Below the pieces are notes generated by a model. That model was given only the letters and a program-made list of their open reading frames with translations, was not told where the DNA came from and searched no databases. From NCBI RefSeq assembly GCF_029338295.1, contig NZ_CP119791.1, positions 1,178,001 to 1,242,000 of the forward strand: a DNA stretch of 64,000 nucleotides, written 5' to 3'. The stretch's first letter is position 1, and every line of letters begins with the position of its first letter. Below, one piece after another: positions 1-64,000 of the stretch. The DNA comes from Haladaptatus sp. QDMS2. GTDB taxonomy: Archaea > Halobacteriota > Halobacteria > Halobacteriales > Halococcaceae. The translations under genes and the position numbers were made by a program.

Positions 1-11
1 AGGTGAACAAC

Positions 12-581
12 ATGGCAACTAACACTCCCCTCACCGGAGCCAACACGTTCGAAAGCCGTCTCGGTGGCATTACCGTTCGGAGCGAAGCCTCGAGCCTGAG
101 CGCGTGGTTCGTCCTCGCGCTTCGACTCATGATGGGCATCGCGTTCCTCAATGCGGGCATCGAGAAGGTTCTCGTAGCCGGCTGGAGCGCGCAGGGCTAC
201 CTGCTCAACGTCGCGGCGACTAACGGGAACCCGCTCGAAAGCATGTTCCTCTGGATGGGCCAGACCGCCTGGTTCGTTGACTTCCTCGCCATCGCTGTCC
301 CGTGGGGTGAAGTGTTCATCGGCCTCGGCCTCATCGTCGGCGCGCTGACCCGCCTCGCGGCGTTCTTCGGCGCGTTCATGATGCTCATGTTCTACTTCGG
401 CAACTGGAGCATCGAACACGGCGTCATCAACGGCGACTTCGCGTACATGCTGGTCTTCCTCGCGGTGGCCGCGTTCGGTGCGGGTCGCATCCTCGGCCTC
501 GACACATACTTAGAGCGCATCGAAATCGGCGGCGTGCCGCTGGTCGAACGCTACCCGCGCCTGCAGTACATCTTCGGCTAA
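12..581 (+). CDS. DoxX family membrane protein
   Basis: This 189-residue protein has about four hydrophobic segments and the DoxX/DoxD-like pattern, including an early 'FLNAGIEKV' stretch in the first membrane segment and glycine-rich later helices. DoxX-like proteins are integral membrane proteins linked to quinone or thiosulfate redox chemistry, but for most haloarchaeal members the substrate is unknown. An in-frame GTG at 3 is possible, but the ATG at 12 is preferred because AGGTGA lies just before it as a ribosome binding site. The window starts immediately upstream, so an operon partner cannot be excluded. A five-T run (590-594) follows the stop, between this gene and the convergent gene downstream. 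Confidence 0.8.
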   Translation: MATNTPLTGANTFESRLGGITVRSEASSLSAWFVLALRLMMGIAFLNAGIEKVLVAGWSAQGYLLNVAATNGNPLESMFLWMGQTAWFVDFLAIAVPWGEVFIGLGLIVGALTRLAAFFGAFMMLMFYFGNWSIEHGVINGDFAYMLVFLAVAAFGAGRILGLDTYLERIEIGGVPLVERYPRLQYIFG

Positions 582-595
582 ATCCCAGCTTTTTC

Positions 596-871
596 TTACT
601 CGACGTACAGCGCGTAGACCAGCACTGCGAAGCCAATCGTCGTGAGTAAACTCTCGATGAGCGCGACTGTCGTCGCGTCGAATCTGAGGACCTGGTCTGC
701 AAATCCCGCCATCAGCGCTCCCAGCGTGACGATGGCGAATCCGACGGTGAGCGCCCGAAGTGCGGGCGACTCCGTCCGACGGTAGGCTTTGTATGCGTAG
801 TATGTGATGAGACCGCCTAAGACCAGCGTGAGTGTCTTCAGGACGACGAGTGCGGTGACGGAAATGGTCAC
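596..871 (-). CDS. Small three-helix membrane protein of the DUF7521 type
   Basis: This 91-residue protein has three predicted membrane spans (roughly residues 5-25, 40-60 and 68-88) and almost nothing outside the membrane. Its start codon overlaps the stop of the upstream winged-helix gene by four bases, so the two are co-transcribed and probably translationally coupled. From memory, such haloarchaeal pairs (winged-helix regulator plus DUF7521-like membrane protein) are common, but the function is unknown. The family name is recalled rather than searched. Confidence 0.7.
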   Translation of the reverse strand: MTISVTALVVLKTLTLVLGGLITYYAYKAYRRTESPALRALTVGFAIVTLGALMAGFADQVLRFDATTVALIESLLTTIGFAVLVYALYVE

Positions 872-1242
872 GTTCCCTTCCGCACCTCCTGCCAGAGCGC
901 AGAGAGACGCTCGTCCGGCGTCTGTGGCGGTCGCACGATAGAGAGGATCAACTCGCGGTCGTCGTCCAGTCGGAACGTCACCTCCTCGAAGGCGAGGCGA
1001 TACCGCGTCGTGTGATGACCGTCCATCCGCATCTCGACGAGCGGCTCGACGAGCGAGGCTTCCTCCAGTTGGTTTATCTTCCGATAGGTCGTCGAACGGG
1101 GCACGCCCGCCTCCGCGGCGAGTTCTTGGACGGTCTTGGGTTCAGCGAGGTGTTGGAACAGCGATCGACTCACCGGGTCGTCGAGTGTGTCGAGAACGGC
1201 CTGTATCCCCGGGCCCGTCCGCCGCCAGGAGTCCCGAACCAT
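868..1242 (-). CDS. Winged-helix transcriptional regulator (ArsR-like)
   Basis: The 124-residue protein carries a helix-turn-helix at about residues 25-60 ('VSRSLFQHLAEPKTVQELA' followed by 'GVPRSTTYRKINQL'), the layout of ArsR-like winged helices, with a C-terminal beta-rich part ending in acidic and basic residues. It probably binds DNA as a dimer and may sense membrane or envelope state through its membrane-protein partner (inference). The start is supported by a TATA-like TTATTATT on the minus strand at about 1266-1275, giving a leaderless or nearly leaderless mRNA. The promoter region is shared with the divergent gene at 1323. Confidence 0.75.
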   Translation of the reverse strand: MVRDSWRRTGPGIQAVLDTLDDPVSRSLFQHLAEPKTVQELAAEAGVPRSTTYRKINQLEEASLVEPLVEMRMDGHHTTRYRLAFEEVTFRLDDDRELILSIVRPPQTPDERLSALWQEVRKGT

Positions 1243-1322
1243 ATACCCGAGACGTGTCGCTCACGAATAATAACTACTCCGCCCATGCAAACGTTTAGGT
1301 TCCAGTCTCGTGATTCGTGGGT

Positions 1323-1529
1323 ATGCGCCGTTTCGTCGTCACCACGGTTCTTTGCGTCGCCTGGACGATGAGCGTCGGTCTCGCCGTCGGGCAATCGACC
1401 ACGAATGGCACCACCACTGCTGCTGAAGCGACGAATGTGACGACGGCGTCCCCCTTCAGCGGGTTTACGCTCGGAGCAGCCCTCCTCGCCGCGCTCGTCG
1501 CCGGTGGCTACGTCCTCTTTTTCCGGTAA
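1323..1529 (+). CDS. Tiny secreted, membrane-anchored surface protein
   Basis: This 68-residue protein has an N-terminal signal peptide (MRRFVVTTVLCVAWTMSVGLA), a short Thr/Asn/Ala-rich stalk with N-glycosylation sequons (NGT, NVT), and a C-terminal hydrophobic helix beginning 'FSGFTLGAALLAALVAGGY' and ending in FFR. The build resembles PGF-CTERM-type cell-surface proteins, although the exact PGF tripeptide is not seen. The ATG at 1323 lies about 28 bases after a TTTAGG TATA-like box (1294-1299), so it is probably leaderless; the in-frame GTG at 1317 is less likely. The function is unknown. Confidence 0.6.
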   Translation: MRRFVVTTVLCVAWTMSVGLAVGQSTTNGTTTAAEATNVTTASPFSGFTLGAALLAALVAGGYVLFFR

Positions 1530-1583
1530 GGCACTGGGCCGCCCTCAGCCATTAAGTGCTATCCGCCGTAAGGTGAACCTGCG

Positions 1584-2306
1584 ATGAAACTCACCTGGTA
1601 CGGTCACTCGACGTGGTACGTGGAAGTGGCGGAAACGAGTCTGCTCATCGACCCGTTTTTCGACAATCCGAAAACCGAGAAATCACCTGAAGACATCCCG
1701 GAACCGGAGTATCTGTTGCTCACACACGGGCACGCAGACCACATCGCGGACGCCGGGTCCTTTACGAACTCCACGGTCGTCGCGACGCCCGAACTCGCCG
1801 AGTTCGTTTCCGACGAGTTCGGCCACGAAGACACCATCGGGATGAACATCGGCGGAACCGTCGAGTGCGGTGACGCCTACGTAACGATGCACCGCGCAGA
1901 CCACACGAACGGCATCATGACCGACTACTCGAACTCCGGCGGGATGCCCGGTGGATTCATCATCAGTGACACGAAGCCAACGCAGGTGTCCGACTCGGAG
2001 AGCAACACCTTCTACCACGCTGGCGACACCGGCCTGATGACCGAGATGCGCGACGTCATCGGCCCGTACCTCGAACCGGACGCCGTCGCCCTGCCAATCG
2101 GCGACCACTTCACGATGGGGCCGTGGCAGGCCGCCATCGCGACCGACTGGCTCGACGCAGACTACGCCTTCCCGATGCACTACGACACCTTCCCACCAAT
2201 CGAACAGGACCCGGAGGACTTCAAGAAGGAAGTGACGGCGACCGGCAGCGGCACAGAAGTCGTCGTTTTGGACGGCGACGAGACGTTCGACCTCGCAGAC
2301 CAGTAA
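1584..2306 (+). CDS. Metal-dependent hydrolase, UPF0173 (metallo-beta-lactamase fold)
   Basis: The 240-residue protein begins [11 protein letters not shown] and has the metal-binding motif H48-G-H50-A-D52-H53, followed by later metal-ligand candidates in 'MHRADHTNG', 'HAGDTGL' and 'MHYDTFP'. This is the standard order for UPF0173 metal-dependent hydrolases. The physiological substrate is not known. A TTAAG element at about 1552-1556 lies some 30 bases before the ATG, consistent with its own leaderless transcript. A T5 run at 2320-2324 may act as terminator. Confidence 0.9.
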
Positions 2307-2319
2307 TCGAAACTCTCCG

Positions 2320-2324
2320 TTTTT
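2320..2324 (+). terminator. Oligo-T terminator candidate after the UPF0173 gene
   Basis: Five consecutive T residues lie 14 bases after the stop codon. Archaeal RNA polymerase terminates at short oligo-T tracts, so this is a plausible site, but no experiment supports it. Confidence 0.35.
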
Positions 2325-2387
2325 GCGCTCGTGGGTCGATGACGCAGCACAGTTATCCCAGTGTGTTGCGAATACAACGGACGTACC

Positions 2388-2813
2388 ATGCCAGTACGTT
2401 CAACCGAGGCCGTGTGGGAGGGAACGCTCCGTGAGGGTAGTGGAACCATCAAATCCGAGTCCGGACACATCGACGCGCCGTATACCTGGAAAGCCCGGTT
2501 CGAGGAGGGCGACGAGACGAACCCAGAAGAGTTGCTCGGTGCGGCCCACGCTGCCTGCTTCGCCATGCAGGTCGCCGCGAACCTCCAGCGAGCCGGCTTC
2601 GACCCACAGCGGATGAAAGCGACCGCCAACGTCCACATGGAGAAGGTGGACGGAGCGCAAACGATTACCAAAATCGTCCTCGACCTCGAAGGGGAGGCCC
2701 CCGACGTGTCAGAAGACGAGTTCCTCGAGGCTGCTACCGCCGCGAAGGAAAACTGCATCATCTCCCGGGCGCTCGCCGCCGTCGAGACGGAGATGAACGC
2801 AAAACTCGTCTGA
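2388..2813 (+). CDS. OsmC family peroxiredoxin
   Basis: This 141-residue protein has the OsmC/Ohr arrangement of two redox cysteines: Cys57 in 'GAAHAACFAM' and Cys123 in 'ENCIISRAL'. The family reduces organic hydroperoxides or fatty-acid hydroperoxides with a thiol donor in the cytoplasm. The start MPVRSTEAVW matches the usual N-terminus; an earlier in-frame start would add nine unrelated residues. The next gene follows after 40 bases on the same strand. Confidence 0.9.
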   Translation: MPVRSTEAVWEGTLREGSGTIKSESGHIDAPYTWKARFEEGDETNPEELLGAAHAACFAMQVAANLQRAGFDPQRMKATANVHMEKVDGAQTITKIVLDLEGEAPDVSEDEFLEAATAAKENCIISRALAAVETEMNAKLV

Positions 2814-2853
2814 CGGGGAAACCCTGATACGTCCGCTTATTTTACCCATACGT

Positions 2854-3309
2854 ATGTCAGAGCGCCCGTGGAGAGACCGAATCGTCGGCGCACGCATGAC
2901 GGTCGATAACTTGTTCGCAGACCGCATCGCAGAGGCACAACTCACCCGCCAGGAGTGGGGCCTCATCATGATGGCCGTGGAACTCGAAATCGAGCATCCA
3001 GAGGATCCAGACCAGGCGCGACTCGTCGCCAATACCGAGAAACTCCCGGACATCGTCCCCGAACTCGATAACATCCGCCAGCAGATGGAAGGCGGCATGG
3101 GCGGGCCACCGCAGAAAAAGCAATCCGGGGGGATGATGAAGTCGGTCAAAAGCGCGCTCGGACTCGGCAGCAACGAGCCTGACGTGGACGAAGCCGAAAT
3201 TCGTAACGCAGAGCGGCTCGCTCAGGAGTACGCAGACATGCTCCAGAAACACTTACAGGAGAACGGGCGCTGGGACGACGTTCGGCGGGTCGCCGCAGAA
3301 CAGGACTAG
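2854..3309 (+). CDS. Conserved haloarchaeal protein (DUF5799-like)
   Basis: The 151-residue acidic protein begins MSERPWRDRIVGARMTVDN, has a helical N-terminal domain ('QEWGLIMMAVELEIEHPED'), a Gly/Met/Lys-rich linker at about 85-115 ('GGMGGPPQKKQSGGMM') and a helical C-terminus. I recognise it as a haloarchaeal family of unknown function, probably the one named DUF5799; the name was not checked. Its last three bases overlap the stop codon of the convergent small gene at 3306. Confidence 0.65.
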   Translation: MSERPWRDRIVGARMTVDNLFADRIAEAQLTRQEWGLIMMAVELEIEHPEDPDQARLVANTEKLPDIVPELDNIRQQMEGGMGGPPQKKQSGGMMKSVKSALGLGSNEPDVDEAEIRNAERLAQEYADMLQKHLQENGRWDDVRRVAAEQD

Positions 3310-3455
3310 AGTTCTTCGCCAGTGTAGTGAAGCGACAGTTCTTCGGCCTGATAGATATTGATGAGCTCGTTGATGATTTCGTCGTAGGACTCATCTTCTT
3401 GGCGGAGGCCGTCCAGCCGGTCGAGCGTCTTCTCGTCTAAGTGCACGCGAGGCAT
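3306..3455 (-). CDS. 49-residue ribbon-helix-helix-like protein (DUF7557-like)
   Basis: A short gene encodes 49 residues, starting MPRVHLDEKTLDRLDGL and continuing 'RQEDESYDEIINELINIY'. The pattern (a short beta strand, then two helices with 'SYDEIINEL') is that of small antitoxin-like ribbon-helix-helix proteins widespread in haloarchaea. No toxin gene is adjacent, so a toxin-antitoxin role is not supported here. Its stop overlaps the end of the convergent gene at 2854-3309. Confidence 0.65.
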   Translation of the reverse strand: MPRVHLDEKTLDRLDGLRQEDESYDEIINELINIYQAEELSLHYTGEEL

Positions 3456-3496
3456 ACGAACCGGTAGCACTCGACGGGTGATAAAATCAGGGGCCC

Positions 3497-4477
3497 TCAG
3501 AGGCGTTCGACGATGGCCGCCGTCACGTCCTCCGTGGACGCATCGCCGCCGAGGTCCGGCGTGTGCGGGCCGGATTCGAGTATCGATTCGACGGCACTGC
3601 GCACCCGTCGCGCCTCTTCGCCGTAGCCGAGGTGGTCTAGCAACATCGCACCCGAGAGAATCGTCGCCGTCGGGTTCGCGATACCCTGACCGGCGATGTC
3701 CGGGGCGCTCCCGTGAACCGGTTCGAACAGCGCGTTCTCCGGCCCGACGTTGGCACTCGGGAGCAAGCCGAGGCCGCCGACGAGGCCAGCAGAGAGGTCA
3801 GAGAGCATGTCGCCTGCCAGATTCGGGCAGATGACGACGCCGTACTCCTCCGGGCGGAGGATGAGGTGCATCGCCAGCGCGTCCATGAGCGCGGTGTCGT
3901 AGTCCACGCCGCGCTCGTCTCCCACCTGCTTCGCCGTCTTGAGGAACAGGCCATCGGTCTGGCGCATCACGTTCGCCTTGTGGGCGATGGTGACCTTGTC
4001 GTAGCCGTTCTGTTCGGCGTAGTCGAAGCCGAATTCTGCGATGTTCCGCGAGGCGTCCTCGGTGATGACGCGGGTGAGCGTCCGAACGCCGGGAGCGACT
4101 TCTGACTCGATGCCCTTGTAGACACCCTCCGTGTTCTCGCGGATGAACACGAGATCAGTCTCCGGCTTGAGCGCCTCGATGCCGGGGTACGCCGTCGCCG
4201 GACGGACGTTTGCGAACGATTGGACGACGCCGCGAAGCGGGAGAATCACGTCCGCGGCCGTTTCGCCCGCTGCGCCGAACAGCGTGGCGTCTGCCGCTGC
4301 GGCGAGTTGCCGCGTCGCTTCTGGAAGTGCTTCGCCGGTTTCTGCTTTCACGGCGTCGCCCGCGTCGCCCTTCACGAACTCGAAACCGAGGTCGAGCGCG
4401 TCAAGGACGTCCACGGCTGCGGGGGTGACTTCCTGGCCGATTCCGTCGCCCGGAATCACGGCGATTTTCTCAGTCAT
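3497..4477 (-). CDS. leuB: 3-isopropylmalate dehydrogenase
   Basis: The 326-residue protein starts [17 protein letters not shown] and has the isocitrate/isopropylmalate dehydrogenase features: '[12 protein letters not shown]', the substrate-binding lysine in '[11 protein letters not shown]', '[16 protein letters not shown]' and '[25 protein letters not shown]'. It oxidatively decarboxylates 3-isopropylmalate with NAD+ in leucine synthesis. The ATG at 4477 overlaps the end of leuD by eight bases, so a more upstream in-frame start is rejected. It is the last gene of the ilvB-leuB operon. Confidence 0.93.
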
Positions 4478-5081
4478 CGCTCTCCATGTACGGCAGTGCG
4501 TTTGCGGTCTCTGCAACGGCAGTCGCATTCGATTTCAGCAACGCAGTGGTGTCCCACTCGCCCTCGACGAGGGCCTGGCGCTGGGCGTCGTCTACGGTCA
4601 CGGAGACCGTCTCGTCGCCGTAGGTGACGGTTTCTGCGGCCACGTCCACGTCGAGTTGCTCGTCGGGGTTCGCCTCGACCCAGTTTTGAATCTCGGCGAC
4701 CGTCTCGTGGTCTGCGGTCACGGTTGGAATCCCGAGTGCGAGGCAGTTACCCGCGAAAATCTCGGCGAACGATTCGCCGACGATGGCGTCGATGCCCCAG
4801 CGCATGAGCGCTTGCGGGGCGTGTTCGCGAGAGGACCCACAGCCGAAGTTGCTGTTCACGACCAGGACGGACGCGCCCTGATACTGCGTCTCGTTGAACG
4901 GGTGGTCTTTCTGGTCGTCGTGTTCGTCGAATCGCTGGTCGAAGAACGCGAACTCTCCGAGCCCTTCGAAGGTGACCACCTTCATGAACCGCGCCGGGAT
5001 GATTTGGTCGGTGTCGATGTCGTTACCGCGAACGGGAATCCCCGTCCCGGAGACGAACTTGACGCTCGGCACGTCGGTCAT
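4470..5081 (-). CDS. leuD: 3-isopropylmalate dehydratase, small subunit
   Basis: This 203-residue protein has the aconitase swivel-domain signature: '[16 protein letters not shown]' near the start and '[15 protein letters not shown]' around residue 78. With LeuC it isomerises 2-isopropylmalate to 3-isopropylmalate. It overlaps leuC by four bases (ATGA) and leuB by eight, indicating tight translational coupling. Length and motifs are those of a normal, complete LeuD. Confidence 0.95.
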
Positions 5082-6499
5082 ACTTCAGCCACCTCCTTTA
5101 AATCGCGAACGTCAGTGACCTCGCCGGTCACCGCCGCTGCCACGACCATCTCGGGGCTCATGAGGACGGTCCGCCCGTCCTTGCTCCCCTGTCGACCGAT
5201 GAAGTTCCGGTTCGACGACGAGGCGGAGGCTTCGTCGCCCTCCAGTTGGTCGTCGTTCATCCCGAGACACATCGAACAGCCAGCCTGCCGCCATTCGAAG
5301 CCGGCCTCGCGGAAGATTTCGTCCAAGCCTTCGGCCTCGGCCGCGGTTTTCACGCGCTGGCTGCCGGGGACGACCATCGCCCGGACGTCCGGGTGCACCT
5401 GCCGACCCTCGACAATTTTCGCCGCCGCGCGCAGATCGGGCAGGCGGGCGTTCGTACAGCTACCGAGGAAGGCCACGTCGATTTTGTAGCCTTCCATCGT
5501 CTCACCGGGTTCGACGCCCATGTGCGCCTGACTCATCCGAGCCGTGTCCTGCTTGTCCGCAGGCAGGTCCTCGGGGGCGGGAACTGGCTGTTTGATGCCG
5601 ACGCCTTGACCGGGGGTGGTCCCCCACGTCACGGTCGGTTCGATTTCCGAGCCGTCGATGGTGACCACGTCGTCGTACTCGGCGTCGTCGTCGGAGCGAA
5701 TCGCCTCCCAGTACTGCTTCAGGCGCTCGAACTTCTCCGGATTATCTGCGAAGGCGTCCGTCTCGCGCAGGTACTCGTAGGTGGTCTCGTCGGGATTGAC
5801 GTACCCCGCACGCGCACCGCCCTCGATGGACATGTTGCAGACGCTCATCCGTCCCTCCATGTCGAGGCTCTCGATGGCCTCGCCCGCGTACTCGTAGACG
5901 TAGCCGACGCCGCCGTCGGTGCCGAGTTCGCTGATGATGGTGAGGACGACGTCCTTCGCGGTGACGCTCTCGCCGAGTTCGCCGGTGACCTCGACCTTCC
6001 GCACCTTCTTTTTCTCCATCGCCACGGTCTGGGTGGCGAGTACGTCGCGAATCTGCGAGGTGCCAATACCGAACGCCAGTGCACCGAACGCACCGTGCGT
6101 GGACGTGTGGCTGTCACCGCAGACAATGGTCGTTCCGGGCTGGGTGAGTCCCTGCTCCGGCCCGATGACGTGGACGATGCCCTGGTTCCCGGAGTTCGGG
6201 TCTGCGAACTGGATGCCAGCGTCGCGGACGTTTTCCTCCAGTTCGCTCATCATCTCCTCTGCGGCGTCGTCGGCGAACGGCCGCGACTGGTCCGCCGTCG
6301 GGACGATGTGGTCAACCGTCGCGTAGGTGCGCTCCGGGTAGGCGACCTCGAGGTCGCGTTCTCTGAGCATGCCGAATGCCTGCGGACTCGTCACCTCGTG
6401 GATGAGGTGGAGGCCGACGAACAACTGGTCTTGTCCGTTGGGCAGCGTCGTCACCTTGTGGCGGTCCCACACCTTGTCGTACAGCGTTCCCTCACTCAT
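5078..6499 (-). CDS. leuC: 3-isopropylmalate dehydratase, large subunit
   Basis: The 473-residue protein begins [16 protein letters not shown] and has the [4Fe-4S] cluster cysteines in '[10 protein letters not shown]' and in '[10 protein letters not shown]' (CxxC), plus the '[20 protein letters not shown]' block. It is a complete bacterial-type LeuC and works with the adjacent LeuD. It overlaps the 74-residue ORF upstream by eight bases and leuD downstream by four, inside the single minus-strand ilv-leu operon. Confidence 0.95.
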
Positions 6500-6716
6500 C
6501 GTCGTCTACGTCGGGTCCGCGCTCGAAGACGGGGTTGGCCCCCTCTCCGTTCGGCGGTTCGTGGTCTACGTCTTTCATCTTCTCCGGCTCCTCCTCGCGT
6601 TCCGGGTCGTGCCCGCCGTCGGTGATGACGACGCCTCGTCGGTACACCATCCCCTCGCCGAACGATTTGCCGGTGTAGGGGTTCGTGTGACTGATCTCCT
6701 TCATCGTCTTACGCAT
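6492..6716 (-). CDS. Small acidic protein of unknown function within the ilv-leu operon
   Basis: This 74-residue protein (70 if the second ATG at 6704 is used) contains '[16 protein letters not shown]' and '[18 protein letters not shown]', then a very acidic proline/aspartate-rich tail ending DVDDDE. It sits between ilvC and leuC, overlapping both by eight bases, so it must be translated with them. I know no enzyme of branched-chain amino acid synthesis with this sequence. It could be an assembly or stabilising factor for IlvC or LeuCD (inference only). Confidence 0.75.
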
Positions 6717-7764
6717 CTGTCTTCACCCGTTTTTTCTCCGTCTCGTCTTCCTGTTCCTGCTCACTCCACGCGAACAGGTCGCGCAGGCGTGCGCCGACCT
6801 GCTCGATTTCGTGGTTCTTCTCTGCGTGGCGCAGCTGGTTGTAGCTCGGGCGACCCGCCTGGTTCTCGACGATCCATTCGCGGGCGAACGTGCCGTTCTG
6901 GACGCGCTCTAAGACGTCCTCCATGCGCTCGCGGGCGTGTTCGTCCACGATTTCGTCGCCGCGGGTCAGTCCGCCGAACTCCGCCGTGTCGGAGACGGAG
7001 TCCCACATGCCGCCGAGGCCATCTTCGTACATCAGGTCGACGATGAGTTTGAGTTCGTTCAGGCACTCGAAGTACGCCATCTCGGGGCTGTAGCCCGCAT
7101 CGACCAGCGTCTCGTAGCCCTGCTTGACGAGGCTCGTGACCCCGCCACAGAGGACGGCCTGTTCGCCGAACAGGTCAGTCTCCGTCTCCTCGCGGAAGGT
7201 CGTCTCGATGACGCCAGCGCGAGTACAGCCGATTGCCTTCGCGTAGGCGAGCGCCTCTTCTTTGGCCTCACCGGTCGCATCCTGGTGGACGGCGACGAGT
7301 CCGGGCGTCCCCTGTCCGGCCTCGTAGTTGCGGCGCACGAGGTGGCCGGGACTCTTCGGCGCGACGAGCGTCACGCTGATATCCTCGCTTGGCTCGATTT
7401 GGCTGTAGTGGATGTTGAAGCCGTGGGCGAACTGGAGGGTGTTACCCGGTTCCAGTTCGTCCTTGATTTGCTCGTAGACGGCTGGCTGGACGGTGTCCGG
7501 GACGAGTACGGAGACGATGTCTGCCTCTGCTGCCGCCTGCACCGGGTTCGTGACGCGCAGGCCGTCTTCCTCTGCGGCTTTGCGAGAGGAAGAGTTCTTT
7601 CGCAGGCCGACGACCACGTCGACCCCGCTCTCTGCGAGGTTCTGTGCGTGGGCGTGGCCCTGACTGCCGTAGCCGAGGACGGCGACGGTCTTGCCCTGTA
7701 ACTGTGAGTCGTCTGCGTCGTTGTCGTAGTATACGGTCGTGGTGAATTCGTCTTCGTCTGTCAT
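6709..7764 (-). CDS. ilvC: Ketol-acid reductoisomerase
   Basis: The 351-residue protein has the N-terminal dinucleotide-binding motif '[16 protein letters not shown]' (about residues 27-42), the '[12 protein letters not shown]' segment and the C-terminal metal-binding domain with '[14 protein letters not shown]' and '[16 protein letters not shown]'. It converts acetolactate to dihydroxyisovalerate with NADPH and Mg2+. It overlaps ilvN upstream by four bases. A longer than usual charged C-terminal tail ([14 protein letters not shown]) is typical of haloarchaeal adaptation. Confidence 0.95.
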
Positions 7765-8420
7765 TGGTCTGAATTTGGGGTGGAGTTTGCTGGTGCGGTG
7801 CTCTCTGCTGAGGCGGCGGGCGACTCACCCGGAGTCGTCGGGGTGTCGCCGCGCGCCAGTGCGGTCTGGCCCGTCCGGGCGATTTCGATGATGCCGAACT
7901 GACGGAACGCATCGACGGCGTCGTCGATTTTCCGCTGGTCGCCAGTTATCTGGACGGTGATGGTTCGGGGACCGGCGTCTAACGTCTGACCCTCGTACAT
8001 CTGGGTGATGGCGTGGACCTTGTCCGGTTCGTGGCCTTGGACTTTGAGCAAGACCAGTTCCGCGCGGACGGCGTCCGTGCCGAGTTCGCCGACGGCGATG
8101 GATGGTTTCAGCTTCGCCAGTTGCTTCTTTATCTGGTCGATGCCCGCGTCCGTCTCCTCGACGACGAGGGTGATGCGGGCGTGGCCGTCGACCGTCGTCG
8201 GGCCGACGGTCAGGCTCTCGATGTTGAACTGGCGGCGGCTGAACAGCCCGGAGACGAGCGACAGCACGCCGGGTTCGTGTTCGACGAGCGCGGAGACGGT
8301 CGCCTGTCGCGTCTCCTGTGCTGCCTCCGCAACCGGGTCGATACGCTCGCCCTGGGCGTTGCGTCTGCCGTCTGGGTGCGGTCGTTCCTCTGGTCGTGGG
8401 CCTTGCAGTCCTTGCGTCAT
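7761..8420 (-). CDS. ilvN: Acetolactate synthase, small (regulatory) subunit
   Basis: This 219-residue protein has an ACT domain at about residues 38-115 ('[30 protein letters not shown]' region), followed by the IlvN C-terminal domain with '[10 protein letters not shown]' near residue 140. In bacteria this subunit binds valine and sets feedback inhibition of IlvB. The first 35 residues and the last 35 (Ala/Thr/Pro-rich) are extensions beyond the family core. It overlaps ilvB and ilvC by four bases each. Confidence 0.93.
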
Positions 8421-10177
8421 AGCTGGTCCTCCGAGAGGGCGAACAGGCCGTTCGCACCGCCGCTCGCGACCATTGGGTAGACGTTCGCGCCGGGGTCGAT
8501 GTGGAAGTCGATGACCGAGGGGCCGTCGTAATCAAGGGCAGCCTCGATGGTGTCCGCGACTTCGTCGTATTCGTCGACGCGGAAGCCTTTCGCGCCGAAC
8601 GCCTCTGCCAGTTTGTCGAACTCGGGACACCAGCCGTAGTCGGAGGCTGAGTGGCGACCTTCGAAGAAGGCGTCCTGCCACTGGCGGACCATGCCGATGT
8701 ACTTGTTGTTGAGCACACAGACGGTGATGTCCATGTTGTCACGGACGGCCACCGAGAGTTCCTGGAGCGTCATCAGGAAGGAGCCGTCTCCCTCGAAACT
8801 GACGACGGCCTGGTCCTCGCGGGCGGCTAGTCGCGCGCCGATGGCGGCGGGCAGGCCGTAGCCCATCGTGCCGAGGCCGTGGGAGGAAACCCACGTCCGC
8901 GGTTCCGTGTAGGTCCAGTACTGGACGGCCCACATTTGGTGCTGGCCGACGCCGGTGGTGACGATGGTGTCCGCGTCCGTCGCGGCGTCCATCGCCTCGA
9001 CGACGAACTGCGGTTTGAGCGGTTCGTCGTCTGGCGTCCCGTAGTCCATCGGATACTCGGTTTTCCAGGTCTGACACTGTTCGCGCCACTCGTCTGCGTC
9101 CGGTTCGCCCGGTATCGCTTCGTGGAGTCGCGAGAGCGCGGTCCCCGCGTCACCGATGACGGGGTAGTCCGCGTAGACGTTCTTCGAGATTTCCGCCGGG
9201 TCGATGTCGATGTGGATGATTTCGGCCTCGGGGGCGAACGTGTCCACGCCACCGGTCAGACGGTCGTCGAAGCGCGTCCCGACGGCGAGCATCACGTCGC
9301 AGTGGGTGATGGCCATGTTGGCGTAGCCAGTGCCGTGCATCCCGGCCATCTCCATCGAAAGTTCGTGGTCCTCGGGGAACGCGCCCACGGCGGGCATCGT
9401 CGTGACGACTGGAATCTCGTGGGCGATTGCGAACTCGCGCAACTCCGCCGTTGCGTTCGCCTTGATGACGCCGCCACCGGCGAGGATGACGGGTTTCTCG
9501 GCGTTCGCGAGCGCTGTCGCAGCAGTCTCGACTGCTTCGTCGTCCGGGTCCGTCCGGGGATTGTAGGTCGATGGCGTGCGCGCAGGGCCGGGCTCGCGGT
9601 CGGTCGGCGCGTTCGTCACGTCTTTCGGGAGGTCGACGAGCGTCGGCCCCTGTCGGCCCGTCGCGGCCATGGCGAACGCTTCGCCGACCACGTCGCCGAC
9701 GGTGTCCGTGTCCGAGGCGAAGTAGTTCGCCTTGGTGATGGGCGCGGTGACGCCCGTGGTGTCCGTCTCCTGGAAGGCGTCTGAGCCGACCATGTCGGAC
9801 GGAACCTGTCCCGTGAGCGCAATCATCGGGTCGGAGTCCATGCTGGCGTCCGCGATGCCGGTGACGAGGTTCGTCGCGCCGGGGCCGGAGGTGGCGAGAC
9901 ACACGCCGGGTTTCCCGGAGACGATGCCGTAGGCGTCCGCGGCGTGGGCCGCAGACTGCTCGTGGGCCATCATCACGTGCGTCATCTCTGAGTCGTACAA
10001 CGCGTCGTAGACGGGCATGATTGCGCCGCCCTGGACGCCGAACAGGTGCGTGACGCCGGCGTTTTCGAGCGCCCGAACGACGGATTGTGCGCCGTTCGTG
10101 ACGGGTTTTTGCTTCGATTGCTCTGGTGGCTGTTCCTCGGTCGGTTCCTGATACGAGGAGGTTGCACGTTCGCTCAT
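8417..10177 (-). CDS. ilvB: Acetolactate synthase, large (catalytic) subunit
   Basis: This 586-residue thiamine-diphosphate enzyme has the catalytic glutamate Glu73 in 'MMAHEQSAAHAADAYG', the FAD/middle domain and the ThDP-binding 'GDGSFLMTLQEL ... NNKYIGM' block near the C-terminus. It condenses two pyruvates to acetolactate (or pyruvate with 2-oxobutyrate). About 30 hydrophilic residues precede the conserved core. A strong AGGAGG ribosome binding site (about 10185-10190, minus strand) precedes the ATG, unlike the leaderless genes nearby, as expected for a gene behind a transcribed leader of roughly 210 bases. Confidence 0.94.
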   Translation of the reverse strand: MSERATSSYQEPTEEQPPEQSKQKPVTNGAQSVVRALENAGVTHLFGVQGGAIMPVYDALYDSEMTHVMMAHEQSAAHAADAYGIVSGKPGVCLATSGPGATNLVTGIADASMDSDPMIALTGQVPSDMVGSDAFQETDTTGVTAPITKANYFASDTDTVGDVVGEAFAMAATGRQGPTLVDLPKDVTNAPTDREPGPARTPSTYNPRTDPDDEAVETAATALANAEKPVILAGGGVIKANATAELREFAIAHEIPVVTTMPAVGAFPEDHELSMEMAGMHGTGYANMAITHCDVMLAVGTRFDDRLTGGVDTFAPEAEIIHIDIDPAEISKNVYADYPVIGDAGTALSRLHEAIPGEPDADEWREQCQTWKTEYPMDYGTPDDEPLKPQFVVEAMDAATDADTIVTTGVGQHQMWAVQYWTYTEPRTWVSSHGLGTMGYGLPAAIGARLAAREDQAVVSFEGDGSFLMTLQELSVAVRDNMDITVCVLNNKYIGMVRQWQDAFFEGRHSASDYGWCPEFDKLAEAFGAKGFRVDEYDEVADTIEAALDYDGPSVIDFHIDPGANVYPMVASGGANGLFALSEDQL

Positions 10178-10277
10178 GTGTGGGCCTCCTGTGGTGGTGT
10201 CGGTCGTCGGTTCATCTGTCGTGTCGTGGTCGCAGGGGTCATCGGGATAGCGAGTGCTGGTGCTTCGAAGTCAGTGC

Positions 10278-10282
10278 AAAAA
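10278..10282 (-). terminator. U5 tract in the ilvB leader
   Basis: The minus-strand transcript carries five U residues about 17 bases after the leader hairpin and about 100 bases before ilvB. Archaeal polymerase can terminate at such tracts, so it is a candidate attenuation point. Five T is near the lower limit for an efficient terminator. Confidence 0.3.
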
Positions 10283-10298
10283 TCGGTGGAAATGGGGG

Positions 10299-10319
10299 TA
10301 GGTAGGGGAGCTAGACCCC
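10299..10319 (-). promoter_or_regulatory. Hairpin spanning the leader-peptide stop codon
   Basis: On the minus strand GTAGGGG is followed by a seven-base loop containing the TAG stop and then CCCCTAC, a perfect seven-base-pair stem. The left arm is the last Val-Gly codons of the leader peptide. A ribosome at the end of the leader would prevent this stem from forming. Downstream C-rich sequence (TACCCCC) offers a competing partner for the GGGG arm. Confidence 0.55.
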
Positions 10320-10388
10320 TACAATAATGAGCTGGACCGCAGCACCGCTCGTCGCCTGCGATTGCGTGGTGGCGGCGAGTGCCTGCAT
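10311..10388 (-). CDS. Candidate ilvB leader peptide rich in Val/Leu/Ile codons at its end
   Basis: A 25-codon ORF starts with ATG at 10388, about 26-32 bases after a TATA box, so the mRNA should begin at or next to this ATG. The peptide starts MQALAATTQSQ and ends AAVQLIIVGV before TAG: six of its last eight residues are Val, Leu or Ile, the products of the operon it precedes. The last codons and the stop lie in an inverted repeat (GTAGGGG and CCCCTAC). This is the build of a bacterial ivbL/ilvB attenuator peptide. I know of no described archaeal case, so the assignment rests on the pattern alone. Confidence 0.65.
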   Translation of the reverse strand: MQALAATTQSQATSGAAVQLIIVGV

Positions 10389-10413
10389 TAGTAGACCGAT
10401 ATGTGACGCTCCC

Positions 10414-10420
10414 ATTATAA
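10414..10420 (-). promoter_or_regulatory. TATA box of the ilvBNC-leuCDB operon
   Basis: Minus-strand TTATAAT lies 26-32 bases upstream of the ATG at 10388. This is the normal archaeal TATA position for a transcript starting at that ATG, so the operon mRNA probably begins with the leader peptide codon itself. Confidence 0.65.
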
Positions 10421-10502
10421 CTGTTGTGCGTTGTGCAAACCTTGCTCACTTTACGGTCGTTCACGCGACGCTCGACAGCAGCAAAATCGCAGGCGGGCAT
10501 GG

Positions 10503-11750
10503 TCAGGCTCTGACCTCCGACTGTTCTTTGACGCCCACCTCACGGGCGAACCGAATCAGCACGTCGTCGGTGACCTGCTGTTTCTCCGCGCCGAAGTCCT
10601 TGACCTTTCGCGTGACCGCTCGCACCTGCTCGTCGGTCGGGTCGAACCCTTCCTCGTGCAGGCGCTTGCGGACGGAGTGGGTCCCGGTGTGTTTCCCCAT
10701 CACCAGTTCGCGCGTCGCGCCGACCATCTCCGGCGTCATCACGCCGGGTTCGAACGTCGAGGCGTTCTCGATGACGCCCGCGGCGTGAATGCCACTCTCG
10801 TGGGCGAAGGCGTTCTTGCCCACGACGGGTTTGTTCGCCGGTATCGGCACGTCGCTGCACTCTTCTACGATTTTCGCAATTTTCGTAATCTGCCTGGTGT
10901 CGATGCCGGTATCGACTCCGTACAGGCTCTCTGCGGCCATGACGACTTCTTCGTAGGCGGCGTTCCCGGCGCGTTCGCCGATGCCGTTGACGGAGACCTG
11001 CGCCTGGTGGGCACCGGCCTCGAACCCGGCGATGGCGTTCGCCGTCGCCAACCCGAAGTCGTCGTGGGTGTGGACATCCACGCGGGCGTCCGTGTGGGCG
11101 ACCACGTCGGCAACCAAATTGGCCATCCGCGTGGGCGTCGCCACCCCACAGGTGTCGGGAATGTTAATCCAGTCAGTGCCAGCCTCGCTCACAGCTTCCA
11201 CGACCTCGATGAGGAAGTCGTGGTTCGTTCGCGTCGCGTCCATCGGTGAGTACATCACCGTGACGCCGGCCTCCTTCGCACGCTCGACCGCGTCGACGGA
11301 GCGCTGTTTGGCTTCCGCGCGAGTGGCGTGCATGGAGTCTTCGAGCTGGATGTCGCTGGTCGACGAGAAGACGTGAACCATCTCCACGCCTGCGTCCAGC
11401 GCAGCCTCGATATCTTTGTCGACGACCCGCGCCAGTCCACACGTCGTTGTGCGCGTGCTCTCTGCGATGTCGCGGACGGCCTCGAACTCTGCGTCCGAGT
11501 TGACCGGGAAGCCCGTCTCGATGACGTGGGTTCCCATGTCGTCCAACGCCGCCGCTATCTCGCGTTTGTCATCGTACGAGAAGGACGTGCGTGGAGTCTG
11601 CTCTCCATCGCGGAGCGTGGTGTCGAAAATCCGTACCGTGTCTATCTCGGGGGCGGAGGTGTTAGTTAACGTGCCCTCGAAGAACTCGACCCGCCGTCTG
11701 AGACGACGTTTCCTCGGTATGTCGGTGAGACATTGTATCGCAACCAACAA
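10503..11750 (-). CDS. leuA: 2-isopropylmalate synthase (short form); start codon uncertain
   Basis: The enzyme has 'RIFDTTLRDGEQTPRTSF', 'ETGFPVNSDAEFEAV', the metal-binding 'VDVHTHDDFG' and 'GIGERAGNAAYEE', which define the alpha-isopropylmalate/homocitrate synthase family. It condenses acetyl-CoA with 2-oxoisovalerate. At about 400 residues it ends soon after the catalytic and linker domains, so the C-terminal LeuA regulatory domain (leucine feedback) is absent. The start is a problem: the only upstream in-frame starts are TTG codons at 11750 and 11747, which lie upstream of the transcription start predicted from the TATA box, and no ATG, GTG or TTG occurs in frame between there and the catalytic motif. 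A related role (homocitrate or citramalate synthase) cannot be fully excluded. Confidence 0.88.
   Translation of the reverse strand: MLVAIQCLTDIPRKRRLRRRVEFFEGTLTNTSAPEIDTVRIFDTTLRDGEQTPRTSFSYDDKREIAAALDDMGTHVIETGFPVNSDAEFEAVRDIAESTRTTTCGLARVVDKDIEAALDAGVEMVHVFSSTSDIQLEDSMHATRAEAKQRSVDAVERAKEAGVTVMYSPMDATRTNHDFLIEVVEAVSEAGTDWINIPDTCGVATPTRMANLVADVVAHTDARVDVHTHDDFGLATANAIAGFEAGAHQAQVSVNGIGERAGNAAYEEVVMAAESLYGVDTGIDTRQITKIAKIVEECSDVPIPANKPVVGKNAFAHESGIHAAGVIENASTFEPGVMTPEMVGATRELVMGKHTGTHSVRKRLHEEGFDPTDEQVRAVTRKVKDFGAEKQQVTDDVLIRFAREVGVKEQSEVRA
11662..11733 (-). CDS. Leaderless 23-codon ORF overlapping the leuA 5' end
   Basis: An ATG at 11733 sits 27-33 bases after the TATA box TTATATA, the same spacing as the leader ORF before ilvB. 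The ORF encodes a 23-residue basic peptide beginning MSHRHTEETSS and ending GRVLRGHVN before TAA. It occupies the frame one base away from LeuA and overlaps the segment where LeuA must begin. It is not rich in leucine. It may be a regulatory upstream ORF, or the real N-terminus of LeuA joined by a +1 frameshift. Confidence 0.5.
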   Translation of the reverse strand: MSHRHTEETSSQTAGRVLRGHVN

Positions 11751-11759
11751 CCCACCGAG

Positions 11760-11766
11760 TATATAA
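11760..11766 (-). promoter_or_regulatory. TATA box for leuA and its upstream ORF
   Basis: Minus-strand TTATATA (within TATTATATAC) is the only strong TATA-like element immediately upstream of leuA. It places the transcription start at about 11733-11737. Confidence 0.6.
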
Positions 11767-12058
11767 TACTTACGCTAAGACAGCTCACTTTCGAGAGTTG
11801 ACACGAATAAGAGATGCGGCAAAACTTGAAAATCGACAGCAAGCGGCGTGTGAATACACTCAAAATGTCCTTATACACTGGGGTATGCTACCCCTTCAAC
11901 GCACGCTTTAAATAATCGTGCAATAGTAAATTTTCAACCAAAACTGGCGGAATTTTCGTTGGGCGCGCTCTCGGGGCACCGCAACTGAACGGATGGTCGC
12001 CAGTGTGAGATTGGCTCGCACAGCAAAAAGCAGCAACCGAACGTGTTGGCCCGAGAAA
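11767..12058. other. AT-rich intergenic region upstream of leuA
   Basis: About 290 bases without a recognisable gene. It contains a perfect short inverted repeat GGGGTATGCTACCCC at 11880-11894 and several A/T-rich tracts (for example around 11908-11940). It separates leuA from the divergent ferritin-like gene, so it probably carries regulatory sites for one or both. Confidence 0.5.
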
Positions 12059-12088
12059 ATATGAGGCTCGCGCCCGTCTCTTTACTCG

Positions 12089-12541
12089 ATGTCAGACGAA
12101 GTCACCGAACTCCTCCGTCGTGCGTATTCAGACGAGATCGAGACGGTCATGAACTACCTGACGAACGCCATCGTCCTCGATGGGGTTCGCGCCGCAGAAA
12201 TCAAAGAGAGTCTCGATACGGACATCGACGAAGAACTCAGCCACGCGCGCCTGCTCGGTGAGCGTCTCAAGCAACTCGACGAGCGACCGCCGAGTTCCTA
12301 CGACTTCGAAGCCCGCCAGCAGAACCTCCAGCCACCCGAGGATTCGACGGACGTGCTCGCGGTCATCGAGGGCGTCCTCGAAGCCGAGAACGATGCCATC
12401 GACACCTACCGGAAACTCATCAAGGCCGCAGAGAAAGCCGACGACCCAGTGACTGAGGACCTTGCCGTGACGATTCTCGCCGACGAGGAAGCCCACCGGA
12501 CGGAGTTCCGCGGCTACCGCAAAGAGTACCGAAACGACTAG
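12089..12541 (+). CDS. Ferritin-like domain protein
   Basis: The 150-residue helical protein has the four-helix-bundle di-iron pattern: an early Glu in 'SDEIETVMNYL', ExxH in 'EELSHARLL', a third-helix Glu in 'EGVLEAENDAID' and a second ExxH in 'DEEAHRTEF'. It most resembles bacterioferritin/rubrerythrin-like ferritins and may store iron or detoxify peroxide. An AATATG element 30 bases before the ATG supports a leaderless transcript. It stands alone on the plus strand. Confidence 0.8.
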   Translation: MSDEVTELLRRAYSDEIETVMNYLTNAIVLDGVRAAEIKESLDTDIDEELSHARLLGERLKQLDERPPSSYDFEARQQNLQPPEDSTDVLAVIEGVLEAENDAIDTYRKLIKAAEKADDPVTEDLAVTILADEEAHRTEFRGYRKEYRND

Positions 12542-12631
12542 GGTCGGGCCGGCGGTTCCACAGTCCGAACTCACAGCGCTGACAGTCCCGCTCAACAGTA
12601 TATTTTTCCCGCCCGCATCCCAGATGGGGAT

Positions 12632-12922
12632 ATGGGCGATTTCGACCTCGATTTGCGGGCCGCAGAGAGTGAACTTGAAGAAGAGGGGCAGGGGACCGGG
12701 GAGATAGTCCTCGGCGTACTCGACGGTGGGACGCCACCCGAAGAGTGGGTCGAAGCTGTCCGCGAGGGCAAGACGCTGTTCCTCGCCATCGAAGGCGACC
12801 TGAACCAACTGGCCGCGGGATTCGCCCGCGACGTCCGTGAACTCGATGGCGAGCTTATGCACTTCCGCGAGTTCCTCATCGTCACCCCGCCCGGCGTCGG
12901 CATCAACACAGACCGACTCTGA
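12632..12922 (+). CDS. Conserved haloarchaeal protein (DUF5779-like)
   Basis: This 96-residue acidic protein starts MGDFDLDLRAAESELEEE and contains 'GEIVLGVLDGGTPPEEWVE' and 'FLAIEGDLNQLAAGFARDV'. I recall it as a haloarchaeal family of unknown function (probably DUF5779; not checked). A TATATTTTT element about 32 bases upstream supports the ATG at 12632 and a leaderless mRNA. It converges with the VOC gene, six bases apart. Confidence 0.65.
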   Translation: MGDFDLDLRAAESELEEEGQGTGEIVLGVLDGGTPPEEWVEAVREGKTLFLAIEGDLNQLAAGFARDVRELDGELMHFREFLIVTPPGVGINTDRL

Positions 12923-12928
12923 CCGTCC

Positions 12929-13609
12929 TCACCCAATCGTCAGATAGTGGCCGTCCGGGTCTTTCACGACGAATTCTCCATCCCGTTCACGAACCGCGAG
13001 CGCCTGGTCCGCCACCTGTGCTACCTTCTCCGCAGGGTTCGAGGCCGTGACGCCGATATCGACGTGAACGCCACCCCGGGCGTCTGCGAGGCCGAGTTGC
13101 GGTTCCCAGAGTTCGATGTCGAAGGGACCCGCGTCGAGGCGTACCCGGCGGCGCTGGTCACCGCGGTCACGAACCTGTAAGCCGAGGTCGGTGTAGAAGG
13201 AAACTGCGCGCTCCAGGTCCTCTACTTCGAGGACGATTTCGAAAATACCCGTGATACCCGCGCCCTCGTCGTCCGATTGGCCGATTTCCACGCAGTTGCC
13301 CTCACCGTCGTAGAAGTACAGCGACTTCGCCGCGCCGAACTGGACCTCCTCCAACTCGAACGTCTCGCCGAGCGTGTTCCACCAGTCGTCGTACTCCGCT
13401 GCCGGGGTCGAAAAGGCGTAGTGCGTATGAAGCCCGCCGCGTGGAACCGTACTCGGCGCACGAAGAATCAGGTCCGTCTCGCCTGCGCCAAGCGCGACCT
13501 CGTTTTCACCTTCTCGACGGACGGGGAGCGCAAGGTGCTCGCGGTAGAACGACACCGCCGGGCCGAGGTACTTCACTTCGAGGGCTAACCAGCGCAGTGA
13601 CGAGAACAT
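12929..13609 (-). CDS. VOC (glyoxalase/extradiol dioxygenase) superfamily protein, two domains
   Basis: The 226-residue protein begins MFSSLRWLALEVKYLGPAVSFY and contains two vicinal-oxygen-chelate repeats. The first covers about residues 5-105 ('VSFYREHLALPVRREGENEV', ending 'YFYDGEGNCVEIGQS'). The second covers about residues 117-226 ('GIFEIVLEVEDLERAVSFY', ending 'VVKDPDGHYLTIG'). Family members act on dicarbonyls, catechols or antibiotics, and the substrate here is unknown. The open frame extends far upstream, but the ATG at 13609 matches the conserved start of domain one. Confidence 0.8.
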   Translation of the reverse strand: MFSSLRWLALEVKYLGPAVSFYREHLALPVRREGENEVALGAGETDLILRAPSTVPRGGLHTHYAFSTPAAEYDDWWNTLGETFELEEVQFGAAKSLYFYDGEGNCVEIGQSDDEGAGITGIFEIVLEVEDLERAVSFYTDLGLQVRDRGDQRRRVRLDAGPFDIELWEPQLGLADARGGVHVDIGVTASNPAEKVAQVADQALAVRERDGEFVVKDPDGHYLTIG

Positions 13610-13696
13610 ATGGTCCGCTACGACGGGGGCGTCCTTAAGCGGTTCCCGAACGGGATAGGGAGTCTGTTTATCCGGCTTGCGTGCGTTTCTGTGAGT

Positions 13697-14380
13697 ATGT
13701 CGATGAAAGCCACTGGCGTCGCCAGGGACCCCGAAATTATTGACGAGTGGGACGGCGGGTTCGGGTGGATTGCCCACCCAGAAGAACGAATGCAACGTGC
13801 GAGTCACGCCCTCGTTAGCGATGCGGGTCTCTGGCTCGTGGACCCCGTCGATTTCGACGGCCTCGACGACCACCTCGCCGCACGCGGGCCGGTCGCTGGC
13901 GTCGTACTGTTGCTCGACCGCCACAAGCGAGACGCCGCCAAAATCGCACGTCGTCACGACGTTCCCGTGTACCTTCCGCGATGGATGGACTCGGTCGAAG
14001 ACGACCTCGAAGCTGCCGTCGAAGTGTTCAGCGGGGAACTGCCCGACACGGGCTACCGACTGCTCAAGGTCTACAACAACCCCTTCTGGCGCGAAGGGGC
14101 GTTGTTCCACGAAGAGACCGCCACGCTCGTCGTTTCGGAGGCCCTCGGGACCGTCCCCTACTATCTTGCCAGCGGCGAACGACTCGGTGTCCACCCCGCA
14201 GTCCGATTGACTCCGCCGCGCTCTCAGTTCGGGTCACTTCGCCCACAGCGGGTTCTGGTCGGTCACGGCGCCGGAATCGACACCGACGCGAGCGGCGCAC
14301 TGGCGGCGGCGCTCTCGGGGTCGGTCAAACACACGCCAAAATTGTACCTACAAAATCTTCGCGCTTTTATTCCAGTTTGA
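13697..14380 (+). CDS. Haloarchaeal protein, possible degenerate metallo-beta-lactamase fold
   Basis: The 227-residue protein begins MSMKATGVARDPEIID and reads like a beta-lactamase-fold scaffold: 'HALVSDAGLWLVDPVDF', 'GVVLLLDRHKRDAAKIA', 'TATLVVSEALGT' and 'RVLVGHGAGI'. It lacks the HxHxDH zinc motif, so it may be non-catalytic or use another chemistry. A TTTATCC element about 30 bases before the ATG supports this start. The function is unknown. Confidence 0.6.
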   Translation: MSMKATGVARDPEIIDEWDGGFGWIAHPEERMQRASHALVSDAGLWLVDPVDFDGLDDHLAARGPVAGVVLLLDRHKRDAAKIARRHDVPVYLPRWMDSVEDDLEAAVEVFSGELPDTGYRLLKVYNNPFWREGALFHEETATLVVSEALGTVPYYLASGERLGVHPAVRLTPPRSQFGSLRPQRVLVGHGAGIDTDASGALAAALSGSVKHTPKLYLQNLRAFIPV

Positions 14381-14486
14381 GTAACCGCGGATTCTCACAC
14401 ACAGAACTTATGCAGAACGAATGACAGGCGAGAACTTCTCTATTCCCTGTGATTTCCGTTTGAACAGGTTTCTCCGACGATACTTT

Positions 14487-14496
14487 TTTATTAAAT
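14487..14496 (+). promoter_or_regulatory. TATA box for the micro-ORF and CHAT gene
   Basis: TTTATTAAAT lies 24-33 bases before the ATG at 14520, so transcription should start at or near that ATG and the CHAT gene would be second on the transcript. Confidence 0.55.
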
Positions 14497-14519
14497 CATT
14501 CTGTAAGAGTGGTATACGT

Positions 14520-14570
14520 ATGTGTGCCGTCTTCGGGCACCGGCATTCGATACGGGAGGTGCGGTCCTAA
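14520..14570 (+). CDS. 16-residue leaderless micro-ORF coupled to the CHAT gene
   Basis: The ORF encodes MCAVFGHRHSIREVRS and its TAA overlaps the CHAT start as TAATG. Its ATG coincides with the transcription start predicted from the TATA box, so ribosomes would load here first. A GGGAGGTG ribosome binding site for the CHAT gene is embedded in the micro-ORF about ten bases before the CHAT ATG. It may only serve to bring ribosomes to that site; a function of the peptide itself is unknown. Confidence 0.45.
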   Translation: MCAVFGHRHSIREVRS

Positions 14571-16633
14571 TGCACGTTACAATCGAAGCGTGTGCGGATA
14601 ACCGGGGCCTACGCATTACAGACCCGATCGAACGCAGACAGTGTGCTCTCAGCAGTGCGAGCGAATTGGCGCCGAGACCGGTGGGTACTGAACGGTTTAC
14701 GTTTCCGGTAGACACTGCTGTCGCTGTCGAAGCCGCTGAACTAACCCTCGAGCAGTACGTGGCAACGCACGTTCGAGATGCCGAGGGTGAACTGCTCGCG
14801 GTATCAGAGCCATTTAGCACCCACGATTTGGGCACGGGAACATACAGCATCGAGTTCAATGCGCCCATCAAGATGTACATCCGGGTTGAGGGTTCACTCG
14901 AGGTCACCGCCGGCGCGACGGAGATGACCTTCGACTTCGGGGACGAAACGACGATTCTCGTCGGGGCGCGTTCGTATCACGACAATCCTGCGACGACGAT
15001 AACCACAACCGCTGACCCAGCGGACATGATGAAGGCAGTCTCCGCACTCGGGTCTGCGTTGAAAACGACCAGCTGTGAGCGGTCGTACCCGACGCTGCGC
15101 GGTCATCCTCCGATGATCGAACTGGGCGACGAGCTCGATATTCCGGAGACACTCGACACGCCGGAGACGGGTGTCACGATAGAGGTCCGGCCGTCACTCG
15201 AGGAGATATTTGTCGTCGCATCACTCGCCTACTATCTCGGCGCGACAATTAAACCGGGCGAGGAAGCACGAATCATCACTGACAATGGGTACGTCCACCC
15301 ACTCGGAGAAGGAACGGCGTTCGAACGCGAAGTTGAACGCGTTCTCAAGCAAACGTTCTTCCTCGATTGCCTCACGAGCACCGAGGGGCACTACCTCGAC
15401 TCCCTCTACGAACGAATCGTCGTCGAAGACCGGATTCAATTCGACTTCAGCGAACGCTACGCGCGGTCAATCAGCGACCAGCTTGAAATTGATTTACAGG
15501 TCCCATTCGACACCCTCGAACCGGATATGCCACAGTGGAAGCTGACGACGCACATCTCTCAGTCGCCCGAGAACGTCGAAATACTCCCGTTTCTCGTAAA
15601 CGACCTCGCGGTGATTCGGACGCCCGCAGCGCATACGGTGACTCCCTCCCACGCTCAGACGGCCGCCGTCGACGAGTTCATGCGCGACGAATTCACGCGG
15701 TCGTCTGCTGGTGGCGCGAGTCAACAGATCTCTGTCGTCCAGCCAGAATCGACCGATTCGCTCGAACAGGCGTGGGTCGGCGAAGACGCACCGATCGGTG
15801 CGACGAAAGCCACCGTCTCTGCATTTCGAAATCGACTCCATCGCGACGTTAAATACGAAGATATCGACATCACCGTCGTCTGTAACGACGAGGCGATGGT
15901 CGATGAACACAATGTCGCCGCGGACGTGTACGGGTCACGCGAAGAACTCCCGTTTACCGTCAACCTCGAGACGAACCTTACCGTCGAAGCGCTCCAGGAA
16001 ATCCTCGAATCAGATACAGATTTCTTCCATTACATCGGTCACATCGACAACGATGGGTTCCAGTGTACGGATGGGCGGTTGGATGCAGCGACCCTGGATT
16101 CGGTCGGTGTCGACGCCTTCTTGCTGAATGCGTGTCGCTCCTACAACCAGGGGATGCACCTCATCGAAGGAGGGAGTATCGGAGGTGTCGTGACGCTCGA
16201 CGACGTAATCGACAGTGGTGCGTTCCGCATCGGAAGCACGATGGCCCGGCTGCTCAACCGTGGCTTCCCACTGCGTGCAGCGCTGACTATCGCCTCAGAC
16301 CAAACTGTCATCGGGAGCCAGTATCTCGTCATCGGTGACGGGAGTGTCGACATTGCCCATGCAGAGAGCCTCATGCCATACCTCTGTGACATTCGGTCTC
16401 GCGAGGGCACCTACGACGTGAGTATTCGCACCTACCCGACGAAGTGTATGGGACTCGGGTCGGTGTTCCGACCGTATATCGGCGACAATCAACTTCACTT
16501 CCTGAGCTCAGGACACCTCAAGACGTTCACCGTCGATACGCAGACTCTCCAGGAGTTCCTCGCCCTCGAGGAGGTTCCAGTGGTACTCGATGGAATGTTC
16601 ATGTGGAGTACTGACGTCGAGTTAACCGCCTAA
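14570..16633 (+). CDS. CHAT-domain (caspase-like) protease
   Basis: The 687-residue protein has a C-terminal caspase-fold CHAT domain at about residues 430-600, with the expected catalytic pair: His491 in 'DFFHYIGHIDNDG' and Cys522 in 'AFLLNACRSYNQG', followed by 'GVVTLDDVIDSGAFRIGS'. The first 400 residues are mostly acidic beta-rich sequence that I do not recognise; there is no signal peptide or membrane span. CHAT proteases act in cell-death or stress-cleavage systems in prokaryotes. The ATG at 14570 is chosen over an in-frame TTG/GTG upstream because of the GGAGGTG site. A tiny membrane protein is encoded convergently downstream. Confidence 0.8.
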   Translation: MHVTIEACADNRGLRITDPIERRQCALSSASELAPRPVGTERFTFPVDTAVAVEAAELTLEQYVATHVRDAEGELLAVSEPFSTHDLGTGTYSIEFNAPIKMYIRVEGSLEVTAGATEMTFDFGDETTILVGARSYHDNPATTITTTADPADMMKAVSALGSALKTTSCERSYPTLRGHPPMIELGDELDIPETLDTPETGVTIEVRPSLEEIFVVASLAYYLGATIKPGEEARIITDNGYVHPLGEGTAFEREVERVLKQTFFLDCLTSTEGHYLDSLYERIVVEDRIQFDFSERYARSISDQLEIDLQVPFDTLEPDMPQWKLTTHISQSPENVEILPFLVNDLAVIRTPAAHTVTPSHAQTAAVDEFMRDEFTRSSAGGASQQISVVQPESTDSLEQAWVGEDAPIGATKATVSAFRNRLHRDVKYEDIDITVVCNDEAMVDEHNVAADVYGSREELPFTVNLETNLTVEALQEILESDTDFFHYIGHIDNDGFQCTDGRLDAATLDSVGVDAFLLNACRSYNQGMHLIEGGSIGGVVTLDDVIDSGAFRIGSTMARLLNRGFPLRAALTIASDQTVIGSQYLVIGDGSVDIAHAESLMPYLCDIRSREGTYDVSIRTYPTKCMGLGSVFRPYIGDNQLHFLSSGHLKTFTVDTQTLQEFLALEEVPVVLDGMFMWSTDVELTA

Positions 16634-16663
16634 CTGCACGCTCTGGCGTTTTAGAAATAGTCG

Positions 16664-16668
16664 TTTTT
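16664..16668 (+). terminator. Oligo-T terminator candidate after the CHAT gene
   Basis: A T5 run 31 bases after the stop, preceded by a T4 run at 16649-16652, is a plausible archaeal terminator before the convergent small gene. Confidence 0.35.
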
Positions 16669-16684
16669 GGGTCGATACCGTTAC

Positions 16685-16819
16685 TTATGGGCCAGTCCCT
16701 GGACCGCCGCCCCCGGCAATGACGTTACCTGCCTGGAAGAGGAGTAGCATCAGCGTGAACAGGACACCGACCATTCGTGGGTGCTCAGCAAGGTACTGCT
16801 TCAGTGAATCGTTGGACAT
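16685..16819 (-). CDS. 44-residue single-span membrane protein (DUF7503-like)
   Basis: The ORF begins MSNDSLKQYLAEHPRMVG, continues with a hydrophobic helix 'VLFTLMLLLFQAGNVIAG' and ends in a Gly/Pro tail (GGGGPGTGP). From memory, tiny haloarchaeal proteins with 'HPRM.GVLFT' followed by a 'QAG' helix form a family of unknown function (DUF7503, not checked). A TTTATA element (16849-16854) lies about 30-35 bases before the ATG, so the mRNA is probably leaderless. It points towards the CHAT gene; the two may be functionally linked, but they share no promoter. Confidence 0.65.
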   Translation of the reverse strand: MSNDSLKQYLAEHPRMVGVLFTLMLLLFQAGNVIAGGGGPGTGP

Positions 16820-17013
16820 TACGACTCAAAGATATACTTCGACACTCATATAAATTTTGATATAAATGTGATACAAATTTTCGAGAATTCGCAGCAATAA
16901 TCCCGTGCTATGAGATGTCACATCGTACTCCGTCCTCATTATTCCTTCGCAAGAGAGGTTCGGAGCGGACGAGCTCCCAATGGCTTAACCGGACGGCGAT
17001 GCAGAGGATGACC

Positions 17014-17427
17014 ATGGTGTACATTACACGCGGACTCGCGACTGTCCTCCTCGAATATGCCGCGGAGGCAGCCCCTGAAGGGGTTACGTTCGCACTTTCT
17101 GTGTCACCCGCGGGCGAACTGGAGGGGCACACAAAGCTCGACCCCAAAACGCCTGTATTCACCCACTTCTACCTCGCGGACGCCGGGAAATCTGTCTCTG
17201 CTGTGTTCGGCGTCGACCTCGGCACACCCGCTGGCCAGACGCAGGGCCGATTCGTCTCCCATCCCGACGGCTTCGACGAACTCGCCATCACGGACGACCT
17301 CCATGGCACAGTGTTCGTCGCCACGCCGCCGTGGGACGAAGACGGTCTCCGTGCGTTCGACCGCAGCGGCGTCGAGCAATCGCTGACCGTTCTCGATGCA
17401 GAACCGCCAGAAGACGTCCTCGCCTAA
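17014..17427 (+). CDS. Conserved haloarchaeal protein of unknown function
   Basis: The 137-residue protein begins MVYITRGLATVLLEYAAE and contains 'KTPVFTHFYLADAGKSVSAVFGVDLG', 'TQGRFVSHPDG' and 'LHGTVFVATPPW'. I recognise the sequence type as a conserved haloarchaeal family without assigned function. Other in-frame ATGs exist at 17008 and further upstream; the start at 17014 gives the conserved N-terminus and follows a GAGG site. It converges on the ribbon-helix-helix gene with no gap. Confidence 0.6.
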   Translation: MVYITRGLATVLLEYAAEAAPEGVTFALSVSPAGELEGHTKLDPKTPVFTHFYLADAGKSVSAVFGVDLGTPAGQTQGRFVSHPDGFDELAITDDLHGTVFVATPPWDEDGLRAFDRSGVEQSLTVLDAEPPEDVLA

Positions 17428-17637
17428 CTACTTCAGGTAGCCGAGTTCGCGCAATTGCCGGGTGACTTCTTCGAACTCCGCCTCCGTGAGTTCACCCTTT
17501 CGCTGGTGTTGGACCACGATGCTCCGAAGGAGAAATCGGACGAGGTCGCCAGTACTGGAAAAACTCGTCCCCTCGATGGTCTCTTCGACTTTGTCGGCGA
17601 GTTCCTTCGAGATAGACACCGACGTGTACTTGGTCAT
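17428..17637 (-). CDS. Ribbon-helix-helix (CopG-like) DNA-binding protein
   Basis: The 69-residue protein starts MTKYTSVSISKELADKVEE and has the ribbon-helix-helix layout: beta strand 'YTSVSIS', helix 'ELADKVEETIEG', and helix 'STGDLVRFLLRSIVVQH'. It is probably a dimeric repressor. It lies 32 bases downstream of aglJ on the same strand; a TATA-like TACATATTTTG inside the end of aglJ may give it its own transcript. Whether it controls the glycosylation genes is not known. Confidence 0.75.
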   Translation of the reverse strand: MTKYTSVSISKELADKVEETIEGTSFSSTGDLVRFLLRSIVVQHQRKGELTEAEFEEVTRQLRELGYLK

Positions 17638-17669
17638 GTGTGGCGCGAGGGGTTCGCTCAAAATATGTA

Positions 17670-18662
17670 TTACGCCCGTTTGTCCCGACTCGTCGTCGCG
17701 GACTCGACCTGACGGGAATCCGATACGTCATCCATCGGTTCGCGCCGATAGCGGGCAATCTCCTCCAGCCGGCGGGTCTGCTCCCGGTTGAGTGTGACGA
17801 TGAGGTCAGAGAGTACCCCGAACATCAGCAACTGCATCCCAAACAGCAAGAAGAACGCGGAGACGACGGCGAGTGCCTCGTGTGAGATGCCCAGGGTGAA
17901 ATATTCGACCCCGACGTAGGCGGCAATCACGAGTCCCACGACCGAACTCAACCCGGCCACGCTTCCGAAGTAAAATAGCGGATTGTTCGTCTTCGCGAGT
18001 TTGTACAACGTCATCAAAATGACGCCCCCGTCGCGCAACGGGTGGAGGTTCGTGTCCGACGCGTCCGGACGCGCTCCGTAGTGGATGTCCACTACCGTCG
18101 TCGTGACGCCGTGTTTGACACACTCGACGGCGAGTTCGGTTTCGATACCGAACCCGTCCGCGAACAGGCCAAGCGACTCGACTGACTCTCGCGTAAACGC
18201 TCGATACCCGCTCAGAATGTCGCGCAGGTCGCGCCCGTGGATGAATTCGAATGCCCGGTTGATGATTCGATTTCCGGTTCGGTTCAGCCGCGACATGGCA
18301 TTTTGCTCCATGCTCGCGAACCGGTCGCCGATGACGTGTTCTGCGGCCCCCGCGAACAACGGTTCGAGCATCGTCGGCGCGTCCGACGGGCGATACGTTC
18401 CGTCACCGTCCACCATCAGGACGTACCGGGCGTCGATGTTGCGAATACCCTCGCGGACGGCCTGGCCCTTCCCGCTGCCCGATTGTACGACGACGCGAGC
18501 GCCGTGGTCTGCGGCGATTTCGCGGGTTCCGTCAGAAGAGTGACCATCGACGACGAGGACGTTCCTGAGTCCCTCTGCGTGAAATCCATCGATGACCGAC
18601 CCGATGGTTGCGGCTTCGTCGAGAGTCGGAATCAGCACGCACACGTCCTCGCGGGAATCCAT
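17670..18662 (-). CDS. aglJ: Dolichyl-phosphate glycosyltransferase AglJ
   Basis: The 330-residue GT2 enzyme has a nucleotide-sugar binding domain with 'VLIPTLDEAATIGSVID', 'VVDGHSSDGT' and the DxD-type 'MVDGDGTY' (Asp85/Asp87), then two C-terminal membrane helices (about 235-260 and 270-295). It closely fits AglJ, which in Haloferax volcanii adds the first sugar to dolichol phosphate for S-layer N-glycosylation. The context (flippase, AglG-like enzyme and AglB nearby) supports this. The last 40 residues are a hydrophilic cytoplasmic tail. Confidence 0.85.
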   Translation of the reverse strand: MDSREDVCVLIPTLDEAATIGSVIDGFHAEGLRNVLVVDGHSSDGTREIAADHGARVVVQSGSGKGQAVREGIRNIDARYVLMVDGDGTYRPSDAPTMLEPLFAGAAEHVIGDRFASMEQNAMSRLNRTGNRIINRAFEFIHGRDLRDILSGYRAFTRESVESLGLFADGFGIETELAVECVKHGVTTTVVDIHYGARPDASDTNLHPLRDGGVILMTLYKLAKTNNPLFYFGSVAGLSSVVGLVIAAYVGVEYFTLGISHEALAVVSAFFLLFGMQLLMFGVLSDLIVTLNREQTRRLEEIARYRREPMDDVSDSRQVESATTSRDKRA

Positions 18663-18734
18663 TGTATGCTGGTCGTCTCTGGGTCTGCAAAAGCCTTCTC
18701 CTCGGTGAATCCGTGGTGACGACTGCGCTCGGTT

Positions 18735-20264
18735 TTACCGGCTGAACCGAGTGACGAACGCCCTGAGTCGTCCGAGGTCGAGCCCGAACCGTGACTCGAC
18801 GCTATCGAGCAACACGAGTTCCTCAGGCCCGACTCCGAATCGGAGAACGGCGAGCAAATACCCGCCTGCGACAGCAAGACTCACGGCTCCCGTTGCAACC
18901 ACGTCGCCTCCTAACTGGTCGGTCACCAGTACGTACCCGATGAGACTCAGAACGAGCGCCGACCCGGCAAGTCTGAGGAGCGACTCCGTGAACGGCTGGA
19001 TGCCTGTCTCGCGATATAGCTGGTACGAATAGAGCGCGTTGAGCAACACGTACGCGACGGCGGTGGCGACGGCGGCCCCGAGGACGCCGTATCGTGGAAT
19101 GAGCAACACGTTGAGGACGAAATTCACCGCCGCCACGAGGGTGTTGTCGTACATGATGAGTCGCGTTCGGCCGAGCGACGTCAGCGCGTCGCTGTTCGGC
19201 CCGGCGATTGCATGGCTGAAGAACGCGACAGAGAGGACGCTCAGCGCGAGCGCCCCTGAGACGTACTGCTCGCCGAAGGTAACGCGAATGCTCTGCTCGG
19301 GGAACAGTGCCACGACGACGAACAGCGGGACCGTCACCGTGAATATCCACTTCGTAACGACCTGATAGAGGGTTCGCATGCTCTCCGTATCACCATCTGC
19401 GTACAGTTCCGCGATGACGGGCATGAAGATGAACCCGAAGGAGCTCAACATCGTCGTCAGGAGCAGGGCAATCGGATAGATGGTGTTGTACACGCCCACG
19501 TCGCCAGTCGAGGAGAAGTAGCCGAGCATGAACGTATCCATGTCCGCGAAGACGAACGTCATCACCGTGGAGACGACCAGCGGAGCGGAGAACAACAGGA
19601 GGTCGCTGTGCATCGGTTCGTACCGGCTGGTGCGGTCGAACAATGTGGTTCGTGTATAGAGGAAGTAGACACCAAGGGTCGCTGCTCCGAGGTAGGAAAA
19701 GACGTACGCCCACGCGACGCCAGTCGCACCGAATCCAATCGAGAGCACCGCGAGGATGCCGACGAATCGGAGGGTCGGCAGCGAGATGTTCTGGATGTAC
19801 ACCTTCGGGAGCGAGAGTTTGAGCCCCTGGACGCTTCCGACGGCCAGTTTCATCACGGCGGCGAGTGGAATCGCGAGCGCGAAGATTCTGAGGACCGGCG
19901 CAGTCGCCGGGTCGGTGAACACCACCCGGGCGATGGTCGGCGCGAACACGACGATGAGCAAGCTCGCGAGAAGCGAAAGCGGGACCCCAACCTGGAACGC
20001 GGAGACGAGGACGCCACGACGACGGGCGTCGTCCGAAAACGTCGGGAGATAGCGTCCGATGCCCGTATTCAAGCCGAGGAGCACGACGGTCGAGACAATC
20101 GTCGCCGTCGTGATACCGAGCGAAACCGCCCCGTAGTTTACCGGCCCGAGCACACGGGCGATGACTAACTTCGCGACGAACGAGATGGCGAGTTCGACGA
20201 AGAGTCCGACGAAGAGAATCCCTCCGCCTTTGAACAACGTTCTAAGGGCGGCGTTCGTAGACAC
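18735..20264 (-). CDS. Oligosaccharide flippase (Wzx/MATE-like, AglR-type)
   Basis: The 509-residue protein has about 14 predicted membrane spans and the polysaccharide-transporter start 'TLFKGGGILFVGLFVELAISFVAK' with 'LGPVNYGAVSLGI'. Wzx-type flippases move lipid-linked oligosaccharides across the membrane. In Haloferax, AglR has been linked to translocation of the dolichol-bound sugar. Its place between aglJ and the other glycosyltransferases suggests it delivers the lipid-linked glycan to AglB outside. The sugar specificity cannot be told. Confidence 0.82.
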   Translation of the reverse strand: MSTNAALRTLFKGGGILFVGLFVELAISFVAKLVIARVLGPVNYGAVSLGITTATIVSTVVLLGLNTGIGRYLPTFSDDARRRGVLVSAFQVGVPLSLLASLLIVVFAPTIARVVFTDPATAPVLRIFALAIPLAAVMKLAVGSVQGLKLSLPKVYIQNISLPTLRFVGILAVLSIGFGATGVAWAYVFSYLGAATLGVYFLYTRTTLFDRTSRYEPMHSDLLLFSAPLVVSTVMTFVFADMDTFMLGYFSSTGDVGVYNTIYPIALLLTTMLSSFGFIFMPVIAELYADGDTESMRTLYQVVTKWIFTVTVPLFVVVALFPEQSIRVTFGEQYVSGALALSVLSVAFFSHAIAGPNSDALTSLGRTRLIMYDNTLVAAVNFVLNVLLIPRYGVLGAAVATAVAYVLLNALYSYQLYRETGIQPFTESLLRLAGSALVLSLIGYVLVTDQLGGDVVATGAVSLAVAGGYLLAVLRFGVGPEELVLLDSVESRFGLDLGRLRAFVTRFSR

Positions 20265-20336
20265 GCTTACACCGCCTCGTTCGTGCTGACTGACGTATTA
20301 GTTGTGGATTTCACGGTCGCTGAGTTCCGTCGTAGC

Positions 20337-21224
20337 TTAATCAGAGGATGCGGTGGATGGATTCGAAGACCGTTCGCTCCGGGTTTCGTGGGCCACGGCG
20401 TACTGGGCCAGTTCTGGTGGGATTTCGACCACGATGTCCTCGTAGGTCGGGCGGGCACTCATCTCGAAAATCTCTCGCCAGTTTTTCTTTCGAGCGGTGT
20501 ACACCCGCCCGTCGAGCACACCCGCGAGGATGCCTGCCGCGAATATCGGCACTCCGGCAACCGCGATGTGTGGCGGGTGCTTTCGGAGCAGAAACTGGAA
20601 GATTTGCGTCGGTGAGAAGCCAATCTGGTACAGTCCCTTCGCCGAGCGAAACGACCGCCGAGCCCGCCGACGCGCGCTCGGTTTCGAGGACGTGACGTTT
20701 TGCGTGTTCTTCACCGGAAGGTAGCGCAGCACGCCCCGGTCTTCGAGACGGTCTGTCAATTCGTGGTCCTCGCCGCGCATGAGGGGACTGTAGCCACCGA
20801 CAGAGCGGAGTAATTCTCGCGGTGCGATGAACAGGTTTCCGGCGGTACGGAGGGCGATGTCGCCCTCTGCTTCGAGAAGGTCGTGATAGACTTCCAGGAT
20901 GCCCGCGAGGAGGGTGTCGTAGGTCTGGTCTAAATCGTAGTTGGCGATGATGTGCGCTCCGCGAGCGATTTCGAGAGCAAGCTGTCGCCCCTCCCCTCGA
21001 TTACACCCTGGTTCGACGTGGAGTCGAATCGCGTCGTGGGCTGCGGCGAACGACCGGAGGATCGAGAGACTTCCATCGTTGCTCCCGGCGTCCACGATGA
21101 CGATCTCGGAATCGGCGGGTCGCTCTTGGAGGATGCTCTCCAGACTCGACCGTAGCGTCGCCCCCTGATTGTAGTGGGTGATGCAGATCGAGTACGTCCA
21201 CTGGCGGTCCCGCGATTCGCTCAT
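20337..21224 (-). CDS. GT2 family glycosyltransferase
   Basis: The 295-residue GT-A protein has 'YSICITHYNQGATLRSSLE', 'EIVIVDAGSNDGS' and the nucleotide-sugar motif 'YDLDQTYDT' (Asp97/Asp99), then 'GYSPLMRGEDHELTDRLEDRG' for the acceptor site. A C-terminal hydrophobic segment near residue 225-245 may anchor it. Its start overlaps the stop of the GT4 gene upstream (ATGA), so it belongs to the aglG operon. It probably adds a later sugar of the N-glycan; the specificity is unknown. Confidence 0.82.
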   Translation of the reverse strand: MSESRDRQWTYSICITHYNQGATLRSSLESILQERPADSEIVIVDAGSNDGSLSILRSFAAAHDAIRLHVEPGCNRGEGRQLALEIARGAHIIANYDLDQTYDTLLAGILEVYHDLLEAEGDIALRTAGNLFIAPRELLRSVGGYSPLMRGEDHELTDRLEDRGVLRYLPVKNTQNVTSSKPSARRRARRSFRSAKGLYQIGFSPTQIFQFLLRKHPPHIAVAGVPIFAAGILAGVLDGRVYTARKKNWREIFEMSARPTYEDIVVEIPPELAQYAVAHETRSERSSNPSTASSD

Positions 21225-22228
21225 TGCTGGTCTGTCACGATGGTTCGTAACGCCGACTCATAGACCTGTCCTATCGACGCCCAATCGTAGCGCTTGCTCG
21301 CCGCTCGCATTGCCGCCGTATCGGTCGTCTCTTTTGCAGTCTGAATCGCCTCGGCGATGGCAGCTGGGTCGAGTGAGCAGAACGTCGCGAGGCCGGAGAA
21401 CCGTCCCTCAGCGTGGCCACGGAGTTGGACGACAGGGAGTCCTACTGACCCGTATTCGAGTACTTTGAGCGTATGAGCGTCGTCCACGAGCGAGATACCG
21501 ACGTCCGCCGCGTGCAGGTAGCCGGGAACGTCGTCGTGGGGAACAGTTCCGAGATACACCACGTTCTCTCGGGCAGTGGCCGCGGTGCTGACCTGTGATT
21601 CGAGGCCCCCCGTGCCGAGGACGACGAGCGTCCAGTCCGACAGGTAGGTCATTGCTTCGAGTAGGTGCTCGATGTTGTAAATCGGCTCGAGTCCGCCAAC
21701 GTAGATGACGACGTTCCCGGCGACACCCTCGTCGTCGAGCCGTCGCTGGGCCCGATTCAGGGTCTCATCGGACGGGTTCGCAAACCGGTCGAACGAGACC
21801 CCGAGGTCAGTCTGCGTGGCCAGCCGGGCGTACCGACGAACTCGCTGTGCCTCTTCGTCGTAGACGTAGAGAACGTGGTCTGCGAGGGCGAACGACACGT
21901 TTTCTAACAGCCGAACGGGCAGCGAGAGCCACCGGGGATGCGTTTCCGAGAACTGTCTGATTGGGTCGATGTGGTCTACGAGCAGGGGCTTCGAGAAGAC
22001 AACGGAGAGAAGCGTCCCGGCGATGGCCCCCGCTCTGGTCGTCCCGACGACGACATCGTACGAATTTCGCTCACGCATTGACTGGACGAGCGTCCGAGGA
22101 GTGGTTCCCCGGAGCGTCACGTCGAACCCCTGCGTCATGAGATACTCGGCGATTTTCCGCCGCCCCACACTGATGTCCTCGGGTTTGTCCGGCGTCAACC
22201 AGAGGACGCGAATCGGCGACTCGCTCAT
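21221..22228 (-). CDS. GT4 family glycosyltransferase
   Basis: The 335-residue GT-B protein starts MSESPIRVLWLTPDKPED. It has a C-terminal donor-binding domain with 'VVIYVGGLEPIYNIEHLLEAM', 'LGTVPHDDVPGYLHAADVGIS' and 'KVLEYGSVGLPVV', typical of GT4. The ATG at 22228 overlaps the upstream AglG-like stop by four bases (ATGA), so the in-frame GTG at 22234 is not preferred. It sits between two GT2 genes in the glycosylation operon. Confidence 0.82.
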   Translation of the reverse strand: MSESPIRVLWLTPDKPEDISVGRRKIAEYLMTQGFDVTLRGTTPRTLVQSMRERNSYDVVVGTTRAGAIAGTLLSVVFSKPLLVDHIDPIRQFSETHPRWLSLPVRLLENVSFALADHVLYVYDEEAQRVRRYARLATQTDLGVSFDRFANPSDETLNRAQRRLDDEGVAGNVVIYVGGLEPIYNIEHLLEAMTYLSDWTLVVLGTGGLESQVSTAATARENVVYLGTVPHDDVPGYLHAADVGISLVDDAHTLKVLEYGSVGLPVVQLRGHAEGRFSGLATFCSLDPAAIAEAIQTAKETTDTAAMRAASKRYDWASIGQVYESALRTIVTDQQ

Positions 22229-23145
22229 CTCCACTTCGTCATCCCGTAGCCATACCCGAGTCCGACCACTCCGGTGAACACGAACAGCATCACCAGCTGC
22301 ACCAGTCCCGACAGCGACGGGTGAAAGAGGAGCCGTTTGGCTCGGCGTGGCGCGAACTCCGTGAGCAATCGCCCGAGGAAGTCGGATTCTTCGCCGCTCG
22401 ATTCAGGCACCAGCACTTCCATCCCGCGTTTCGAGTAGCCCTGCCAGAACGCCCGCCGCAGGAGCCACTTCGGGTCGGTTCGGTAGGCGAACACCTTGTG
22501 GGCGACGCAAGCGTCGGGGGTGTAGTAGACGCCTCGACCGTACTCGTTGCGTAGGCGGGCACAGAGTTCCGTCTCGCCGCCCTGGAGGTGTTTGTCGCCC
22601 TTCCGACCGCCGATGTCGGTGTCGAACCCCTCCAGTTCGGAGAAGATGTCGCGTCTGAACGAGATGTTGGAGCCGAAGGTGTTTCGCACCTCGCCGGGGG
22701 CGTCTGCGAAGCCGCGATGGGTGACGCCGACGAGCCAGTAGAACTCCGCGGGCAAGAAGTCGGGTTTGCCGGCCACCCAGTCTGCGGTCATCGTGCCACC
22801 CGCGGCGAGTGCGTCGTGTTGGTCGTAGACGGCGACGAGTTCTTCGAGCCAGTCGGGTTCTGCCACGGCATCGTCGTCGATGAAGGCGACCACGTCACCG
22901 TCTGCGAGTTCCGCGCCGGTGTTTCGGCTTGCAAGGAGGCCGCGATTCTCGCTGTTCAGGTGGATGCGAACGTCCTCGTGCGGGCCGTAGTCTTCGAGGA
23001 CGCGCTCGTAAACGTCGGGCGTGCCGTCGACCACGACGACGAGTTCGCGGTCTGTGTGGGTCTGGGCGAGGACGCTCGCTGCGGCCTCGCGGAAGGCGTC
23101 GTAAAGGTCGAGTGAATACGTACAGAGGACGACTGAAACCCGCAT
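22225..23145 (-). CDS. aglG: AglG-like dolichyl-phosphate glycosyltransferase
   Basis: The 306-residue GT2 enzyme has 'VSVVLCTYSLDLYDAF', 'ELVVVVDGTPDVYERVL', the metal/nucleotide motif 'AFIDDDAVAEPDW' (Asp90-92) and 'GGRKGDKHLQGGETELCARL'. A hydrophobic C-terminal helix (about 280-300) should anchor it in the membrane. This matches AglG, which adds the second sugar (a hexuronic acid in Haloferax volcanii). It is divergent from aglB and is the first gene of the minus-strand operon. The sugar is inferred from the family, not visible here. Confidence 0.78.
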   Translation of the reverse strand: MRVSVVLCTYSLDLYDAFREAAASVLAQTHTDRELVVVVDGTPDVYERVLEDYGPHEDVRIHLNSENRGLLASRNTGAELADGDVVAFIDDDAVAEPDWLEELVAVYDQHDALAAGGTMTADWVAGKPDFLPAEFYWLVGVTHRGFADAPGEVRNTFGSNISFRRDIFSELEGFDTDIGGRKGDKHLQGGETELCARLRNEYGRGVYYTPDACVAHKVFAYRTDPKWLLRRAFWQGYSKRGMEVLVPESSGEESDFLGRLLTEFAPRRAKRLLFHPSLSGLVQLVMLFVFTGVVGLGYGYGMTKWR

Positions 23146-23223
23146 TTCACTGACATCGGCGGCGTTCGTCCAAAGGCGTTTTCCTTTCGGTTCATTGCTG
23201 GCGCTGACAACCAGATAACAAGG

Positions 23224-23229
23224 TTTATG
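23224..23229 (+). promoter_or_regulatory. TATA box for aglB
   Basis: TTTATG lies 26-31 bases before the aglB ATG at 23255, predicting a leaderless or nearly leaderless aglB mRNA. Confidence 0.5.
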
Positions 23230-23254
23230 CGCGTTTTCCTAGTCAAGACAGACA

Positions 23255-26200
23255 ATGAGTAGACGTACGAAACAGCCGTCGACTTCGGGCCGAAGGTCCG
23301 AGTCGGTGGCAGGCCTCATCGAGGACTGGTATCACGTCCCCGTATTGCTCCTCCTCCTCGGTGTGATGTTTTACACCCGGGTGCAGGGTTGGAAGAACTT
23401 CGTCATCGGTGACAAGGTCTTTTTCTCCGGTAACGACGCCTGGTATCACCTCCGGCAGGTGACCTACACCGTCCGCAACTGGCCAAGCACGATGCCGTTC
23501 GACCCGTGGACGCACTTCCCGGTCGGCACGAGCGTCGGTCAGTTCGGGACCCTCTACGACCAGATCGTCGCGACGGTCGCCCTCATCGTCGGACTGGGGA
23601 GCCCCGACCAGCACACGATTGGCCTCACGCTCCTCTTCGCCCCTGCCGTCTTCGGGACGCTCGTCGCGATTCCAGCCTACTTCATCGGCAAGCGCCTCGG
23701 CGGACGCTTCGGTGGCGTCGTTGCCGTCCTCATCCTCGCGCTCGCGCCGAGTGAATTCCTCCGACGCAGCCTCGTCGGCTTCTCCGACCACCACGTCGCG
23801 GAAGCGTTCTTCCAGTCTATCGCCGTGCTCGCGGTCATGGTCGCCGTCTCCGTCGCAGAGCGCGAGAAACCCGTCTACGAACAGTTCCAAGAACGCGACT
23901 GGGACAACCTGCGAAGCCCGGTCGGCTGGGCTGCGCTCGCTGGTGTCGCTATCTCGCTCTACATCTGGACCTGGCCGCCGGGCGTCCTCCTCGTGGGCAT
24001 CCTCGGCCTCTTCTTTACGATTACCCTGACGCTCGTCTACGTCCGCGGCGAGAGCCCAGAGCACCTCGCAATCGCGGGAGCGGTGATGATGTCCGTCGTC
24101 GGCATCCTCTCGCTGCTCGCGTTCGACAGTTTCGCGCTCAGTCCGACGCAGTTTACGCTCATCCAACCCGCACTCGCCTTCGCGGTGGCGGCTGGCTGTC
24201 TGTTCCTCGCCTTCCTCGCGCGCAAACTCGACGAGACTGACTACTCGCCGTACGTCTATCCCGGCATCATCGCGAGCATCATCTCTGCGACCGCGCTCGT
24301 CCTGATGCTCGCCGCGCCGGACGTCTTCGACTTCTTCGTCGCCCAGTTCGCCCGGGTTGCCGGCTTCGGGTCTTCGGCGACGGCTCAGACGGTCGGTGAG
24401 GCCCAACCGCTCCGCCTTTCTGACGCTCAGAACTACCTCACGTTCTCCTACGGCCTGACGTTCTACACCGGTGTCGTCGGCGCGGTCGTCATGCTCGTCC
24501 AGTATTTCTACGCGGGCGAACGTCGCGCTGAGTACCTCTTCGTCCTGACGTGGGCCGTGGTCATGACGATGGCCGCGTTCACGCAGGTTCGGTTCAACTA
24601 CTACCTCATCGTCGCCATCGCCGCGATGAACGCCTTCCTCGCGGGCGGCATCCTGCGCTACGTGAGCCCTGACAGGGCAGTACGCTCGGTGCGCGACATC
24701 GAACTCTATCAGGTGCTCACCGTCGTCGCAGTCCTCCTCGTCGTCACGGGACCGCTCACGCTCGGCGGAACGAACGCCATCGCCTACGGGGGACAGGTCT
24801 CCCAGCCGGGCGAGGTCACCGAGTGGGACGACAGCCTCGAATGGCTCTCGAACGAGACGCCAGAGGAGGGCACCTATGGCGGCGCACAGAACGAGATGGA
24901 GCTGTACGGTCAGTTCCAGCAGACCGAGAACTACGAGTATCCAGACGGAGCCTACGGCGTGATGTCGTGGTGGGACTACGGCCACTTCATCACGGTGAAA
25001 GGCGAGCGCATCCCTGATGCGAACCCGTTCCAGCAGAGCGCGACGAAGGCCGCAAACTACCTGCTCGCGACGAACGAGACGCAGGCGAACGACCTGCTCG
25101 TGAGCGAACAGGGCGAGGAGACACGCTACGTCATGATCGACTGGAAACTCGCAGACCCGAGTTCCAACAAGTACTCCGCGCCGACGGTGTTCTACGACCG
25201 AGAAAATCTGACCTCACGCGACATGCTCACGCCGGTGTTCAATCAACAGGGCTCGCGGCTGGTCACGACGGTCCAGTCCCAGCGCCACTACGACAGCATG
25301 CGCACCCGCCTGTACTACCACCACGGAAGTTCCATCGAGGTGGAACCGGTCGTCTCCGATTGGGAGACCGCGACCATCAACACTCAGCGGGGCCCCATCT
25401 CCTTCCCCGCCATGCCGAGTAGCGCGAACACCTCCGCGGTGAAACGCTTCGAAACGATGGAGGAGGCCCAGGCTTACGTCGAGAGCGACCCGACCTCACA
25501 AATTGGCGGCATCGGGCCGTACCCGAGCGAACGGGTGCCAGCACTCCAGCACTACCGCCTCGTGAAGGTGTCTAACACCTCTGCGCTCTCGTCGCCAACC
25601 TTCCAGCAGTCGTTCTTCGTCCGAGCACAGTTGCTCGGCCAGGCGGGACTCTCCACTGGTGAACTGTTCCGCACACCACCGTCGTGGGTGAAGACCTTCG
25701 AGAAGGTCCCCGGCGCGACCGTCGAGGGCACCGGTCCGGCGAACACGACCATCACGGCGGCTGTCCAGATGCGAATGCCGACCACGAACTCGACGTTCAC
25801 CTACACCCAACAGGCCCAGACCGACGAGAACGGGCAGTTCACGATGACGCTCCCGTACTCGACGACCGGCTACGACGAGTATGGCCTCGACGCGGGCTAC
25901 ACGAACGTGAGCGTCCAGGCAAACGGCCCGTACACGTTCACCTCGCCACTCGAACGCGATAGCAACCTGACCGGTACGCAGTGGCGCGGAACTGCTGACG
26001 TGAGCGAGGGCCAGGTGCTCGGTGAAGAAGAGAGCGCCGTGGAAGTCACACTCTCCGAGGAAACCGTTGACATCCCCGAAGGTGCTCAGAACGGCACCGA
26101 CGACGGGAACGCAACCAACGGGACCGACGGCAACGTGACCACCCCACCGAACGGGACGAACACGACCGACGGAAACGAGACGAACACGACCACGGGCACC

Positions 26201-26290
26201 AACAACACGACAGCACAGTCGCTCACCGCCAGTTCGTGGCAGGCGACTGACGGGCTGGCCGCAGCCACTATGCTGGTCGCCCTCCCATGA
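23255..26290 (+). CDS. aglB: Oligosaccharyltransferase AglB (STT3 family)
   Basis: The 1011-residue protein has about 13 membrane spans, then a large external domain. The catalytic Asp61 lies in 'SGNDAWYHLR', a second acidic motif in 'SDHHVAEA', and the STT3 signature 'WWDYG' at residues 572-576. It transfers the glycan from dolichol (pyro)phosphate to Asn in N-x-S/T outside the cell. The last 65 residues form a Thr/Asn/Gly-rich tail packed with N-x-T sequons (26085-26220), which is unusual for an enzyme that recognises those sequons. Its end overlaps the DUF368 gene by four bases. Confidence 0.95.
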   Translation: MSRRTKQPSTSGRRSESVAGLIEDWYHVPVLLLLLGVMFYTRVQGWKNFVIGDKVFFSGNDAWYHLRQVTYTVRNWPSTMPFDPWTHFPVGTSVGQFGTLYDQIVATVALIVGLGSPDQHTIGLTLLFAPAVFGTLVAIPAYFIGKRLGGRFGGVVAVLILALAPSEFLRRSLVGFSDHHVAEAFFQSIAVLAVMVAVSVAEREKPVYEQFQERDWDNLRSPVGWAALAGVAISLYIWTWPPGVLLVGILGLFFTITLTLVYVRGESPEHLAIAGAVMMSVVGILSLLAFDSFALSPTQFTLIQPALAFAVAAGCLFLAFLARKLDETDYSPYVYPGIIASIISATALVLMLAAPDVFDFFVAQFARVAGFGSSATAQTVGEAQPLRLSDAQNYLTFSYGLTFYTGVVGAVVMLVQYFYAGERRAEYLFVLTWAVVMTMAAFTQVRFNYYLIVAIAAMNAFLAGGILRYVSPDRAVRSVRDIELYQVLTVVAVLLVVTGPLTLGGTNAIAYGGQVSQPGEVTEWDDSLEWLSNETPEEGTYGGAQNEMELYGQFQQTENYEYPDGAYGVMSWWDYGHFITVKGERIPDANPFQQSATKAANYLLATNETQANDLLVSEQGEETRYVMIDWKLADPSSNKYSAPTVFYDRENLTSRDMLTPVFNQQGSRLVTTVQSQRHYDSMRTRLYYHHGSSIEVEPVVSDWETATINTQRGPISFPAMPSSANTSAVKRFETMEEAQAYVESDPTSQIGGIGPYPSERVPALQHYRLVKVSNTSALSSPTFQQSFFVRAQLLGQAGLSTGELFRTPPSWVKTFEKVPGATVEGTGPANTTITAAVQMRMPTTNSTFTYTQQAQTDENGQFTMTLPYSTTGYDEYGLDAGYTNVSVQANGPYTFTSPLERDSNLTGTQWRGTADVSEGQVLGEEESAVEVTLSEETVDIPEGAQNGTDDGNATNGTDGNVTTPPNGTNTTDGNETNTTTGTNNTTAQSLTASSWQATDGLAAATMLVALP

Positions 26291-27252
26291 GCCGCCTAAT
26301 GAGTAGCTCTCGCGTCCCCGGCGGCGAACTGCTGTCGGTGTACCTGAAAGGCTTCTTCATGGGCGCGGCAGACACGGTTCCCGGCGTCTCTGGTGGTACC
26401 ATCGCCCTGATTACGGGCATCTACGAACGCCTGATTACCGCCATCACGGAGTTCGACCTCGGCGTGGTGCAGAACGTGTTCCGACTGCACACAGCCGAGG
26501 GTCGGGCCGCCTTCCGCGAGGACCTCCTGCGGATGGACGTGTTCTTCCTCGCTGCCCTCGGAGCCGGTATTCTCACCGCCATCATCACGCTCTCGCGTAT
26601 CGTCGAGGCGGCGCTCCACAACTATCCGGCGTTCACCTTCGCGTTCTTCTTTGGACTCATCGCGGCCTCCGCAATCGTCCTCTACAGGCACGTGAACGTG
26701 GCGACCCCGGGCCGACTCGCCGTTGGCGTCGCTGGCTTTACCTTCGCCTTCCTCATCTCAGGAGCATCGTCGAGCGGTGGGCTGCCCAACACGCTCCCCT
26801 TCGCGTTCGTCGCCGGCGCAATCGCCATCACCGCGATGATTCTGCCCGGCATCTCGGGGTCGTTCCTCCTGTTGCTCATGGGCCAGTACCAGTTCATGCT
26901 CGGCACGCTGCGCGCGTTCGTCGACGGCCTCATCAACGTCGCCCGCGGCGGAGCGATTGACCCGGTCGTCGAACCCGCCACGACCGTCGTCGTCTTCGGC
27001 GTTGGCGCGGTGGTCGGCCTGCTCACCATCGCCCACGTCATCCGATGGGCGCTGTCCAATTACCGCGCGGCGACGCTCACCTTCCTCGTGAGCCTCATGG
27101 TCGGCGCACTCCGCCTGCCCGCAGAAGAGGTACTCGCGAACGGGACGTTCGACTCAGCGGTCTCAGTCGCCACCGTCGTCGTCATCGCCGTCGTCGGCGG
27201 GGCCGCGGTGCTCATGCTCGACTGGTACACCGACGACTTAGAATACGCCTGA
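26287..27252 (+). CDS. DUF368 family polyprenyl-phosphate translocase
   Basis: The 321-residue protein has about eight to ten membrane spans and the DUF368 signature 'LKGFFMGAADTVPGVSGGTIALITGIYERL' (about residues 18-47), with a second copy of the motif in 'AITAMILPGISGSFLLLLMGQY'. Bacterial DUF368 proteins (PopT) return undecaprenyl phosphate to the inner leaflet. The ATGA overlap with aglB makes dolichyl-phosphate recycling after glycan transfer the obvious archaeal role; this is inference. A T6 run follows the stop. Confidence 0.9.
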   Translation: MSRLMSSSRVPGGELLSVYLKGFFMGAADTVPGVSGGTIALITGIYERLITAITEFDLGVVQNVFRLHTAEGRAAFREDLLRMDVFFLAALGAGILTAIITLSRIVEAALHNYPAFTFAFFFGLIAASAIVLYRHVNVATPGRLAVGVAGFTFAFLISGASSSGGLPNTLPFAFVAGAIAITAMILPGISGSFLLLLMGQYQFMLGTLRAFVDGLINVARGGAIDPVVEPATTVVVFGVGAVVGLLTIAHVIRWALSNYRAATLTFLVSLMVGALRLPAEEVLANGTFDSAVSVATVVVIAVVGGAAVLMLDWYTDDLEYA

Positions 27253-27261
27253 TTGCGAGGC

Positions 27262-27267
27262 TTTTTT
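27262..27267 (+). terminator. T6 terminator for the aglB-DUF368 operon
   Basis: Six T residues start ten bases after the DUF368 stop, a good archaeal terminator, before the convergent membrane-protein gene. Confidence 0.5.
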
Positions 27268-27282
27268 GCGACCGAATTCAGC

Positions 27283-27528
27283 TTATGCAGCCTTCCCCTC
27301 GGCGTAGCCGTATCGCCACGCCACGTACCCGTGTTTGAGGATTCGATAACTGCCGACGAGGATGCGGGTCGTGAGTATGAGCATCCCGAGTCCGGCGAGC
27401 ACGTCCCCGAGTCCGATTCCGGCGAGTTCGAGCGTCTGTGGGGTGGCGATTCCGACGGCCCACAGCGCGAGGCCAATCCAGAAGGCTTCGTCACGCTGGG
27501 AGAGGCCGGTGAGCGTCGATTCGTCCAT
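27283..27528 (-). CDS. Small two-span membrane protein
   Basis: The 81-residue protein begins MDESTLTGLSQRDEAFW, has two hydrophobic segments ('IGLALWAVGIATPQTLELAGIG' region and 'VLAGLGMLILTTRILVGSY') and ends 'HGYVAWRYGYAEGKAA'. I do not recognise the family. A minus-strand CTTATATG TATA-like box at about 27550-27557 puts the transcription start near 27528, so this ATG is chosen over upstream ones. It shares the promoter region with the DUF4330 gene. Confidence 0.6.
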   Translation of the reverse strand: MDESTLTGLSQRDEAFWIGLALWAVGIATPQTLELAGIGLGDVLAGLGMLILTTRILVGSYRILKHGYVAWRYGYAEGKAA

Positions 27529-27641
27529 GACCGAGTGTTGGTTTTCTAACATATAAGCCTTCTCTGTAAATTGAAGGTGTCGCGCTCGACGCATCGGAGC
27601 AATCGGAATTTTTGTAATGGCGCTCGCCGACGTGCTGAACA

Positions 27642-28112
27642 ATGCCTATCCTCGACGACGATGGCCGACTGTTCGGCGTCGTCAACATCATCGACGCGCT
27701 GGTCGTGCTCCTCGTGCTCGCGGTGGTCGCCGCCGGAGCCGCGCTCGTCCTCGGCCCAGACGAACCGGCGAGCCCCGCGTCGAACAACAATACGACAACG
27801 ACACCAGCCGCAAACGAGACGATGACCGAGAACATGACCATCGTCTACCGCCTCGAAAACGTCCCACGATACATGATCGACCCCATCGAGGAAGGTCCGG
27901 TTCCGGCCTCGCCATCGCTCGTCACCGTAGAAGAAGTCGCCATTCTCGAATCGGACAACGATACGGTCACCGCGGAGCTGACTGTGGAAACCACGGTCAC
28001 CCGCGAAAACGAACTGACCTACTACAACGGAAACCGCATCTACGTCGGCAAAACGGTCACCCTCGATTTCGGTGATGTCGTGGTGAAACCGACGGTCGTC
28101 CGCTTCGCTTAG
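27642..28112 (+). CDS. DUF4330 family membrane-anchored protein
   Basis: The 156-residue protein starts MPILDDDGRLFGVVNIIDAL, followed by one membrane helix ('LVVLLVLAVVAAGAALVLG'), an Asn/Thr-rich linker with several N-x-T sequons (about 48-65), and an extracytoplasmic beta-rich domain. This is the DUF4330 layout; the function is unknown. It is likely glycosylated by AglB, since the linker is outside. Its last four bases overlap the end of the convergent DCC gene. Confidence 0.75.
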   Translation: MPILDDDGRLFGVVNIIDALVVLLVLAVVAAGAALVLGPDEPASPASNNNTTTTPAANETMTENMTIVYRLENVPRYMIDPIEEGPVPASPSLVTVEEVAILESDNDTVTAELTVETTVTRENELTYYNGNRIYVGKTVTLDFGDVVVKPTVVRFA

Positions 28113-28549
28113 GCGTCTATCTCTGCCGGCCGCTCGTCTGCCGCTTCTGCGAGAGTCGAGAATTCTGCGGCCGCGTCGTCGCGTAAGTCGTAGCGTTCGT
28201 GATAATCGTCCGGGTCGCGCCCGCGCCCGCTGGCTCGGCCGACGAGGTCAGCGATGGTCTCGTAGTTGTCGCGCACGAGACTCCCGGCGAGTTGCGGGAC
28301 GCCGGCGCGCGTCGCGAGTTCCTCTGCTGCGGCCTTGCCCGCGTACACTCGCTTTTCCGCTCGGTCGACGAGCACCATCGCGAAGGGTGTCGCACCGAAC
28401 TGCGCTTCGAGGAAGCGCTGGGCGGCGTCGTCGTACCACGAAATCGCGTCGATGTCGTCGAGACGTTTCAGTGCCACCGCGGCTATCGAACAGTACGGAC
28501 ACTCGCCGTCGTAGATGAGTACCGCGTCAGGTGTGTCCACGCTCGTCAT
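28109..28549 (-). CDS. DCC/DUF393 thiol-disulfide oxidoreductase-like protein
   Basis: The 146-residue protein begins MTSVDTPDAVLIYDGECPYC, with the DxxCxxC motif (Asp14, Cys17, Cys20) that names the DCC1/DUF393 family, then a thioredoxin-like region with 'LKRLDDIDAISWYD'. Family members are predicted thiol-disulfide oxidoreductases. The acidic C-terminus (DDAAAEFSTLAEAADE) is a haloarchaeal addition. The ATG at 28549 is used; the longer open frame upstream lacks conserved sequence. Confidence 0.82.
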   Translation of the reverse strand: MTSVDTPDAVLIYDGECPYCSIAAVALKRLDDIDAISWYDDAAQRFLEAQFGATPFAMVLVDRAEKRVYAGKAAAEELATRAGVPQLAGSLVRDNYETIADLVGRASGRGRDPDDYHERYDLRDDAAAEFSTLAEAADERPAEIDA

Positions 28550-28644
28550 AGGGGCCCGAGCCCAAAATACTGTCCGCAACCGGTTGTGTACTGAGCCGGC
28601 ACACGAGCAATGTCATTAAAGCCGTTGGCGCAATATGTCTGGGC

Positions 28645-29058
28645 ATGAGCGATTCATCGAGCACGGACGAGATTGACGCGATTCGCCAAAAGAAACTCGA
28701 AGAGATGCAATCGAAAGCGACCGGTGACACAGCGGAGTCGCCGGCGGAACCGATTCATCTAGAGAGCGACGCCCAGTTCGACGAACTCGTAGACGCCCAC
28801 GACGTGGTGCTCGTGGACTTCTACGCGGACTGGTGTGGCCCGTGCAAGATGCTCGAACCGACCGTTAAGGAACTCGCCGCTGAAGGCAAGGCAACCGTCG
28901 TGAAAGTCGACGTAGACCAGCACCAGACGCTCGCCCAGTCGAACGGCGTCCAGGGTATCCCAACCCTCCTGCTCTACGCCGACGGCGAGCAAGTAAAACG
29001 CCTCGTCGGCGTCCAGGACAAGGCGACGCTGTCGTCGCTCATCGAACAGGTTGCCTGA
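28645..29058 (+). CDS. trxA: Thioredoxin
   Basis: The 137-residue protein has the active site 'ADWCGPCKM' (Cys64, Cys67), the cis-proline 'GIPTLLLY' and the usual thioredoxin length after an acidic 40-residue N-terminal extension (with 'IRQKKLEEMQSKA', likely helical). It reduces protein disulfides in the cytoplasm. It is followed 45 bases later by a CNNM/CBS gene on the same strand. Confidence 0.92.
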   Translation: MSDSSSTDEIDAIRQKKLEEMQSKATGDTAESPAEPIHLESDAQFDELVDAHDVVLVDFYADWCGPCKMLEPTVKELAAEGKATVVKVDVDQHQTLAQSNGVQGIPTLLLYADGEQVKRLVGVQDKATLSSLIEQVA

Positions 29059-29103
29059 TTCGGCCCGTAGGTTTACCAACGCCTGGTTCAAACCACCGGG
29101 CAG

Positions 29104-30207
29104 ATGAGTGAGGTCGTAACCGCATTTCGACTGCTAGGTGGCGTGTTATTGTTGCTTGCCAACGCTTTTTTCGTGACGACTGAGTTTTCGCTGACGAGAG
29201 TCCGGCAGTTCTCCCGTGAGGAGTTCTCGGGTGCGGGCCTCGACCGCGCCTGGGAGATGACCGACAAACTCGAAATCTATCTCTCGGGCTGTCAGGTTGG
29301 GATTACCATATCGAGCGTCGGCCTCGGCGTCGTCGCAGAACCGGCCGTCGCCGCAGTGATGTCGGGAGCGCTTGGCCTCGTCGGCCTGACGAGCGGCGGG
29401 CACACCGCACTCTCAGTCGTGCTCGCGCTTGGACTCATCAATATCGCCCACATCGTCGTTGGGGAGCAAGCGCCGACCTATCTCGGCGTCGAACGCACGA
29501 AGTTCGTCGCGAAGTATTGTGCGCCGGTGCTCTACTGGTGGACGAAGGTGATGGCGCCGGTCATCATCCTCTCCGATAAGATTGCGAAAGCGATTCTTCG
29601 GCTGTTCGGGGTCGAAATCGACCGCTCGTGGACCGAAGGCGAGGAGGGGGACGGCCCGAGCACGCGCCGGGAACTCAGAAGCCGTGTCGGCGACATGCTC
29701 GACGAAGGCGACCTCACGGAGGAACGACGCGATGAGGTCATAAACGCCCTCGAAATCGGAATGACGCCGGTCCACGAGGTCATGGTCCCCCGCGAGGAGA
29801 TGGTGACACTCTCGACGGCCAATACGGTAGAAGAAAACCTCGACATCGTCGCCAACCAACCCCACGGTCGCTTTCCGCTGGTCGGTGAGACCCCCGAGGA
29901 GTTCCTCGGCATCGTCTACGTCCCCGCCTTGCTCCAGGACGTCGAAGCGGTGATGGACGGCTCTGTGACGCTCGAATCGGTTGCCGCTCCGCCAATGACG
30001 GTCGATGGTCGCACTTCCGTGAGCGAAGTCATCGACGAGTTCCAAGAGGCGAATCAGGAGCTCGCGCTGGTCACCGAGGTGCCGGATTCTGCGGCGGATG
30101 TAGACGACGTGACCGGGTCGGTAGTCGGCCTGGTCACCGCGACCGACGCCTTCGAAGCGATTACCGGCGACTTAGAAGACCCGCTCGACCGCGAAGCTAC
30201 GTCGTGA
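29104..30207 (+). CDS. CNNM/CorC-type membrane protein with CBS domains
   Basis: The 367-residue protein begins with the DUF21/CNNM transmembrane domain ('LLLLANAFFVTTEFSLTRVR', 'LSGCQVGITISSVGLGVVAEPAV'; about residues 1-170), then a linker and a CBS pair at about 220-350 ('VMVPREEMVTLSTANTVEEN ... GRFPLV'). Family members are linked to Mg2+/Co2+ efflux or homeostasis. The usual C-terminal CorC_HlyC domain appears absent. Its 3' end overlaps the convergent UspA gene by 11 bases. Confidence 0.85.
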   Translation: MSEVVTAFRLLGGVLLLLANAFFVTTEFSLTRVRQFSREEFSGAGLDRAWEMTDKLEIYLSGCQVGITISSVGLGVVAEPAVAAVMSGALGLVGLTSGGHTALSVVLALGLINIAHIVVGEQAPTYLGVERTKFVAKYCAPVLYWWTKVMAPVIILSDKIAKAILRLFGVEIDRSWTEGEEGDGPSTRRELRSRVGDMLDEGDLTEERRDEVINALEIGMTPVHEVMVPREEMVTLSTANTVEENLDIVANQPHGRFPLVGETPEEFLGIVYVPALLQDVEAVMDGSVTLESVAAPPMTVDGRTSVSEVIDEFQEANQELALVTEVPDSAADVDDVTGSVVGLVTATDAFEAITGDLEDPLDREATS

Positions 30208-30616
30208 GGACGGGCCGGTCCGCACTGCGAACGACGCGTTCTGCGACGCTGCCAATCGGAATTCTGTTCGACCCGGTTCGGCCGTGCGACCCAAGGACGA
30301 TGAGGTCTGCGTCGATTTCGGCCGCGTAGTCGACGATTTCCTCGTGTGGAACGCCGTGACAGACGCGAGTGACGACCGAGAGACCGCTGTCGGTCGCCTG
30401 TCGTTCGACGTCGGCGATCAGTTCGGTCCCGATGTCCTCCATCTGCGTCATGATGAGTTCGATGCTGCTCAGCGCCGGGTCGCCGTATCGGCGGGTGTCC
30501 ACGACGAACATCGTGTGGAGCGTCGAGTCGTTCTGTGCGGCGAGTTCGAGACCCTGTTCGACGGCCCGTGCGGCCGGTTCGCTACCGTCGGTCGGGACGA
30601 GAATGGTTTTGTACAT
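30197..30616 (-). CDS. Universal stress protein (UspA family)
   Basis: The 139-residue protein starts MYKTILVPTDGSEPAARA and has the ATP-binding signature GxxG-x9-GS in 'VLGSHGRTGSNRIPIGSVAERVVR'. It is a single-domain, ATP-binding type UspA. A TTATAGAA box about 30 bases before the ATG supports its start. A second UspA gene lies less than 1 kb away on the other strand. Confidence 0.9.
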   Translation of the reverse strand: MYKTILVPTDGSEPAARAVEQGLELAAQNDSTLHTMFVVDTRRYGDPALSSIELIMTQMEDIGTELIADVERQATDSGLSVVTRVCHGVPHEEIVDYAAEIDADLIVLGSHGRTGSNRIPIGSVAERVVRSADRPVLTT

Positions 30617-30711
30617 GAATACCCCCTGTTGAAATCCCGCTTCTATAATGGTCCGTTTCGGGCTTAAGCCACGCGCAACCTGCCGGTTTTCGCGACACTG
30701 GGCGTCGGCAA

Positions 30712-30981
30712 CTACTCCACGGTCACTGTCCGCTCGAACAATCTCGAGAGCAGCGCATACATCTCCTGTCTAATACCTTCGCGCGAGCGTGAGAAGCAGC
30801 CGCGGATGTGCTGGTATTCCAGTCTCAGGGTGAGCGCGTAGACGCGTTCGTCACCGGCGTAAATCACGAGCGCGTTCAGGTTGTCGACGGCGACCCAGCC
30901 GCTTTCGGACTCGACGTGCCGGAGGCCGTCTACGAACCGCATGAGAACAGACGGAGGTGTTCGAGCACCGCGGGTCAACAT
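30712..30981 (-). CDS. Short haloarchaeal protein of unknown function
   Basis: The 89-residue protein starts MLTRGARTPPSVLMRFVDGL and contains 'VAVDNLNALVIYAGDERVYALTLRLEY'. I do not recognise it. The ATG at 30981 lies 22-28 bases after a minus-strand AATTATC element. The open frame extends further upstream but across the UspA promoter, so the shorter form is preferred. Its start region lies opposite the leader of the downstream UspA gene. Confidence 0.45.
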   Translation of the reverse strand: MLTRGARTPPSVLMRFVDGLRHVESESGWVAVDNLNALVIYAGDERVYALTLRLEYQHIRGCFSRSREGIRQEMYALLSRLFERTVTVE

Positions 30982-31078
30982 CTGCTTACGTCCACCCCGT
31001 GATAATTGTTTCTTGCAAGACAGTCGAGTCGGAGAAGAGCTGGCCGACCTTTTTGTCCTATCACGCGTACATCCTGTC

Positions 31079-31522
31079 ATGTACGACGTGATTCTCGTGC
31101 CGACTGACGGCAGTGACGCAGCGCGAGCGGCCGGAACGTACGCCATCTCACTCGCTACAGAAGTCGGTGCGGCACTCCACGTCGTCTACGTCGTAGACGA
31201 GGGTGCAGCGAACCTATTGCTCAGTTCGCATTCGATGAGCGACCTGCTGAAGGGGCTAAACGAAGCGGGCGAACAGGCCGTCGGCGACCTTGAAGCCGCC
31301 GCGACGAAAGCGGGCGTTTCAGTGACGACCGAGGTCGTCCAAGGAATTCACGTGAACGAGGCCATCATCGCCGCTGCAAAACGGGCGGACGCGGACCTCA
31401 TCGTGATGGCAACCTATGGTGAGCGTGGCCTCGAACACATCCTCGGGAGTACGACCCAGCGCGTCCTCGCGCGGTCGCACATCCCCGTCCTCGCGATTCC
31501 ATCCGACGAGATGCCCACGTAG
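31079..31522 (+). CDS. Universal stress protein (UspA family)
   Basis: The 147-residue protein begins MYDVILVPTDGSDAARAAGT and ends with 'DLIVMATYGERGLEHILGSTTQRVLARSHIPVLAI', a UspA domain whose phosphate-binding loop keeps the G-x2-G-x9-G(S/T)-like spacing but with Glu-Arg in place of the usual Arg-Thr/Ser. ATP binding is therefore likely but less certain than for the neighbour at 30197. The ATG at 31079 is chosen over upstream in-frame codons that have no UspA similarity. Confidence 0.88.
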   Translation: MYDVILVPTDGSDAARAAGTYAISLATEVGAALHVVYVVDEGAANLLLSSHSMSDLLKGLNEAGEQAVGDLEAAATKAGVSVTTEVVQGIHVNEAIIAAAKRADADLIVMATYGERGLEHILGSTTQRVLARSHIPVLAIPSDEMPT

Positions 31523-31597
31523 GCCAATTCCACGTGTTCTTTTCCAGAGTAAGAACTAGAATAATAACGGTGGGGGGCGAACCTTCAGCTGATCAAG

Positions 31598-32527
31598 GTG
31601 ACACAATTTCGTTCCCTCCTGTTGTTTTGCCTGCTCGCGCTCCTGTTCGGCGCGTCGTTTCCAGCCATCAAACTCGGGCTCGAATACGCCCCACCGCTGC
31701 TGTTCGCCGCCCTCCGATTCGACGTGGCGGCGATTTTGCTGCTCTCCTACGTCGTGTTCGTGACCGACGATTGGCGGCCGACCACGAGGGGTGACGTTCT
31801 CTACATCGGCGTCGGTGGCCTGTTCCTCATCACGCTCGGCAACGCCCTCCTGTTCGTCGGGCAGGGTGGCACGACGACGGCCGTCTCGTCGGTGCTGTTC
31901 AGCCTGATTCCACTGCTGACGGCGCTGTTTGCCATCGCCATCTATCCGGAATTCAAACCGACCGTCTACTGCATCAGTTCGCTCATCCTCGGGCTCATCG
32001 GCATCGTCATCATCGCGAACCCCGACCCGGCGAACCTCTTTGGCTCTGCTGCCCTCCCGAAATTTCTCGTCACCGGGGCCGCGGCGAGCATCGCGCTCGG
32101 GAGCACCATCGTCTACCGCATCGAGCACACGATTTCGAACGAGGCCGCCGTCGCCTGGTCGATGGCCCTCGGCGCGGTGTTGCTCCATCTGCTCGCCGCG
32201 ACGGTGACCAAGGAACCACTCTCTGCGGTAACGGTGACGCCAACGCTCGTCGGAGCCGTGCTCTACCTCGCGCTGTTCGCGAGTGCGTTCGCCTACCTCA
32301 TCTACTTCCACCTGCTGCGCGAACTCGGCCCGCTCGAAGTCAATCTCAACTCCTACGTCGTCCCCGTCTATACGGTCGTTCTCAGTTGGGTGCTCCTCGA
32401 CGAACTCATCGACCCCCAGACCGTGGTCGGGTTCCTCGTCATCTTCGCCGGATTCGCGCTGCTCAAGCGAAACGACATCCGCGAAAAATTCCCCCGATTC
32501 GGGCGAACGCCCTCCTCAACCGAGTAG
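31598..32527 (+). CDS. EamA/DMT-superfamily transporter
   Basis: The 309-residue protein has ten predicted membrane spans in two EamA repeats ('LLFGASFPAIKLGLEYAPPLLFAALR' in the first, 'FHLLRELGPLEVNLNSYVVPVYTVVLSWVLLDE' in the second). Substrates of this drug/metabolite superfamily are varied and cannot be predicted. The start is a GTG (31598); no suitable ATG is found. The last bases overlap the convergent gene at 32516. Confidence 0.82.
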   Translation: MTQFRSLLLFCLLALLFGASFPAIKLGLEYAPPLLFAALRFDVAAILLLSYVVFVTDDWRPTTRGDVLYIGVGGLFLITLGNALLFVGQGGTTTAVSSVLFSLIPLLTALFAIAIYPEFKPTVYCISSLILGLIGIVIIANPDPANLFGSAALPKFLVTGAAASIALGSTIVYRIEHTISNEAAVAWSMALGAVLLHLLAATVTKEPLSAVTVTPTLVGAVLYLALFASAFAYLIYFHLLRELGPLEVNLNSYVVPVYTVVLSWVLLDELIDPQTVVGFLVIFAGFALLKRNDIREKFPRFGRTPSSTE

Positions 32528-33574
32528 GGCGTCCACGTCAACGTGAGCCGTGAGTAACTCGCGCATCGATTCGACCGTCTCCTCGTCGCGCGTCCGCCCA
32601 GCGCGAATCACGTCCTCTGCACGCTCGATGGTTGTCATCGTGTCCGTCTGCATGAGCAAGATTGGAATGCCACGCGACTCCGCCTTCCCGATGACGGCTC
32701 CCGGCGGGCTGAACCCGCCCGTCAGGAGCAGGCACTTGATTCCCGAGGCTTCGAGCGCCGCCGTCTGAATGTCGGTGCGGTCGCCGCCCGTAATCATGGC
32801 CGCGTCCTTCGAGCGTCTGAACTGGCTGAGCGCGGCCTCCGGTCCCATGGCTCCGACGACGAACCGCTCGACGAAACCGTCGGTGGGGGTGTTCTGCGTG
32901 ACGATTTGCGCGCCGAGTTCGGCTGCGAGGTCTGCCACCGAGATGCCGGCGAGTTCGCGCTTTCGCGGGAGCACCCCGTAGACCGGGATGCCGCGGCCTT
33001 CGAGAAACGGAACGACATCCGTCGAAACCCGGTCGTAGCTCGCGTCCTCGACAGCGTTGAACAGGACGCCACCGAGGCGGTCACCAAACCGGTCTGCCGC
33101 CGCGAGCACGTCGTCTACGTCACCCGGTTCGCTGTACGTCGTCACCAGCACCACCTTCGCGTCGAGGAGGTCTGCGACGTCTGCGTCGGTGAGGTTCACG
33201 ATGCCACCCGTGGTGTAACTCCCCCCGCCTTCGACGACCATCAGGTCGCGGTCTGTGGCGAGCGACTCGAAGTTCTCCCGAACCCGTGCCTTGAGATCGT
33301 CGGGGTTCTCCTGGCCGCGAAGCACACTCTCTACGAACGTCGGCGAGTAGACGATTGGCTCCATCTCGCTTACGTCCGCGTCGGTGTCGAGCAGGTCGCG
33401 GGCGAGCATCGGGTCCTCGTCGAGAATCTTGCCGACGTTCGACTGGAGACGCGTCCCCTTCGGTTTCATGTACCCGACCGCCTTGCCCTGATTCGCCGCG
33501 AGCGTCGCGAGCGACAGGGCAATGGCGGTCTTGCCGGTGCTTTCTTCGGTTGCAGTGATGAGTAACGTGTTCAT
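32516..33574 (-). CDS. BioD-like/DRTGG protein (phosphotransacetylase N-terminal type)
   Basis: The 352-residue protein has an N-terminal P-loop ('LLITATEESTGKTAIALSLA', about residues 3-22) of the dethiobiotin-synthetase type with 'MVVEGGGSYTTGGIVNL', and a DRTGG-like domain at about 215-330. These are the N-terminal domains of long bacterial phosphotransacetylases without the catalytic Pta domain. It starts four bases inside the end of the acetate-CoA ligase gene, so the two are co-translated. It may sense or regulate acyl-CoA metabolism (inference). Confidence 0.8.
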   Translation of the reverse strand: MNTLLITATEESTGKTAIALSLATLAANQGKAVGYMKPKGTRLQSNVGKILDEDPMLARDLLDTDADVSEMEPIVYSPTFVESVLRGQENPDDLKARVRENFESLATDRDLMVVEGGGSYTTGGIVNLTDADVADLLDAKVVLVTTYSEPGDVDDVLAAADRFGDRLGGVLFNAVEDASYDRVSTDVVPFLEGRGIPVYGVLPRKRELAGISVADLAAELGAQIVTQNTPTDGFVERFVVGAMGPEAALSQFRRSKDAAMITGGDRTDIQTAALEASGIKCLLLTGGFSPPGAVIGKAESRGIPILLMQTDTMTTIERAEDVIRAGRTRDEETVESMRELLTAHVDVDALLG

Positions 33575-35664
33575 TGGTCGATGGTGAGTCTGAGGTCGAT
33601 GGCCGTCGCGCCCGCTGGTGTGGCGACCAGTGGGTTGATGTCCAGTTCGAGAATTTCGGGGAAGTCACAGACGAGCTGTGAGATGCGCTGGATGGTGTCT
33701 GCGATGGCCGCACGGTCCACTGGTTCGCGCCCCCGCGCCCCGCGCAGGAGCGGTGCGGTCTTGATTTCGTCGAGCATCGCCGTCGCGTCCCGTTCGCTCA
33801 CGGGGGCGACGCGGAAGGTGGCGTCTTCGAGCACTTCGACGAAGATGCCGCCGAGGCCGAACATGACCAGCGGGCCGAACTGCGGGTCGCGATTCATGCC
33901 GACGATGGTCTCGGTTCCACCGGATACGTCCAGCAGTTCCTGGACCTGTACGCCGAGGATGGTCGCATTTGGCTGGTACTCCCGGGCGCGGGTCACGAGG
34001 TCCTCGTAGGCGTCGTAGACGTCTTCGAGCGCCACGCCGACTTTCACGCCGCCGATGTCGGACTTGTGCGGGATGTCCGGACTGACGATTTTCATGACGA
34101 CTTCCGGGTCGCCGATGTCCTGGGCGGTCGAGACGGCGTCCGCCGCGGAATCGACCACCGCCCCCGTCGGCGTGGGAATGCCGTAGGCAGAGAGCAGATC
34201 CATCGCCTCGACGCCGAGTTGCGTCTGCCCGCGCTCTTTTGCGGCGTCGAGAATCTCGCGGGCCTGTTCGTGGTCCACGTCGAACTCCGTGGGTGGCTGG
34301 TACTCGCGGTCCCGAATCGTCCGGTACCTCCAGAGGGCGTCGAGACTTCGCACGGCCCGCGCCGGGTCGAAGTACGTCGGGATGCCGGCACTGTTGAGCG
34401 CGGCCTCGGCTTCACGGGTCGAATCGCCACCCATCAGGCAGGCGGCGACCGGTTTGTCGTGGGTCGCCTGCAGGTCGATGACCGCCGCCGCGAAATCCTC
34501 GAAGTCGAGGACGGCGGTCGGGCACGTCAGGACGACGGCGCACCCGACCCGGTCGTCGGCGAGTGCGAGGTCGATGGCCGTCTCGAACCGGTCGATTCCG
34601 GCGTCCCCGATGACGTCGATTGGGTTGTGGATGTTCGCCTCCTCGGGCATCGACTCACCGAGCGCGTCGAGCGTGGCCGGTGAGAGCGAAGCGAGCGAGA
34701 GCGACGAGTCGCCTACTGCGTCGGTCGTCATCACGCCGGGGCCGCCCGCGTTGGTCACGATGGCAACCTCTCCCGCGTTCGGGAGTGGCTGGCCCGAGAG
34801 AATCCCGGCGAAGTCGAACAGGTCCTGGACCGTCTCGACGCGGAGGACGCCCGCCTGTTCGAGCCCCGTCTCGTAGGCTCGTTCGCTCCCGGCGATTGCG
34901 CCGGTGTGCGAGGAGGCCGCGCGTGCGCCGGCCTCCGTGCGGCCGGATTTCACGAGGACGATTGGCGTGTCCTGAGTCACCTCGCGGGCGGTGCGGACGA
35001 ACCCCTCGCCGTCCGTGATGGCTTCGAGGTAGCCCATGATGACGTCCGTCCCCTCGTCGTCGCCCCACTCGCGGATGAAGTCGGATTCGTCGAGGACGGC
35101 CTTGTTGCCGAGCGAAACCACGTCGCGAAAGCCGATGTCGCGGTCGTTCGCCCAGTCCAGGACGGCCGTGATGAACGCCCCCGATTGGCTCATGAACGAA
35201 ATCGAGCCGGGAAGGGCGTTCTCCGGGCCAAAGGTGGCGTTCATGCCAACGTCGGTGGCGATGACGCCGAGGCTGTTCGGGCCGACGAGATTGAGGTCGT
35301 ACTCGGTCGCGACGGCCGTGAGTTCTGCTTCCCGGGCGGCCCCGCCGCTGCCAGTCTCTGAGAAACCGGCCGTAATGACGACGACGTTCGCCACGCCCGC
35401 CTCTCCAACCTCGCGGACGACGTCCACGGCGACGGCCGGCGGCACGACGACGATGGCGAGATCCACGTCGCCGGGGACCGTGGCGATGTCTTCGTAACTC
35501 TCCACCCCGAGGACGGTGTCCGCGTTCGGGTTGACGGGGATAGTCTCACCGACGAAGTCGGCGAGCAAGTTTGCCGTGATGGCGCGGCCGACAGACCCCT
35601 CGCGCTCGGTCGCGCCGATAACGGCTACCCGCTCCGGTGCGAACAGTGACGATAGCGTTCCCAT
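33571..35664 (-). CDS. Acetate--CoA ligase (ADP-forming), fused alpha-beta
   Basis: The 697-residue protein has the CoA-binding domain ('FAPERVAVIGATEREGSVGRAI'), the ligase domains with the phosphorylated-histidine motif 'ASSHTGAIAGSE' at about residue 255, and the C-terminal ATP-grasp beta part ('LLSAYGIPTPTG', 'VMKIVSPDIPHKSDIGG'). ADP-forming ligases convert acetyl-CoA, ADP and Pi to acetate and ATP, the main route of acetate formation in haloarchaea. The alpha-beta fusion is the haloarchaeal form. It leads an operon with the BioD/DRTGG gene. Confidence 0.93.
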   Translation of the reverse strand: MGTLSSLFAPERVAVIGATEREGSVGRAITANLLADFVGETIPVNPNADTVLGVESYEDIATVPGDVDLAIVVVPPAVAVDVVREVGEAGVANVVVITAGFSETGSGGAAREAELTAVATEYDLNLVGPNSLGVIATDVGMNATFGPENALPGSISFMSQSGAFITAVLDWANDRDIGFRDVVSLGNKAVLDESDFIREWGDDEGTDVIMGYLEAITDGEGFVRTAREVTQDTPIVLVKSGRTEAGARAASSHTGAIAGSERAYETGLEQAGVLRVETVQDLFDFAGILSGQPLPNAGEVAIVTNAGGPGVMTTDAVGDSSLSLASLSPATLDALGESMPEEANIHNPIDVIGDAGIDRFETAIDLALADDRVGCAVVLTCPTAVLDFEDFAAAVIDLQATHDKPVAACLMGGDSTREAEAALNSAGIPTYFDPARAVRSLDALWRYRTIRDREYQPPTEFDVDHEQAREILDAAKERGQTQLGVEAMDLLSAYGIPTPTGAVVDSAADAVSTAQDIGDPEVVMKIVSPDIPHKSDIGGVKVGVALEDVYDAYEDLVTRAREYQPNATILGVQVQELLDVSGGTETIVGMNRDPQFGPLVMFGLGGIFVEVLEDATFRVAPVSERDATAMLDEIKTAPLLRGARGREPVDRAAIADTIQRISQLVCDFPEILELDINPLVATPAGATAIDLRLTIDQ

Positions 35665-35723
35665 CTAGTGGGAGATGCTTCGGGACGCGGACAGATAATA
35701 CCCGATGCGGAGGGGCGACCGAT

Positions 35724-36221
35724 TTAGGTGCTCACGTCCACGACTCGCGCTTTCGAGTACGACGAGAGCGCGTCGGGGTCGATAGGAAAAACCGTCTGGG
35801 GCGTGCCCGCCGCCGCCCATACCTGCTCGTGGTTAAGCAGCGTCTCGTCCAGATAGACCGGCACCCGCGTCGAGTGGCAGAAGGGTGGCACGCCGCCAAT
35901 CGACCAGCCGAGCGTCTCCTTTATCTCCTCCGGCGTGGCCATCCGAACCGTCCCCTCGGGGACTTCCTGTAAGTCTGCGACCTTCTCGAAATCGACGTGA
36001 TTTGCCCCAGACGTGACGACGACGACGAGGTCGCCGTCCGCGACGATTGCGATGCTGCTCGCGATTTGCGCGACGGTACACCCGACGGCCTCGGCGGCGT
36101 CCGCCGCCGTCTTCGTGCCCTCCGGAAACTCGTGAATATCGACTGCAAACCCGTACTCCTCTGCGGCGCGTGCCGCGAACTGCGAGGCGCGTTCGTGCAT
36201 ATCCACCGATTTTTCCGCCAT
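35724..36221 (-). CDS. YbaK/EbsC-type aminoacyl-tRNA deacylase
   Basis: The 165-residue protein has the YbaK fold features 'TKTAADAAEAVGCTVAQIASSIAI', 'VDFEKVADL' and 'TLGWSIGGVPPFCHSTRVPVYLDETLL', the last being the typical GxxxPxG-like active-site loop. Such proteins deacylate mischarged tRNAs (for example Cys-tRNAPro or Ala-tRNAPro). The start at 36221 is supported by the MAEKSVDMHERA N-terminus; a later in-frame Met (MHERA) is also possible. Confidence 0.85.
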   Translation of the reverse strand: MAEKSVDMHERASQFAARAAEEYGFAVDIHEFPEGTKTAADAAEAVGCTVAQIASSIAIVADGDLVVVVTSGANHVDFEKVADLQEVPEGTVRMATPEEIKETLGWSIGGVPPFCHSTRVPVYLDETLLNHEQVWAAAGTPQTVFPIDPDALSSYSKARVVDVST

Positions 36222-36264
36222 CCACCATATGTGCTGGTGTGGCGGCAGCGCCTACCCGAAGACG

Positions 36265-36567
36265 TCAGGTCGAATCGGGCGACCCGGTGTCTGCAATCCG
36301 GGACTCGTACTTTTCGAGACTGGTTTCGAGGGCGGCTCCAGCGTCCATTTCGAGGGCGTCCGCGAGTGCGAGCAGGGTGAACAGCGCATCGCCGAGTTCG
36401 TCGTCGCGAATCGAGAGGGCGGTGGGCCGCGCGCCGTAGTCGGTCGATTCGGTAGCGTCACCGGCGAGTTCACCCACCTCGGCGACGAGGTCAAGCAACC
36501 GGTAGGCGGGGGGCGCGTGCAGGTCGTGCGTCGAGAGGAATGCGGCGACTTCGTCCTGACTGTCCAT
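36265..36567 (-). CDS. MazG-like nucleotide pyrophosphohydrolase
   Basis: The 100-residue helical protein has the MazG/NTP-PPase metal-binding pattern ExxE-x(n)-ExxD: 'LLDLVAEVGELAGDA' and 'RDDELGDALFTLLALADAL'. Family members hydrolyse (d)NTPs, often as house-cleaning enzymes. The gene stands 43 bases before the YbaK gene on the same strand, so the two may be co-transcribed. The TnpB element lies directly upstream of it. Confidence 0.82.
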   Translation of the reverse strand: MDSQDEVAAFLSTHDLHAPPAYRLLDLVAEVGELAGDATESTDYGARPTALSIRDDELGDALFTLLALADALEMDAGAALETSLEKYESRIADTGSPDST

Positions 36568-36612
36568 GGCGGCCCGTCGCAGACGGGCGAGAAAGTCGTT
36601 CCCATCAGTGAA

Positions 36613-37956
36613 CTACCCCGCCCTACTCAGCCGCTTCGCGGCTTCGTTGAGGGCGGGGCTTCCTGCTTCTGAGACGCGACTTGCATCCACGACGATTGAC
36701 GATGACTCGCCACCGTCAGTAGACACAGCGGTCGCAGTCTCCACAGGCGGTAACGAATCGCGACGCGATTCGTTCGCACACCAGAACGCGCAGCGTTCTG
36801 GGGACGTTTCTTCGGAGTGAACCACTCCTAGTTTCTTCAGTCCTCGACTGAGGACGTTCAGCGCCGCGTTCCAATCCCTATCCGTCTCGAACCCACACGT
36901 TGGACACGAGTGGTCTCGAACCCACAACGGTTTATACACACTTGTTCCACACGATGCGCACTCCAACGTCGTGTTCTCTGGTTTCACCGTGACCACGTAG
37001 CACCCATTCTTCTTGCCATGGTGCTTGAAAATAGTGATGAGGTCACGCCACCCAGACTCAGCCTTGTTCCGCGCGTTCTGTGGGGCTTCGAGCAGTCCTT
37101 TCACATTCAAGTCTTCAAGCAACACCGCCTTGTAGTGCGTCGTGTAGTAGTGCGCGAGTTTGTTCTTGAAATCCCACTTCTTCTGATTCATTCGAGCATG
37201 GACTTTCGCAACCTTCTTCCGTTGCTTGTCCCAGTTGTTCGACTCGTGTTCTTTGCGAGATAACGCTCGTTGTTCGCGTTCAAGTCGGTCTCGGTCGCCG
37301 GACAAGTCAAGGCGGTCAACGACGAGACCGTTCGAGTCGTGGATGTAGTTGAGAACACCGAGGTCGATACCCACACAGTCATCGGGAGTGAGGGATTCGA
37401 CTGGTGGTTTCTCAGGTTCTTCTACGTCGATGCAGAACGACGCATACCATGCCCCAGTCGGTTCTTTCTTCACCGTTACCTCTTTGATTTCGGCGTTTTC
37501 GAGGATGTCGCGGTGGAGACGGATTGGAATCCAACCGATTTTCGAGAGTCGAAGTTTGCCACGTCCGTTTGGGCCACTCTTGGTGTCGAGTTTGAAGCCC
37601 GATTGGTTGTACGTGAAACTCCTGAACTCTCGTGGTTTCTTCCAGTTCAACGAGCCGACGTTGTAGCCTTTCGCTTTGCGTTTCCCGAGGTTAGTGATGT
37701 TACGAGCGATGCGCTCGATGTGCGTCTGTAAGACCTTCGAGTACACGTCTTGCAAGTCAGTCCACCATGTTTTGAGTTCGGGTAGCTCGTTGCGGACTTG
37801 CCGGACTCGTTGTTTCACGGTTCCCTCGGATTCGTCGAGTTGGTTGAATCGGTAGAGGCCGTGATTGTACACTTGTCGCACAGTGTTTCGCGTCCAGTCC
37901 AGTGTGTCGCGTTGCTCTTTGGTCGGGAGCAAGCGGAAGCGTGGGCTGTACTCCAT
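36613..37956 (-). mobile_element. tnpB: Solo TnpB element (IS200/IS605, IS1341-type)
   Basis: The 447-residue RuvC-type protein begins MEYSPRFRLLPTKEQRDTL and has the catalytic triad Asp198 ('GIDLGVLNYI'), Glu281 ('LLEDLNV') and Asp361 ('DRDWNAALNV'), with zinc-ribbon cysteines at 333, 336, 351 and 354. All key residues are intact, so the nuclease may be active. No tnpA is present. The 85 residues after the RuvC III motif overlap the omegaRNA region and are probably of low constraint. TnpB proteins are omegaRNA-guided DNA nucleases. Confidence 0.9.
36616..36658 (-). repeat. 3' (right-end) hairpin of the TnpB element, omegaRNA scaffold candidate
   Basis: CCCCGCCC and GGGCGGGG form an outer stem with an inner AGCCGC/GCGGCT stem-loop, located at the very end of tnpB on the minus strand. 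In IS605-family elements the RNA overlapping the 3' end of tnpB folds into the omegaRNA and reads into the flanking guide. The element should end a few bases beyond 36612. Confidence 0.65.
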
Positions 37957-38023
37957 GCGACTTGTCAAAACATTCGAAACAGGGTGTATTAATGATATGG
38001 ATGAGGGTGTTTGCAACTCGTGC

Positions 38024-38089
38024 GGGTGCTGTCTCCCCTCCCTACTCGCTCCACTTCGTTCGCTCCTTGAGGACGGGGGCTTAGCACCC
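38024..38089 (-). repeat. Second TnpB-end-like hairpin upstream of tnpB
   Basis: An inverted repeat with outer arms GGGTGCT (38024-38030) and AGCACCC (38083-38089) encloses CCCC...GGGG stems. Read on the minus strand its core (CCCCCGTCCTCAAGG ... GAGTAGGGAGGGG) parallels the 3' hairpin of tnpB (CCCCGCCCTCAACG ... GAGTAGGGCGGGG), in the same orientation. It looks like the right end of another element of this kind, now without a tnpB gene of its own. Confidence 0.55.
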
Positions 38090-38134
38090 TATTTTTCAGC
38101 TAAAGCAAAGTGGACGGTCTACGTTGCTGGCACT

Positions 38135-39448
38135 ATGTCGGACGACCGCTGGCTCTACGCGTGGGGACTCGGCTACGCCGCCGTGGGAGCCGCCTCGCTG
38201 TTGATTCCGTTGTACGCACTCACACTCGGGAGCAGTGCGCTCCTCGTCGGTCTGATGGCCTCGACTGCCGCATTTGCGGGGGTTCCGGGGGCGTTGCTCT
38301 GGGGCAGACTCGCCACGCGAACCGGGCGACGCAGGCCGTTCGTCCTCGTCGCACTGGCCGCGGCGGCCATCGTCCTCGCCGTCGTGCCGTTCGTCACAGA
38401 ACCGTGGTTGTTGCTGGTTGCGAACGCCACCCTCTGGTTCGTGGTCGCCGCGGCGGCTCCCGTGTTGAACCTCATCGTCGTGGACGGCGTTCCTGACACC
38501 CACTGGGACGACCGCATCGCACGGCTGAACGAAATTCAGGGGTACGGCTGGCTGCTCGGCCTCGTCTCGGGGGCTGGCTGGATGGCGCTCGCCGAACCGC
38601 GACTCGGGAACGTAGACGCCCAGCAACTGTTCTTCTCGCTCATCGCGACCACGACGTTTCTCGCCTTCCTGCTCGCGCGAACGTGGTATCCAGAGCCGTC
38701 GATGATTAGCCGCGACCGGTTCATCCGCGTGTACCGGACCCTCGGACGCGGCAGGTGGGGCGCGGGGCGCTACGTTCGCGCCATTCCGTACGGTCCCGCC
38801 CGTATCTACTGGGGGCTCGCCTCGTTCAACGTCCGGCGGTTTACCGACCGGGCCACCTCGTCGCTCGGGGCCTACTTGTTGGCTGCCGTCGTCTTCTTCG
38901 TTGGCTTCTCGGTCTACTTCGGCCCGCTCCCGGCGTACCTCACCGACCTCCAGTATTCGACTGACCAGATTTTCATCCTGTTCGTCGTGAACAGCGCGGG
39001 GTCTGCGGTGTTCTACGGTCGCGTCGGCGCACTCGCGGCGAAGTGGGAATCTCATCGCCTTCAGACGGGTGCGCTCGGTGCGCGAACCCTCTTGTTTCCC
39101 GGCGTGGCGCTGGTCGGCGGCATCGGCGCGCTTGCGGGGTTCTCCGGCCTGCTCGTGTTGTTCGCGCTCATCGGCGTGACGTGGGCCATCATCGCCGTCA
39201 CCGCGACGAGCATCGTCACGCGCCTCGCGCCGGCCTCAGTTCGCGGCGAGGCGCTCGGGGCGTACACCGCCCTATCGAGCATCGGTGGGGGCATCGGCAG
39301 CGCAATCGGCGGCGCACTCGCCGACTCGATGGGCTACGGCGTCACCTTCGGCGTGGCCGCCGCGCTCGTCTTACTCGGCGCGGGGTTGGTCCTCGCCGGG
39401 CGAGCGGGAATCCTCGGGACGCGCAGTCCGTTCGGCGATACTATCTGA
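38135..39448 (+). CDS. MFS transporter
   Basis: The 437-residue protein has about 12 membrane spans and the MFS loop motif 'GALLWGRLATRTGRRRPFV' between helices 2 and 3. It begins MSDDRWLYAWGLGYAAVGA; a longer open frame upstream runs through the TnpB-end-like hairpin and is not coding. The 45 bases before the start hold no obvious ribosome binding site. The substrate is unknown. Confidence 0.85.
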   Translation: MSDDRWLYAWGLGYAAVGAASLLIPLYALTLGSSALLVGLMASTAAFAGVPGALLWGRLATRTGRRRPFVLVALAAAAIVLAVVPFVTEPWLLLVANATLWFVVAAAAPVLNLIVVDGVPDTHWDDRIARLNEIQGYGWLLGLVSGAGWMALAEPRLGNVDAQQLFFSLIATTTFLAFLLARTWYPEPSMISRDRFIRVYRTLGRGRWGAGRYVRAIPYGPARIYWGLASFNVRRFTDRATSSLGAYLLAAVVFFVGFSVYFGPLPAYLTDLQYSTDQIFILFVVNSAGSAVFYGRVGALAAKWESHRLQTGALGARTLLFPGVALVGGIGALAGFSGLLVLFALIGVTWAIIAVTATSIVTRLAPASVRGEALGAYTALSSIGGGIGSAIGGALADSMGYGVTFGVAAALVLLGAGLVLAGRAGILGTRSPFGDTI

Positions 39449-39511
39449 GAAACTGCGGTGGGCGTGACCACACCACAATCGCTTTTCATGGTGGGGGTCG
39501 TATGTCGTCGT

Positions 39512-39964
39512 ATGACTCATCGAGCCGTCGTCCGGGGCGTCGGGGTCAGCGTGGGGAACGAGGGTCCCGGTGCACCTGCGGTGGTTCTCGAGGTGCGGGG
39601 CGAACTCCTTCCGATTTACGTGAGCGCAGACCAGGCCCAGTCGATGCAACTCGCGATGCGCGGCCGACACTTCGAACGCCCGTTGACGCACGACCTCCTC
39701 GTCGACATGGTCGCCGAGTTCGGAGGCGCAATCGACAAAGTTCGCATCGACGACCTCGCAGACGGCACCTTTTTCGCGAAAATCGACGCAGAACAGTACG
39801 TCGGCGGCGAGAGTCGTGAAGTCGTCTTCGACGCCCGTCCGAGCGACGCCATCGCTATCGCCCTCCGCGCTGACTGTCCCATCTTCGTCTCCGACGCCGT
39901 CGTCGACCGCGCTGGCTACCACCCCGAGGAGTTTTCGCTCCAGGGGTTCGACGAAGATGAGTGA
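39512..39964 (+). CDS. Bifunctional nuclease family protein (DUF151/BFN)
   Basis: The 150-residue protein has the DUF151 core: 'VVLEVRGELLPIYVSADQAQSMQLAM', 'RPLTHDLLVDMVAEFGG', 'FDARPSDAIAIALRADCPIFV' and an acidic tail. Named members show DNase/RNase activity in plants, but the role in archaea is unknown. The ATG at 39512 gives the standard N-terminus (MTHRAVVRGVGV). It overlaps the next small gene by eight bases. Confidence 0.85.
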   Translation: MTHRAVVRGVGVSVGNEGPGAPAVVLEVRGELLPIYVSADQAQSMQLAMRGRHFERPLTHDLLVDMVAEFGGAIDKVRIDDLADGTFFAKIDAEQYVGGESREVVFDARPSDAIAIALRADCPIFVSDAVVDRAGYHPEEFSLQGFDEDE

Positions 39965-40214
39965 GGCGACGCGGCTGTCGGTTTCCGTCCCGGAGTCGGT
40001 CTCTTCGTGGGTGCTAGACGAACTCCAGAGCGACGCCTACACGAGGTATCTGCGCCGGGTTCACGCCGGCCCGGTCGGACAGGGAACAGAGTGGGAGGAG
40101 TTCGTCAGTCGCGGCTGTGGGCTGCCGAAAACGGTGGTACTTCGCGTCGAAACGGTGACGGGCGGCGACGAAGTCGGCCGTGCCACGACGTTCGAGTTCA
40201 CGAGACGGGCGTAG
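39957..40214 (+). CDS. Small haloarchaeal protein coupled to the BFN gene
   Basis: The 85-residue protein starts MSEATRLSVSVPESVSSWVLDEL and contains 'DAYTRYLRRVHAGPVGQGTEW' and 'PKTVVLRVETVTGGDEVGRATTF'. I do not recognise it. Its ATG lies inside the end of the nuclease gene (eight-base overlap), so the two are translated together. Confidence 0.6.
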   Translation: MSEATRLSVSVPESVSSWVLDELQSDAYTRYLRRVHAGPVGQGTEWEEFVSRGCGLPKTVVLRVETVTGGDEVGRATTFEFTRRA

Positions 40215-40283
40215 TGTGGGTCGGCCATCGGGAGGCCGGTACTAACTGGTGGTGGAAGCCGCGAACGGAGAAACTGTCGGGAG

Positions 40284-40976
40284 TTAGAGTGCGAGCCAAT
40301 CGGTCGAGAGGCGACCGTCCTGTAAGTGCCAGCGCTGGTATTCGACGTCGCCCTCACAGCGCGTTTCGATGACGGCGTCGAACAGCGGCTCGATGAGCTG
40401 GACGGCTTCAGCGTCGTAGCTGAGCGGGAGGTGGAAGTGGCCCATGCCACCGACACGGTGGAGTTCACCCGCGAGCGCGTGGAGGAAGGCGAACACGTCT
40501 TCCTCGTCGTGGTCAGCGAGGAGCGGGACGAGCGAATCGATGCAAACGCGCAGTTGTGCCGCGTCGAGACCGTCGCTGATCATGTCGAAGGTCTCCATGT
40601 CCGCTGAGATAGCGCGGCCGAGTCCGGCGAGGTCGTCCTCGTCTACCGTCGTCGTCGGGAACGAAATCGAACCAGGCTGGGCGGTCGTCGCGGCACTGCG
40701 TGTCAGAACCGTCGAGTCGATGACTCGGACGCTGTCTCCTCCCCAGTTTCCGGAGGGAAGGCGGCGATCTACGTCGATTGGGCTGTCTGTAAATACGAAC
40801 AGTCTGCGGCGGTCCTCTGCTGGGTCGTCGCCCAGCAGTCGCTTACAGGCGTGGTCGTGGGCTTCCTCACAGCCCGAACCGACGAGCAAAATGCTGCTCC
40901 CTCTTCGCTTTAGTGCGGCAAGTGCCTGCGTGATGGCCGTCGTTTCCGTCAGACCAGTTCCTCCCTCCGATGGCAT
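40284..40976 (-). CDS. Haloarchaeal RecA/KaiC-like protein without Walker A (DUF7504-like)
   Basis: The 230-residue protein reads like a RecA-fold scaffold: 'LAALKRRGSSILLVGSGCEEAHDHACKRLLG', 'RRRLFVFTDSP', 'LRVCIDSLVPLLADHDEEDVFAFLHALAG' and 'GMGHFHLPLSYDAEAVQ'. The P-loop is replaced by 'VGSGCEEAH', so it probably does not hydrolyse ATP. I recall this as the DUF7504 family of haloarchaea (unchecked). A TTTATTAG box about 30 bases upstream of the ATG supports a leaderless transcript. Confidence 0.65.
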   Translation of the reverse strand: MPSEGGTGLTETTAITQALAALKRRGSSILLVGSGCEEAHDHACKRLLGDDPAEDRRRLFVFTDSPIDVDRRLPSGNWGGDSVRVIDSTVLTRSAATTAQPGSISFPTTTVDEDDLAGLGRAISADMETFDMISDGLDAAQLRVCIDSLVPLLADHDEEDVFAFLHALAGELHRVGGMGHFHLPLSYDAEAVQLIEPLFDAVIETRCEGDVEYQRWHLQDGRLSTDWLAL

Positions 40977-41081
40977 CTTTCATATTAGGTGGAATTGGTC
41001 GCTAATAAAGATTGTGGAGGTCGTTCAGGGTAGCTTCGTCGAATTACCACCTTTTTCCATGCTGACACCGTATGCTATGCT

Positions 41082-41729
41082 ATGTCATCAGACGCTCGCG
41101 ACGACGTGCCTCGCCTCGTCGACGAACTGGAGGACACGCTCGCAGAACTCAGACAGGCGCTCGAACCGACGACCCGACGAGGGCTTCCGATGCCCCCCTC
41201 TCCACGCCGCCTCCTCTCGTTTACCGACGAGTACGCCATCCCGACGGCCATCGCCGTCCTCGAGGCGAACATCCGGGCACTCGAATCGCTCCAGGAGGTC
41301 ATCCATCTCACGAACCGCGGCCTCGACGCGACGGAGTCCACTCAGGCCGGGTCTCGCCGCGCCCGCGACGTGAGCCAAAAGGCCGTCACCCGACTGGAGC
41401 GCGCGCTCACCGACATTCAGGTTGCCCTCGAAGAGGGCGCGCTCCCAGAGAACCCCGAGGCGAGAAAACTGCTCACCGAAGCCCGAGACCTTCGGACCGA
41501 AATCGACGACCGACTGGCCGAATCGAGGGGAACGACGCGACCCGCCGAACGCCGGGCCAGCAGCCAGCCAATCGTCATCCCGGTCGAACCGGACGACGAA
41601 GACCGGGCCGCGGACGAACAGGCAGCACACGAGCTAGAAGACGCCCTCGCGGAGGAGGAAATCGAAGCCGAACTGGAGACGATTCGAGAAGAACTCGACA
41701 AGGTCGACGACGAGGACGACGAAACCTGA
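41082..41729 (+). CDS. Acidic coiled-coil haloarchaeal protein
   Basis: The 215-residue protein starts MSSDARDDVPRLVDELEDTL, contains a conserved 'TRRGLPMPPSPRRLLSFTDEYAIPTAIAVLEANIRAL' block in the first third, and is otherwise helical with long charged heptad-like stretches ('LEDALAEEEIEAELETIREEL'). I know it only as a conserved haloarchaeal protein of unknown function. Its promoter region is shared with the divergent gene at 40976. Confidence 0.6.
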   Translation: MSSDARDDVPRLVDELEDTLAELRQALEPTTRRGLPMPPSPRRLLSFTDEYAIPTAIAVLEANIRALESLQEVIHLTNRGLDATESTQAGSRRARDVSQKAVTRLERALTDIQVALEEGALPENPEARKLLTEARDLRTEIDDRLAESRGTTRPAERRASSQPIVIPVEPDDEDRAADEQAAHELEDALAEEEIEAELETIREELDKVDDEDDET

Positions 41730-41835
41730 TTCCGTGCCTGACTGACGCTTCTGCCAGCAAAAATCTTCATACCCATGGGTTGTGTTAACAGTGCTAATCT
41801 AGCGTGCGAGAATCGTCCGCACCGGGGGACCCAAG

Positions 41836-42297
41836 ATGAGAGATACGACCGTCAGCAGGGTGGAATTGTTCTACAGAGCGCACACGCCGGACGTGGCCCG
41901 CGTTTCACAGGACCTCGTTATCGACCGACTCGACGAACTCGACCACGCCGGCGCAGTGCGTATGGAGAAACACCTGTGGCCCAACCGAATCGTCCTCGAA
42001 GGCGACCACGACGAATCGACCACGCTGGCGCTCGATTCCTACGTCGCGTTCACGCAGTGGGCACGCGAACACCGCGTGGAGTTGGCTCCGTACTTCCACA
42101 TCCACGAGTGCCACTGGTTCACCGGCGAGGACTGCACCGAACTCGTCCTGCCGGTGATGTGCCTCGCGGCCTACGACGACCGCGACCACCTCGTGAACGT
42201 GCTCCCGCACACGGCCGACGGTCGCCACGTCTCGGTGGTCGAGTTCGTCGCCAGCCTCGAAGCGAACGCTGGTCGTACCACTCCACCCGCCGTCTAA
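41836..42297 (+). CDS. Haloarchaeal HTH-type conserved protein
   Basis: The 153-residue protein begins MRDTTVSRVELFYRAHTPDVARVSQDLVIDRL; the first 45 residues look like a divergent helix-turn-helix. The rest has 'FTQWAREHRVELAPYF' and 'ELVLPVMCLAAYDD', a pattern I recall from a haloarchaeal family with an N-terminal HTH and a C-terminal domain of unknown function. No ligand or target is evident. Confidence 0.55.
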   Translation: MRDTTVSRVELFYRAHTPDVARVSQDLVIDRLDELDHAGAVRMEKHLWPNRIVLEGDHDESTTLALDSYVAFTQWAREHRVELAPYFHIHECHWFTGEDCTELVLPVMCLAAYDDRDHLVNVLPHTADGRHVSVVEFVASLEANAGRTTPPAV

Positions 42298-42702
42298 TCA
42301 CTCGACGTCCCAGTAGGGATTCCATGCGACCTCCCAGAGGTGGCCGTCCGGGTCTGCGAAATACCCAGAATATCCACCCCAGAACACCTCCTGTCCGGGC
42401 TTGACCAGCGTCGCACCTGCGGCGACGGCCTCGTCTAACTGCGCATTGACGGCGTCGGCGGACCGAACGTTGTGCGCGAGGGTGATTCCCGCGAATCCCT
42501 CACCGTCCGGCGAGACAGTCGCATCCTCGGCCAGTTTCTCGCGCGGGTACAGTCCCAATCGCGTGTCGCCGAGCGAGAAGAATGCTACGTCGCTGTCCGC
42601 CTCCCGGTCGTCCATCGGCAGTCCGAGGCCGTCGCGATAGAATTCGATTGCTCGGTGCAAGTCTGCGACGCCAAGCGTCACGAGGGTAAGCCGTGGCTCC
42701 AT
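42298..42702 (-). CDS. VOC family (glyoxalase-like) protein
   Basis: The 134-residue protein starts MEPRLTLVTLGVADLHRAIEFY and ends 'GYFADPDGHLWEVAWNP', the two characteristic strands of a single VOC domain, with 'NPYWDVE' at the end. Proteins with this C-terminus are usually annotated as glyoxalase/bleomycin-resistance-like, with unknown substrate. It converges with the gene at 41836-42297 with no gap. Confidence 0.85.
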   Translation of the reverse strand: MEPRLTLVTLGVADLHRAIEFYRDGLGLPMDDREADSDVAFFSLGDTRLGLYPREKLAEDATVSPDGEGFAGITLAHNVRSADAVNAQLDEAVAAGATLVKPGQEVFWGGYSGYFADPDGHLWEVAWNPYWDVE

Positions 42703-42806
42703 GCGAAGAAGACGACAACAGACTGCAAAGAAGTAGTGGTCAGTGAGCGTTACTGGAACCGCTCGAATCTCCGACTCGAACGTGTCTTACGCGACCTAAA
42801 CATCGC

Positions 42807-43172
42807 TTATTGGACACGTTCGAATCGGTACCCATCCCACTCCTGACTCTCCGGCTCCCGGATTCCCGCGCCGGGTTCGCGGAGTTGCTCGACGTACACC
42901 GGGCGAACCTCGTCGCCGATGTCGATTTCGTCGGTCGTGGCCTGTCCGATGGCGCGGACAGGCTGGCCGTCTACGTCGAATTCGACGATTGCGAGCGTGT
43001 TCGGCGCGGTGACGCCCGGCGGCGTCGCGGTGCTCGTTGTCCACGTGACGACGGTGGCCGTCTTCTCAGCGAGGTCGATGGTCTCCTCCTGTTTCTCGCC
43101 GCACTCCGGACAGCGCGGGTGCTGGGGGTACGTCACGTGACCGTTGACACAGCGGAACGCATCCATGCTCAT
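42807..43172 (-). CDS. DUF35 OB-fold zinc-ribbon protein, thiolase beta subunit
   Basis: The 121-residue protein starts MSMDAFRCVNGHVTYPQHPRCPECG, with a zinc ribbon (Cys8, Cys21, Cys24 and nearby His) and an OB-fold ('AVVTWTTSTATPPGV'-type beta-rich segment with 'VRAIGQATTDEIDIGDEVRPVYVEQL'). DUF35 proteins partner thiolases. In Haloferax mediterranei each beta-ketothiolase needs such a beta subunit. Its ATG overlaps the thiolase stop (ATGA), supporting a complex. Confidence 0.85.
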   Translation of the reverse strand: MSMDAFRCVNGHVTYPQHPRCPECGEKQEETIDLAEKTATVVTWTTSTATPPGVTAPNTLAIVEFDVDGQPVRAIGQATTDEIDIGDEVRPVYVEQLREPGAGIREPESQEWDGYRFERVQ

Positions 43173-44320
43173 TGTCGGGCCTCCATGATGGTGGTGATGA
43201 CACAATTCCCAAAGCCGCCGACGTTACAGCAGAGGCCGACGTCCGCCTCGACCTGTCGCTTCCCGGCGTCGCCCATGAGTTGCTGGTAGATTTCGTAGCC
43301 CTGGGCCACGCCCGATGCGCCGAGCGGGTGACCCTTCGACTTCAGCCCGCCGGAGGTGTTGACGGGGAGTTCGCCGTCGCGCTCGGTGACGCCCTCCTCG
43401 ATGGCCTTCCAGCCCTCGCCCTGCTCGAAGAAGCCGAGGCCCTCGCTCTGGAGGAATTCGAGGATGGTGAACATGTCGTGAAGTTCGGCCACGTCGATGT
43501 CCTCCGGGCCGTAGCCGGACATCTCGTAGGCCTTCTTCCCGCTTTCGACGACGCCGCCCATGACCGTCGGGTCGTCGCGCTCGTGGACGACGTGGGTGTC
43601 AGTCGCGCCCCCGACGCCGGAGACGACGACGTACTCGTCTGTGTACTGCTTCGCGACTTCCTCGGGGCAGAACATCAGTGCCGCACTGCCGTCCGTAATC
43701 GGACAGAAGTCGTAGAGTCGAAGCGGGTCGGCCACGATGGGCGACTCCATGACCGTCTCAAGGTCCACTTCCTTGCGGAACTGGGCGTGGGGGTTATCCA
43801 CGCCGTTTTTGTGGTTCTTGACTGCGACCTTTGCGAGACTCTCGCGGGGTGCGTCGTACTTATCGAGGTAGAGTCGGGCGGTGAGGCCGGCGAAACTCGG
43901 GAGCGTCACGCCGTGTTTGTACTCGACTGGGTGGGTAATCGAGGCGATGACGTCCGTCGCTTCCGCGGTGGAGCGATGGGTCATCTTCTCGCCGCCGACG
44001 AGCAACGTCATGTCGCTCGCGCCTGAGGCCACCGACTGCCACGCGTGGAACATCCCCGCGCCGCCGGAGGAACTCGTCTGGTCGATGCGGGCGCTGTACG
44101 CCGGCATCACGCCGAGGTCGTGGGCGAGCATATTGGGCACGCCGGTCATGCCTTCGAACTCGCCGCTGGCCATATTCGATACGTAAAGATGGTCTACGTC
44201 TGTAGGGGCGACGCCCGAGTCGTCGAGACACGCTTCGCCGGCCTCCGCGAGCAAGTCGCGAATCCAGCCATCGCGTTTCCCGAACTGGGTCATCGACGCC
44301 CCGATGATTGCGACGTCCAT
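43169..44320 (-). CDS. Haloarchaeal-type thiolase (beta-ketothiolase alpha subunit)
   Basis: The 383-residue SCP-x/thiolase-fold protein starts MDVAIIGASMTQFGKRDG and has 'CPITDGSAALM', 'AELHDMFTILE' and 'SGGLKSKGHPLGASGVAQ' with the catalytic histidines. At the usual nucleophile position it carries Ser83 ('IDQTSSSGGAG') in place of Cys. A Ser-His-His triad is reported for haloarchaeal PHA beta-ketothiolases, so this is probably functional. With the DUF35 subunit it would condense acyl-CoAs for PHA or acyl-CoA metabolism. Confidence 0.85.
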   Translation of the reverse strand: MDVAIIGASMTQFGKRDGWIRDLLAEAGEACLDDSGVAPTDVDHLYVSNMASGEFEGMTGVPNMLAHDLGVMPAYSARIDQTSSSGGAGMFHAWQSVASGASDMTLLVGGEKMTHRSTAEATDVIASITHPVEYKHGVTLPSFAGLTARLYLDKYDAPRESLAKVAVKNHKNGVDNPHAQFRKEVDLETVMESPIVADPLRLYDFCPITDGSAALMFCPEEVAKQYTDEYVVVSGVGGATDTHVVHERDDPTVMGGVVESGKKAYEMSGYGPEDIDVAELHDMFTILEFLQSEGLGFFEQGEGWKAIEEGVTERDGELPVNTSGGLKSKGHPLGASGVAQGYEIYQQLMGDAGKRQVEADVGLCCNVGGFGNCVITTIMEARQ

Positions 44321-44363
44321 ATGTTGGGTGATTCAGTGAAAGAGTGTGTTTGTTTCGGTGGGG

Positions 44364-44717
44364 CTAGCAGTGAAGGCGACCCGCGAGTTTCCAGGCGTCG
44401 CCCTGCGATGCGCGCGGCAGGTTGCGAGCGGCGCGGCCCGCCCCGGTGTGGCGGGCGACCGCCCAGTTGCTCACGTACTCGGACGATTGGGTTTGCTGGT
44501 CAGCCGTCGCCGCATCCGCGGAGAGATGGGCGCTCACGGCGGCAGCGATGGCTGCTGCTTCGGGAGCCGTTGCGTCAGCGGGGAGCGTCAGTTCGACGCC
44601 CGTTTCGAGTTCCACGGTCGGGCTGTCGGCCGCTTTCTGATCGGGCGATTCGGTCGGCTGCTGGTTGTCTGTTTGCTGTTCTTGTTCCGGTGGGCGCTGA
44701 AGGAGTTGTGGTGTCAT
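44364..44717 (-). CDS. pccX: Small acyl-CoA carboxylase subunit, PccX-like
   Basis: The 117-residue protein is acidic and Gln/Ala-rich, with 'LPADATAPEAAAIAAAVSAHLSADAA' in the middle and a basic tail ('NWAVARHTGAGRAARNLPRAS ... AWKLAGRLHC'). It overlaps the carboxyltransferase gene by four bases. Haloferax mediterranei propionyl-CoA carboxylase has an essential small third subunit (PccX) of this size, composition and position. The biotin carboxylase subunit is not in this window. Confidence 0.75.
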   Translation of the reverse strand: MTPQLLQRPPEQEQQTDNQQPTESPDQKAADSPTVELETGVELTLPADATAPEAAAIAAAVSAHLSADAATADQQTQSSEYVSNWAVARHTGAGRAARNLPRASQGDAWKLAGRLHC

Positions 44718-46273
44718 AGTGGTATGTTTCCGTGTGCTTTGTCTGGTCTGTCGACGCGTTTTCGTTCGAGTAGTTCGAGGTCGTCGATGAGCCGCGCTCG
44801 CGTCTCGTGCGGGTCCAACACGTCGTCAACGTAGCCGCGCTTCGCCGCGGCGTACGGATTCGCAAACTCCTCCCGGAAATCTTCCATGAGCCGTTCTCGC
44901 TCTGCGTCTGGGTCGTCTGCGGCGGCGATTTGTTTTCTGAACAGGATGTTCACCGCACCCTGTGGTCCCATCACGGCCATCTCGGCCTCGGGCCAGGCGT
45001 AGTTCACGTCCGCCCCGAGGAATTTCGAGGCCATGACGATGTACGCCCCGCCGTAGGCCTTGCGCGTGATGACGGTGAGCAGTGGCACCGTGGCCTCCGC
45101 GTAGGCGTAGATGAGTTTCGCGCCGTGGCGGATGATGCCGTTGTGCTCCTGGTCGGTGCCGGGCATGAACCCGGGCACGTCCACCAGCGAGATGATGGGG
45201 AAGTTGAAGGCGTCACAGAAGCGGACGAACCGCGCTGCCTTCTCGCTCGATTTGATGTCGAGGGTGCCCGCGTTGACTTTCGGCTGGTTGGCGACGATGC
45301 CGACTGGCCGGCCGTCCATGCGGGCGAACCCGGTCACGACGGTGCGCGCGAAGTTCGGCTGGACTTCGAGGAACGACTCCTCGTCTGCGACGCGGTCGAT
45401 GACGTCCCGGACGTCGTACGGCTTTTTCGGCGCGGCCGGCACGATGTCGAGGATGTCGTCCAATTGTCGGTCGGGGTCGTCCCACGACTCCACGCGCGGT
45501 GGGTCTTCCATGTGGTTCGACGGCAGGTACGAGAGCAACGCCCGAATGTGGTCTAACGCTTCCTTGTCGTCCTTGCAGACGAAGTGTGCGACGCCGCTCT
45601 TCTGTGAGTGGGCCCCCGCTCCCCCGAGTTCCTCCATCGTGATTTCCTCGCCCGTGACGGTCTTGATGACCTCCGGGCCGGTAATCATCATGTGGCTCGT
45701 ATCCTCGACCATGATGGTGAAGTCAGTCAGCGCGGGCGAGTAGGTCGCCCCGCCGGCGCACGGCCCCATGATAGTCGAAATCTGTGGGATGACACCCGAG
45801 GCCTTCGTGTTCAGTTTGAACAGTTTGGCGAACCCGACGAGGGCGTCGAGTCCCTCCTGAATGCGGGCCCCGCCGGAGTCGTTGAGTCCGATGACGGGCA
45901 CGCCGTTGTTGATGGCGTGTTCCATCACCTTCTCCATTTTCTGTCCGACGACTTCGCTTACGGACCCACCAAAGACGGTGAAGTCGTGAGCGAACACGAG
46001 CACCTTCCGGCCGTCGACCTCGCCGTAGCCCGTCACGACGGCGTCGCCAGCCTGTTTCTTCTCGTCCATGTCGAAGCTGGTACACCGGTGTTCGACGAAC
46101 TGGTCGAACTCGCGGAAGGTCTCCTCGTCGAGGAAGTAGTCGATGCGCTCGCGCGCGGTCAACTTCCCTTTCTCGTGCTGTGCCTCGATTCGTGCTTTAC
46201 CGCCACCGTTTGCGGCCTCTTCTCGTCGTTTCTCGAGCTCGCTAACCCTGGCAGTTCCCTCGTTCCCACTCAT
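44714..46273 (-). CDS. pccB: Propionyl/acetyl-CoA carboxylase carboxyltransferase subunit
   Basis: The 519-residue protein is a complete carboxyltransferase: 'HEKGKLTARERIDYFLDEETFREF', the oxyanion-hole segments 'GPCAGGATYSPALTDF' and 'VPGFMPGTDQEHNGIIRHGAKLIYAYAEATVPLLTVI', and 'AYGGAYIVMASK'. It carboxylates propionyl- (or acetyl-) CoA with a biotin subunit encoded elsewhere. It lies three bases from the FabG-like gene and overlaps pccX by four bases. Confidence 0.92.
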   Translation of the reverse strand: MSGNEGTARVSELEKRREEAANGGGKARIEAQHEKGKLTARERIDYFLDEETFREFDQFVEHRCTSFDMDEKKQAGDAVVTGYGEVDGRKVLVFAHDFTVFGGSVSEVVGQKMEKVMEHAINNGVPVIGLNDSGGARIQEGLDALVGFAKLFKLNTKASGVIPQISTIMGPCAGGATYSPALTDFTIMVEDTSHMMITGPEVIKTVTGEEITMEELGGAGAHSQKSGVAHFVCKDDKEALDHIRALLSYLPSNHMEDPPRVESWDDPDRQLDDILDIVPAAPKKPYDVRDVIDRVADEESFLEVQPNFARTVVTGFARMDGRPVGIVANQPKVNAGTLDIKSSEKAARFVRFCDAFNFPIISLVDVPGFMPGTDQEHNGIIRHGAKLIYAYAEATVPLLTVITRKAYGGAYIVMASKFLGADVNYAWPEAEMAVMGPQGAVNILFRKQIAAADDPDAERERLMEDFREEFANPYAAAKRGYVDDVLDPHETRARLIDDLELLERKRVDRPDKAHGNIPL

Positions 46274-46276
46274 GGC

Positions 46277-47020
46277 CTACCACTCCATGCCGCCGTTAAC
46301 GCCGAGAATCTGTCCGGTCATGTAGCCCGATTTCGGGCTCGCGAGGAACGACACCATTCCAGCGATGTCGTCTACCTCGGCGAATCGGCCGAGCGGAATC
46401 CGCGAGATGATTTTCTCCTGGACGCGGTCTGGAACCGTTTCGAGCATATCGGTCTTGACGAAGCCGGGAGCGACACAGTTTGCCGTGGCACGCGAGCGAG
46501 CCATTTCGAGAGCGATGGTCCGGGTGAACCCGAACAGGCCACTCTTGGTCGTCGCGTAGTTGGCCTGCCCGTAGTTGCCTTGCTGGCCCACGACGCTCGA
46601 AATGTTGATGAGGCGACCGTCTTTGGCGGTGGTGATGTCGTCGAAGAAAACCTTCGTACAGTTGTACACCCCGCCGAGGTTGATTTCCATGACCCGGTCC
46701 CAGTCCTCGCGGGACATGTTAGAGAACTTCTTGTCGACGGTGATGCCCGCGTTGTTCACGAGCACCGTCGCTGGACCGAACGCCTTGCTAACGCGCTCAC
46801 GCATCGCCTCGACTTCCTCGAAGTTTGCGACGTCGGCCTGCACCGCGATGGCCGACCCGCCGGCCTCCTCGATTTCGTCGACGACGTCGTACGCCTCGCC
46901 CTCAGAGGAGCGGTAATTGACGACGACGTTTGCGCCTTGCTTGCCTAATTCAACTGCAATCCCTCGCCCGATGCCTCGCGAGCCACCGGTTACAACGCAC
47001 GTTTGGTGTTCCAGATCCAT
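46277..47020 (-). CDS. SDR-family beta-ketoacyl reductase (FabG/PhaB-type)
   Basis: The 247-residue short-chain dehydrogenase has 'VVTGGSRGIGRGIAVELGKQG' (cofactor loop), 'NNAGIT', the Ser-Tyr-Lys triad in 'ISSVVGQQGNYGQANYATTKSG' and 'VAPGFVKTDM'. The sequence and its place before the pccB-thiolase genes fit an acetoacetyl-CoA reductase for PHA synthesis, as FabG1 in Haloferax, but fatty-acid-type roles remain possible. A GGAG site before the ATG and a TATA element about 55 bases upstream (AATTATAATT) indicate a short 5' leader. Confidence 0.88.
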   Translation of the reverse strand: MDLEHQTCVVTGGSRGIGRGIAVELGKQGANVVVNYRSSEGEAYDVVDEIEEAGGSAIAVQADVANFEEVEAMRERVSKAFGPATVLVNNAGITVDKKFSNMSREDWDRVMEINLGGVYNCTKVFFDDITTAKDGRLINISSVVGQQGNYGQANYATTKSGLFGFTRTIALEMARSRATANCVAPGFVKTDMLETVPDRVQEKIISRIPLGRFAEVDDIAGMVSFLASPKSGYMTGQILGVNGGMEW

Positions 47021-47273
47021 TTTTTTATCTCCAGGTGGGATTCTGGGGGGTCAATCCTATCGAGGAATCTCGAAATTATAATTGTTCCTCACCCCCGTCT
47101 CCCTTATTCAAAGCGTCCCATGATAGAGGCATAAATATTGTCCTTATATGGGATAATATTCAAAATGTGAAACGGAATAGTATGGGTCTGTGCATCAAGA
47201 TTCACATTCTCACACCAATAAATTATCGATTGTTACAATCTGGTTTTTCTGACTGTCTGCAAACGACAGGTAC

Positions 47274-47289
47274 TTTAGGCCGACCTAAA
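47274..47289 (+). promoter_or_regulatory. Iron-box-like palindrome before the RGP-like gene
   Basis: TTTAGGCCGACCTAAA is an inverted repeat of TTTAGG/CCTAAA with a four-base spacer, like half-sites of DtxR/IdeR-family metal-dependent repressors. It is followed by a further TAGGT half-site (47290-47294), giving overlapping repeats. It lies 20 bases before the ATG at 47310. Confidence 0.6.
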
Positions 47290-47309
47290 TAGGTAGCCCC
47301 AACTGACCA

Positions 47310-48476
47310 ATGACGACCGACATCTGCGTCATCATCCCGACTATCCGCGAGTACGAATGCGTCCGGGCATACATCCAGAACGCCCGCGACCACGACTTCG
47401 ACCTGTCGCGTCTACACTTCGTCCTCGTCACGGAGGACTTCTGTGACACCGATGCGATGGAAGCCATGCTCGAAGACGAGGGTGTCTCCGGCGAGGTGTT
47501 CGACGGCTCCAGTCGCGACGTGTGGTACGACGAACACGACGTCAGCGAGTACTCCCATATCGTCCCCGCCGCGAGCCACGCCGAGACGAGCTTCGGTCTG
47601 CTCTACATGTGGGCGAACCCGCAGTTCGACATCGGCTTCTTCATCGACGACGACACCCTGCCCCACGACGGTGACTTCTTCGGACAGCACCTCACCAACC
47701 TCAACTACGAGGGCGAAATCGAGGAAGTCAGCTCCGACACCCAGTGGGTGAACGTCCTCTACCAGAACGCCGACGACCATGGCCTCTACCCGCGAGGCTA
47801 CCCCTACGCCGCGATGAACGAAACGGTGGAAACGGGCACGACCGAAATTTCGGACGTCGTCGCCTCCCAGGGCCTCTGGACCAACGTCCCCGACTTAGAC
47901 GCCGTGCGCATCCTCATGGACGGCGACCTCGAGGGCCAGGCCCAGACGCGCACCGACCGCACCGACTTCACGAAGGACTTCGTGGCCGCCCGCGACAACT
48001 ACCTCACCGTCTGCTCGATGAACCTCGCCTTCCGCCGCGAGGTCATCCCGGCGTTCTACCAGTTACCGATGGACGACAACGAGTGGAACGTCGGCCGGTT
48101 CGACGACATCTGGAGCGGCGTCTTCCTCAAACGCGCCTGCGACATCCTCGACAAAGAGGTCTACAACGGCTTCCCGCTCTGTGAGCACAACAAGGCGCCA
48201 CGCTCTACCTTCGACGACCTGAACAACGAGGTTCCCGCCCTCGAACTCAACGAACACGTCTGGGAACTCGTCGACGAGGTTGGCGAGGATGCAGACACCT
48301 ACGCAGAAGCCTTCGAGGCGATGGCCACGGCGCTCGCAGACGGCGACTTCGACCAGTGGAACAACGGCGAGTTCCTCAACTTCGTCGGCGACCACATGCA
48401 CGACTGGCTCGCCTGCCTCGACGAACTCGGTGGCTTGCAGTCGACGCAAGTGGCAGAAGCCGTCGCCGACGACTGA
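47310..48476 (+). CDS. RGP-family glycosyltransferase-like protein (alpha-1,4-glucan-protein synthase type)
   Basis: The 388-residue protein starts MTTDICVIIPTIREYECV and has a GT-A-like core with 'FFIDDDTLPHDGDFFG' (DDD at about residue 114), 'CSMNLAFRREVIPAFYQLPM' and 'GRFDDIWSGVFLKRACD'. This is the layout of reversibly glycosylated polypeptides, which in plants include UDP-arabinopyranose mutases. Its role in haloarchaea is unknown. It shares a TTTAGG-N4-CCTAAA palindrome with the iron-type ABC operon 50 bases downstream, so it may be metal-regulated. Confidence 0.75.
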   Translation: MTTDICVIIPTIREYECVRAYIQNARDHDFDLSRLHFVLVTEDFCDTDAMEAMLEDEGVSGEVFDGSSRDVWYDEHDVSEYSHIVPAASHAETSFGLLYMWANPQFDIGFFIDDDTLPHDGDFFGQHLTNLNYEGEIEEVSSDTQWVNVLYQNADDHGLYPRGYPYAAMNETVETGTTEISDVVASQGLWTNVPDLDAVRILMDGDLEGQAQTRTDRTDFTKDFVAARDNYLTVCSMNLAFRREVIPAFYQLPMDDNEWNVGRFDDIWSGVFLKRACDILDKEVYNGFPLCEHNKAPRSTFDDLNNEVPALELNEHVWELVDEVGEDADTYAEAFEAMATALADGDFDQWNNGEFLNFVGDHMHDWLACLDELGGLQSTQVAEAVADD

Positions 48477-48500
48477 CCGCGAACCGGCACGGTTAAGTGA

Positions 48501-48516
48501 TTTAGGCGGCCCTAAA
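48501..48516 (+). promoter_or_regulatory. Iron-box-like palindrome before the ABC transporter operon
   Basis: TTTAGGCGGCCCTAAA has the same TTTAGG/CCTAAA arms and four-base spacer as the site at 47274. It lies between a TTAAG TATA-like element (48493-48497) and the ATG at 48526, where a bound repressor would block transcription. Confidence 0.65.
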
Positions 48517-48525
48517 TTACTAACA

Positions 48526-49731
48526 ATGGATTCGCGAGACACGTCCGGCGCCAGCGAAACTGGCGGCCGGAAGCGTCGGGCAGAATCGGCTGGCACGTCA
48601 CGACGACGATTTCTGCAGTCTGCCGGCGTCACCGCTGGCATCGCATCGCTTGCCGGGTGTACTGACTTCCTCTCGGGCGAGAGTGACGAACCCGGAAACA
48701 ACACCACGACCACCTCGGACTTCGGGCAAATCGGTTCCGGGCGAACCGGCGACCAGATTCAGGGCGGCACCTCGATGCAGGACATGCCGGACCTCTCCGG
48801 TGAGATTACCGTCTACTCCGGGCGCGGCGAGGCGCTCGTGGGCGAACTCATCTCCTACATCGAAGGGCTGTACCCCGACCTGACCATTCAGCCACGGTAC
48901 GAAGGGTCAAGTCAACTCGTCCAGAAGATTCTGAACGAGGGCGAAAACAGCCCCGCAGACGTGTTTTTCTCCGTGAACGCCGGGTCGCTCGGCTTCCTCA
49001 AAGACGAGGGACGCACCGTGGAACTGTCCGACGAAATCACGGGCATGGTCCGAGAAGAGTTCCACGACCCCGACGGAAACTGGGTCGGCACCTCCGGGCG
49101 CGCGCGGACGATTCCGTACAACACGGACACGTTTTCCGAATCGGACATCCCGACGGACATCATGGCGTTCCCCGACGCAGACCAGTTCAGCGACGATATC
49201 GGCTGGGCCCCCTCCTACGGGTCGTTCCAGGCGTTCGTCACCGCCATGCGCATCCTGAACGGTCGTGAGGCCACGAAGCAGTGGCTCGAAGGCATGATAG
49301 AACTCGGCGTCCAGGAATACACCGACGAGTTCGCCATCGCCCTCGCCGTCGCAGACGGGGAGATTAGCGCCGGCTTCACGAACCACTACTACATCCAGCG
49401 CGTGCTCGCAGACCGCGAAGACGCCCCACTGGCAACCGCTTTCACCGAGGGCGACGCTGGCGCAATCTTCAACGTCGCAGGCGCGGCCGTCGTGGACACC
49501 GCACAGGACCAGGAGATGGCCGCAAACTTCGTGCGCCACCTGCTCTCCGCCGAGGCACAGGCGTACTTCGCCACGACGACGTACGAGTACCCACTCATCC
49601 CCGAGGTCGAACCCATCGGCGACCTGCCGACTATCGACGAACTCAACCCGCCTGCGGACCTCGACCTCACCCAGTTGTCCGACATTCGCCCCACCCTCGA
49701 CCTGATGCGCGAAGTCGGAATCAGCGTCTAA
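48526..49731 (+). CDS. Iron-type ABC transporter, substrate-binding lipoprotein
   Basis: The 401-residue protein has a Tat signal ('SRRRFLQSAGVTAGIASLAGC') with a lipobox Cys45, a Thr/Asn-rich linker, and a periplasmic-binding domain ('ITVYSGRGEALVGELISYIEG', 'DVFFSVNAGSLGFLKDEGR', 'NTDTF') of the Fe3+-binding FbpA/thiamine-type family. It should be a Tat-exported lipoprotein capturing ferric iron or an iron chelate. The palindrome at 48501 supports iron control. The permease follows eight bases after the stop. Confidence 0.88.
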   Translation: MDSRDTSGASETGGRKRRAESAGTSRRRFLQSAGVTAGIASLAGCTDFLSGESDEPGNNTTTTSDFGQIGSGRTGDQIQGGTSMQDMPDLSGEITVYSGRGEALVGELISYIEGLYPDLTIQPRYEGSSQLVQKILNEGENSPADVFFSVNAGSLGFLKDEGRTVELSDEITGMVREEFHDPDGNWVGTSGRARTIPYNTDTFSESDIPTDIMAFPDADQFSDDIGWAPSYGSFQAFVTAMRILNGREATKQWLEGMIELGVQEYTDEFAIALAVADGEISAGFTNHYYIQRVLADREDAPLATAFTEGDAGAIFNVAGAAVVDTAQDQEMAANFVRHLLSAEAQAYFATTTYEYPLIPEVEPIGDLPTIDELNPPADLDLTQLSDIRPTLDLMREVGISV

Positions 49732-49738
49732 CCAAACT

Positions 49739-51373
49739 ATGGCACCAGAAACAGACTCGCTGTTCGCCCGCGTGACGAGCAGCGAGTCCGAACTCCCACT
49801 CGGCCTCACGTTACTGTCTGGTGCCATCGCCGCCGCCGTCGTCTTCCCGCTTATCTGGATTCTCGCGAACGCACTCGAAGTCGGGGCCGGAACGGCCATC
49901 GACCTGCTCACTCGCGAGACGACCCTCCGCGTTTTCCTCAACAGCACGCTGCTCGTCGCCGTCGTCACGGGCGCGTCCATCCTGTTCGCCGTCCCGCTCG
50001 CCTTCCTCACCGTCCGAACGAACCTCCCGCTCAAGCGGTTCTGGACGGTTGCGCTCTCGATGCCACTGGTCGTTCCGAGCTACATCGGCGCGTTCGCCTT
50101 CGTCTCCGCGTTCGGCCCACGGGGCGAACTCCAGACGATGCTCGCACCGCTCGGCATCGAGAAGCTCCCCGAGATTTACGGCTTCACGGGTGCGGCGCTC
50201 GTGATGACCCTGTACACCTACCCCTACGTCTTCATCTCCACGCGGGCGGCCCTCAAGACGATGGACGCCCGTCTCGTGGACGCCGCCCGCACGCTCCAGC
50301 ACTCGCGCTGGGAGGCGTTCCGTCGCGTCACGATTCCACAGATTCGCCCGGCGGTCACCGCCGGCGCACTCCTCGTCGCTCTCTACACGCTCTCTGATTT
50401 CGGGACGCCGGCAATCATGCGCTTCGACGTGTTCACGAAGGTCATCTACGCAGAACAGAACTCCCTTTCGACGTTCGGTCAAGACCTCGCCGCGCTGCTC
50501 TCGTTGCAGCTCGTCGTCGTGACGTTCGTCATCCTCGCTGTCGAGTCCCGCGTGCGCGGCGGCGACAACATCGCCACGAACCGAGCTTCGACCCGGGGCG
50601 CGATGGTACGCCTCGGGAAGTGGAAGTGGCCCGCGCTCGCCCTGTGTCTCAGCGTCGCCGGCCTCGCGCTCGTCGTTCCGGTGGGCATCCTCATGGCGTG
50701 GCTGATTCGCGGCGGGTCGTCCTCTGCGGCCGCGTCGCTCGAATTCCAGTGGCAGTACGCGTTCAACACCGTGGGCGTCTCCGCCATCGCCGCGCTCGTG
50801 GCGGGTCTCGCGGCGCTGCCCATCGCCTACCTCGCCGTGCGCCACCGCTCGCGGGCGTCGTGGCTCATCGAACGCGCCTCTTACGTCGGCTACGCCGTCC
50901 CGGGCGTCGTGATGGGCCTCGCGCTCGTCTACTTCGGCGCGCGCTACGGGGGGCGATTCTACCAGCAGGAACTCATCCTGTTCCCGCTGCTCATCTTCGC
51001 CTACGTGGTGCGCTTCCTGCCGCAGGCGGTCGGTTCGACTCGCGCAGGGTTCCTGCAGGTCAGTCCGACGCTCTCTGACGCCGCCCGCACTCTCGGGCGC
51101 TCGCCGGTGGCCGCGTTCCGCGAGGTGACGCTGCCGCTTGTCGCACCCGGCCTCATCGGCGGCGCACTGTTGGTCTTCCTCACGACGATGAAGGAACTGC
51201 CGGCGACGCTGCTCCTGCGGCCGACGGGCTTCAAGACGCTCGTCACCCACATCTGGTCTGCACAGGCCTCTGGCCACTTCGGGCACGCGGCCATCCCCGC
51301 GCTCGTGCTCGTCGTGGTCTCTGCGGTGTCGATGCTCGTGATGCTCGCGATGGAGGGATACGATGTCAAATAG
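49739..51373 (+). CDS. Iron-type ABC transporter, permease
   Basis: The 544-residue FbpB-type permease has about 12 membrane spans in two halves, each with the inner-membrane EAA-like loop ('DAARTLQHSRWEAFRRVTIPQIRPA' and 'DAARTLGRSPVAAFREVTLPLVAP'). The fused double permease is typical for ferric-iron importers. It overlaps the ATPase gene by 11 bases. Confidence 0.9.
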   Translation: MAPETDSLFARVTSSESELPLGLTLLSGAIAAAVVFPLIWILANALEVGAGTAIDLLTRETTLRVFLNSTLLVAVVTGASILFAVPLAFLTVRTNLPLKRFWTVALSMPLVVPSYIGAFAFVSAFGPRGELQTMLAPLGIEKLPEIYGFTGAALVMTLYTYPYVFISTRAALKTMDARLVDAARTLQHSRWEAFRRVTIPQIRPAVTAGALLVALYTLSDFGTPAIMRFDVFTKVIYAEQNSLSTFGQDLAALLSLQLVVVTFVILAVESRVRGGDNIATNRASTRGAMVRLGKWKWPALALCLSVAGLALVVPVGILMAWLIRGGSSSAAASLEFQWQYAFNTVGVSAIAALVAGLAALPIAYLAVRHRSRASWLIERASYVGYAVPGVVMGLALVYFGARYGGRFYQQELILFPLLIFAYVVRFLPQAVGSTRAGFLQVSPTLSDAARTLGRSPVAAFREVTLPLVAPGLIGGALLVFLTTMKELPATLLLRPTGFKTLVTHIWSAQASGHFGHAAIPALVLVVVSAVSMLVMLAMEGYDVK

Positions 51374-52520
51374 CCACGTTGCACAGCGAAACGTCTCGGT
51401 CGATGAACAGCACTTCGAACCATCCGAACAGACCGTCCTCACGCTCGCCGACGTGGGCAAATCGTTCGGCAGCGAGTGCGTTCTGGAGAACCTCTCGTTT
51501 ACCGTCCGCGAGGGTGAAATCCTCACCCTCCTCGGCCCCTCCGGCTGTGGGAAGACGACGACGCTCCGCCTCATCGCCGGTCTCGCCCGCCCCGACGAGG
51601 GTGAGATTCGGCTGAACGACACCGCCGTCGCCGGCAATGGGTCGTTCGTGGAACCAGAGACCCGCGGCATCGGCGTCGTGTTCCAGGAGTTCGCTCTCTT
51701 TCCTCACCTCACCGCCGCGGAAAACGTCGCCTTCGGCCTCAAAGACCGACCGAAAGCAGAGCGCGAACAACGCGTCGAGGAGCTCCTGCGGCTCGTCGGC
51801 CTCACCGAACACCGCGAGAGCACCCCAGACCAGCTTTCGGGCGGCCAGCAACAGCGCGTCGCTCTCGCCCGGTCGCTCGCCCCCGAACCGGAAATCCTCC
51901 TGCTCGACGAGCCGTTTTCCAACCTCGACGTGGACCTCCGCGTCGAGATGCGCGAAGAGGTCCGCCGCATCATCAAGGAAGCCGGTGTCACCGCGATTTC
52001 GGTCACCCACGACCAGGAGGAGGCCTTCTCGATCTCCGACCGTGTTGCGGTGATGAACGACGGCCGACTCGAACAGATCGGCACGCCAGAGCAGGTGTTC
52101 CAGCATCCAGAATCCCGCTTCGTCGCGGGCTTCCTCGGTCACGCCAGTTTCCTCTCCGGAACCGTCTCGGGCGACACCGTCCACACCGGCATCGGTGCGA
52201 TTCCCCGCGAGCAGATTCACGGCCTCGTCGCGGAGTACGACGAGACGGAAATCGACGTTTTAGTGCGGCCAGACGACCTCGTCGCCCGCCCAGCGGACGA
52301 GAAACAGGCAGGGGGCCACGTCGTCTACCGCCGTTACCTCGGGCCAACAGTCCTTTATCGGGTCGAACTCGAAACTGGAGACGTATTAGAGTGCATGCAC
52401 AACCACGATGCCCGCGTCTCCCTCGGGATGCCGGTCACGGTCTCGCTTGCGGCTGGGCACGAACTGGCGTGGTTCCCGCCGGACAGCCGCTGGAGGGTCG
52501 ACAGCCCAGCGGATGACTGA
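51363..52520 (+). CDS. Iron-type ABC transporter, ATP-binding protein
   Basis: The 385-residue ATPase has Walker A 'GPSGCGKTTT', signature 'LSGGQQQRVALARSL', Walker B 'EILLLDEPFSNLD' and a switch His in 'SVTHDQEEAF', then a TOBE-like C-terminal domain ('VLVRPDDLVARPADE'). It energises the FbpB-type permease. The coding frame overlaps the next gene (52513) by eight bases, so the downstream membrane protein is in the same operon. Confidence 0.92.
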   Translation: MSNSHVAQRNVSVDEQHFEPSEQTVLTLADVGKSFGSECVLENLSFTVREGEILTLLGPSGCGKTTTLRLIAGLARPDEGEIRLNDTAVAGNGSFVEPETRGIGVVFQEFALFPHLTAAENVAFGLKDRPKAEREQRVEELLRLVGLTEHRESTPDQLSGGQQQRVALARSLAPEPEILLLDEPFSNLDVDLRVEMREEVRRIIKEAGVTAISVTHDQEEAFSISDRVAVMNDGRLEQIGTPEQVFQHPESRFVAGFLGHASFLSGTVSGDTVHTGIGAIPREQIHGLVAEYDETEIDVLVRPDDLVARPADEKQAGGHVVYRRYLGPTVLYRVELETGDVLECMHNHDARVSLGMPVTVSLAAGHELAWFPPDSRWRVDSPADD

Positions 52521-54714
52521 GGATACGCCAGCGTCTCCGTCGTCAACGCCACCTGCAGGTGATTCGACCCGGGCAGACGAACGGGATACGGACCCCAATT
52601 CGGATTTTTCAGACCTGAAACGCGCCGTCCTCACGTCGCTCGCGTTCGCCCTCCTCGGTGCACTCGTCGGCGTCGTCATCTACGTCGTCGCTACTGACCT
52701 GTTTCCGTACCACTCCTCGAATCACGACGAGGGCGTCTACCTCCAGCAGGCAGCGTTGTTGCTCTCGGGCGAGCTCTGGTTCGCCACACCGCTCCCGGAC
52801 GCCTTTCGCCCATGGTTTTTCGTCCAGGACGGCTTTCGCCTCTACCCGAAGTATTCGCCCGTGCCAGCGGCGATGTTCGCCATCGGAATGGTCCTCGGCG
52901 AACCGCGCATCAGCCTCGCGTTGATTGCGTCGGGGTCTGCCCTTCTCGTGGGCGCACTCGCCACGGAGGCGTTCGACGAGCGAACCGGCCTGCTCGCGAT
53001 GGTCGTCCTCCTCGTGAGTCCGCTGTTTCTCATCTCCTCGTCGGTGTTCCTCCCGTACGCGCCGACGTTCTTCCTGAACCTGCTGTTCGCCCTCGGCTAC
53101 GTGCGGGCGATTCGCCGCCGGAGCTATAGCTACGCCGCCCTCGCCGGCATCGCCATCGGCCTCGCCTTCTTCGCCCGGCCCTTCACCGCCGTTCTGTTCG
53201 CCATCCCATTTATTGTTCACGCCCTCGCTACTGTCGCCGTCTCCCTGCCCGCCGGTGAACCGTTGCTCACGGTCACCTTCAGAAACGGCGTCATCGCACT
53301 GCTCGGCGGAACAGGCGTCGCACTCGCGCTCGCGTACAACGCGGCCGTCACCGGGTCGCCGTTCCTATTCCCGTTCGAGGCGTTCGCCCCGCTCGACGGC
53401 ATCGGCTTCGGGCGGCGCGCGCTGCTCGGCTACGAGCGCATGTACACGCCGACGCTCGCGCTCGAAGCCAACGCCCACGTCATCTGGGAGTTCGCCACGC
53501 GCTGGATGCCCGCCGGAATTCTCGGCACGGCGCTCGCCGCCCTCGGCATCGGCGCGACCGTGGGCCGTGACGACATCGCGGTGAACCCGTGGAGCCTCTC
53601 AGACGGTACGCTCCGCTGGATGCTCGCCTCGCTGTTCGTGAGTATCTCTGCCGGGAACGTCTTCTTCTGGGGCAACGCGAACATCCTCGCTCGTCTCGAA
53701 ACTCCCGCAGACGGCCTCATCGCCCAGTTCGGGCCGTTCTACCACTTCGACCTGCTGTTGCCCATCGCAGTCTTCGGCGCGGCGGGCATCCTATTCCTCA
53801 CAGACCTCGCCAGAGAGACGACGTACGCCCGATTCGACACCTCCGTCGCCCGCGCCATCCTGCTCGTCGCACTCGTCGTGAGCGTCCCCGTCGTCGTCTC
53901 CGCAGAGCAGTCCGTGCTCGCGGACCCGGTTGCGGAGAATCGCCAGTACACGGAGCGATTCGAAGCCGCGTACGAGCCATTCGAGAACCAGGAATTCGAC
54001 AACGCCCTCGTGTTCATGGCGACCCCGTACGGCGACTGGCTCAACCTTCCCTTCCAGGCGGTGCGCAACGACGCACACCTCGGCGGTGAGGCGGTATATG
54101 CCATCGACCGCGCCCCGGGCGACGATTTCGCAGTCATCCAGCGCTACCCCGACCGGAACCTGTATCGCTACACCTTCCGCGGCGAGTGGACGCCAACCCC
54201 TGCACCCGTCAAGCCGGCGATTCAGCCACTCGACGTGCGAAACGGCTCCTCGCACACCGTCCACACCGACGTCGGCGTCGTGAGCGGGGCTCAGAGCGCG
54301 ACGGTGCGCATCGAAACGAGCGACGGCGCGATGCAGTACGCCTACACCGGCGACCTGAATGAGTCGGTCGCGCTGAACTGGACCATCACCCCGCAGAACG
54401 CGAGCGTTGTGGGTGAAAACCTGCGAAAACTCGGTTCCTCGTCGAACGAAACGGTCGCGCTGAACGGGAGCGACGAGGCGGTTATGTCCGTGACGTTCCT
54501 GCAGCCGGGCGGGTCGACGGTAACCTACCGACAGGCCGTCTCTGTCGATGCCCATCCAGAGACGAATACGGTGCGGGTCATCTGGCCGCCAGAAAAGCGC
54601 GTCTGCCGCCTGCGGGCGAACTGCGGCTACGAGGGCACGTACCTAAAGAACGCCACCGATTACGTCTCCGGGGTCTCCTTCGAGACGAACGTCACCTCAC
54701 AGCCGGCCGACTAG
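52513..54714 (+). CDS. GT39-like integral membrane glycosyltransferase
   Basis: The 733-residue protein has an acidic N-terminus, about 11 to 12 membrane spans (residues 38-470), and a C-terminal extracytoplasmic domain with many N-x-S/T sequons. 'YHSSNHDEGVYLQQAALLLSG' in the first loop carries the acidic residues typical of ArnT/PMT-type (GT39) polyprenyl-phosphate-sugar transferases. Such enzymes use dolichyl-phosphate sugars. Its overlap with the iron ABC operon is unexplained. The convergent GT2 gene that follows could supply the lipid-linked sugar. Confidence 0.75.
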   Translation: MTEDTPASPSSTPPAGDSTRADERDTDPNSDFSDLKRAVLTSLAFALLGALVGVVIYVVATDLFPYHSSNHDEGVYLQQAALLLSGELWFATPLPDAFRPWFFVQDGFRLYPKYSPVPAAMFAIGMVLGEPRISLALIASGSALLVGALATEAFDERTGLLAMVVLLVSPLFLISSSVFLPYAPTFFLNLLFALGYVRAIRRRSYSYAALAGIAIGLAFFARPFTAVLFAIPFIVHALATVAVSLPAGEPLLTVTFRNGVIALLGGTGVALALAYNAAVTGSPFLFPFEAFAPLDGIGFGRRALLGYERMYTPTLALEANAHVIWEFATRWMPAGILGTALAALGIGATVGRDDIAVNPWSLSDGTLRWMLASLFVSISAGNVFFWGNANILARLETPADGLIAQFGPFYHFDLLLPIAVFGAAGILFLTDLARETTYARFDTSVARAILLVALVVSVPVVVSAEQSVLADPVAENRQYTERFEAAYEPFENQEFDNALVFMATPYGDWLNLPFQAVRNDAHLGGEAVYAIDRAPGDDFAVIQRYPDRNLYRYTFRGEWTPTPAPVKPAIQPLDVRNGSSHTVHTDVGVVSGAQSATVRIETSDGAMQYAYTGDLNESVALNWTITPQNASVVGENLRKLGSSSNETVALNGSDEAVMSVTFLQPGGSTVTYRQAVSVDAHPETNTVRVIWPPEKRVCRLRANCGYEGTYLKNATDYVSGVSFETNVTSQPAD

Positions 54715-55409
54715 CGAAGGTGTTCTTCTATGGCGACCTTGACGATGGATTTCGCGATGGCAGCACCGCCAGCGAGCGGGTCTAATTTCGTCTCGCCTGC
54801 ACGTTCGCGGTACTCGATTGGCATCTCGTAGACGCGATAGTCGCGCATCAGCGGGCGCATCAACAGTTCGGCGGAGAGACCGGTGTTCTCGGTCCAGCGC
54901 GTCTGCTGGATGACGTCGCGGCGGTAGGCACGCATTCCCGTCGTCGTGTCGTGGACGCGCTTGCCCATCAACGTGCTCGCGAGCAGGGCGAACGCCTCGT
55001 TGCCCATCCGATTAAACTCCGGCATCTCGTCTGCGCCGTAGTAGAGGCGGTCACCGCTGACCACGTCGTAGCCCTCGTTGATTTTTTCGAGGAAGTCGGG
55101 CAGGCGCTCCATGGGGTAGGTGTCGTCACAGTCCGTCGTGACGATGACCGGGCGCTCCGGCGTCTCGACGGCTTCTTTCACGGCGATGCCGTAGCCCTGT
55201 GGTTCCTGCTCGATGACCGTCGCGCCGTGCTCGCGGGCGATTTCGGGCGTGCGGTCCGACGAGCCATCGACGCAGACGATTTCTGCCTTTCCATCCGTTA
55301 TTTCGTTGATGTCAGAACAGACGGCTTCGATGGCTTCTTCCTCGTTGTACGTCCCCATTACGACGGCGAGGTCATCGAACGTGAACGACTCAGCCTCGTG
55401 CGTACTCAT
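54711..55409 (-). CDS. GT2 glycosyltransferase (dolichyl-phosphate sugar synthase-like)
   Basis: The 232-residue protein starts MSTHEAESFTFDDLAVVMGTYNEEEAIEAV and has 'IVCVDGSSDRTPEIAREHGA', 'TDCDDTYPMERL' and 'HDTTTGMRAYRRDVI', typical of dolichol-phosphate mannose/glucose synthases without a C-terminal membrane domain. It probably makes a dolichyl-phosphate sugar, possibly the donor for the GT39-like protein with which it converges (four-base overlap). Confidence 0.82.
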   Translation of the reverse strand: MSTHEAESFTFDDLAVVMGTYNEEEAIEAVCSDINEITDGKAEIVCVDGSSDRTPEIAREHGATVIEQEPQGYGIAVKEAVETPERPVIVTTDCDDTYPMERLPDFLEKINEGYDVVSGDRLYYGADEMPEFNRMGNEAFALLASTLMGKRVHDTTTGMRAYRRDVIQQTRWTENTGLSAELLMRPLMRDYRVYEMPIEYRERAGETKLDPLAGGAAIAKSIVKVAIEEHLR

Positions 55410-55497
55410 TGGATTCTCGAAATGGGCCGGGAGACTTGAACGTGCGGTTTGCGAAAATCTCCCCCAGATTACTGACAGGCCGGCTCTGCGGCGACGC

Positions 55498-56613
55498 TCA
55501 CTCCTCGGTGAATGCGCCCGCACTCGACTGCTTTGGGTCTGACCCCAACCCCTCTGCAGCATTCACCCGTGGCGTAACATGTTTGTGATGAATTAATTCG
55601 GTGAACACGATGCGGACGAACTGCACCATCAGCACCATCAGCAGGGGGCCGAGGAACAGGCCGTACCAGCCGAACAGCGACGGCCCAAGGATGTAGGCGA
55701 AGACGGTGAGCCCGACGTGAATCGTCCGCCCGGCGACGTAGGGCTGGACGAACGTTTGGGGGATGACGTCGAGAATCACCAGCGAGACGACGAACAGGCC
55801 AACCGGGTACATCAGCGACCCCTCTCCCTGTATCGCCAGCCAGCTCAGATAGCCACTCACGGGGACGTAGACGAGCTTCCCGACCACGATGGGGACGAAA
55901 CTTGCAACGCCCGTGAGCAGTGCGAGCGCCGTCGGGAAGGGAATCGAGAGACCCGCCGGAGCGACGAGGTTGTACCCGTTGTACGTCACCACGGCGAGCA
56001 GGCCAATCGCCAGTGCGGTCAGCGTGTTCCCCAGATAAACCGCTTCGAGGTCGCGGTCTACCGCAGAGAAATAGGCGTATACCGCCGAGTTCTGACCGCC
56101 GATTTCCGAGCGAAACCAGTCGGCGAGGCGGTAGTCGTCGCGGAGAAGGAAGAACACGAACGTGAGCGCGATGAACGACTGAATGAGGACGCTCGAGAGA
56201 ATCGCGAAGGTCGTGCTCCCGACCTGCAACGCCTCCCGTGAGCGGAGCATCGACACCAACTCTCGGGGGTTTTGCGCGAGCGTCGAAACGTCTACGTAGG
56301 GCTGGACCAGCGTCTTGAATTGGTCGGTCGAGAGCGTCCCCATCTCCACGACGAGTCGCGACGCGAGGTAGCCGATGAGCGCGAGCAACGGGAGGGCGAC
56401 GAGCAACAATGTCGCCGTCGCGGCGAGGCCGGGCGACTCGACCACCTTCGTCGTACGGCGATCGACGGGTCGCACCGCGTAGTAGACGAATAGGCCGAGA
56501 ACGAACGCGCCGAGATACATTCGCACGGCGAGCAACAGCAACGCTGCGAGAGCCCCCCCGAGCGCCCACCACCCGATTCGTGACCGGTCTGCACCGACTG
56601 ATAACCCGTTCAT
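55498..56613 (-). CDS. AI-2E family transporter (PerM/UPF0118)
   Basis: The 371-residue protein starts MNGLSVGADRSRIGWWALG, has about eight membrane spans and the family's conserved end 'GRTIHVGLTVFAYILGPSLFGWYGLFLGPLLMVLMVQ'. Characterised relatives include AI-2 exporters and sodium-coupled antiporters, so the substrate is open. It follows the AMP phosphorylase gene on the same strand after about 50 bases. Confidence 0.85.
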   Translation of the reverse strand: MNGLSVGADRSRIGWWALGGALAALLLLAVRMYLGAFVLGLFVYYAVRPVDRRTTKVVESPGLAATATLLLVALPLLALIGYLASRLVVEMGTLSTDQFKTLVQPYVDVSTLAQNPRELVSMLRSREALQVGSTTFAILSSVLIQSFIALTFVFFLLRDDYRLADWFRSEIGGQNSAVYAYFSAVDRDLEAVYLGNTLTALAIGLLAVVTYNGYNLVAPAGLSIPFPTALALLTGVASFVPIVVGKLVYVPVSGYLSWLAIQGEGSLMYPVGLFVVSLVILDVIPQTFVQPYVAGRTIHVGLTVFAYILGPSLFGWYGLFLGPLLMVLMVQFVRIVFTELIHHKHVTPRVNAAEGLGSDPKQSSAGAFTEE

Positions 56614-56665
56614 CGTCTTTCGACAGACAGGGTCGAGTCGGATGTATCTGATGTCCGTTTTGGCG

Positions 56666-58144
56666 TCAGATTCGTTCGACGAGTGCCTCACCCACACTCC
56701 GCACGCGCACGGGTTCGCTCACGGCGAGCAACTGCGTTGCCTCCGCCAATTTCGCTTCGTGTTCTGCGTGAATCGTAAACAGCGGATGACCCACCTCGAC
56801 GTGCTCGCCGACGGTGCAGTTCAGGTACAGTCCCGCCCCGGCGTCTTTTGGCGCGCCCGCCCGCCGGGCAAGTTCGCTGACGAGGGCGTTGTCGATGTGC
56901 GTCACCACACCGGCGCGGTCGGCCCGGACTTCGACGGTTTCACCGCCAGGGACGAGGTCTGCGATGGTCACGTCGGGGTCGCCACCCTGTGCGGCCACGA
57001 TTTCTCTGAACTTCGCGAGCGCTGCTCCCGATTCGAGCAACGTACTCGCGTTCGCGTCAGAAGTGCAACAGCCCAGGAGTATCTCGGCGATTCTGAGACT
57101 CTTCAGCCTGAGTTCCTTGGGACCACCTCCATCCAGCACGGCGAGGACGTCTCTGGCTTCGAGAACGGGGCCGATTCCCCGGCCAATCGGGGCCGACCCG
57201 CTCGTAATCGTACACTCGACGGTCAGTCCGAGGTGCTCGCCGACGCGCTTGAAGTCCTCCGCCAGCTCTCTCGCGTTCGGCAAGTCGCGCACTTTCGCCC
57301 CCTCACCGTAGGGGATATCGATGACGACGTGGGTGGACCCCGCGCTTTTCTTCTTCGAGAGGACGGAGGCGATGATCTGGCCTGGGGGGTCGAGCGAGAG
57401 GGGCGTCTCGACGCGGATGATTTTGTCGTCTACGGGAGAGAGATTCACGCCACCGCCCCATATTAGACAACCACCCACCTGTTCGACGATTTGCTGTATC
57501 TCTGCGAGCGTGAACTCGACCGGGCAGAACACGGCCATCGTGTCCGCGGTTCCGGCGGGCGAGGTAATCGCTCGCGAGGAGGTCTTGGGAATCTTGATTC
57601 CAGCCGCGGCGACGATGGAGACGACGATTGGCGTGATGCGATTGCCCGCGACGCCCCCGATGGAGTGTTTGTCGGCGATGATAGGGTCTTTCCAGACGAG
57701 CGACTCGCCGACGTCGGTCATTATCTCCGTGAGCGAGCGCGTCTCCGCAAGCGAGAGCCCGTTCGTGTACGTCCCCGTGACGTATGCAGCGAGCTCCACG
57801 TCGTTCAGTCGGTCTGCGTCGATATCCTCGACGATGGCACGCAGTTCGTGGTGTTCGAGTTCGACGTCGTCCAGTTTCTTGCGAATGAACGAAACGGAGA
57901 CTGGTCGGGGGGCGAGCGTCACGTCCACGACACCAGCGACGTGTCCCAACCGTCGGGTCACCCCGAGCGTGCCGCGAGAAACGAGTCCATCGGTCACTTC
58001 GACAATTCCAATCGAAATGCGGTCGCCGTGACTGAGTTGGACCCGGTCGAGTGGACGGACGCCGAGTTCCGTGGCGTCGGCCCGATTGAGCAGAATCGTC
58101 GGCGAACGGGTCCCAATATCCACTTCCACCGCCGTGAGTTCCAT
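56666..58144 (-). CDS. deoA: AMP phosphorylase
   Basis: The 492-residue protein begins MELTAVEVDIGTRSPTILL with an N-terminal extension domain, then a nucleoside-phosphorylase core: 'DKHSIGGVAGNRITPIVVSIVAAAGIKIPKTSSRAITSPAGTAD'-like sequence around residues 165-210, and the C-terminal domain ending 'VSEPVRVRSVGEALVERI'. The N-terminal domain and the archaeal sequence fit AMP phosphorylase, which converts AMP and Pi to adenine and ribose-1,5-bisphosphate in the type III RuBisCO pathway. The partner enzymes are not in this window. Confidence 0.88.
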   Translation of the reverse strand: MELTAVEVDIGTRSPTILLNRADATELGVRPLDRVQLSHGDRISIGIVEVTDGLVSRGTLGVTRRLGHVAGVVDVTLAPRPVSVSFIRKKLDDVELEHHELRAIVEDIDADRLNDVELAAYVTGTYTNGLSLAETRSLTEIMTDVGESLVWKDPIIADKHSIGGVAGNRITPIVVSIVAAAGIKIPKTSSRAITSPAGTADTMAVFCPVEFTLAEIQQIVEQVGGCLIWGGGVNLSPVDDKIIRVETPLSLDPPGQIIASVLSKKKSAGSTHVVIDIPYGEGAKVRDLPNARELAEDFKRVGEHLGLTVECTITSGSAPIGRGIGPVLEARDVLAVLDGGGPKELRLKSLRIAEILLGCCTSDANASTLLESGAALAKFREIVAAQGGDPDVTIADLVPGGETVEVRADRAGVVTHIDNALVSELARRAGAPKDAGAGLYLNCTVGEHVEVGHPLFTIHAEHEAKLAEATQLLAVSEPVRVRSVGEALVERI

Positions 58145-58250
58145 TCCAGGAGATACGCGGGAAACGGAGAAAACAGGTGTAGGTCGATACTTTCGATGCC
58201 GGCCTCTGTCGGATGCTCCTCGAAAACCACTGAAATCTTCAAAAAATCGA

Positions 58251-59225
58251 TTAGCGAGGCTCACCGGCCGCCTCGAGCAGTTCCTGGTACCGGACGCGAA
58301 TCGTCACCGTGCTCACGTCTGCGACGGCGCTCACTTCGTCCTGGGTCAGTTTCACGCCCGTCAGGCGGGCGGCTGCGTAGACCGCGGCCGCTGCGAGCCC
58401 GGTCGGACTCTTGCCGACGTGGATTACCTGTTCCTCGCCGATGCGCAGGAGTTCGCGGGCTTTCTGGACGGTTTCGTCTGGCAGGTCGAGTGCCGAGGCG
58501 AAGCGACCGACGTAGTCCTCGGGGGTGGCGAGGGCGACGCCGAGGTTGAGTTCACGCGTGAGGTAACGGTAGGTGCGTTTGAACTCCATCTCGTCGATGC
58601 GACTCACCACCGTCACTTCGGGAATGCTGCGAGGCGTCCCCTCGATGCGCGCTGCGGCGTACAGGGCGGCGGTTGCCATCCCCTCGATAGAACGTCCGGG
58701 GAGCAACTTCGCGGCGAGTGCTCGGCGGTAAATCGCGGCTGCCGTCTCACGGACCTCCTTCGAGAGGCCGAGAGCGCTTGCCATGCGGTCGATTTCGCCG
58801 AGCGCCTGCATCAGGTTACGTTCGCTGTGGTTACGCGTGCGGAAACGTTCGTCCCAGGTGCGAAGGCGGTTCATGCGTTTTCGCTGGCGGGAACTGAGCG
58901 TCTGGCCGTAGCCGTCTACGTCCTGCCAGCTGATTTTGGTCGACAGGCCCTTGTCGTGGAGGAGACCGGTGGCTGGTGCGCCGACACGGCTCGCATCCGT
59001 CTGCTCGCCGTCGTCGATGGAGCGCCACTCCGGTCCGAGGTCTATCTGGCGTTCGGTGACGACCAGTCCACACTGTGTGCAGGTGGTCTCTCCGTGTTCT
59101 GCGTCGTCCACGAGTCGACCGCCACATTCGGGGCAGGCACGCGGTTCGACGATGCGTTTCTTGTCTTCTGTCGAGACGAATGTCTCGTCGCTCGCATACG
59201 AGCGAATTGCTGCTGTGTCTGTCAT
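58251..59225 (-). CDS. tfb: Transcription initiation factor IIB (TFB)
   Basis: The 324-residue protein has an N-terminal zinc ribbon ('RACPECGGRLVDDAEHGETTCTQCG', cysteines as two CxxC pairs), the B-finger region ('DLGPEWRSIDDGEQTDASRVGAP') and two cyclin repeats ending 'SAVADVSTVTIRVRYQELLE'. It recruits RNA polymerase to TBP-bound promoters. Haloarchaea carry several TFBs; which paralogue this is cannot be told. A TATTTATTTC element lies about 60 bases upstream, implying a short 5' leader. Confidence 0.94.
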   Translation of the reverse strand: MTDTAAIRSYASDETFVSTEDKKRIVEPRACPECGGRLVDDAEHGETTCTQCGLVVTERQIDLGPEWRSIDDGEQTDASRVGAPATGLLHDKGLSTKISWQDVDGYGQTLSSRQRKRMNRLRTWDERFRTRNHSERNLMQALGEIDRMASALGLSKEVRETAAAIYRRALAAKLLPGRSIEGMATAALYAAARIEGTPRSIPEVTVVSRIDEMEFKRTYRYLTRELNLGVALATPEDYVGRFASALDLPDETVQKARELLRIGEEQVIHVGKSPTGLAAAAVYAAARLTGVKLTQDEVSAVADVSTVTIRVRYQELLEAAGEPR

Positions 59226-59344
59226 AGATACGTGTGCGCACTCGCCGGGAGGAAACGAATCGGCGAGCGCCAAAAACACTCGAAATAAATAGGCAGTTGA
59301 AGCGGATAAGGTTGTCGCGCGTCGAAGTAAGGCGTTTAATTCAG

Positions 59345-60572
59345 TCAGAGGACTCCGAACCCGAAGTCTGCGAACGGCCAGAAGTAGTACACGAGGACGC
59401 CCGTAATGAGCGCCGGAATCGTCGTGTAGATGGTCGCGAGGATTGCTGCCTTCTTGTCGATTGCCAGCAGTGGGAACAGCGCGTCCCCATCCTGGCTAAT
59501 AGCGTTGGCAGTCAGTGCCGAGAAGGGGATTGCACCCTCTGCGTAGAGGCCGGCGAAGACGATTTGTGGCGCACACCCCGGGATGAGGCCGAGTGCCGCA
59601 CCAGCAATCGGGCGAGGACGCCAGCGGCAGCCGCAAGCTCCTGGATGTCGACGGCGAGGATGGCAATGCCGTATTCGTAGATGAGGTACGCACTGATGAC
59701 CCAGACGGTTACCATGCTCGTCTCCAGTGCCGCGTGCTGGAACGTCTCGTAGGCGTTCGAGAAGTGCTCGCGAATGCGGCCCGCACCGCCCATGTCCATG
59801 TACGACCGATGAAATGGAGGTAGAACGACAACAAAGTACCAGTGATACCGGCGACGGTGAACAACCCGAAGAACGAGGGAGCGAACTGCATTGGGACGTC
59901 TGGTGCACCCCGTGCCAGGTACAGCACGCCCGCGACGAGGCCAGCGACAGCGACCACCCACCAGACGACGTGAACGCCGTGACTAAGGGTTGCCAGGGGG
60001 CCATCTTTCGTCTCGTGGGTCAGGTCACATGCAGCTAATTCACTCGCTGACGTACGATTCGACGCGAACCCGCCGTCAGTGTGCGGTCGGCTGAGCTGGT
60101 CGACCGCGTGGTCGACGCGGCTGATACCGAGCCCCCACAGGTCCACAGCGTAGCCGAACAGGATCGCCGCGACGAACGCGATACCGTAAGCGTACAGTGC
60201 CGCTTCGGGTGCGAGCGCGATGATGACGAACGCGGCGTCACCGGCCGTAGCCGCGAGCGTCGCGACGACCGTCCCGAAGCTAATCGTTCCGCGGACGTAC
60301 AGCGGCATGGCGATAATCGCGCCGCCACATCCAGGTGTCAGCCCGAGGAGTGCACCAGCAACCGGTTGCAGTCGCCTATTGTTTTCGAGGAGCGTGATGA
60401 GGCGACCGCCGGTTCGGTACTGGAGGTAGCCGAACAGCAGGACGGTGATGGCGACGAAGGCACTCACCTGCACGAAGCCGTCACGGACGGAGAAGATGAA
60501 CATCTCCCACAGTTCGCTTACGCTGAGATTGACCGTATCGAGGAGCCTGTTCGCCGACTGAAGGAGTGTCAC
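59345..60572 (-). pseudogene. Frameshifted metal permease (ArsP_2/DUF2899-type)
   Basis: The gene reads from a GTG at 60572 through 'GLTPGCGGAIIAMPLYVRGTI' and later 'LSFYLHFIGR', then breaks near 59800 into a second frame ('MDMGGAGRIREHFSNAYETF') and near 59611 into a third ('AALGLIPGCAPQIVFAGLYAEG'), reaching its stop at 59345. The two PGC motifs are an internal duplication. Together the three frames give a full-length permease of about 400 residues, apparently of the putative heavy-metal/manganese exporter family. Two single-base indels make it a pseudogene, or the window contains two sequencing errors. Confidence 0.75.
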
Positions 60573-60676
60573 GCGGGTGACACCCCCGTGTCGCGGCTCT
60601 CGCCAGTCAGAACCGCACCGAGAGCGTTCGCCCCAGAAGCCGCCGGGAACGAATGTATTCCATACTGTTGAGACAT
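60569..60676 (-). CDS. 35-residue ORF upstream of the broken permease
   Basis: An ATG at 60676 opens a 35-codon frame (MSQQYGIHSFPAAS, ending GVSPA) whose TGA overlaps the permease GTG as GTGA. Such coupling is typical of real gene pairs, but the peptide is not recognised and could be a leader. Its ATG sits inside the inverted repeat at 60675-60696, so expression would be affected by any repressor there. Confidence 0.35.
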   Translation of the reverse strand: MSQQYGIHSFPAASGANALGAVLTGESRDTGVSPA

Positions 60677-60696
60677 GGTAAGCTGCTAATTACCAT
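60675..60696 (-). promoter_or_regulatory. Operator-like inverted repeat at the permease promoter
   Basis: ATGGTAA and TTACCAT arms separated by eight bases form a perfect seven-base inverted repeat around the start of the 35-codon ORF, where a repressor would block transcription or translation. Confidence 0.45.
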
Positions 60697-60730
60697 ACAC
60701 ATCTGTCTCGAAGCGTATAGAAGTTTTCGC

Positions 60731-60756
60731 TAAACATTTTGTTTAGACTAGTCTAA
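60731..60756. promoter_or_regulatory. Overlapping palindromes including a DtxR-like TTAG...CTAA site
   Basis: TAAAC-ATTTT-GTTTA (60731-60745) overlaps the perfect palindrome TTAGACTAGTCTAA (60743-60756). The second has the TTAG/CTAA ends seen in DtxR/MntR-type metal operators, fitting the metal permease downstream. Confidence 0.45.
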
Positions 60757-60980
60757 TTCGTTCTGAATCGACGTCCTGCTACGGATTTTCACCAGAAGCG
60801 ACAGTTAATTGAACCACGACATGATGTCCCCTACAAAAGTTGACCCAACCTCAATGAGCTACCCAACGGTCCTGAAACGATGGGGGATTTTCGAAGTTCT
60901 ACAGCGAATTCTCGCGTCAGATTCAATATAGCAACATATAGTTTATTCGTCTGGAGTTGAACAGAGAACGCCAAACAGAT
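60757..60980. other. Intergenic region between permease promoter and integrase
   Basis: No secure gene. A plus-strand 36-codon ORF (60821-60931, containing SYPTVLKRWGIFEVLQRILA) is open but has no promoter at the right distance and no family that I recognise. The stretch around 60930-60955 is AT-rich. Confidence 0.3.
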
Positions 60981-62039
60981 TTATTCGAGAATCGAGTAGA
61001 TGTTTGCCTCGTACACCTCACGAACACGGTCGCCCCAGTTGTGCGTGTAAGTGTCGATGATGTCCTCTGCGACGTCCCCACGAAGGTACTTCACGACCCC
61101 TCGCTCCCCTGTGGCATCCCGAAGATGGGTGGTGAAATAGTGTCTGAAGTAGTGGGGCGTGACGTTCTCTTCTGCGCCGCCACCAGAACGGTACCAACCG
61201 GCGTCTCGGGCGTGGGTTTTCACCATCGATCGCACCATCTCGGGAGTCACTCGCTGTCCCCACTCGTCGCCGGTACTCACGAACAGCGGTTTGGCCGAAG
61301 ACGCCGCATCCGGGCGAATCCCAAGCCATCGCTTGAGAACCCGGCGTAACTCACCGTCGATTGGTATCACCGTATCGCGTTTACGTTTGTTCGAGGCTGT
61401 CCGGTGTTCGCCATTCACCACGAGGCCCCGCGCTGGCTCGCTGGCGACGAAAATCGAGTTCGGACGCCCCTCGATCGCCACCCTGAGCGGCCCGTCGTAC
61501 GCAGAATTCACCCACTCGTCTGCGAGGTTTACGTCCTGTAAATCCAAGTTACAGAGTTCGCCGACACGCATGCCGGTTTTGAGGAACGTGATGACGATTG
61601 CTTGTTCGAGCGGATGGCCGAGTCCGCCCACGAATTCGCGCATCGCTGGAAGCGAAATCTCTCGGCGAGTTGGGTCCTTATTGATGCGTTCGTCCATCTC
61701 CTCACGAACGAGTGTCATCGGGTTCGAATCGAAGACGCCGACCTGCGTCATGTAGGCATAAAACCGGTGGAGGTAGGAGGCGTAGGTGGCGACGGTACTC
61801 TCTGCGAGCCGGCCCCGCATGGTGTGGACCCACGCCATGCAATCTCGTTGGCCCGCCTCTCCGGGCGTAATCGACGCACCGCGTGGATTGCTGTCTGCGT
61901 CTGCGAGAAATGCCTCGAACTCCCGCAAGACGCGCTCGTAGGCGTCTCTCGTCCGTTCGCTCTTCCCGTGATAGACCATATCCTGGAGGAAGTAGCCCAC
62001 CGGGTCTTCGGCCGCGTCGGCCTTGTCACTGGCCGCCAT
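60981..62039 (-). CDS. Tyrosine recombinase/integrase (XerC/D-like)
   Basis: The 352-residue protein has an N-terminal SAM-like core-binding domain (about 10-115) and a catalytic domain with Arg158 ('KTGMRVGEL'), a Lys near 218-220 ('NKRKRDTVIP'), His296 and Arg299 ('TPHYFRHYF'), His333 ('DTYTHNW') and Tyr343 ('VREVYEANIY'). The set of catalytic residues appears intact. It could be a chromosome-resolving recombinase or the integrase of an element; the AT-rich, gene-poor DNA that follows favours an element edge (inference). It overlaps the DUF5805 gene by 14 bases. Confidence 0.88.
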   Translation of the reverse strand: MAASDKADAAEDPVGYFLQDMVYHGKSERTRDAYERVLREFEAFLADADSNPRGASITPGEAGQRDCMAWVHTMRGRLAESTVATYASYLHRFYAYMTQVGVFDSNPMTLVREEMDERINKDPTRREISLPAMREFVGGLGHPLEQAIVITFLKTGMRVGELCNLDLQDVNLADEWVNSAYDGPLRVAIEGRPNSIFVASEPARGLVVNGEHRTASNKRKRDTVIPIDGELRRVLKRWLGIRPDAASSAKPLFVSTGDEWGQRVTPEMVRSMVKTHARDAGWYRSGGGAEENVTPHYFRHYFTTHLRDATGERGVVKYLRGDVAEDIIDTYTHNWGDRVREVYEANIYSILE

Positions 62040-62427
62040 TCATCCCTCCGGAAACGGTGTATCCGCCGTGGCGACCGGAGTACTGGATTTGATTGGCTTG
62101 CTGGAGGGTATCGAGAGCCGATTCGAGACGGTCATCGAAGGAACCCGACAGTTCTTCGACCAGCTCGTCCCACGACAAATATTGCCCGTTTTGAAGCAAC
62201 GAGAGGATGCGTGTTTCGAGGCCATCACCCCCGGGGTTCGCGGGTGCAGAACGGGCTTCCGAAGGGCCGGATTCGAACCCTCGTCTCCCCGCCTGAACCA
62301 TGGTCCTGACGTACTCACTCTGGCTCATGCCTAATTCCGCCGCGTGTTCTTGCCAAATTTCTTTCTGGTAGGCCGGCAGATACGCTTTGACCACCGTCCG
62401 TTCAGTGTTCACCTCGTCATCAGTCAT
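62026..62427 (-). CDS. DUF5805-like protein, integrase partner
   Basis: The 133-residue protein starts MTDDEVNTERTVVKAYLPAYQKEIWQEHAAELGMSQSEY. This segment resembles a ribbon-helix-helix DNA-binding region ('VKAYLP ... MSQSEYVRTMVQAG'), followed by a linker and a winged-helix-like segment ('ILSLLQNGQYLSWDELVEELS ... DTLQQANQIQYSG'). I recall it as DUF5805, which occurs next to haloarchaeal integrases. Its 14-base overlap with the integrase indicates co-translation; it may act as an excision or directionality factor (inference). Confidence 0.7.
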   Translation of the reverse strand: MTDDEVNTERTVVKAYLPAYQKEIWQEHAAELGMSQSEYVRTMVQAGRRGFESGPSEARSAPANPGGDGLETRILSLLQNGQYLSWDELVEELSGSFDDRLESALDTLQQANQIQYSGRHGGYTVSGGMNGGQ

Positions 62428-63535
62428 TGTTTCTGAACACTCAGGCCACCCTCATCAGTGTATCCCCATATTACTCGATAAGAGACCTTATCCAGATATT
62501 CGGGACTCAAATAGCCGTGCCAAACCCATATAATCACTAAATTTAGTACCGTAAAATCGCCCGTTTAGTCCCACATATATTGCTAAAATCCCACCACTCG
62601 TGTCGGAATTGAAACGACAGAATACGCTCGAGGGTGGAACTCTGTGCTTCCATCACCTCAATAATCGTCCAAAAATGGGTCTGCAGTCAGTAAACTTACT
62701 GTATCAAAAATCGGAATTATCGGCATAGATTTCCGCCCGAACGTTGACGAAATGTGCCGATTTTCGACCTCCAAATCGAACGTTTTAGAGACGCCATTTT
62801 CTCCCTAACATGGGCGGGTAGCAGCGGGCCAACGCAACCTCGAGCCGAGCCTGTTGAATTCGAACGTAAGGAGCCAATCTGGCTGCAGTGAACGTAGAAA
62901 ATTCGTCCCAAAAATACGGCAACCTCTCCAAACTTTGAGATTAATTTGGAGGTCCAGTTGCACGGTCAATTCGGGGGAACAATTTGCCGAGTTGCGCGCA
63001 AAACAGTCGAAATCGAGGACGTAGAGAGGACCCCTATTCTGGACGTGTGGACCCCCGGAGTAACGCGTCGAAAAGTGGGTTCTAGATTTGGTGGTCAGTG
63101 CATATTCTGTTCTTCTACAACCGACCCAATGCGTTCGATGCAACTGGAAATTCGTTGGTGTAGAAAATTGGACCAAGGGTATGATGTGTTAGCATGGGTT
63201 GCGGTGTGGAGAAGATGTCGTGAACCAATCGGGTAACGAAACTCAACTGAGTATCACGAGTAACTCACTCGCCGCGGCCGATCGTCGAGCCCGGTGGACC
63301 GTCGCCGAGGAATCAGGATGCGCAGTTGGTATCTCTCACGTTGGTATCGCCGGTCCTCCGTTGCATTACCAAAGATGGTTCGCCCCCACTGCTCGTCTTC
63401 TCTGTGGAGTGCTGAGGGTACCCACGACGCGTCTGCACCGGCCCAGCCCGTCACGGTCTTGGTTTCTCCCACCGTTCCGCTGAGAGCCCTACACGCACGC
63501 AGAGCAAGTCCCTGGGCAGGTGGGATGGCTGGTAG
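62428..63535. other. Gene-poor, AT-richer region after the integrase operon
   Basis: About 1.1 kb with visibly lower GC than the rest of the window. Open frames exist on both strands (for example 62805-63176 minus and 63199-63483 plus), but their translations lack the acidic bias, domains or promoter spacing of haloarchaeal genes. No tRNA, rRNA or CRISPR repeat was found. It may be the inner edge of an integrated element or decayed DNA. Confidence 0.5.
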
Positions 63536-64000
63536 ATGCCTGGACCTCCAGTACCAGCAATGGCTTGGACAAACCCCCTGGGATACCTGCAACTCGTCAC
63601 GAGGTCCGCCGCCGAAATCTGGGCCATCCTCTCTGAAATCACGCCCATCCATCACCAGTGGGCCGAAAAATAGCCTTCACAGCACCGCCACCATAGCAAC
63701 GGAGCAGGATTTCCGACCGTGGATGCATTCGAGTTCACGAATCCTACAGCAGGCCACACAGGCTGTCTGCGGCTGTCGCGGAACGAATTGCAGGCTAATG
63801 TGGGAAGATGGAGACACATGCCCATTGAGACCCTCTCGGAGTCGCAGCTGGTCGAACCACTAACCGCGATTCACCAATGTGCCGGTTTTCGCCGTTTCTG
63901 CGACAAAATTTTTTACCCGGTGAGTGAATTCGGTGTTCGAAATCAGAGATATATACTGCATATTGCTATACAGAATGTTGGGTCCTGGGCTTCGTCCGAA
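63536..64000 (+). other. Possible broken coding frame running off the window
   Basis: One frame is open from ATG 63536 (containing AMAWTNPLGYLQLVTRSAAE and 'IWAILSEITPIHHQWAEK') to a TAG at 63671-63673. After that stop it is open again to the end of the window, with a possible GTG restart at 63719. The peptide is not recognised. It could be a decayed gene or chance. A TATATA element at 63950-63955 precedes ATG 63975 in another frame (MLGPGLRP), which may be the true start of the next gene. Confidence 0.2.

Follow-up and report, generated by a model that had tools for sequence, protein, structure and literature searches.

The DNA that we analyzed is a 64,000-nt window from Haladaptatus sp. QDMS2 (NZ_CP119791.1, 1,178,001-1,242,000). 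Coordinates are those of the window, and all features are on its minus strand. The window contains an operon for branched-chain amino acid (BCAA) biosynthesis, in which ilvB is followed by ilvN, ilvC, leuC, leuD, and a leuB-like dehydrogenase, and leuA lies upstream of ilvB (NCBIfam assignments). Between the leuA stop codon (10503-10505) and the ilvB start codon is a short ORF, uORF1, which starts with the ATG at 10388 and has the C-terminus LIIVGV. The features of this region are:

10174-10500, minus strand: ORF-X, a putative translation bridge; its ATG is 2 nt after the leuA stop and its stop overlaps the ilvB ATG (ATGA)
10414-10420, minus strand: TATA box TTATAAT of the putative internal ilvB promoter, beginning 32 nt before the leader ATG
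10311-10388, minus strand: uORF1, a putative leaderless leader ORF of 25 codons, MQALAATTQSQATSGAAVQLIIVGV and a TAG stop; its frame is conserved and its body lacks amino-acid selection
10320-10325, minus strand: candidate regulatory codons ATT GTA (Ile-Val)
10302-10322, minus strand: predicted hairpin GTAGGGG / CCCCTAC; the stop codon of uORF1 lies in its loop
10284-10308, minus strand: C/U-rich, G-poor tract directly 3' of the hairpin
10278-10282, minus strand: T5 tract
10174-10242, minus strand: uORF2, from an internal ATG in the frame of ORF-X, ending with ATGA on the ilvB start
10185-10190, minus strand: Shine-Dalgarno (SD) sequence AGGAGG of ilvB
8417-10177, minus strand: ilvB, acetolactate synthase large subunit (TIGR00118, E = 5.1e-214)

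An earlier note on this DNA had pointed out the TATA box, the 25-codon ORF at 10388 with its TAG, the hairpin, and the AGGAGG site, and all of these are present. Its gap of about 130 bases before ilvB is 133 nt by our measurement. It overlooked the bridge ORF that overlaps the leader, and also the arrangement at leuA that we describe below. No Rfam covariance model matched the leader up to E = 1. The genome (3.88 Mb) has a single match to the hairpin and codon motif ATYGTAGGGG-N3-12-CCCC, located at the ilvB leader, and a reversed-pattern control had no matches.

To compare this region across relatives, we collected ilvB loci from a set of genome contigs and from 60 related genomes, which yielded 107 distinct haloarchaeal upstream regions. 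These loci were picked by the similarity of ilvB and are related to each other, so they cannot be counted as independent events, and counts of changes on the ilvB tree are safer. A second set comprised 20 additional, more divergent ilvB loci.

A leaderless Ile/Val leader ORF with a hairpin is conserved across the Halobacteria. All 107 loci have a short leader ORF that ends with (I/V)VG, then Ala or Val, and then a stop codon. The earlier note had proposed that the ORF was a BCAA leader peptide and had named related genomes without any ILV-rich ORF at this position as a refutation; the comparison spoke for its proposal. An AT-rich element begins at about -32 in nearly all of the loci. If the ATG is chosen solely by its distance from this element, with the ORF playing no part in the choice, then it shares its frame with the GTA codon, and no stop intervenes, in 105 of 107 loci. 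The ATG lies 20 to 50 codons from the GTA. We counted at least 40 changes in the length of uORF1 on the ilvB tree, and every one of them is a multiple of three. Also, the body contains no stops among 2,261 codons in the leader frame. The body of the peptide is not conserved: substitution rates are flat over the three codon positions (0.123, 0.161, and 0.153, as compared to 0.045, 0.032, and 0.243 in leuA). A preserved frame with a freely varying peptide body is expected for a leader ORF and not for a small protein. The conservation of the frame suggests that uORF1 is translated. One group of loci has five extra residues after the C-terminal motif.

Among the more divergent loci, 14 of 20 have the leader ORF. 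In L115, L125, and L122, the residue before GTA is Leu, Val, or Phe instead of Ile, and the stop codon of uORF1 varies (TAG, TAA, or TGA). The leader is missing from six loci: L116, L117, L119, and L120, which belong to the most divergent lineages, and two others, one of which (L132) is a second copy of ilvB. In the Haloferax loci of our sample, the leaders are 33 amino acids long.

The codons at the end of uORF1 are unusual. The valine codon is GTA in 107/107 leaders, and GTA makes up just 0.5% of the valine codons in ilvB from the same genomes. Preceding it is ATT (95 loci), ATC (11), or GTA (1), which is isoleucine in 106 cases and valine in one; ATT occupies this position in 89% of the leaders versus 8% of the isoleucine codons in ilvB. 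Two to four BCAA codons adjoin the hairpin in each leader. Neither GTA nor the GGG after it is ever replaced by a synonym.

In the window, the hairpin has perfect 7-bp arms (10322-10316 and 10308-10302) and a 7-nt loop. GTAGGGG is invariant across the 107 distinct loci. The predicted pairing probability averages 0.95 and is above 0.5 in 101 of 106 loci, and the folding z is around -4. The inner C-G pair is replaced by T-A in six loci and the loop is 5, 6, 7, or 8 nt long, which favors a hairpin in the RNA over an operator in the DNA; we rejected an operator because the spacing of the half-sites varies. The GGGG/CCCC stem explains the invariance of GGG, but pairing does not explain the invariance of GTA: the outer pairs from its G, T, and A form in 60, 31, and 61 of the 107 loci, so its U is paired in just 31 of them. 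Downstream of the hairpin, G content is just 3-5% at +18 to +29 from the GTA.

The earlier note had described the locus as a bacterial-style leader. The conserved leaderless ORF, the Ile/Val codons at its end, and the preserved frame all fit this description; a U-tract terminator and a switch between alternative folds are not supported. The T5 tract is present at 10282-10278 in the window, and its position is not conserved in relatives. Runs of at least four T after the hairpin are found in 45/107 loci, as compared to about 8 expected by shuffling, and these are mostly 50-65 nt from the GTA instead of adjoining the hairpin, so we rejected an intrinsic terminator formed by the hairpin and U5. 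We found no recurrent partner for either arm of the hairpin across the loci, as would be expected for an antiterminator helix. Sequestration of the SD by the C/U tract was also rejected: duplexes with the native tract come to -9.85 kcal/mol versus -9.81 kcal/mol for swapped tracts, and shuffled tracts pair better. Similarly, the state of the hairpin leaves the predicted accessibility of the ilvB SD unchanged. Overall, the locus has the short ORF between promoter and operon, the end-product codons near its end, and the hairpin at those codons that characterize leader attenuation, and it lacks mutually exclusive folds and a U-run terminator. It differs from the textbook attenuator of bacteria, given that there is neither a conserved U-run nor a fold that would act as an antiterminator or sequester the SD.

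The same stretch of DNA is also open in another frame. ORF-X spans the ilvB promoter, uORF1 (which is in a different frame), and the hairpin. In 93 of 105 loci, this frame is open from an ATG no more than 4 nt away from the stop codon of leuA to the start of ilvB, mostly with an ATGA overlap; a Markov null model predicts about 12 of 105. In six of the 12 exceptions, ORF-X instead ends with ATGA on the start of uORF2, and uORF2 itself ends with ATGA on ilvB. Within the promoter stretch, the ORF-X frame has no stops in 2,033 codons, while the other frames have 31 and 63. The distance from the hairpin to ilvB has a constant phase in 94 of 107 loci, and on the tree it underwent at least 79 length changes with just 13 changes of phase. 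ATGs that are 3' of the hairpin are concentrated in this frame as well (107, versus 8 and 16 in the other two), and the ATG of uORF2 is at +77 to +122 in most loci. As with uORF1, the substitution rates of ORF-X are flat over the codon positions, and ORF-X has no match in Pfam or NCBIfam.

One of the two other frames meets a stop codon in GTAG and the other is closed by the end of uORF1, so the ORF-X frame is the sole route across the hairpin for ribosomes that arrive from leuA. We infer from the preserved frame that ORF-X is kept for the act of translation: transcripts that read through from leuA would be translated, and leuA would be coupled to ilvB. The existence of a bridge suggests that leaving the hairpin region untranslated is costly. 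This fits, and lends indirect support to, an effect of the hairpin region on transcription or on decay. Stops and starts overlap at other places in the BCAA operon as well, so ORF-X might instead serve simple coupling. When we applied the same test to the ilvC-leuC gap as a comparison, it was bridged in 33 of 74 loci, but this gap is not a clean control because in the window it holds its own small ORF. That ORF (6496-6716) spans the gap and has an ATGA overlap. We also considered and rejected a -1 frameshift by which ribosomes would pass from uORF1 to ORF-X, as ATT GTA GGG lacks a slippery heptamer and ORF-X is already open from leuA.

Our best explanation is that a ribosome on the leaderless Ile/Val leader ORF senses the charging of tRNAs. 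We give this sensing step a probability of around 70%. Transcription would begin at or next to the ATG of uORF1, within the leuA-ilvB gap, and the ribosome would initiate on a leaderless 5' end, as the spacing from the TATA box to the ATG suggests. It would then meet the rare codons ATT and GTA, which lie at the foot of the GGGG/CCCC hairpin. If both tRNAs are charged, the ribosome would reach the stop codon within the loop and dissociate. The hairpin and the C/U-rich tract behind it, now exposed, would then lower expression, with premature termination (for instance by aCPSF1/FttA) or decay as the likeliest route. If charged tRNA for isoleucine or valine is scarce, the ribosome would stall on the base of the hairpin and cover it, and the operon would be expressed. 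The controlled unit would be ilvBNC-leuCDB as transcribed from the internal promoter. On transcripts that read through from leuA, ribosomes would traverse the stretch in the ORF-X frame, which is conserved, and would hand translation over to ilvB by ATGA coupling.

The sensing step could also have another read-out. Stalling or release on uORF1 might set re-initiation at uORF2, and then at ilvB via the ATGA, with transcription unaffected. The uORF2 ATG is found almost exclusively in the frame that ends with ATGA on ilvB, six loci have the double overlap from ORF-X to uORF2 to ilvB, and a U-tract terminator is absent, which all favor re-initiation. But ilvB has its own SD in most loci, the predicted accessibility of this SD does not depend on the hairpin, and the C/U tract pairs with it no better than swapped tracts do. 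We view re-initiation as a reasonable possibility with the odds against it.

Explanations that do not involve a ribosome sensing tRNA charging seem less probable. GTAGGGG is invariant beyond what pairing requires, as if a regulator bound the DNA or the RNA there and the surrounding ORF were incidental. But the spacing of the half-sites ranges from 5 to 8 nt, and an incidental ORF is not expected to hold its frame and its start while its length changed at least 40 times, so a binding site is unlikely. Slightly less likely still is an arrest peptide: as TnaC stalls the ribosome in response to tryptophan, a nascent C-terminus of IVGA or IVGV might do so in response to free valine or isoleucine. 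The conserved C-terminal I-V-G-A/V is consistent with this, but the conservation is at the level of codons and nucleotides, the residues upstream of the motif vary freely, and the group with five additional residues after the motif is hard to reconcile with arrest. Finally, it is very improbable that either uORF1 or ORF-X simply encodes a small protein: the long open frames and conserved starts would fit, but not the flat rates (0.12, 0.16, and 0.15 versus 0.05, 0.03, and 0.24 in leuA) or the lack of family matches for ORF-X.

Returning to ribosomal sensing of tRNA charging, the upstream gene leuA may be controlled by such sensing as well. Among the loci that we examined, leuA has no conserved in-frame start codon, and in all 75 loci with a candidate ATG, the TATA-linked ATG is one frame off leuA. 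In the window, this ATG begins another short ORF:

11662-11733, minus strand: putative leaderless uORF of leuA, MSHRHTEETSSQTAGRVLRGHVN and a stop codon, one frame off leuA; a +1 shift would be needed at CGA GTT CTT CGA

Where this uORF and leuA overlap, TCGAGTTCTTC is invariant in 81 of 81 loci, including at synonymous sites. Together with the out-of-frame ATG, this points to a programmed +1 frameshift at or next to the leucine codon CTT, and it seems that the expression of leuA requires such a shift. It was already reported that haloarchaeal leuA2 lacks a consistent start codon, and it was speculated that an out-of-frame ATG with slippage is used solely when leucine is lacking (PMC8305020). 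The arrangement that we describe would account for this annotation puzzle.

The LeuA of the window lacks the allosteric domain (LeuA_dimer, PF08502). Pfam identifies this domain at two of the loci that lack the leader (L116 and L119), and the LeuA sequences from L117 and L120 look the same in this respect. An attractive reading, from few lineages, is that translational control was swapped in for allosteric control. In its fullest form, our account is that sensing by ribosomes controls the whole haloarchaeal BCAA operon at two places, for leucine by a +1 frameshift at the invariant TCGAGTTCTTC of leuA and for isoleucine and valine by the ilvB leader and its hairpin; that the bridge frame joins the two and is kept only for being translated; and that this system replaced the allosteric domain that LeuA retains in neighboring, leader-less lineages. 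We consider this combined account tentative, at a little short of even odds.

Among known systems, the leaders ivbL (of ilvBN) and ilvL (of ilvGMEDA) from E. coli also have Ile/Val codons beside RNA structure upstream of a BCAA operon. Those leaders are SD-led, have many regulatory codons in a row, and use the classical 2:3 / 3:4 switch, whereas the haloarchaeal leader has fewer BCAA codons and no codon run, SD, or such switch. In tnaC-type leaders, the ribosome that stands on the stop codon of the leader hides a loading site for Rho, a bacterial factor. The haloarchaeal leader similarly has a C-rich, G-poor tract right after its stop codon, which a stalled ribosome could cover, but the candidate factor would be aCPSF1/FttA instead of Rho, and the signal would be the charging of tRNA. 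The ilvB-II motif in the ilvBNC leader of Corynebacterium is the closest parallel; it too is a short conserved ORF before ilvB with BCAA codons, lengths divisible by three, and one occurrence per genome. It has a P2 terminator stem with a U-run and an antiterminator (PMC10272879, citing Morbach 2000). The haloarchaeal leader instead has one hairpin, with no conserved U-run and no alternative helix that we could find, and it differs in its archaeal host, its TATA promoter, and the overlapping bridge ORF.

According to a 2021 paper, no attenuation or antitermination mechanism is known in archaea (PMC8448881), and judging from the open-licence literature, a ribosome-based, attenuator-like BCAA leader looks new for this domain. 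A class-wide leader-ORF sensor, in an operon that genetically tractable haloarchaea such as Haloferax also have, would open archaeal transcription-translation coupling and its regulatory use to direct tests. The bridge ORF is unusual as well, as its frame is preserved and no protein is.

Some long 5'-UTRs of haloarchaea were already known to begin with a short ORF. A table of 16 such uORFs from dRNA-seq of H. volcanii does not include ilvB; the list is limited to ORFs of 15-31 amino acids in UTRs of 150-250 nt (PMC4983044, Table 2), and the 33-residue leaders of our Haloferax loci exceed that size. In contrast to the ilvB leader, those uORFs were described without regulatory codons or conservation. 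In 11 other genomes, we did not find a conserved leaderless uORF before pheS or trpE, which we count in favor of our reading of the ilvB leader. The H. volcanii genes with uORFs in that table include pheS (26 amino acids) and the gene for tryptophan-tRNA ligase (23 amino acids).

Follow-up and report, generated by a model that had tools for sequence, protein, structure and literature searches.

A DUF368 membrane protein encoded directly after aglB is a candidate for dolichyl-phosphate return in haloarchaeal N-glycosylation

In this study, we propose, with a probability of roughly 0.7, that the DUF368 protein of haloarchaea would return dolichyl phosphate for AglB-dependent surface N-glycosylation. 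Gene identities at one locus, a conserved aglB-DUF368 unit, an internally repeated membrane protein, and the absence of DUF368 from the aglB locus in lineages with a paralogue elsewhere were established here. No protein is assigned to the return of dolichyl phosphate to the inner leaflet in the archaeal N-glycosylation literature searched, and no better candidate than haloarchaeal DUF368 has so far emerged for this missing carrier-return step. The preliminary description of this DNA had called the recycling step one not known to be assigned, but a possible relevance of DUF368 to dolichol phosphate had already been raised, together with its enrichment in Halobacteria (PMC9876793).

The window, which is the whole stretch of 64,000 nucleotides of Haladaptatus sp. 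QDMS2 DNA that was analysed, carries the DUF368 gene directly after the AglB gene, as had been described, and the TIGR04154 and PF04018 matches fall in adjoining open reading frames (Table 1). AglB was identified by a score of 890.8 bits against TIGR04154 (cut-off 450) and by WWDYG in its translation, and the AglJ and AglG equivalogs (TIGR04182, NF041394) near aglB mark the region as an N-glycosylation locus. On the minus strand, several short overlaps exist between neighbouring genes from AglG (from 23145) to AglJ. Candidates for the loading, extension, outward flipping, transfer and return of the carrier are all present in this locus. The candidate outward flippase is of the MOP type, as are AglR and Agl15 of Haloferax volcanii. 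AglR and Agl15 have been assigned outward roles (PMC3871713); like the function proposed here, these concern lipid-carrier movement in N-glycosylation, but they differ in being outward and in acting on charged dolichyl phosphate. The glycosylation cluster of H. volcanii spans aglJ to aglM (PMC5867893).

Table 1. Coordinates of the aglB-DUF368 pair, of the neighbouring glycosylation genes and of the DUF368 motifs in the window
Feature	Position	Strand	Basis
AglJ, first-sugar transfer to dolichyl phosphate	17670..18662	-	TIGR04182 441.6 bits, cut-off 325
MOP/Wzx-type flippase, candidate outward flippase of charged carrier	18735..20264	-	PF01943 87.8 bits, PF13440, PF01554, PF03023
GT2-type glycosyltransferase	20337..21224	-	PF00535
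GT4-type glycosyltransferase	21221..22234	-	PF13692, PF00534
AglG glycosyltransferase (glucosyl-dolichyl phosphate glucuronosyltransferase), divergent from aglB	22225..23145	-	NF041394 508.7 bits, cut-off 440
AglB oligosaccharyltransferase, 1011 aa	23255..26290	+	TIGR04154, PF02516, PF22627, PF18079, WWDYG
Junction aglB stop / DUF368 start	26287..26302	+	ATGA 26287-26290; conserved ATG 26299
DUF368 (PF04018) polytopic membrane protein, 321 aa	26287..27252	+	PF04018; conserved start possibly 26299
PGVSGGT motif, first repeat, residues 32-38	26380..26400	+	invariant or near-invariant columns, 43 archaeal DUF368
PGISG motif, second repeat, residues 187-191	26845..26859	+	P187, G188, S190, G191 invariant

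Considering these genes, a plausible model can be outlined for the carrier cycle. AglJ, AglG and the other transferases would assemble the glycan on dolichyl phosphate at the cytoplasmic face, the MOP flippase would turn the charged carrier outward, and AglB would move the glycan to Asn. Dolichyl monophosphate stripped of its glycan would then be left in the outer leaflet. DUF368 would bring this lipid back to the inner leaflet, where AglJ could load it again, and co-transcription with aglB would keep the capacity for return in step with the release of carrier. We infer the substrate and direction of archaeal DUF368, its co-transcription with aglB and the place of AglB as main client. Archaeal N-glycans characterised by 2015 are built from dolichol monophosphate, with a single exception (PMC4476749; also PMC3871713). 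Because the carrier freed by AglB would be mostly dolichyl monophosphate, judging from the characterised haloarchaeal N-glycans, no pyrophosphatase need intervene. The undecaprenyl pyrophosphatase BacA/UppP likewise acts in carrier recycling and in some bacteria occurs as a fusion with DUF368 (PMC9876793), but it is a pyrophosphatase, whereas the carriers of archaeal N-glycans are mostly monophosphates, and it gave only a weak fold match with the DUF368 model (5oon, Foldseek E 0.38).

At the junction itself, DUF368 had been described as starting at 26270 and as overlapping aglB by ATGA. The ATG at 26270 lies in the AglB frame, and the DUF368 frame opens at 26287. Read directly from the sequence, ATGA at 26287-26290 is common to the end of aglB and the opening of the DUF368 frame, so the overlap is present, but it is not conserved. 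In two congeners, the AglB stop and the DUF368 start form TAATG, aligned to the window ATG at 26299, and a CACGAG to CATGAG change relative to these congeners created the earlier TGA and the ATG at 26287 in the window. The overlap was therefore rejected as a conserved feature, since the congeners start at the equivalent of 26299. Starts at 26287 and 26299 are both possible, giving a 4-nt overlap (-4) or an 8-nt gap (+8) with no overlap; the spacing is tight with either, and residues 1-7 of the AlphaFold2 model have a pLDDT below 50. With one representative per genus, 33 of the 54 linked genera have the DUF368 start between -4 and +8 nt relative to the aglB stop; in 16 genera the distance is 30-157 nt, and in the remaining 5 it is larger, with a gap of 1.6-2.3 kb in four. 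Scans of the locus with bacterial promoter models gave no match and those with bacterial terminator models gave matches at shuffle level, both sets of models being uninformative for an archaeal host, and a search for direct and inverted repeats across the locus gave codon-level and low-complexity repeats only.

The DUF368 protein has a good correspondence with its family. It scored 226.4 bits against PF04018 (gathering cut-off 26), its two halves align with each other (E 8e-4), and the PGVSGGT and PGISG motifs, the conservation of which was judged over 43 archaeal DUF368 sequences, lie at helix breaks in equivalent places of both halves in the model and the repeat alignment. The AlphaFold2 model, built with the 43 archaeal sequences, is nearly all helix, with a mean pLDDT of 92 and a pTM of 0.87. 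The features of PF04018, namely a polytopic helical protein of two related halves with PG-[VI]-SG, were all found. A PDB sequence search with the protein gave no relative, and Foldseek with the model gave nothing at E 0.001 or better. The best VIA-align match was a ZIP transporter (Z 9.3, rmsd 4.2 over 155 residues), within the range expected of helical proteins, and BacA was absent among the VIA-align matches listed. Fold kinship with a solved protein is not claimed, since these matches lie within the helical background.

Bacterial DUF368 proteins are genetically supported return translocases of C55-P, and bare C55-P accumulates at the surface of their mutants, transport-independent roles not having been fully excluded (PMC9876793). 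A DUF368 protein from Pseudomonas can take the place of a C55-P flippase of the DedA family (PMC12893004), which likewise supports the translocase reading. VCA0040 of Vibrio cholerae and PopT (SAOUHSC_00846) of Staphylococcus aureus are, like the window protein, PF04018 membrane proteins. Unlike them, the window protein is linked to an oligosaccharyltransferase, its expected lipid is dolichyl phosphate, its host is without peptidoglycan, and it falls below the NCBIfam equivalog cut-offs, with 90.4 bits for PopT (NF052563) and 203.3 bits for the VCA0040 type (NF052564), both with a cut-off of 400. Because of these scores it was filed as DUF368 and not as PopT, and they were counted against the translocase reading. 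HVO_RS12060 of H. volcanii, a haloarchaeal DUF368 like the window protein, is the one that has been tried in V. cholerae, where it partly complements a VCA0040 mutant (Sit et al., 2022; PMC9876793); our literature search found no study of it in its own host.

Across the class, DUF368 and AglB were each present in 289 of 292 Halobacteria genomes. Two genomes without both (G187, G206) are fragmented drafts, in which one assembly gap could remove both neighbours. Only one of the haloarchaeal genomes sampled (G021; 98% complete, 1.9 Mb) combines AglB and DedA with the lack of DUF368 at threshold. Linkage was scored by intersecting the coordinates of aglB and DUF368 matches in the 288 haloarchaeal genomes with both placed, and DUF368 follows aglB in 203 of them, representing 54 of 76 genera and 9 of 10 families. 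The two genes share a strand, in the order aglB then DUF368, in all 203; the DUF368 match lies at most 1 kb after the aglB match in 190/288 genomes and 1-3.2 kb after it in 13/288. Such conservation of order and orientation is far beyond chance. The preliminary description had suggested surveying how often DUF368 adjoins aglB in archaea, and had held that DUF368 genes without linkage to glycosylation would speak against the recycling role; in haloarchaea, the survey returned linkage to aglB at this frequency. An intervening gene was found in four loci. In the one tested it is AglM (NF041297, 757 bits against a cut-off of 670); those of the other three loci belong to the same sequence cluster. 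AglM is an N-glycosylation gene. A single-protein search of genome contigs with DUF368 gave one locus, in Halorientalis salina. In the 85 unlinked genomes, which were counted against a translocase serving AglB, the two genes are far apart on one contig (44) or on different contigs (41, some of which may be assembly breaks).

In a quick tree of 100 DUF368 proteins, with several forks unresolved, 21 unlinked copies form one clade (SH-aLRT 98), which includes the second DUF368 gene of the window's own genome (G000:C1:1554741-1555502; L090). Linked copies fall into several groups, all outside this paralogue clade, and non-haloarchaeal DUF368 proteins lie outside the haloarchaeal ones. This branching is consistent with an ancestral linkage to aglB. 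Among 20 unlinked DUF368 loci from 19 genera, sampled to represent the unlinked genomes, 17 belong to the paralogue clade, and some of these genera also contain linked species. In 20 unlinked genomes, the aglB locus often keeps its usual flanks, AglG-like on the upstream side and clusters 14, 7 or 8 on the downstream side, but lacks DUF368. No glycosylation neighbours of paralogue-clade DUF368 genes were seen, their neighbours being unrelated, e.g., a thermosome subunit and a MutS-like protein, and no conserved neighbours were seen for the clade containing L090. In seven genomes of one genus (G048, G095, G126, G217, G219, G276, G289), aglB is far from DUF368 or on another contig; at one unlinked locus of this genus (L113), DUF368 still adjoins a gene resembling aglM, as though it were aglB that had relocated.

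The unlinked copies bear on a reading to which we give somewhat less than even odds. In it, DUF368 would return dolichyl phosphate for every process that uses this lipid in the outer leaflet (AglS mannosylation, low-salt glycan, exopolysaccharide), aglB being only the largest client and a chance host of the gene. The presence of DUF368 in nearly every genome, also where unlinked from aglB, would be expected of such a protein, as would a paralogue clade in unrelated neighbourhoods, and H. volcanii has other DolP-dependent steps (PMC3871713); against this reading, aglB is the one gene that has long stayed beside DUF368 as the remaining neighbours were exchanged. This reading differs from a translocase serving AglB in its clients only and shares its mechanism, and the confidences in the two overlap. 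We regard as evenly balanced the stricter proposition that the aglB-linked DUF368 is a dedicated return translocase and that haloarchaea keep at least one DUF368, carrier return being indispensable.

Outside Halobacteria, DUF368 was found in 34 of 203 Halobacteriota genomes, and no AglB-like open reading frame lay within ~8 kb of it in 20 such loci, where nucleotide-sugar epimerase-like, phosphoglycerate-mutase-like and pyruvate:ferredoxin oxidoreductase genes are frequent neighbours. A universal archaeal step was therefore rejected; the earlier claim that DUF368 is the archaeal dolichyl-phosphate recycling protein keeps its footing in haloarchaea, on the class-wide linkage and the genes of the locus, but not in archaea at large. 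DedA/VTT (PF09335) proteins have the same proposed job of carrier return, but belong to another Pfam family and are encoded by separate genes. We consider it unlikely that they, and not DUF368, are the main route of dolichyl-phosphate return in haloarchaea. They were present in all 43 Halobacteria genomes searched, with 4 matches in the window's own genome, and certain DedA subfamilies act in carrier return in bacteria (PMC10127716, PMC12893004). Outside Halobacteria, however, where DedA was found in 87 of 203 Halobacteriota genomes, it is rarer with DUF368 (9/34) than without it (78/169; Fisher p 0.04, uncorrected for relatedness), which fits interchangeable roles and not a primary role of DedA. 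DedA proteins could do the same job in haloarchaea, which counts against DUF368 as the return translocase, and their redundancy may hide the phenotype of a single-gene DUF368 deletion. Many archaea have neither family, so if they depend on return of the carrier, it must take place by other routes.

It is also conceivable, though quite improbable, that the gene order was inherited passively with no functional tie, DUF368 being an envelope adaptation to salt or alkaline conditions. The family has been associated with halophiles and with fitness in the presence of sodium and at alkaline pH (PMC9876793), and the genomes have common ancestry, so the 203 linked cases are not independent. The immediate surroundings of the pair provide a local control, in comparisons of loci between families that are not mutually independent, with genes called by sequence conservation, which favours common genes equally at all three positions. 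The gene next after aglB was common to two loci in 81% of these comparisons and the gene before aglB in 43%, mostly AglG-like, but the gene after DUF368 in only 1.9%. Because the pair was kept together while the next position turned over almost fully, the control argues against shared descent alone as the source of the linkage, and the tight spacing kept in most genera (33/54) points the same way. That DUF368 works outward, helping to flip the charged dolichyl-phosphate glycan to AglB, is very improbable: adjacency to aglB by itself gives no direction, but the same locus holds a MOP flippase, the type with outward roles in H. volcanii (PMC3871713), and bare C55-P builds up at the surface of bacterial DUF368 mutants (PMC9876793).

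As far as the literature covered shows, the class-wide linkage to aglB and the paralogue pattern are new evidence on a protein that, as a member of its family, is not new. The search, which covered mostly open-access papers, found nothing joining DUF368 with aglB, and priority is accordingly uncertain. The class-wide, operon-like link between an oligosaccharyltransferase and a carrier-recycling family points to one defined deletion target in haloarchaea amenable to genetics, and a natural contrast exists between lineages that carry the linked copy and those where only the paralogue was seen. Furthermore, the bacterial recycling model would be extended to peptidoglycan-free organisms and dolichol carriers.

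Several minor observations concern the genes around the pair. The last 110 residues of AglB (25958-26287) contain 11 N-x-S/T sequons, compared with 2.9 in shuffles. Taking one sequence from each linked genus together with that of the window, 34 of the 55 tails exceed their shuffles, although the tail sequences differ; judging from these sequons, AglB may glycosylate its own C-terminal tail. A 703-residue open reading frame (14522-16633, +) adjoins the AglJ end of the cluster. Downstream of the aglB-DUF368 pair, beyond a small opposite-strand open reading frame (27283-27642), a DUF4330 protein is encoded at 27642-28112 (+), and the genes that come after it are common to a congener locus (L053) and hardly found elsewhere.
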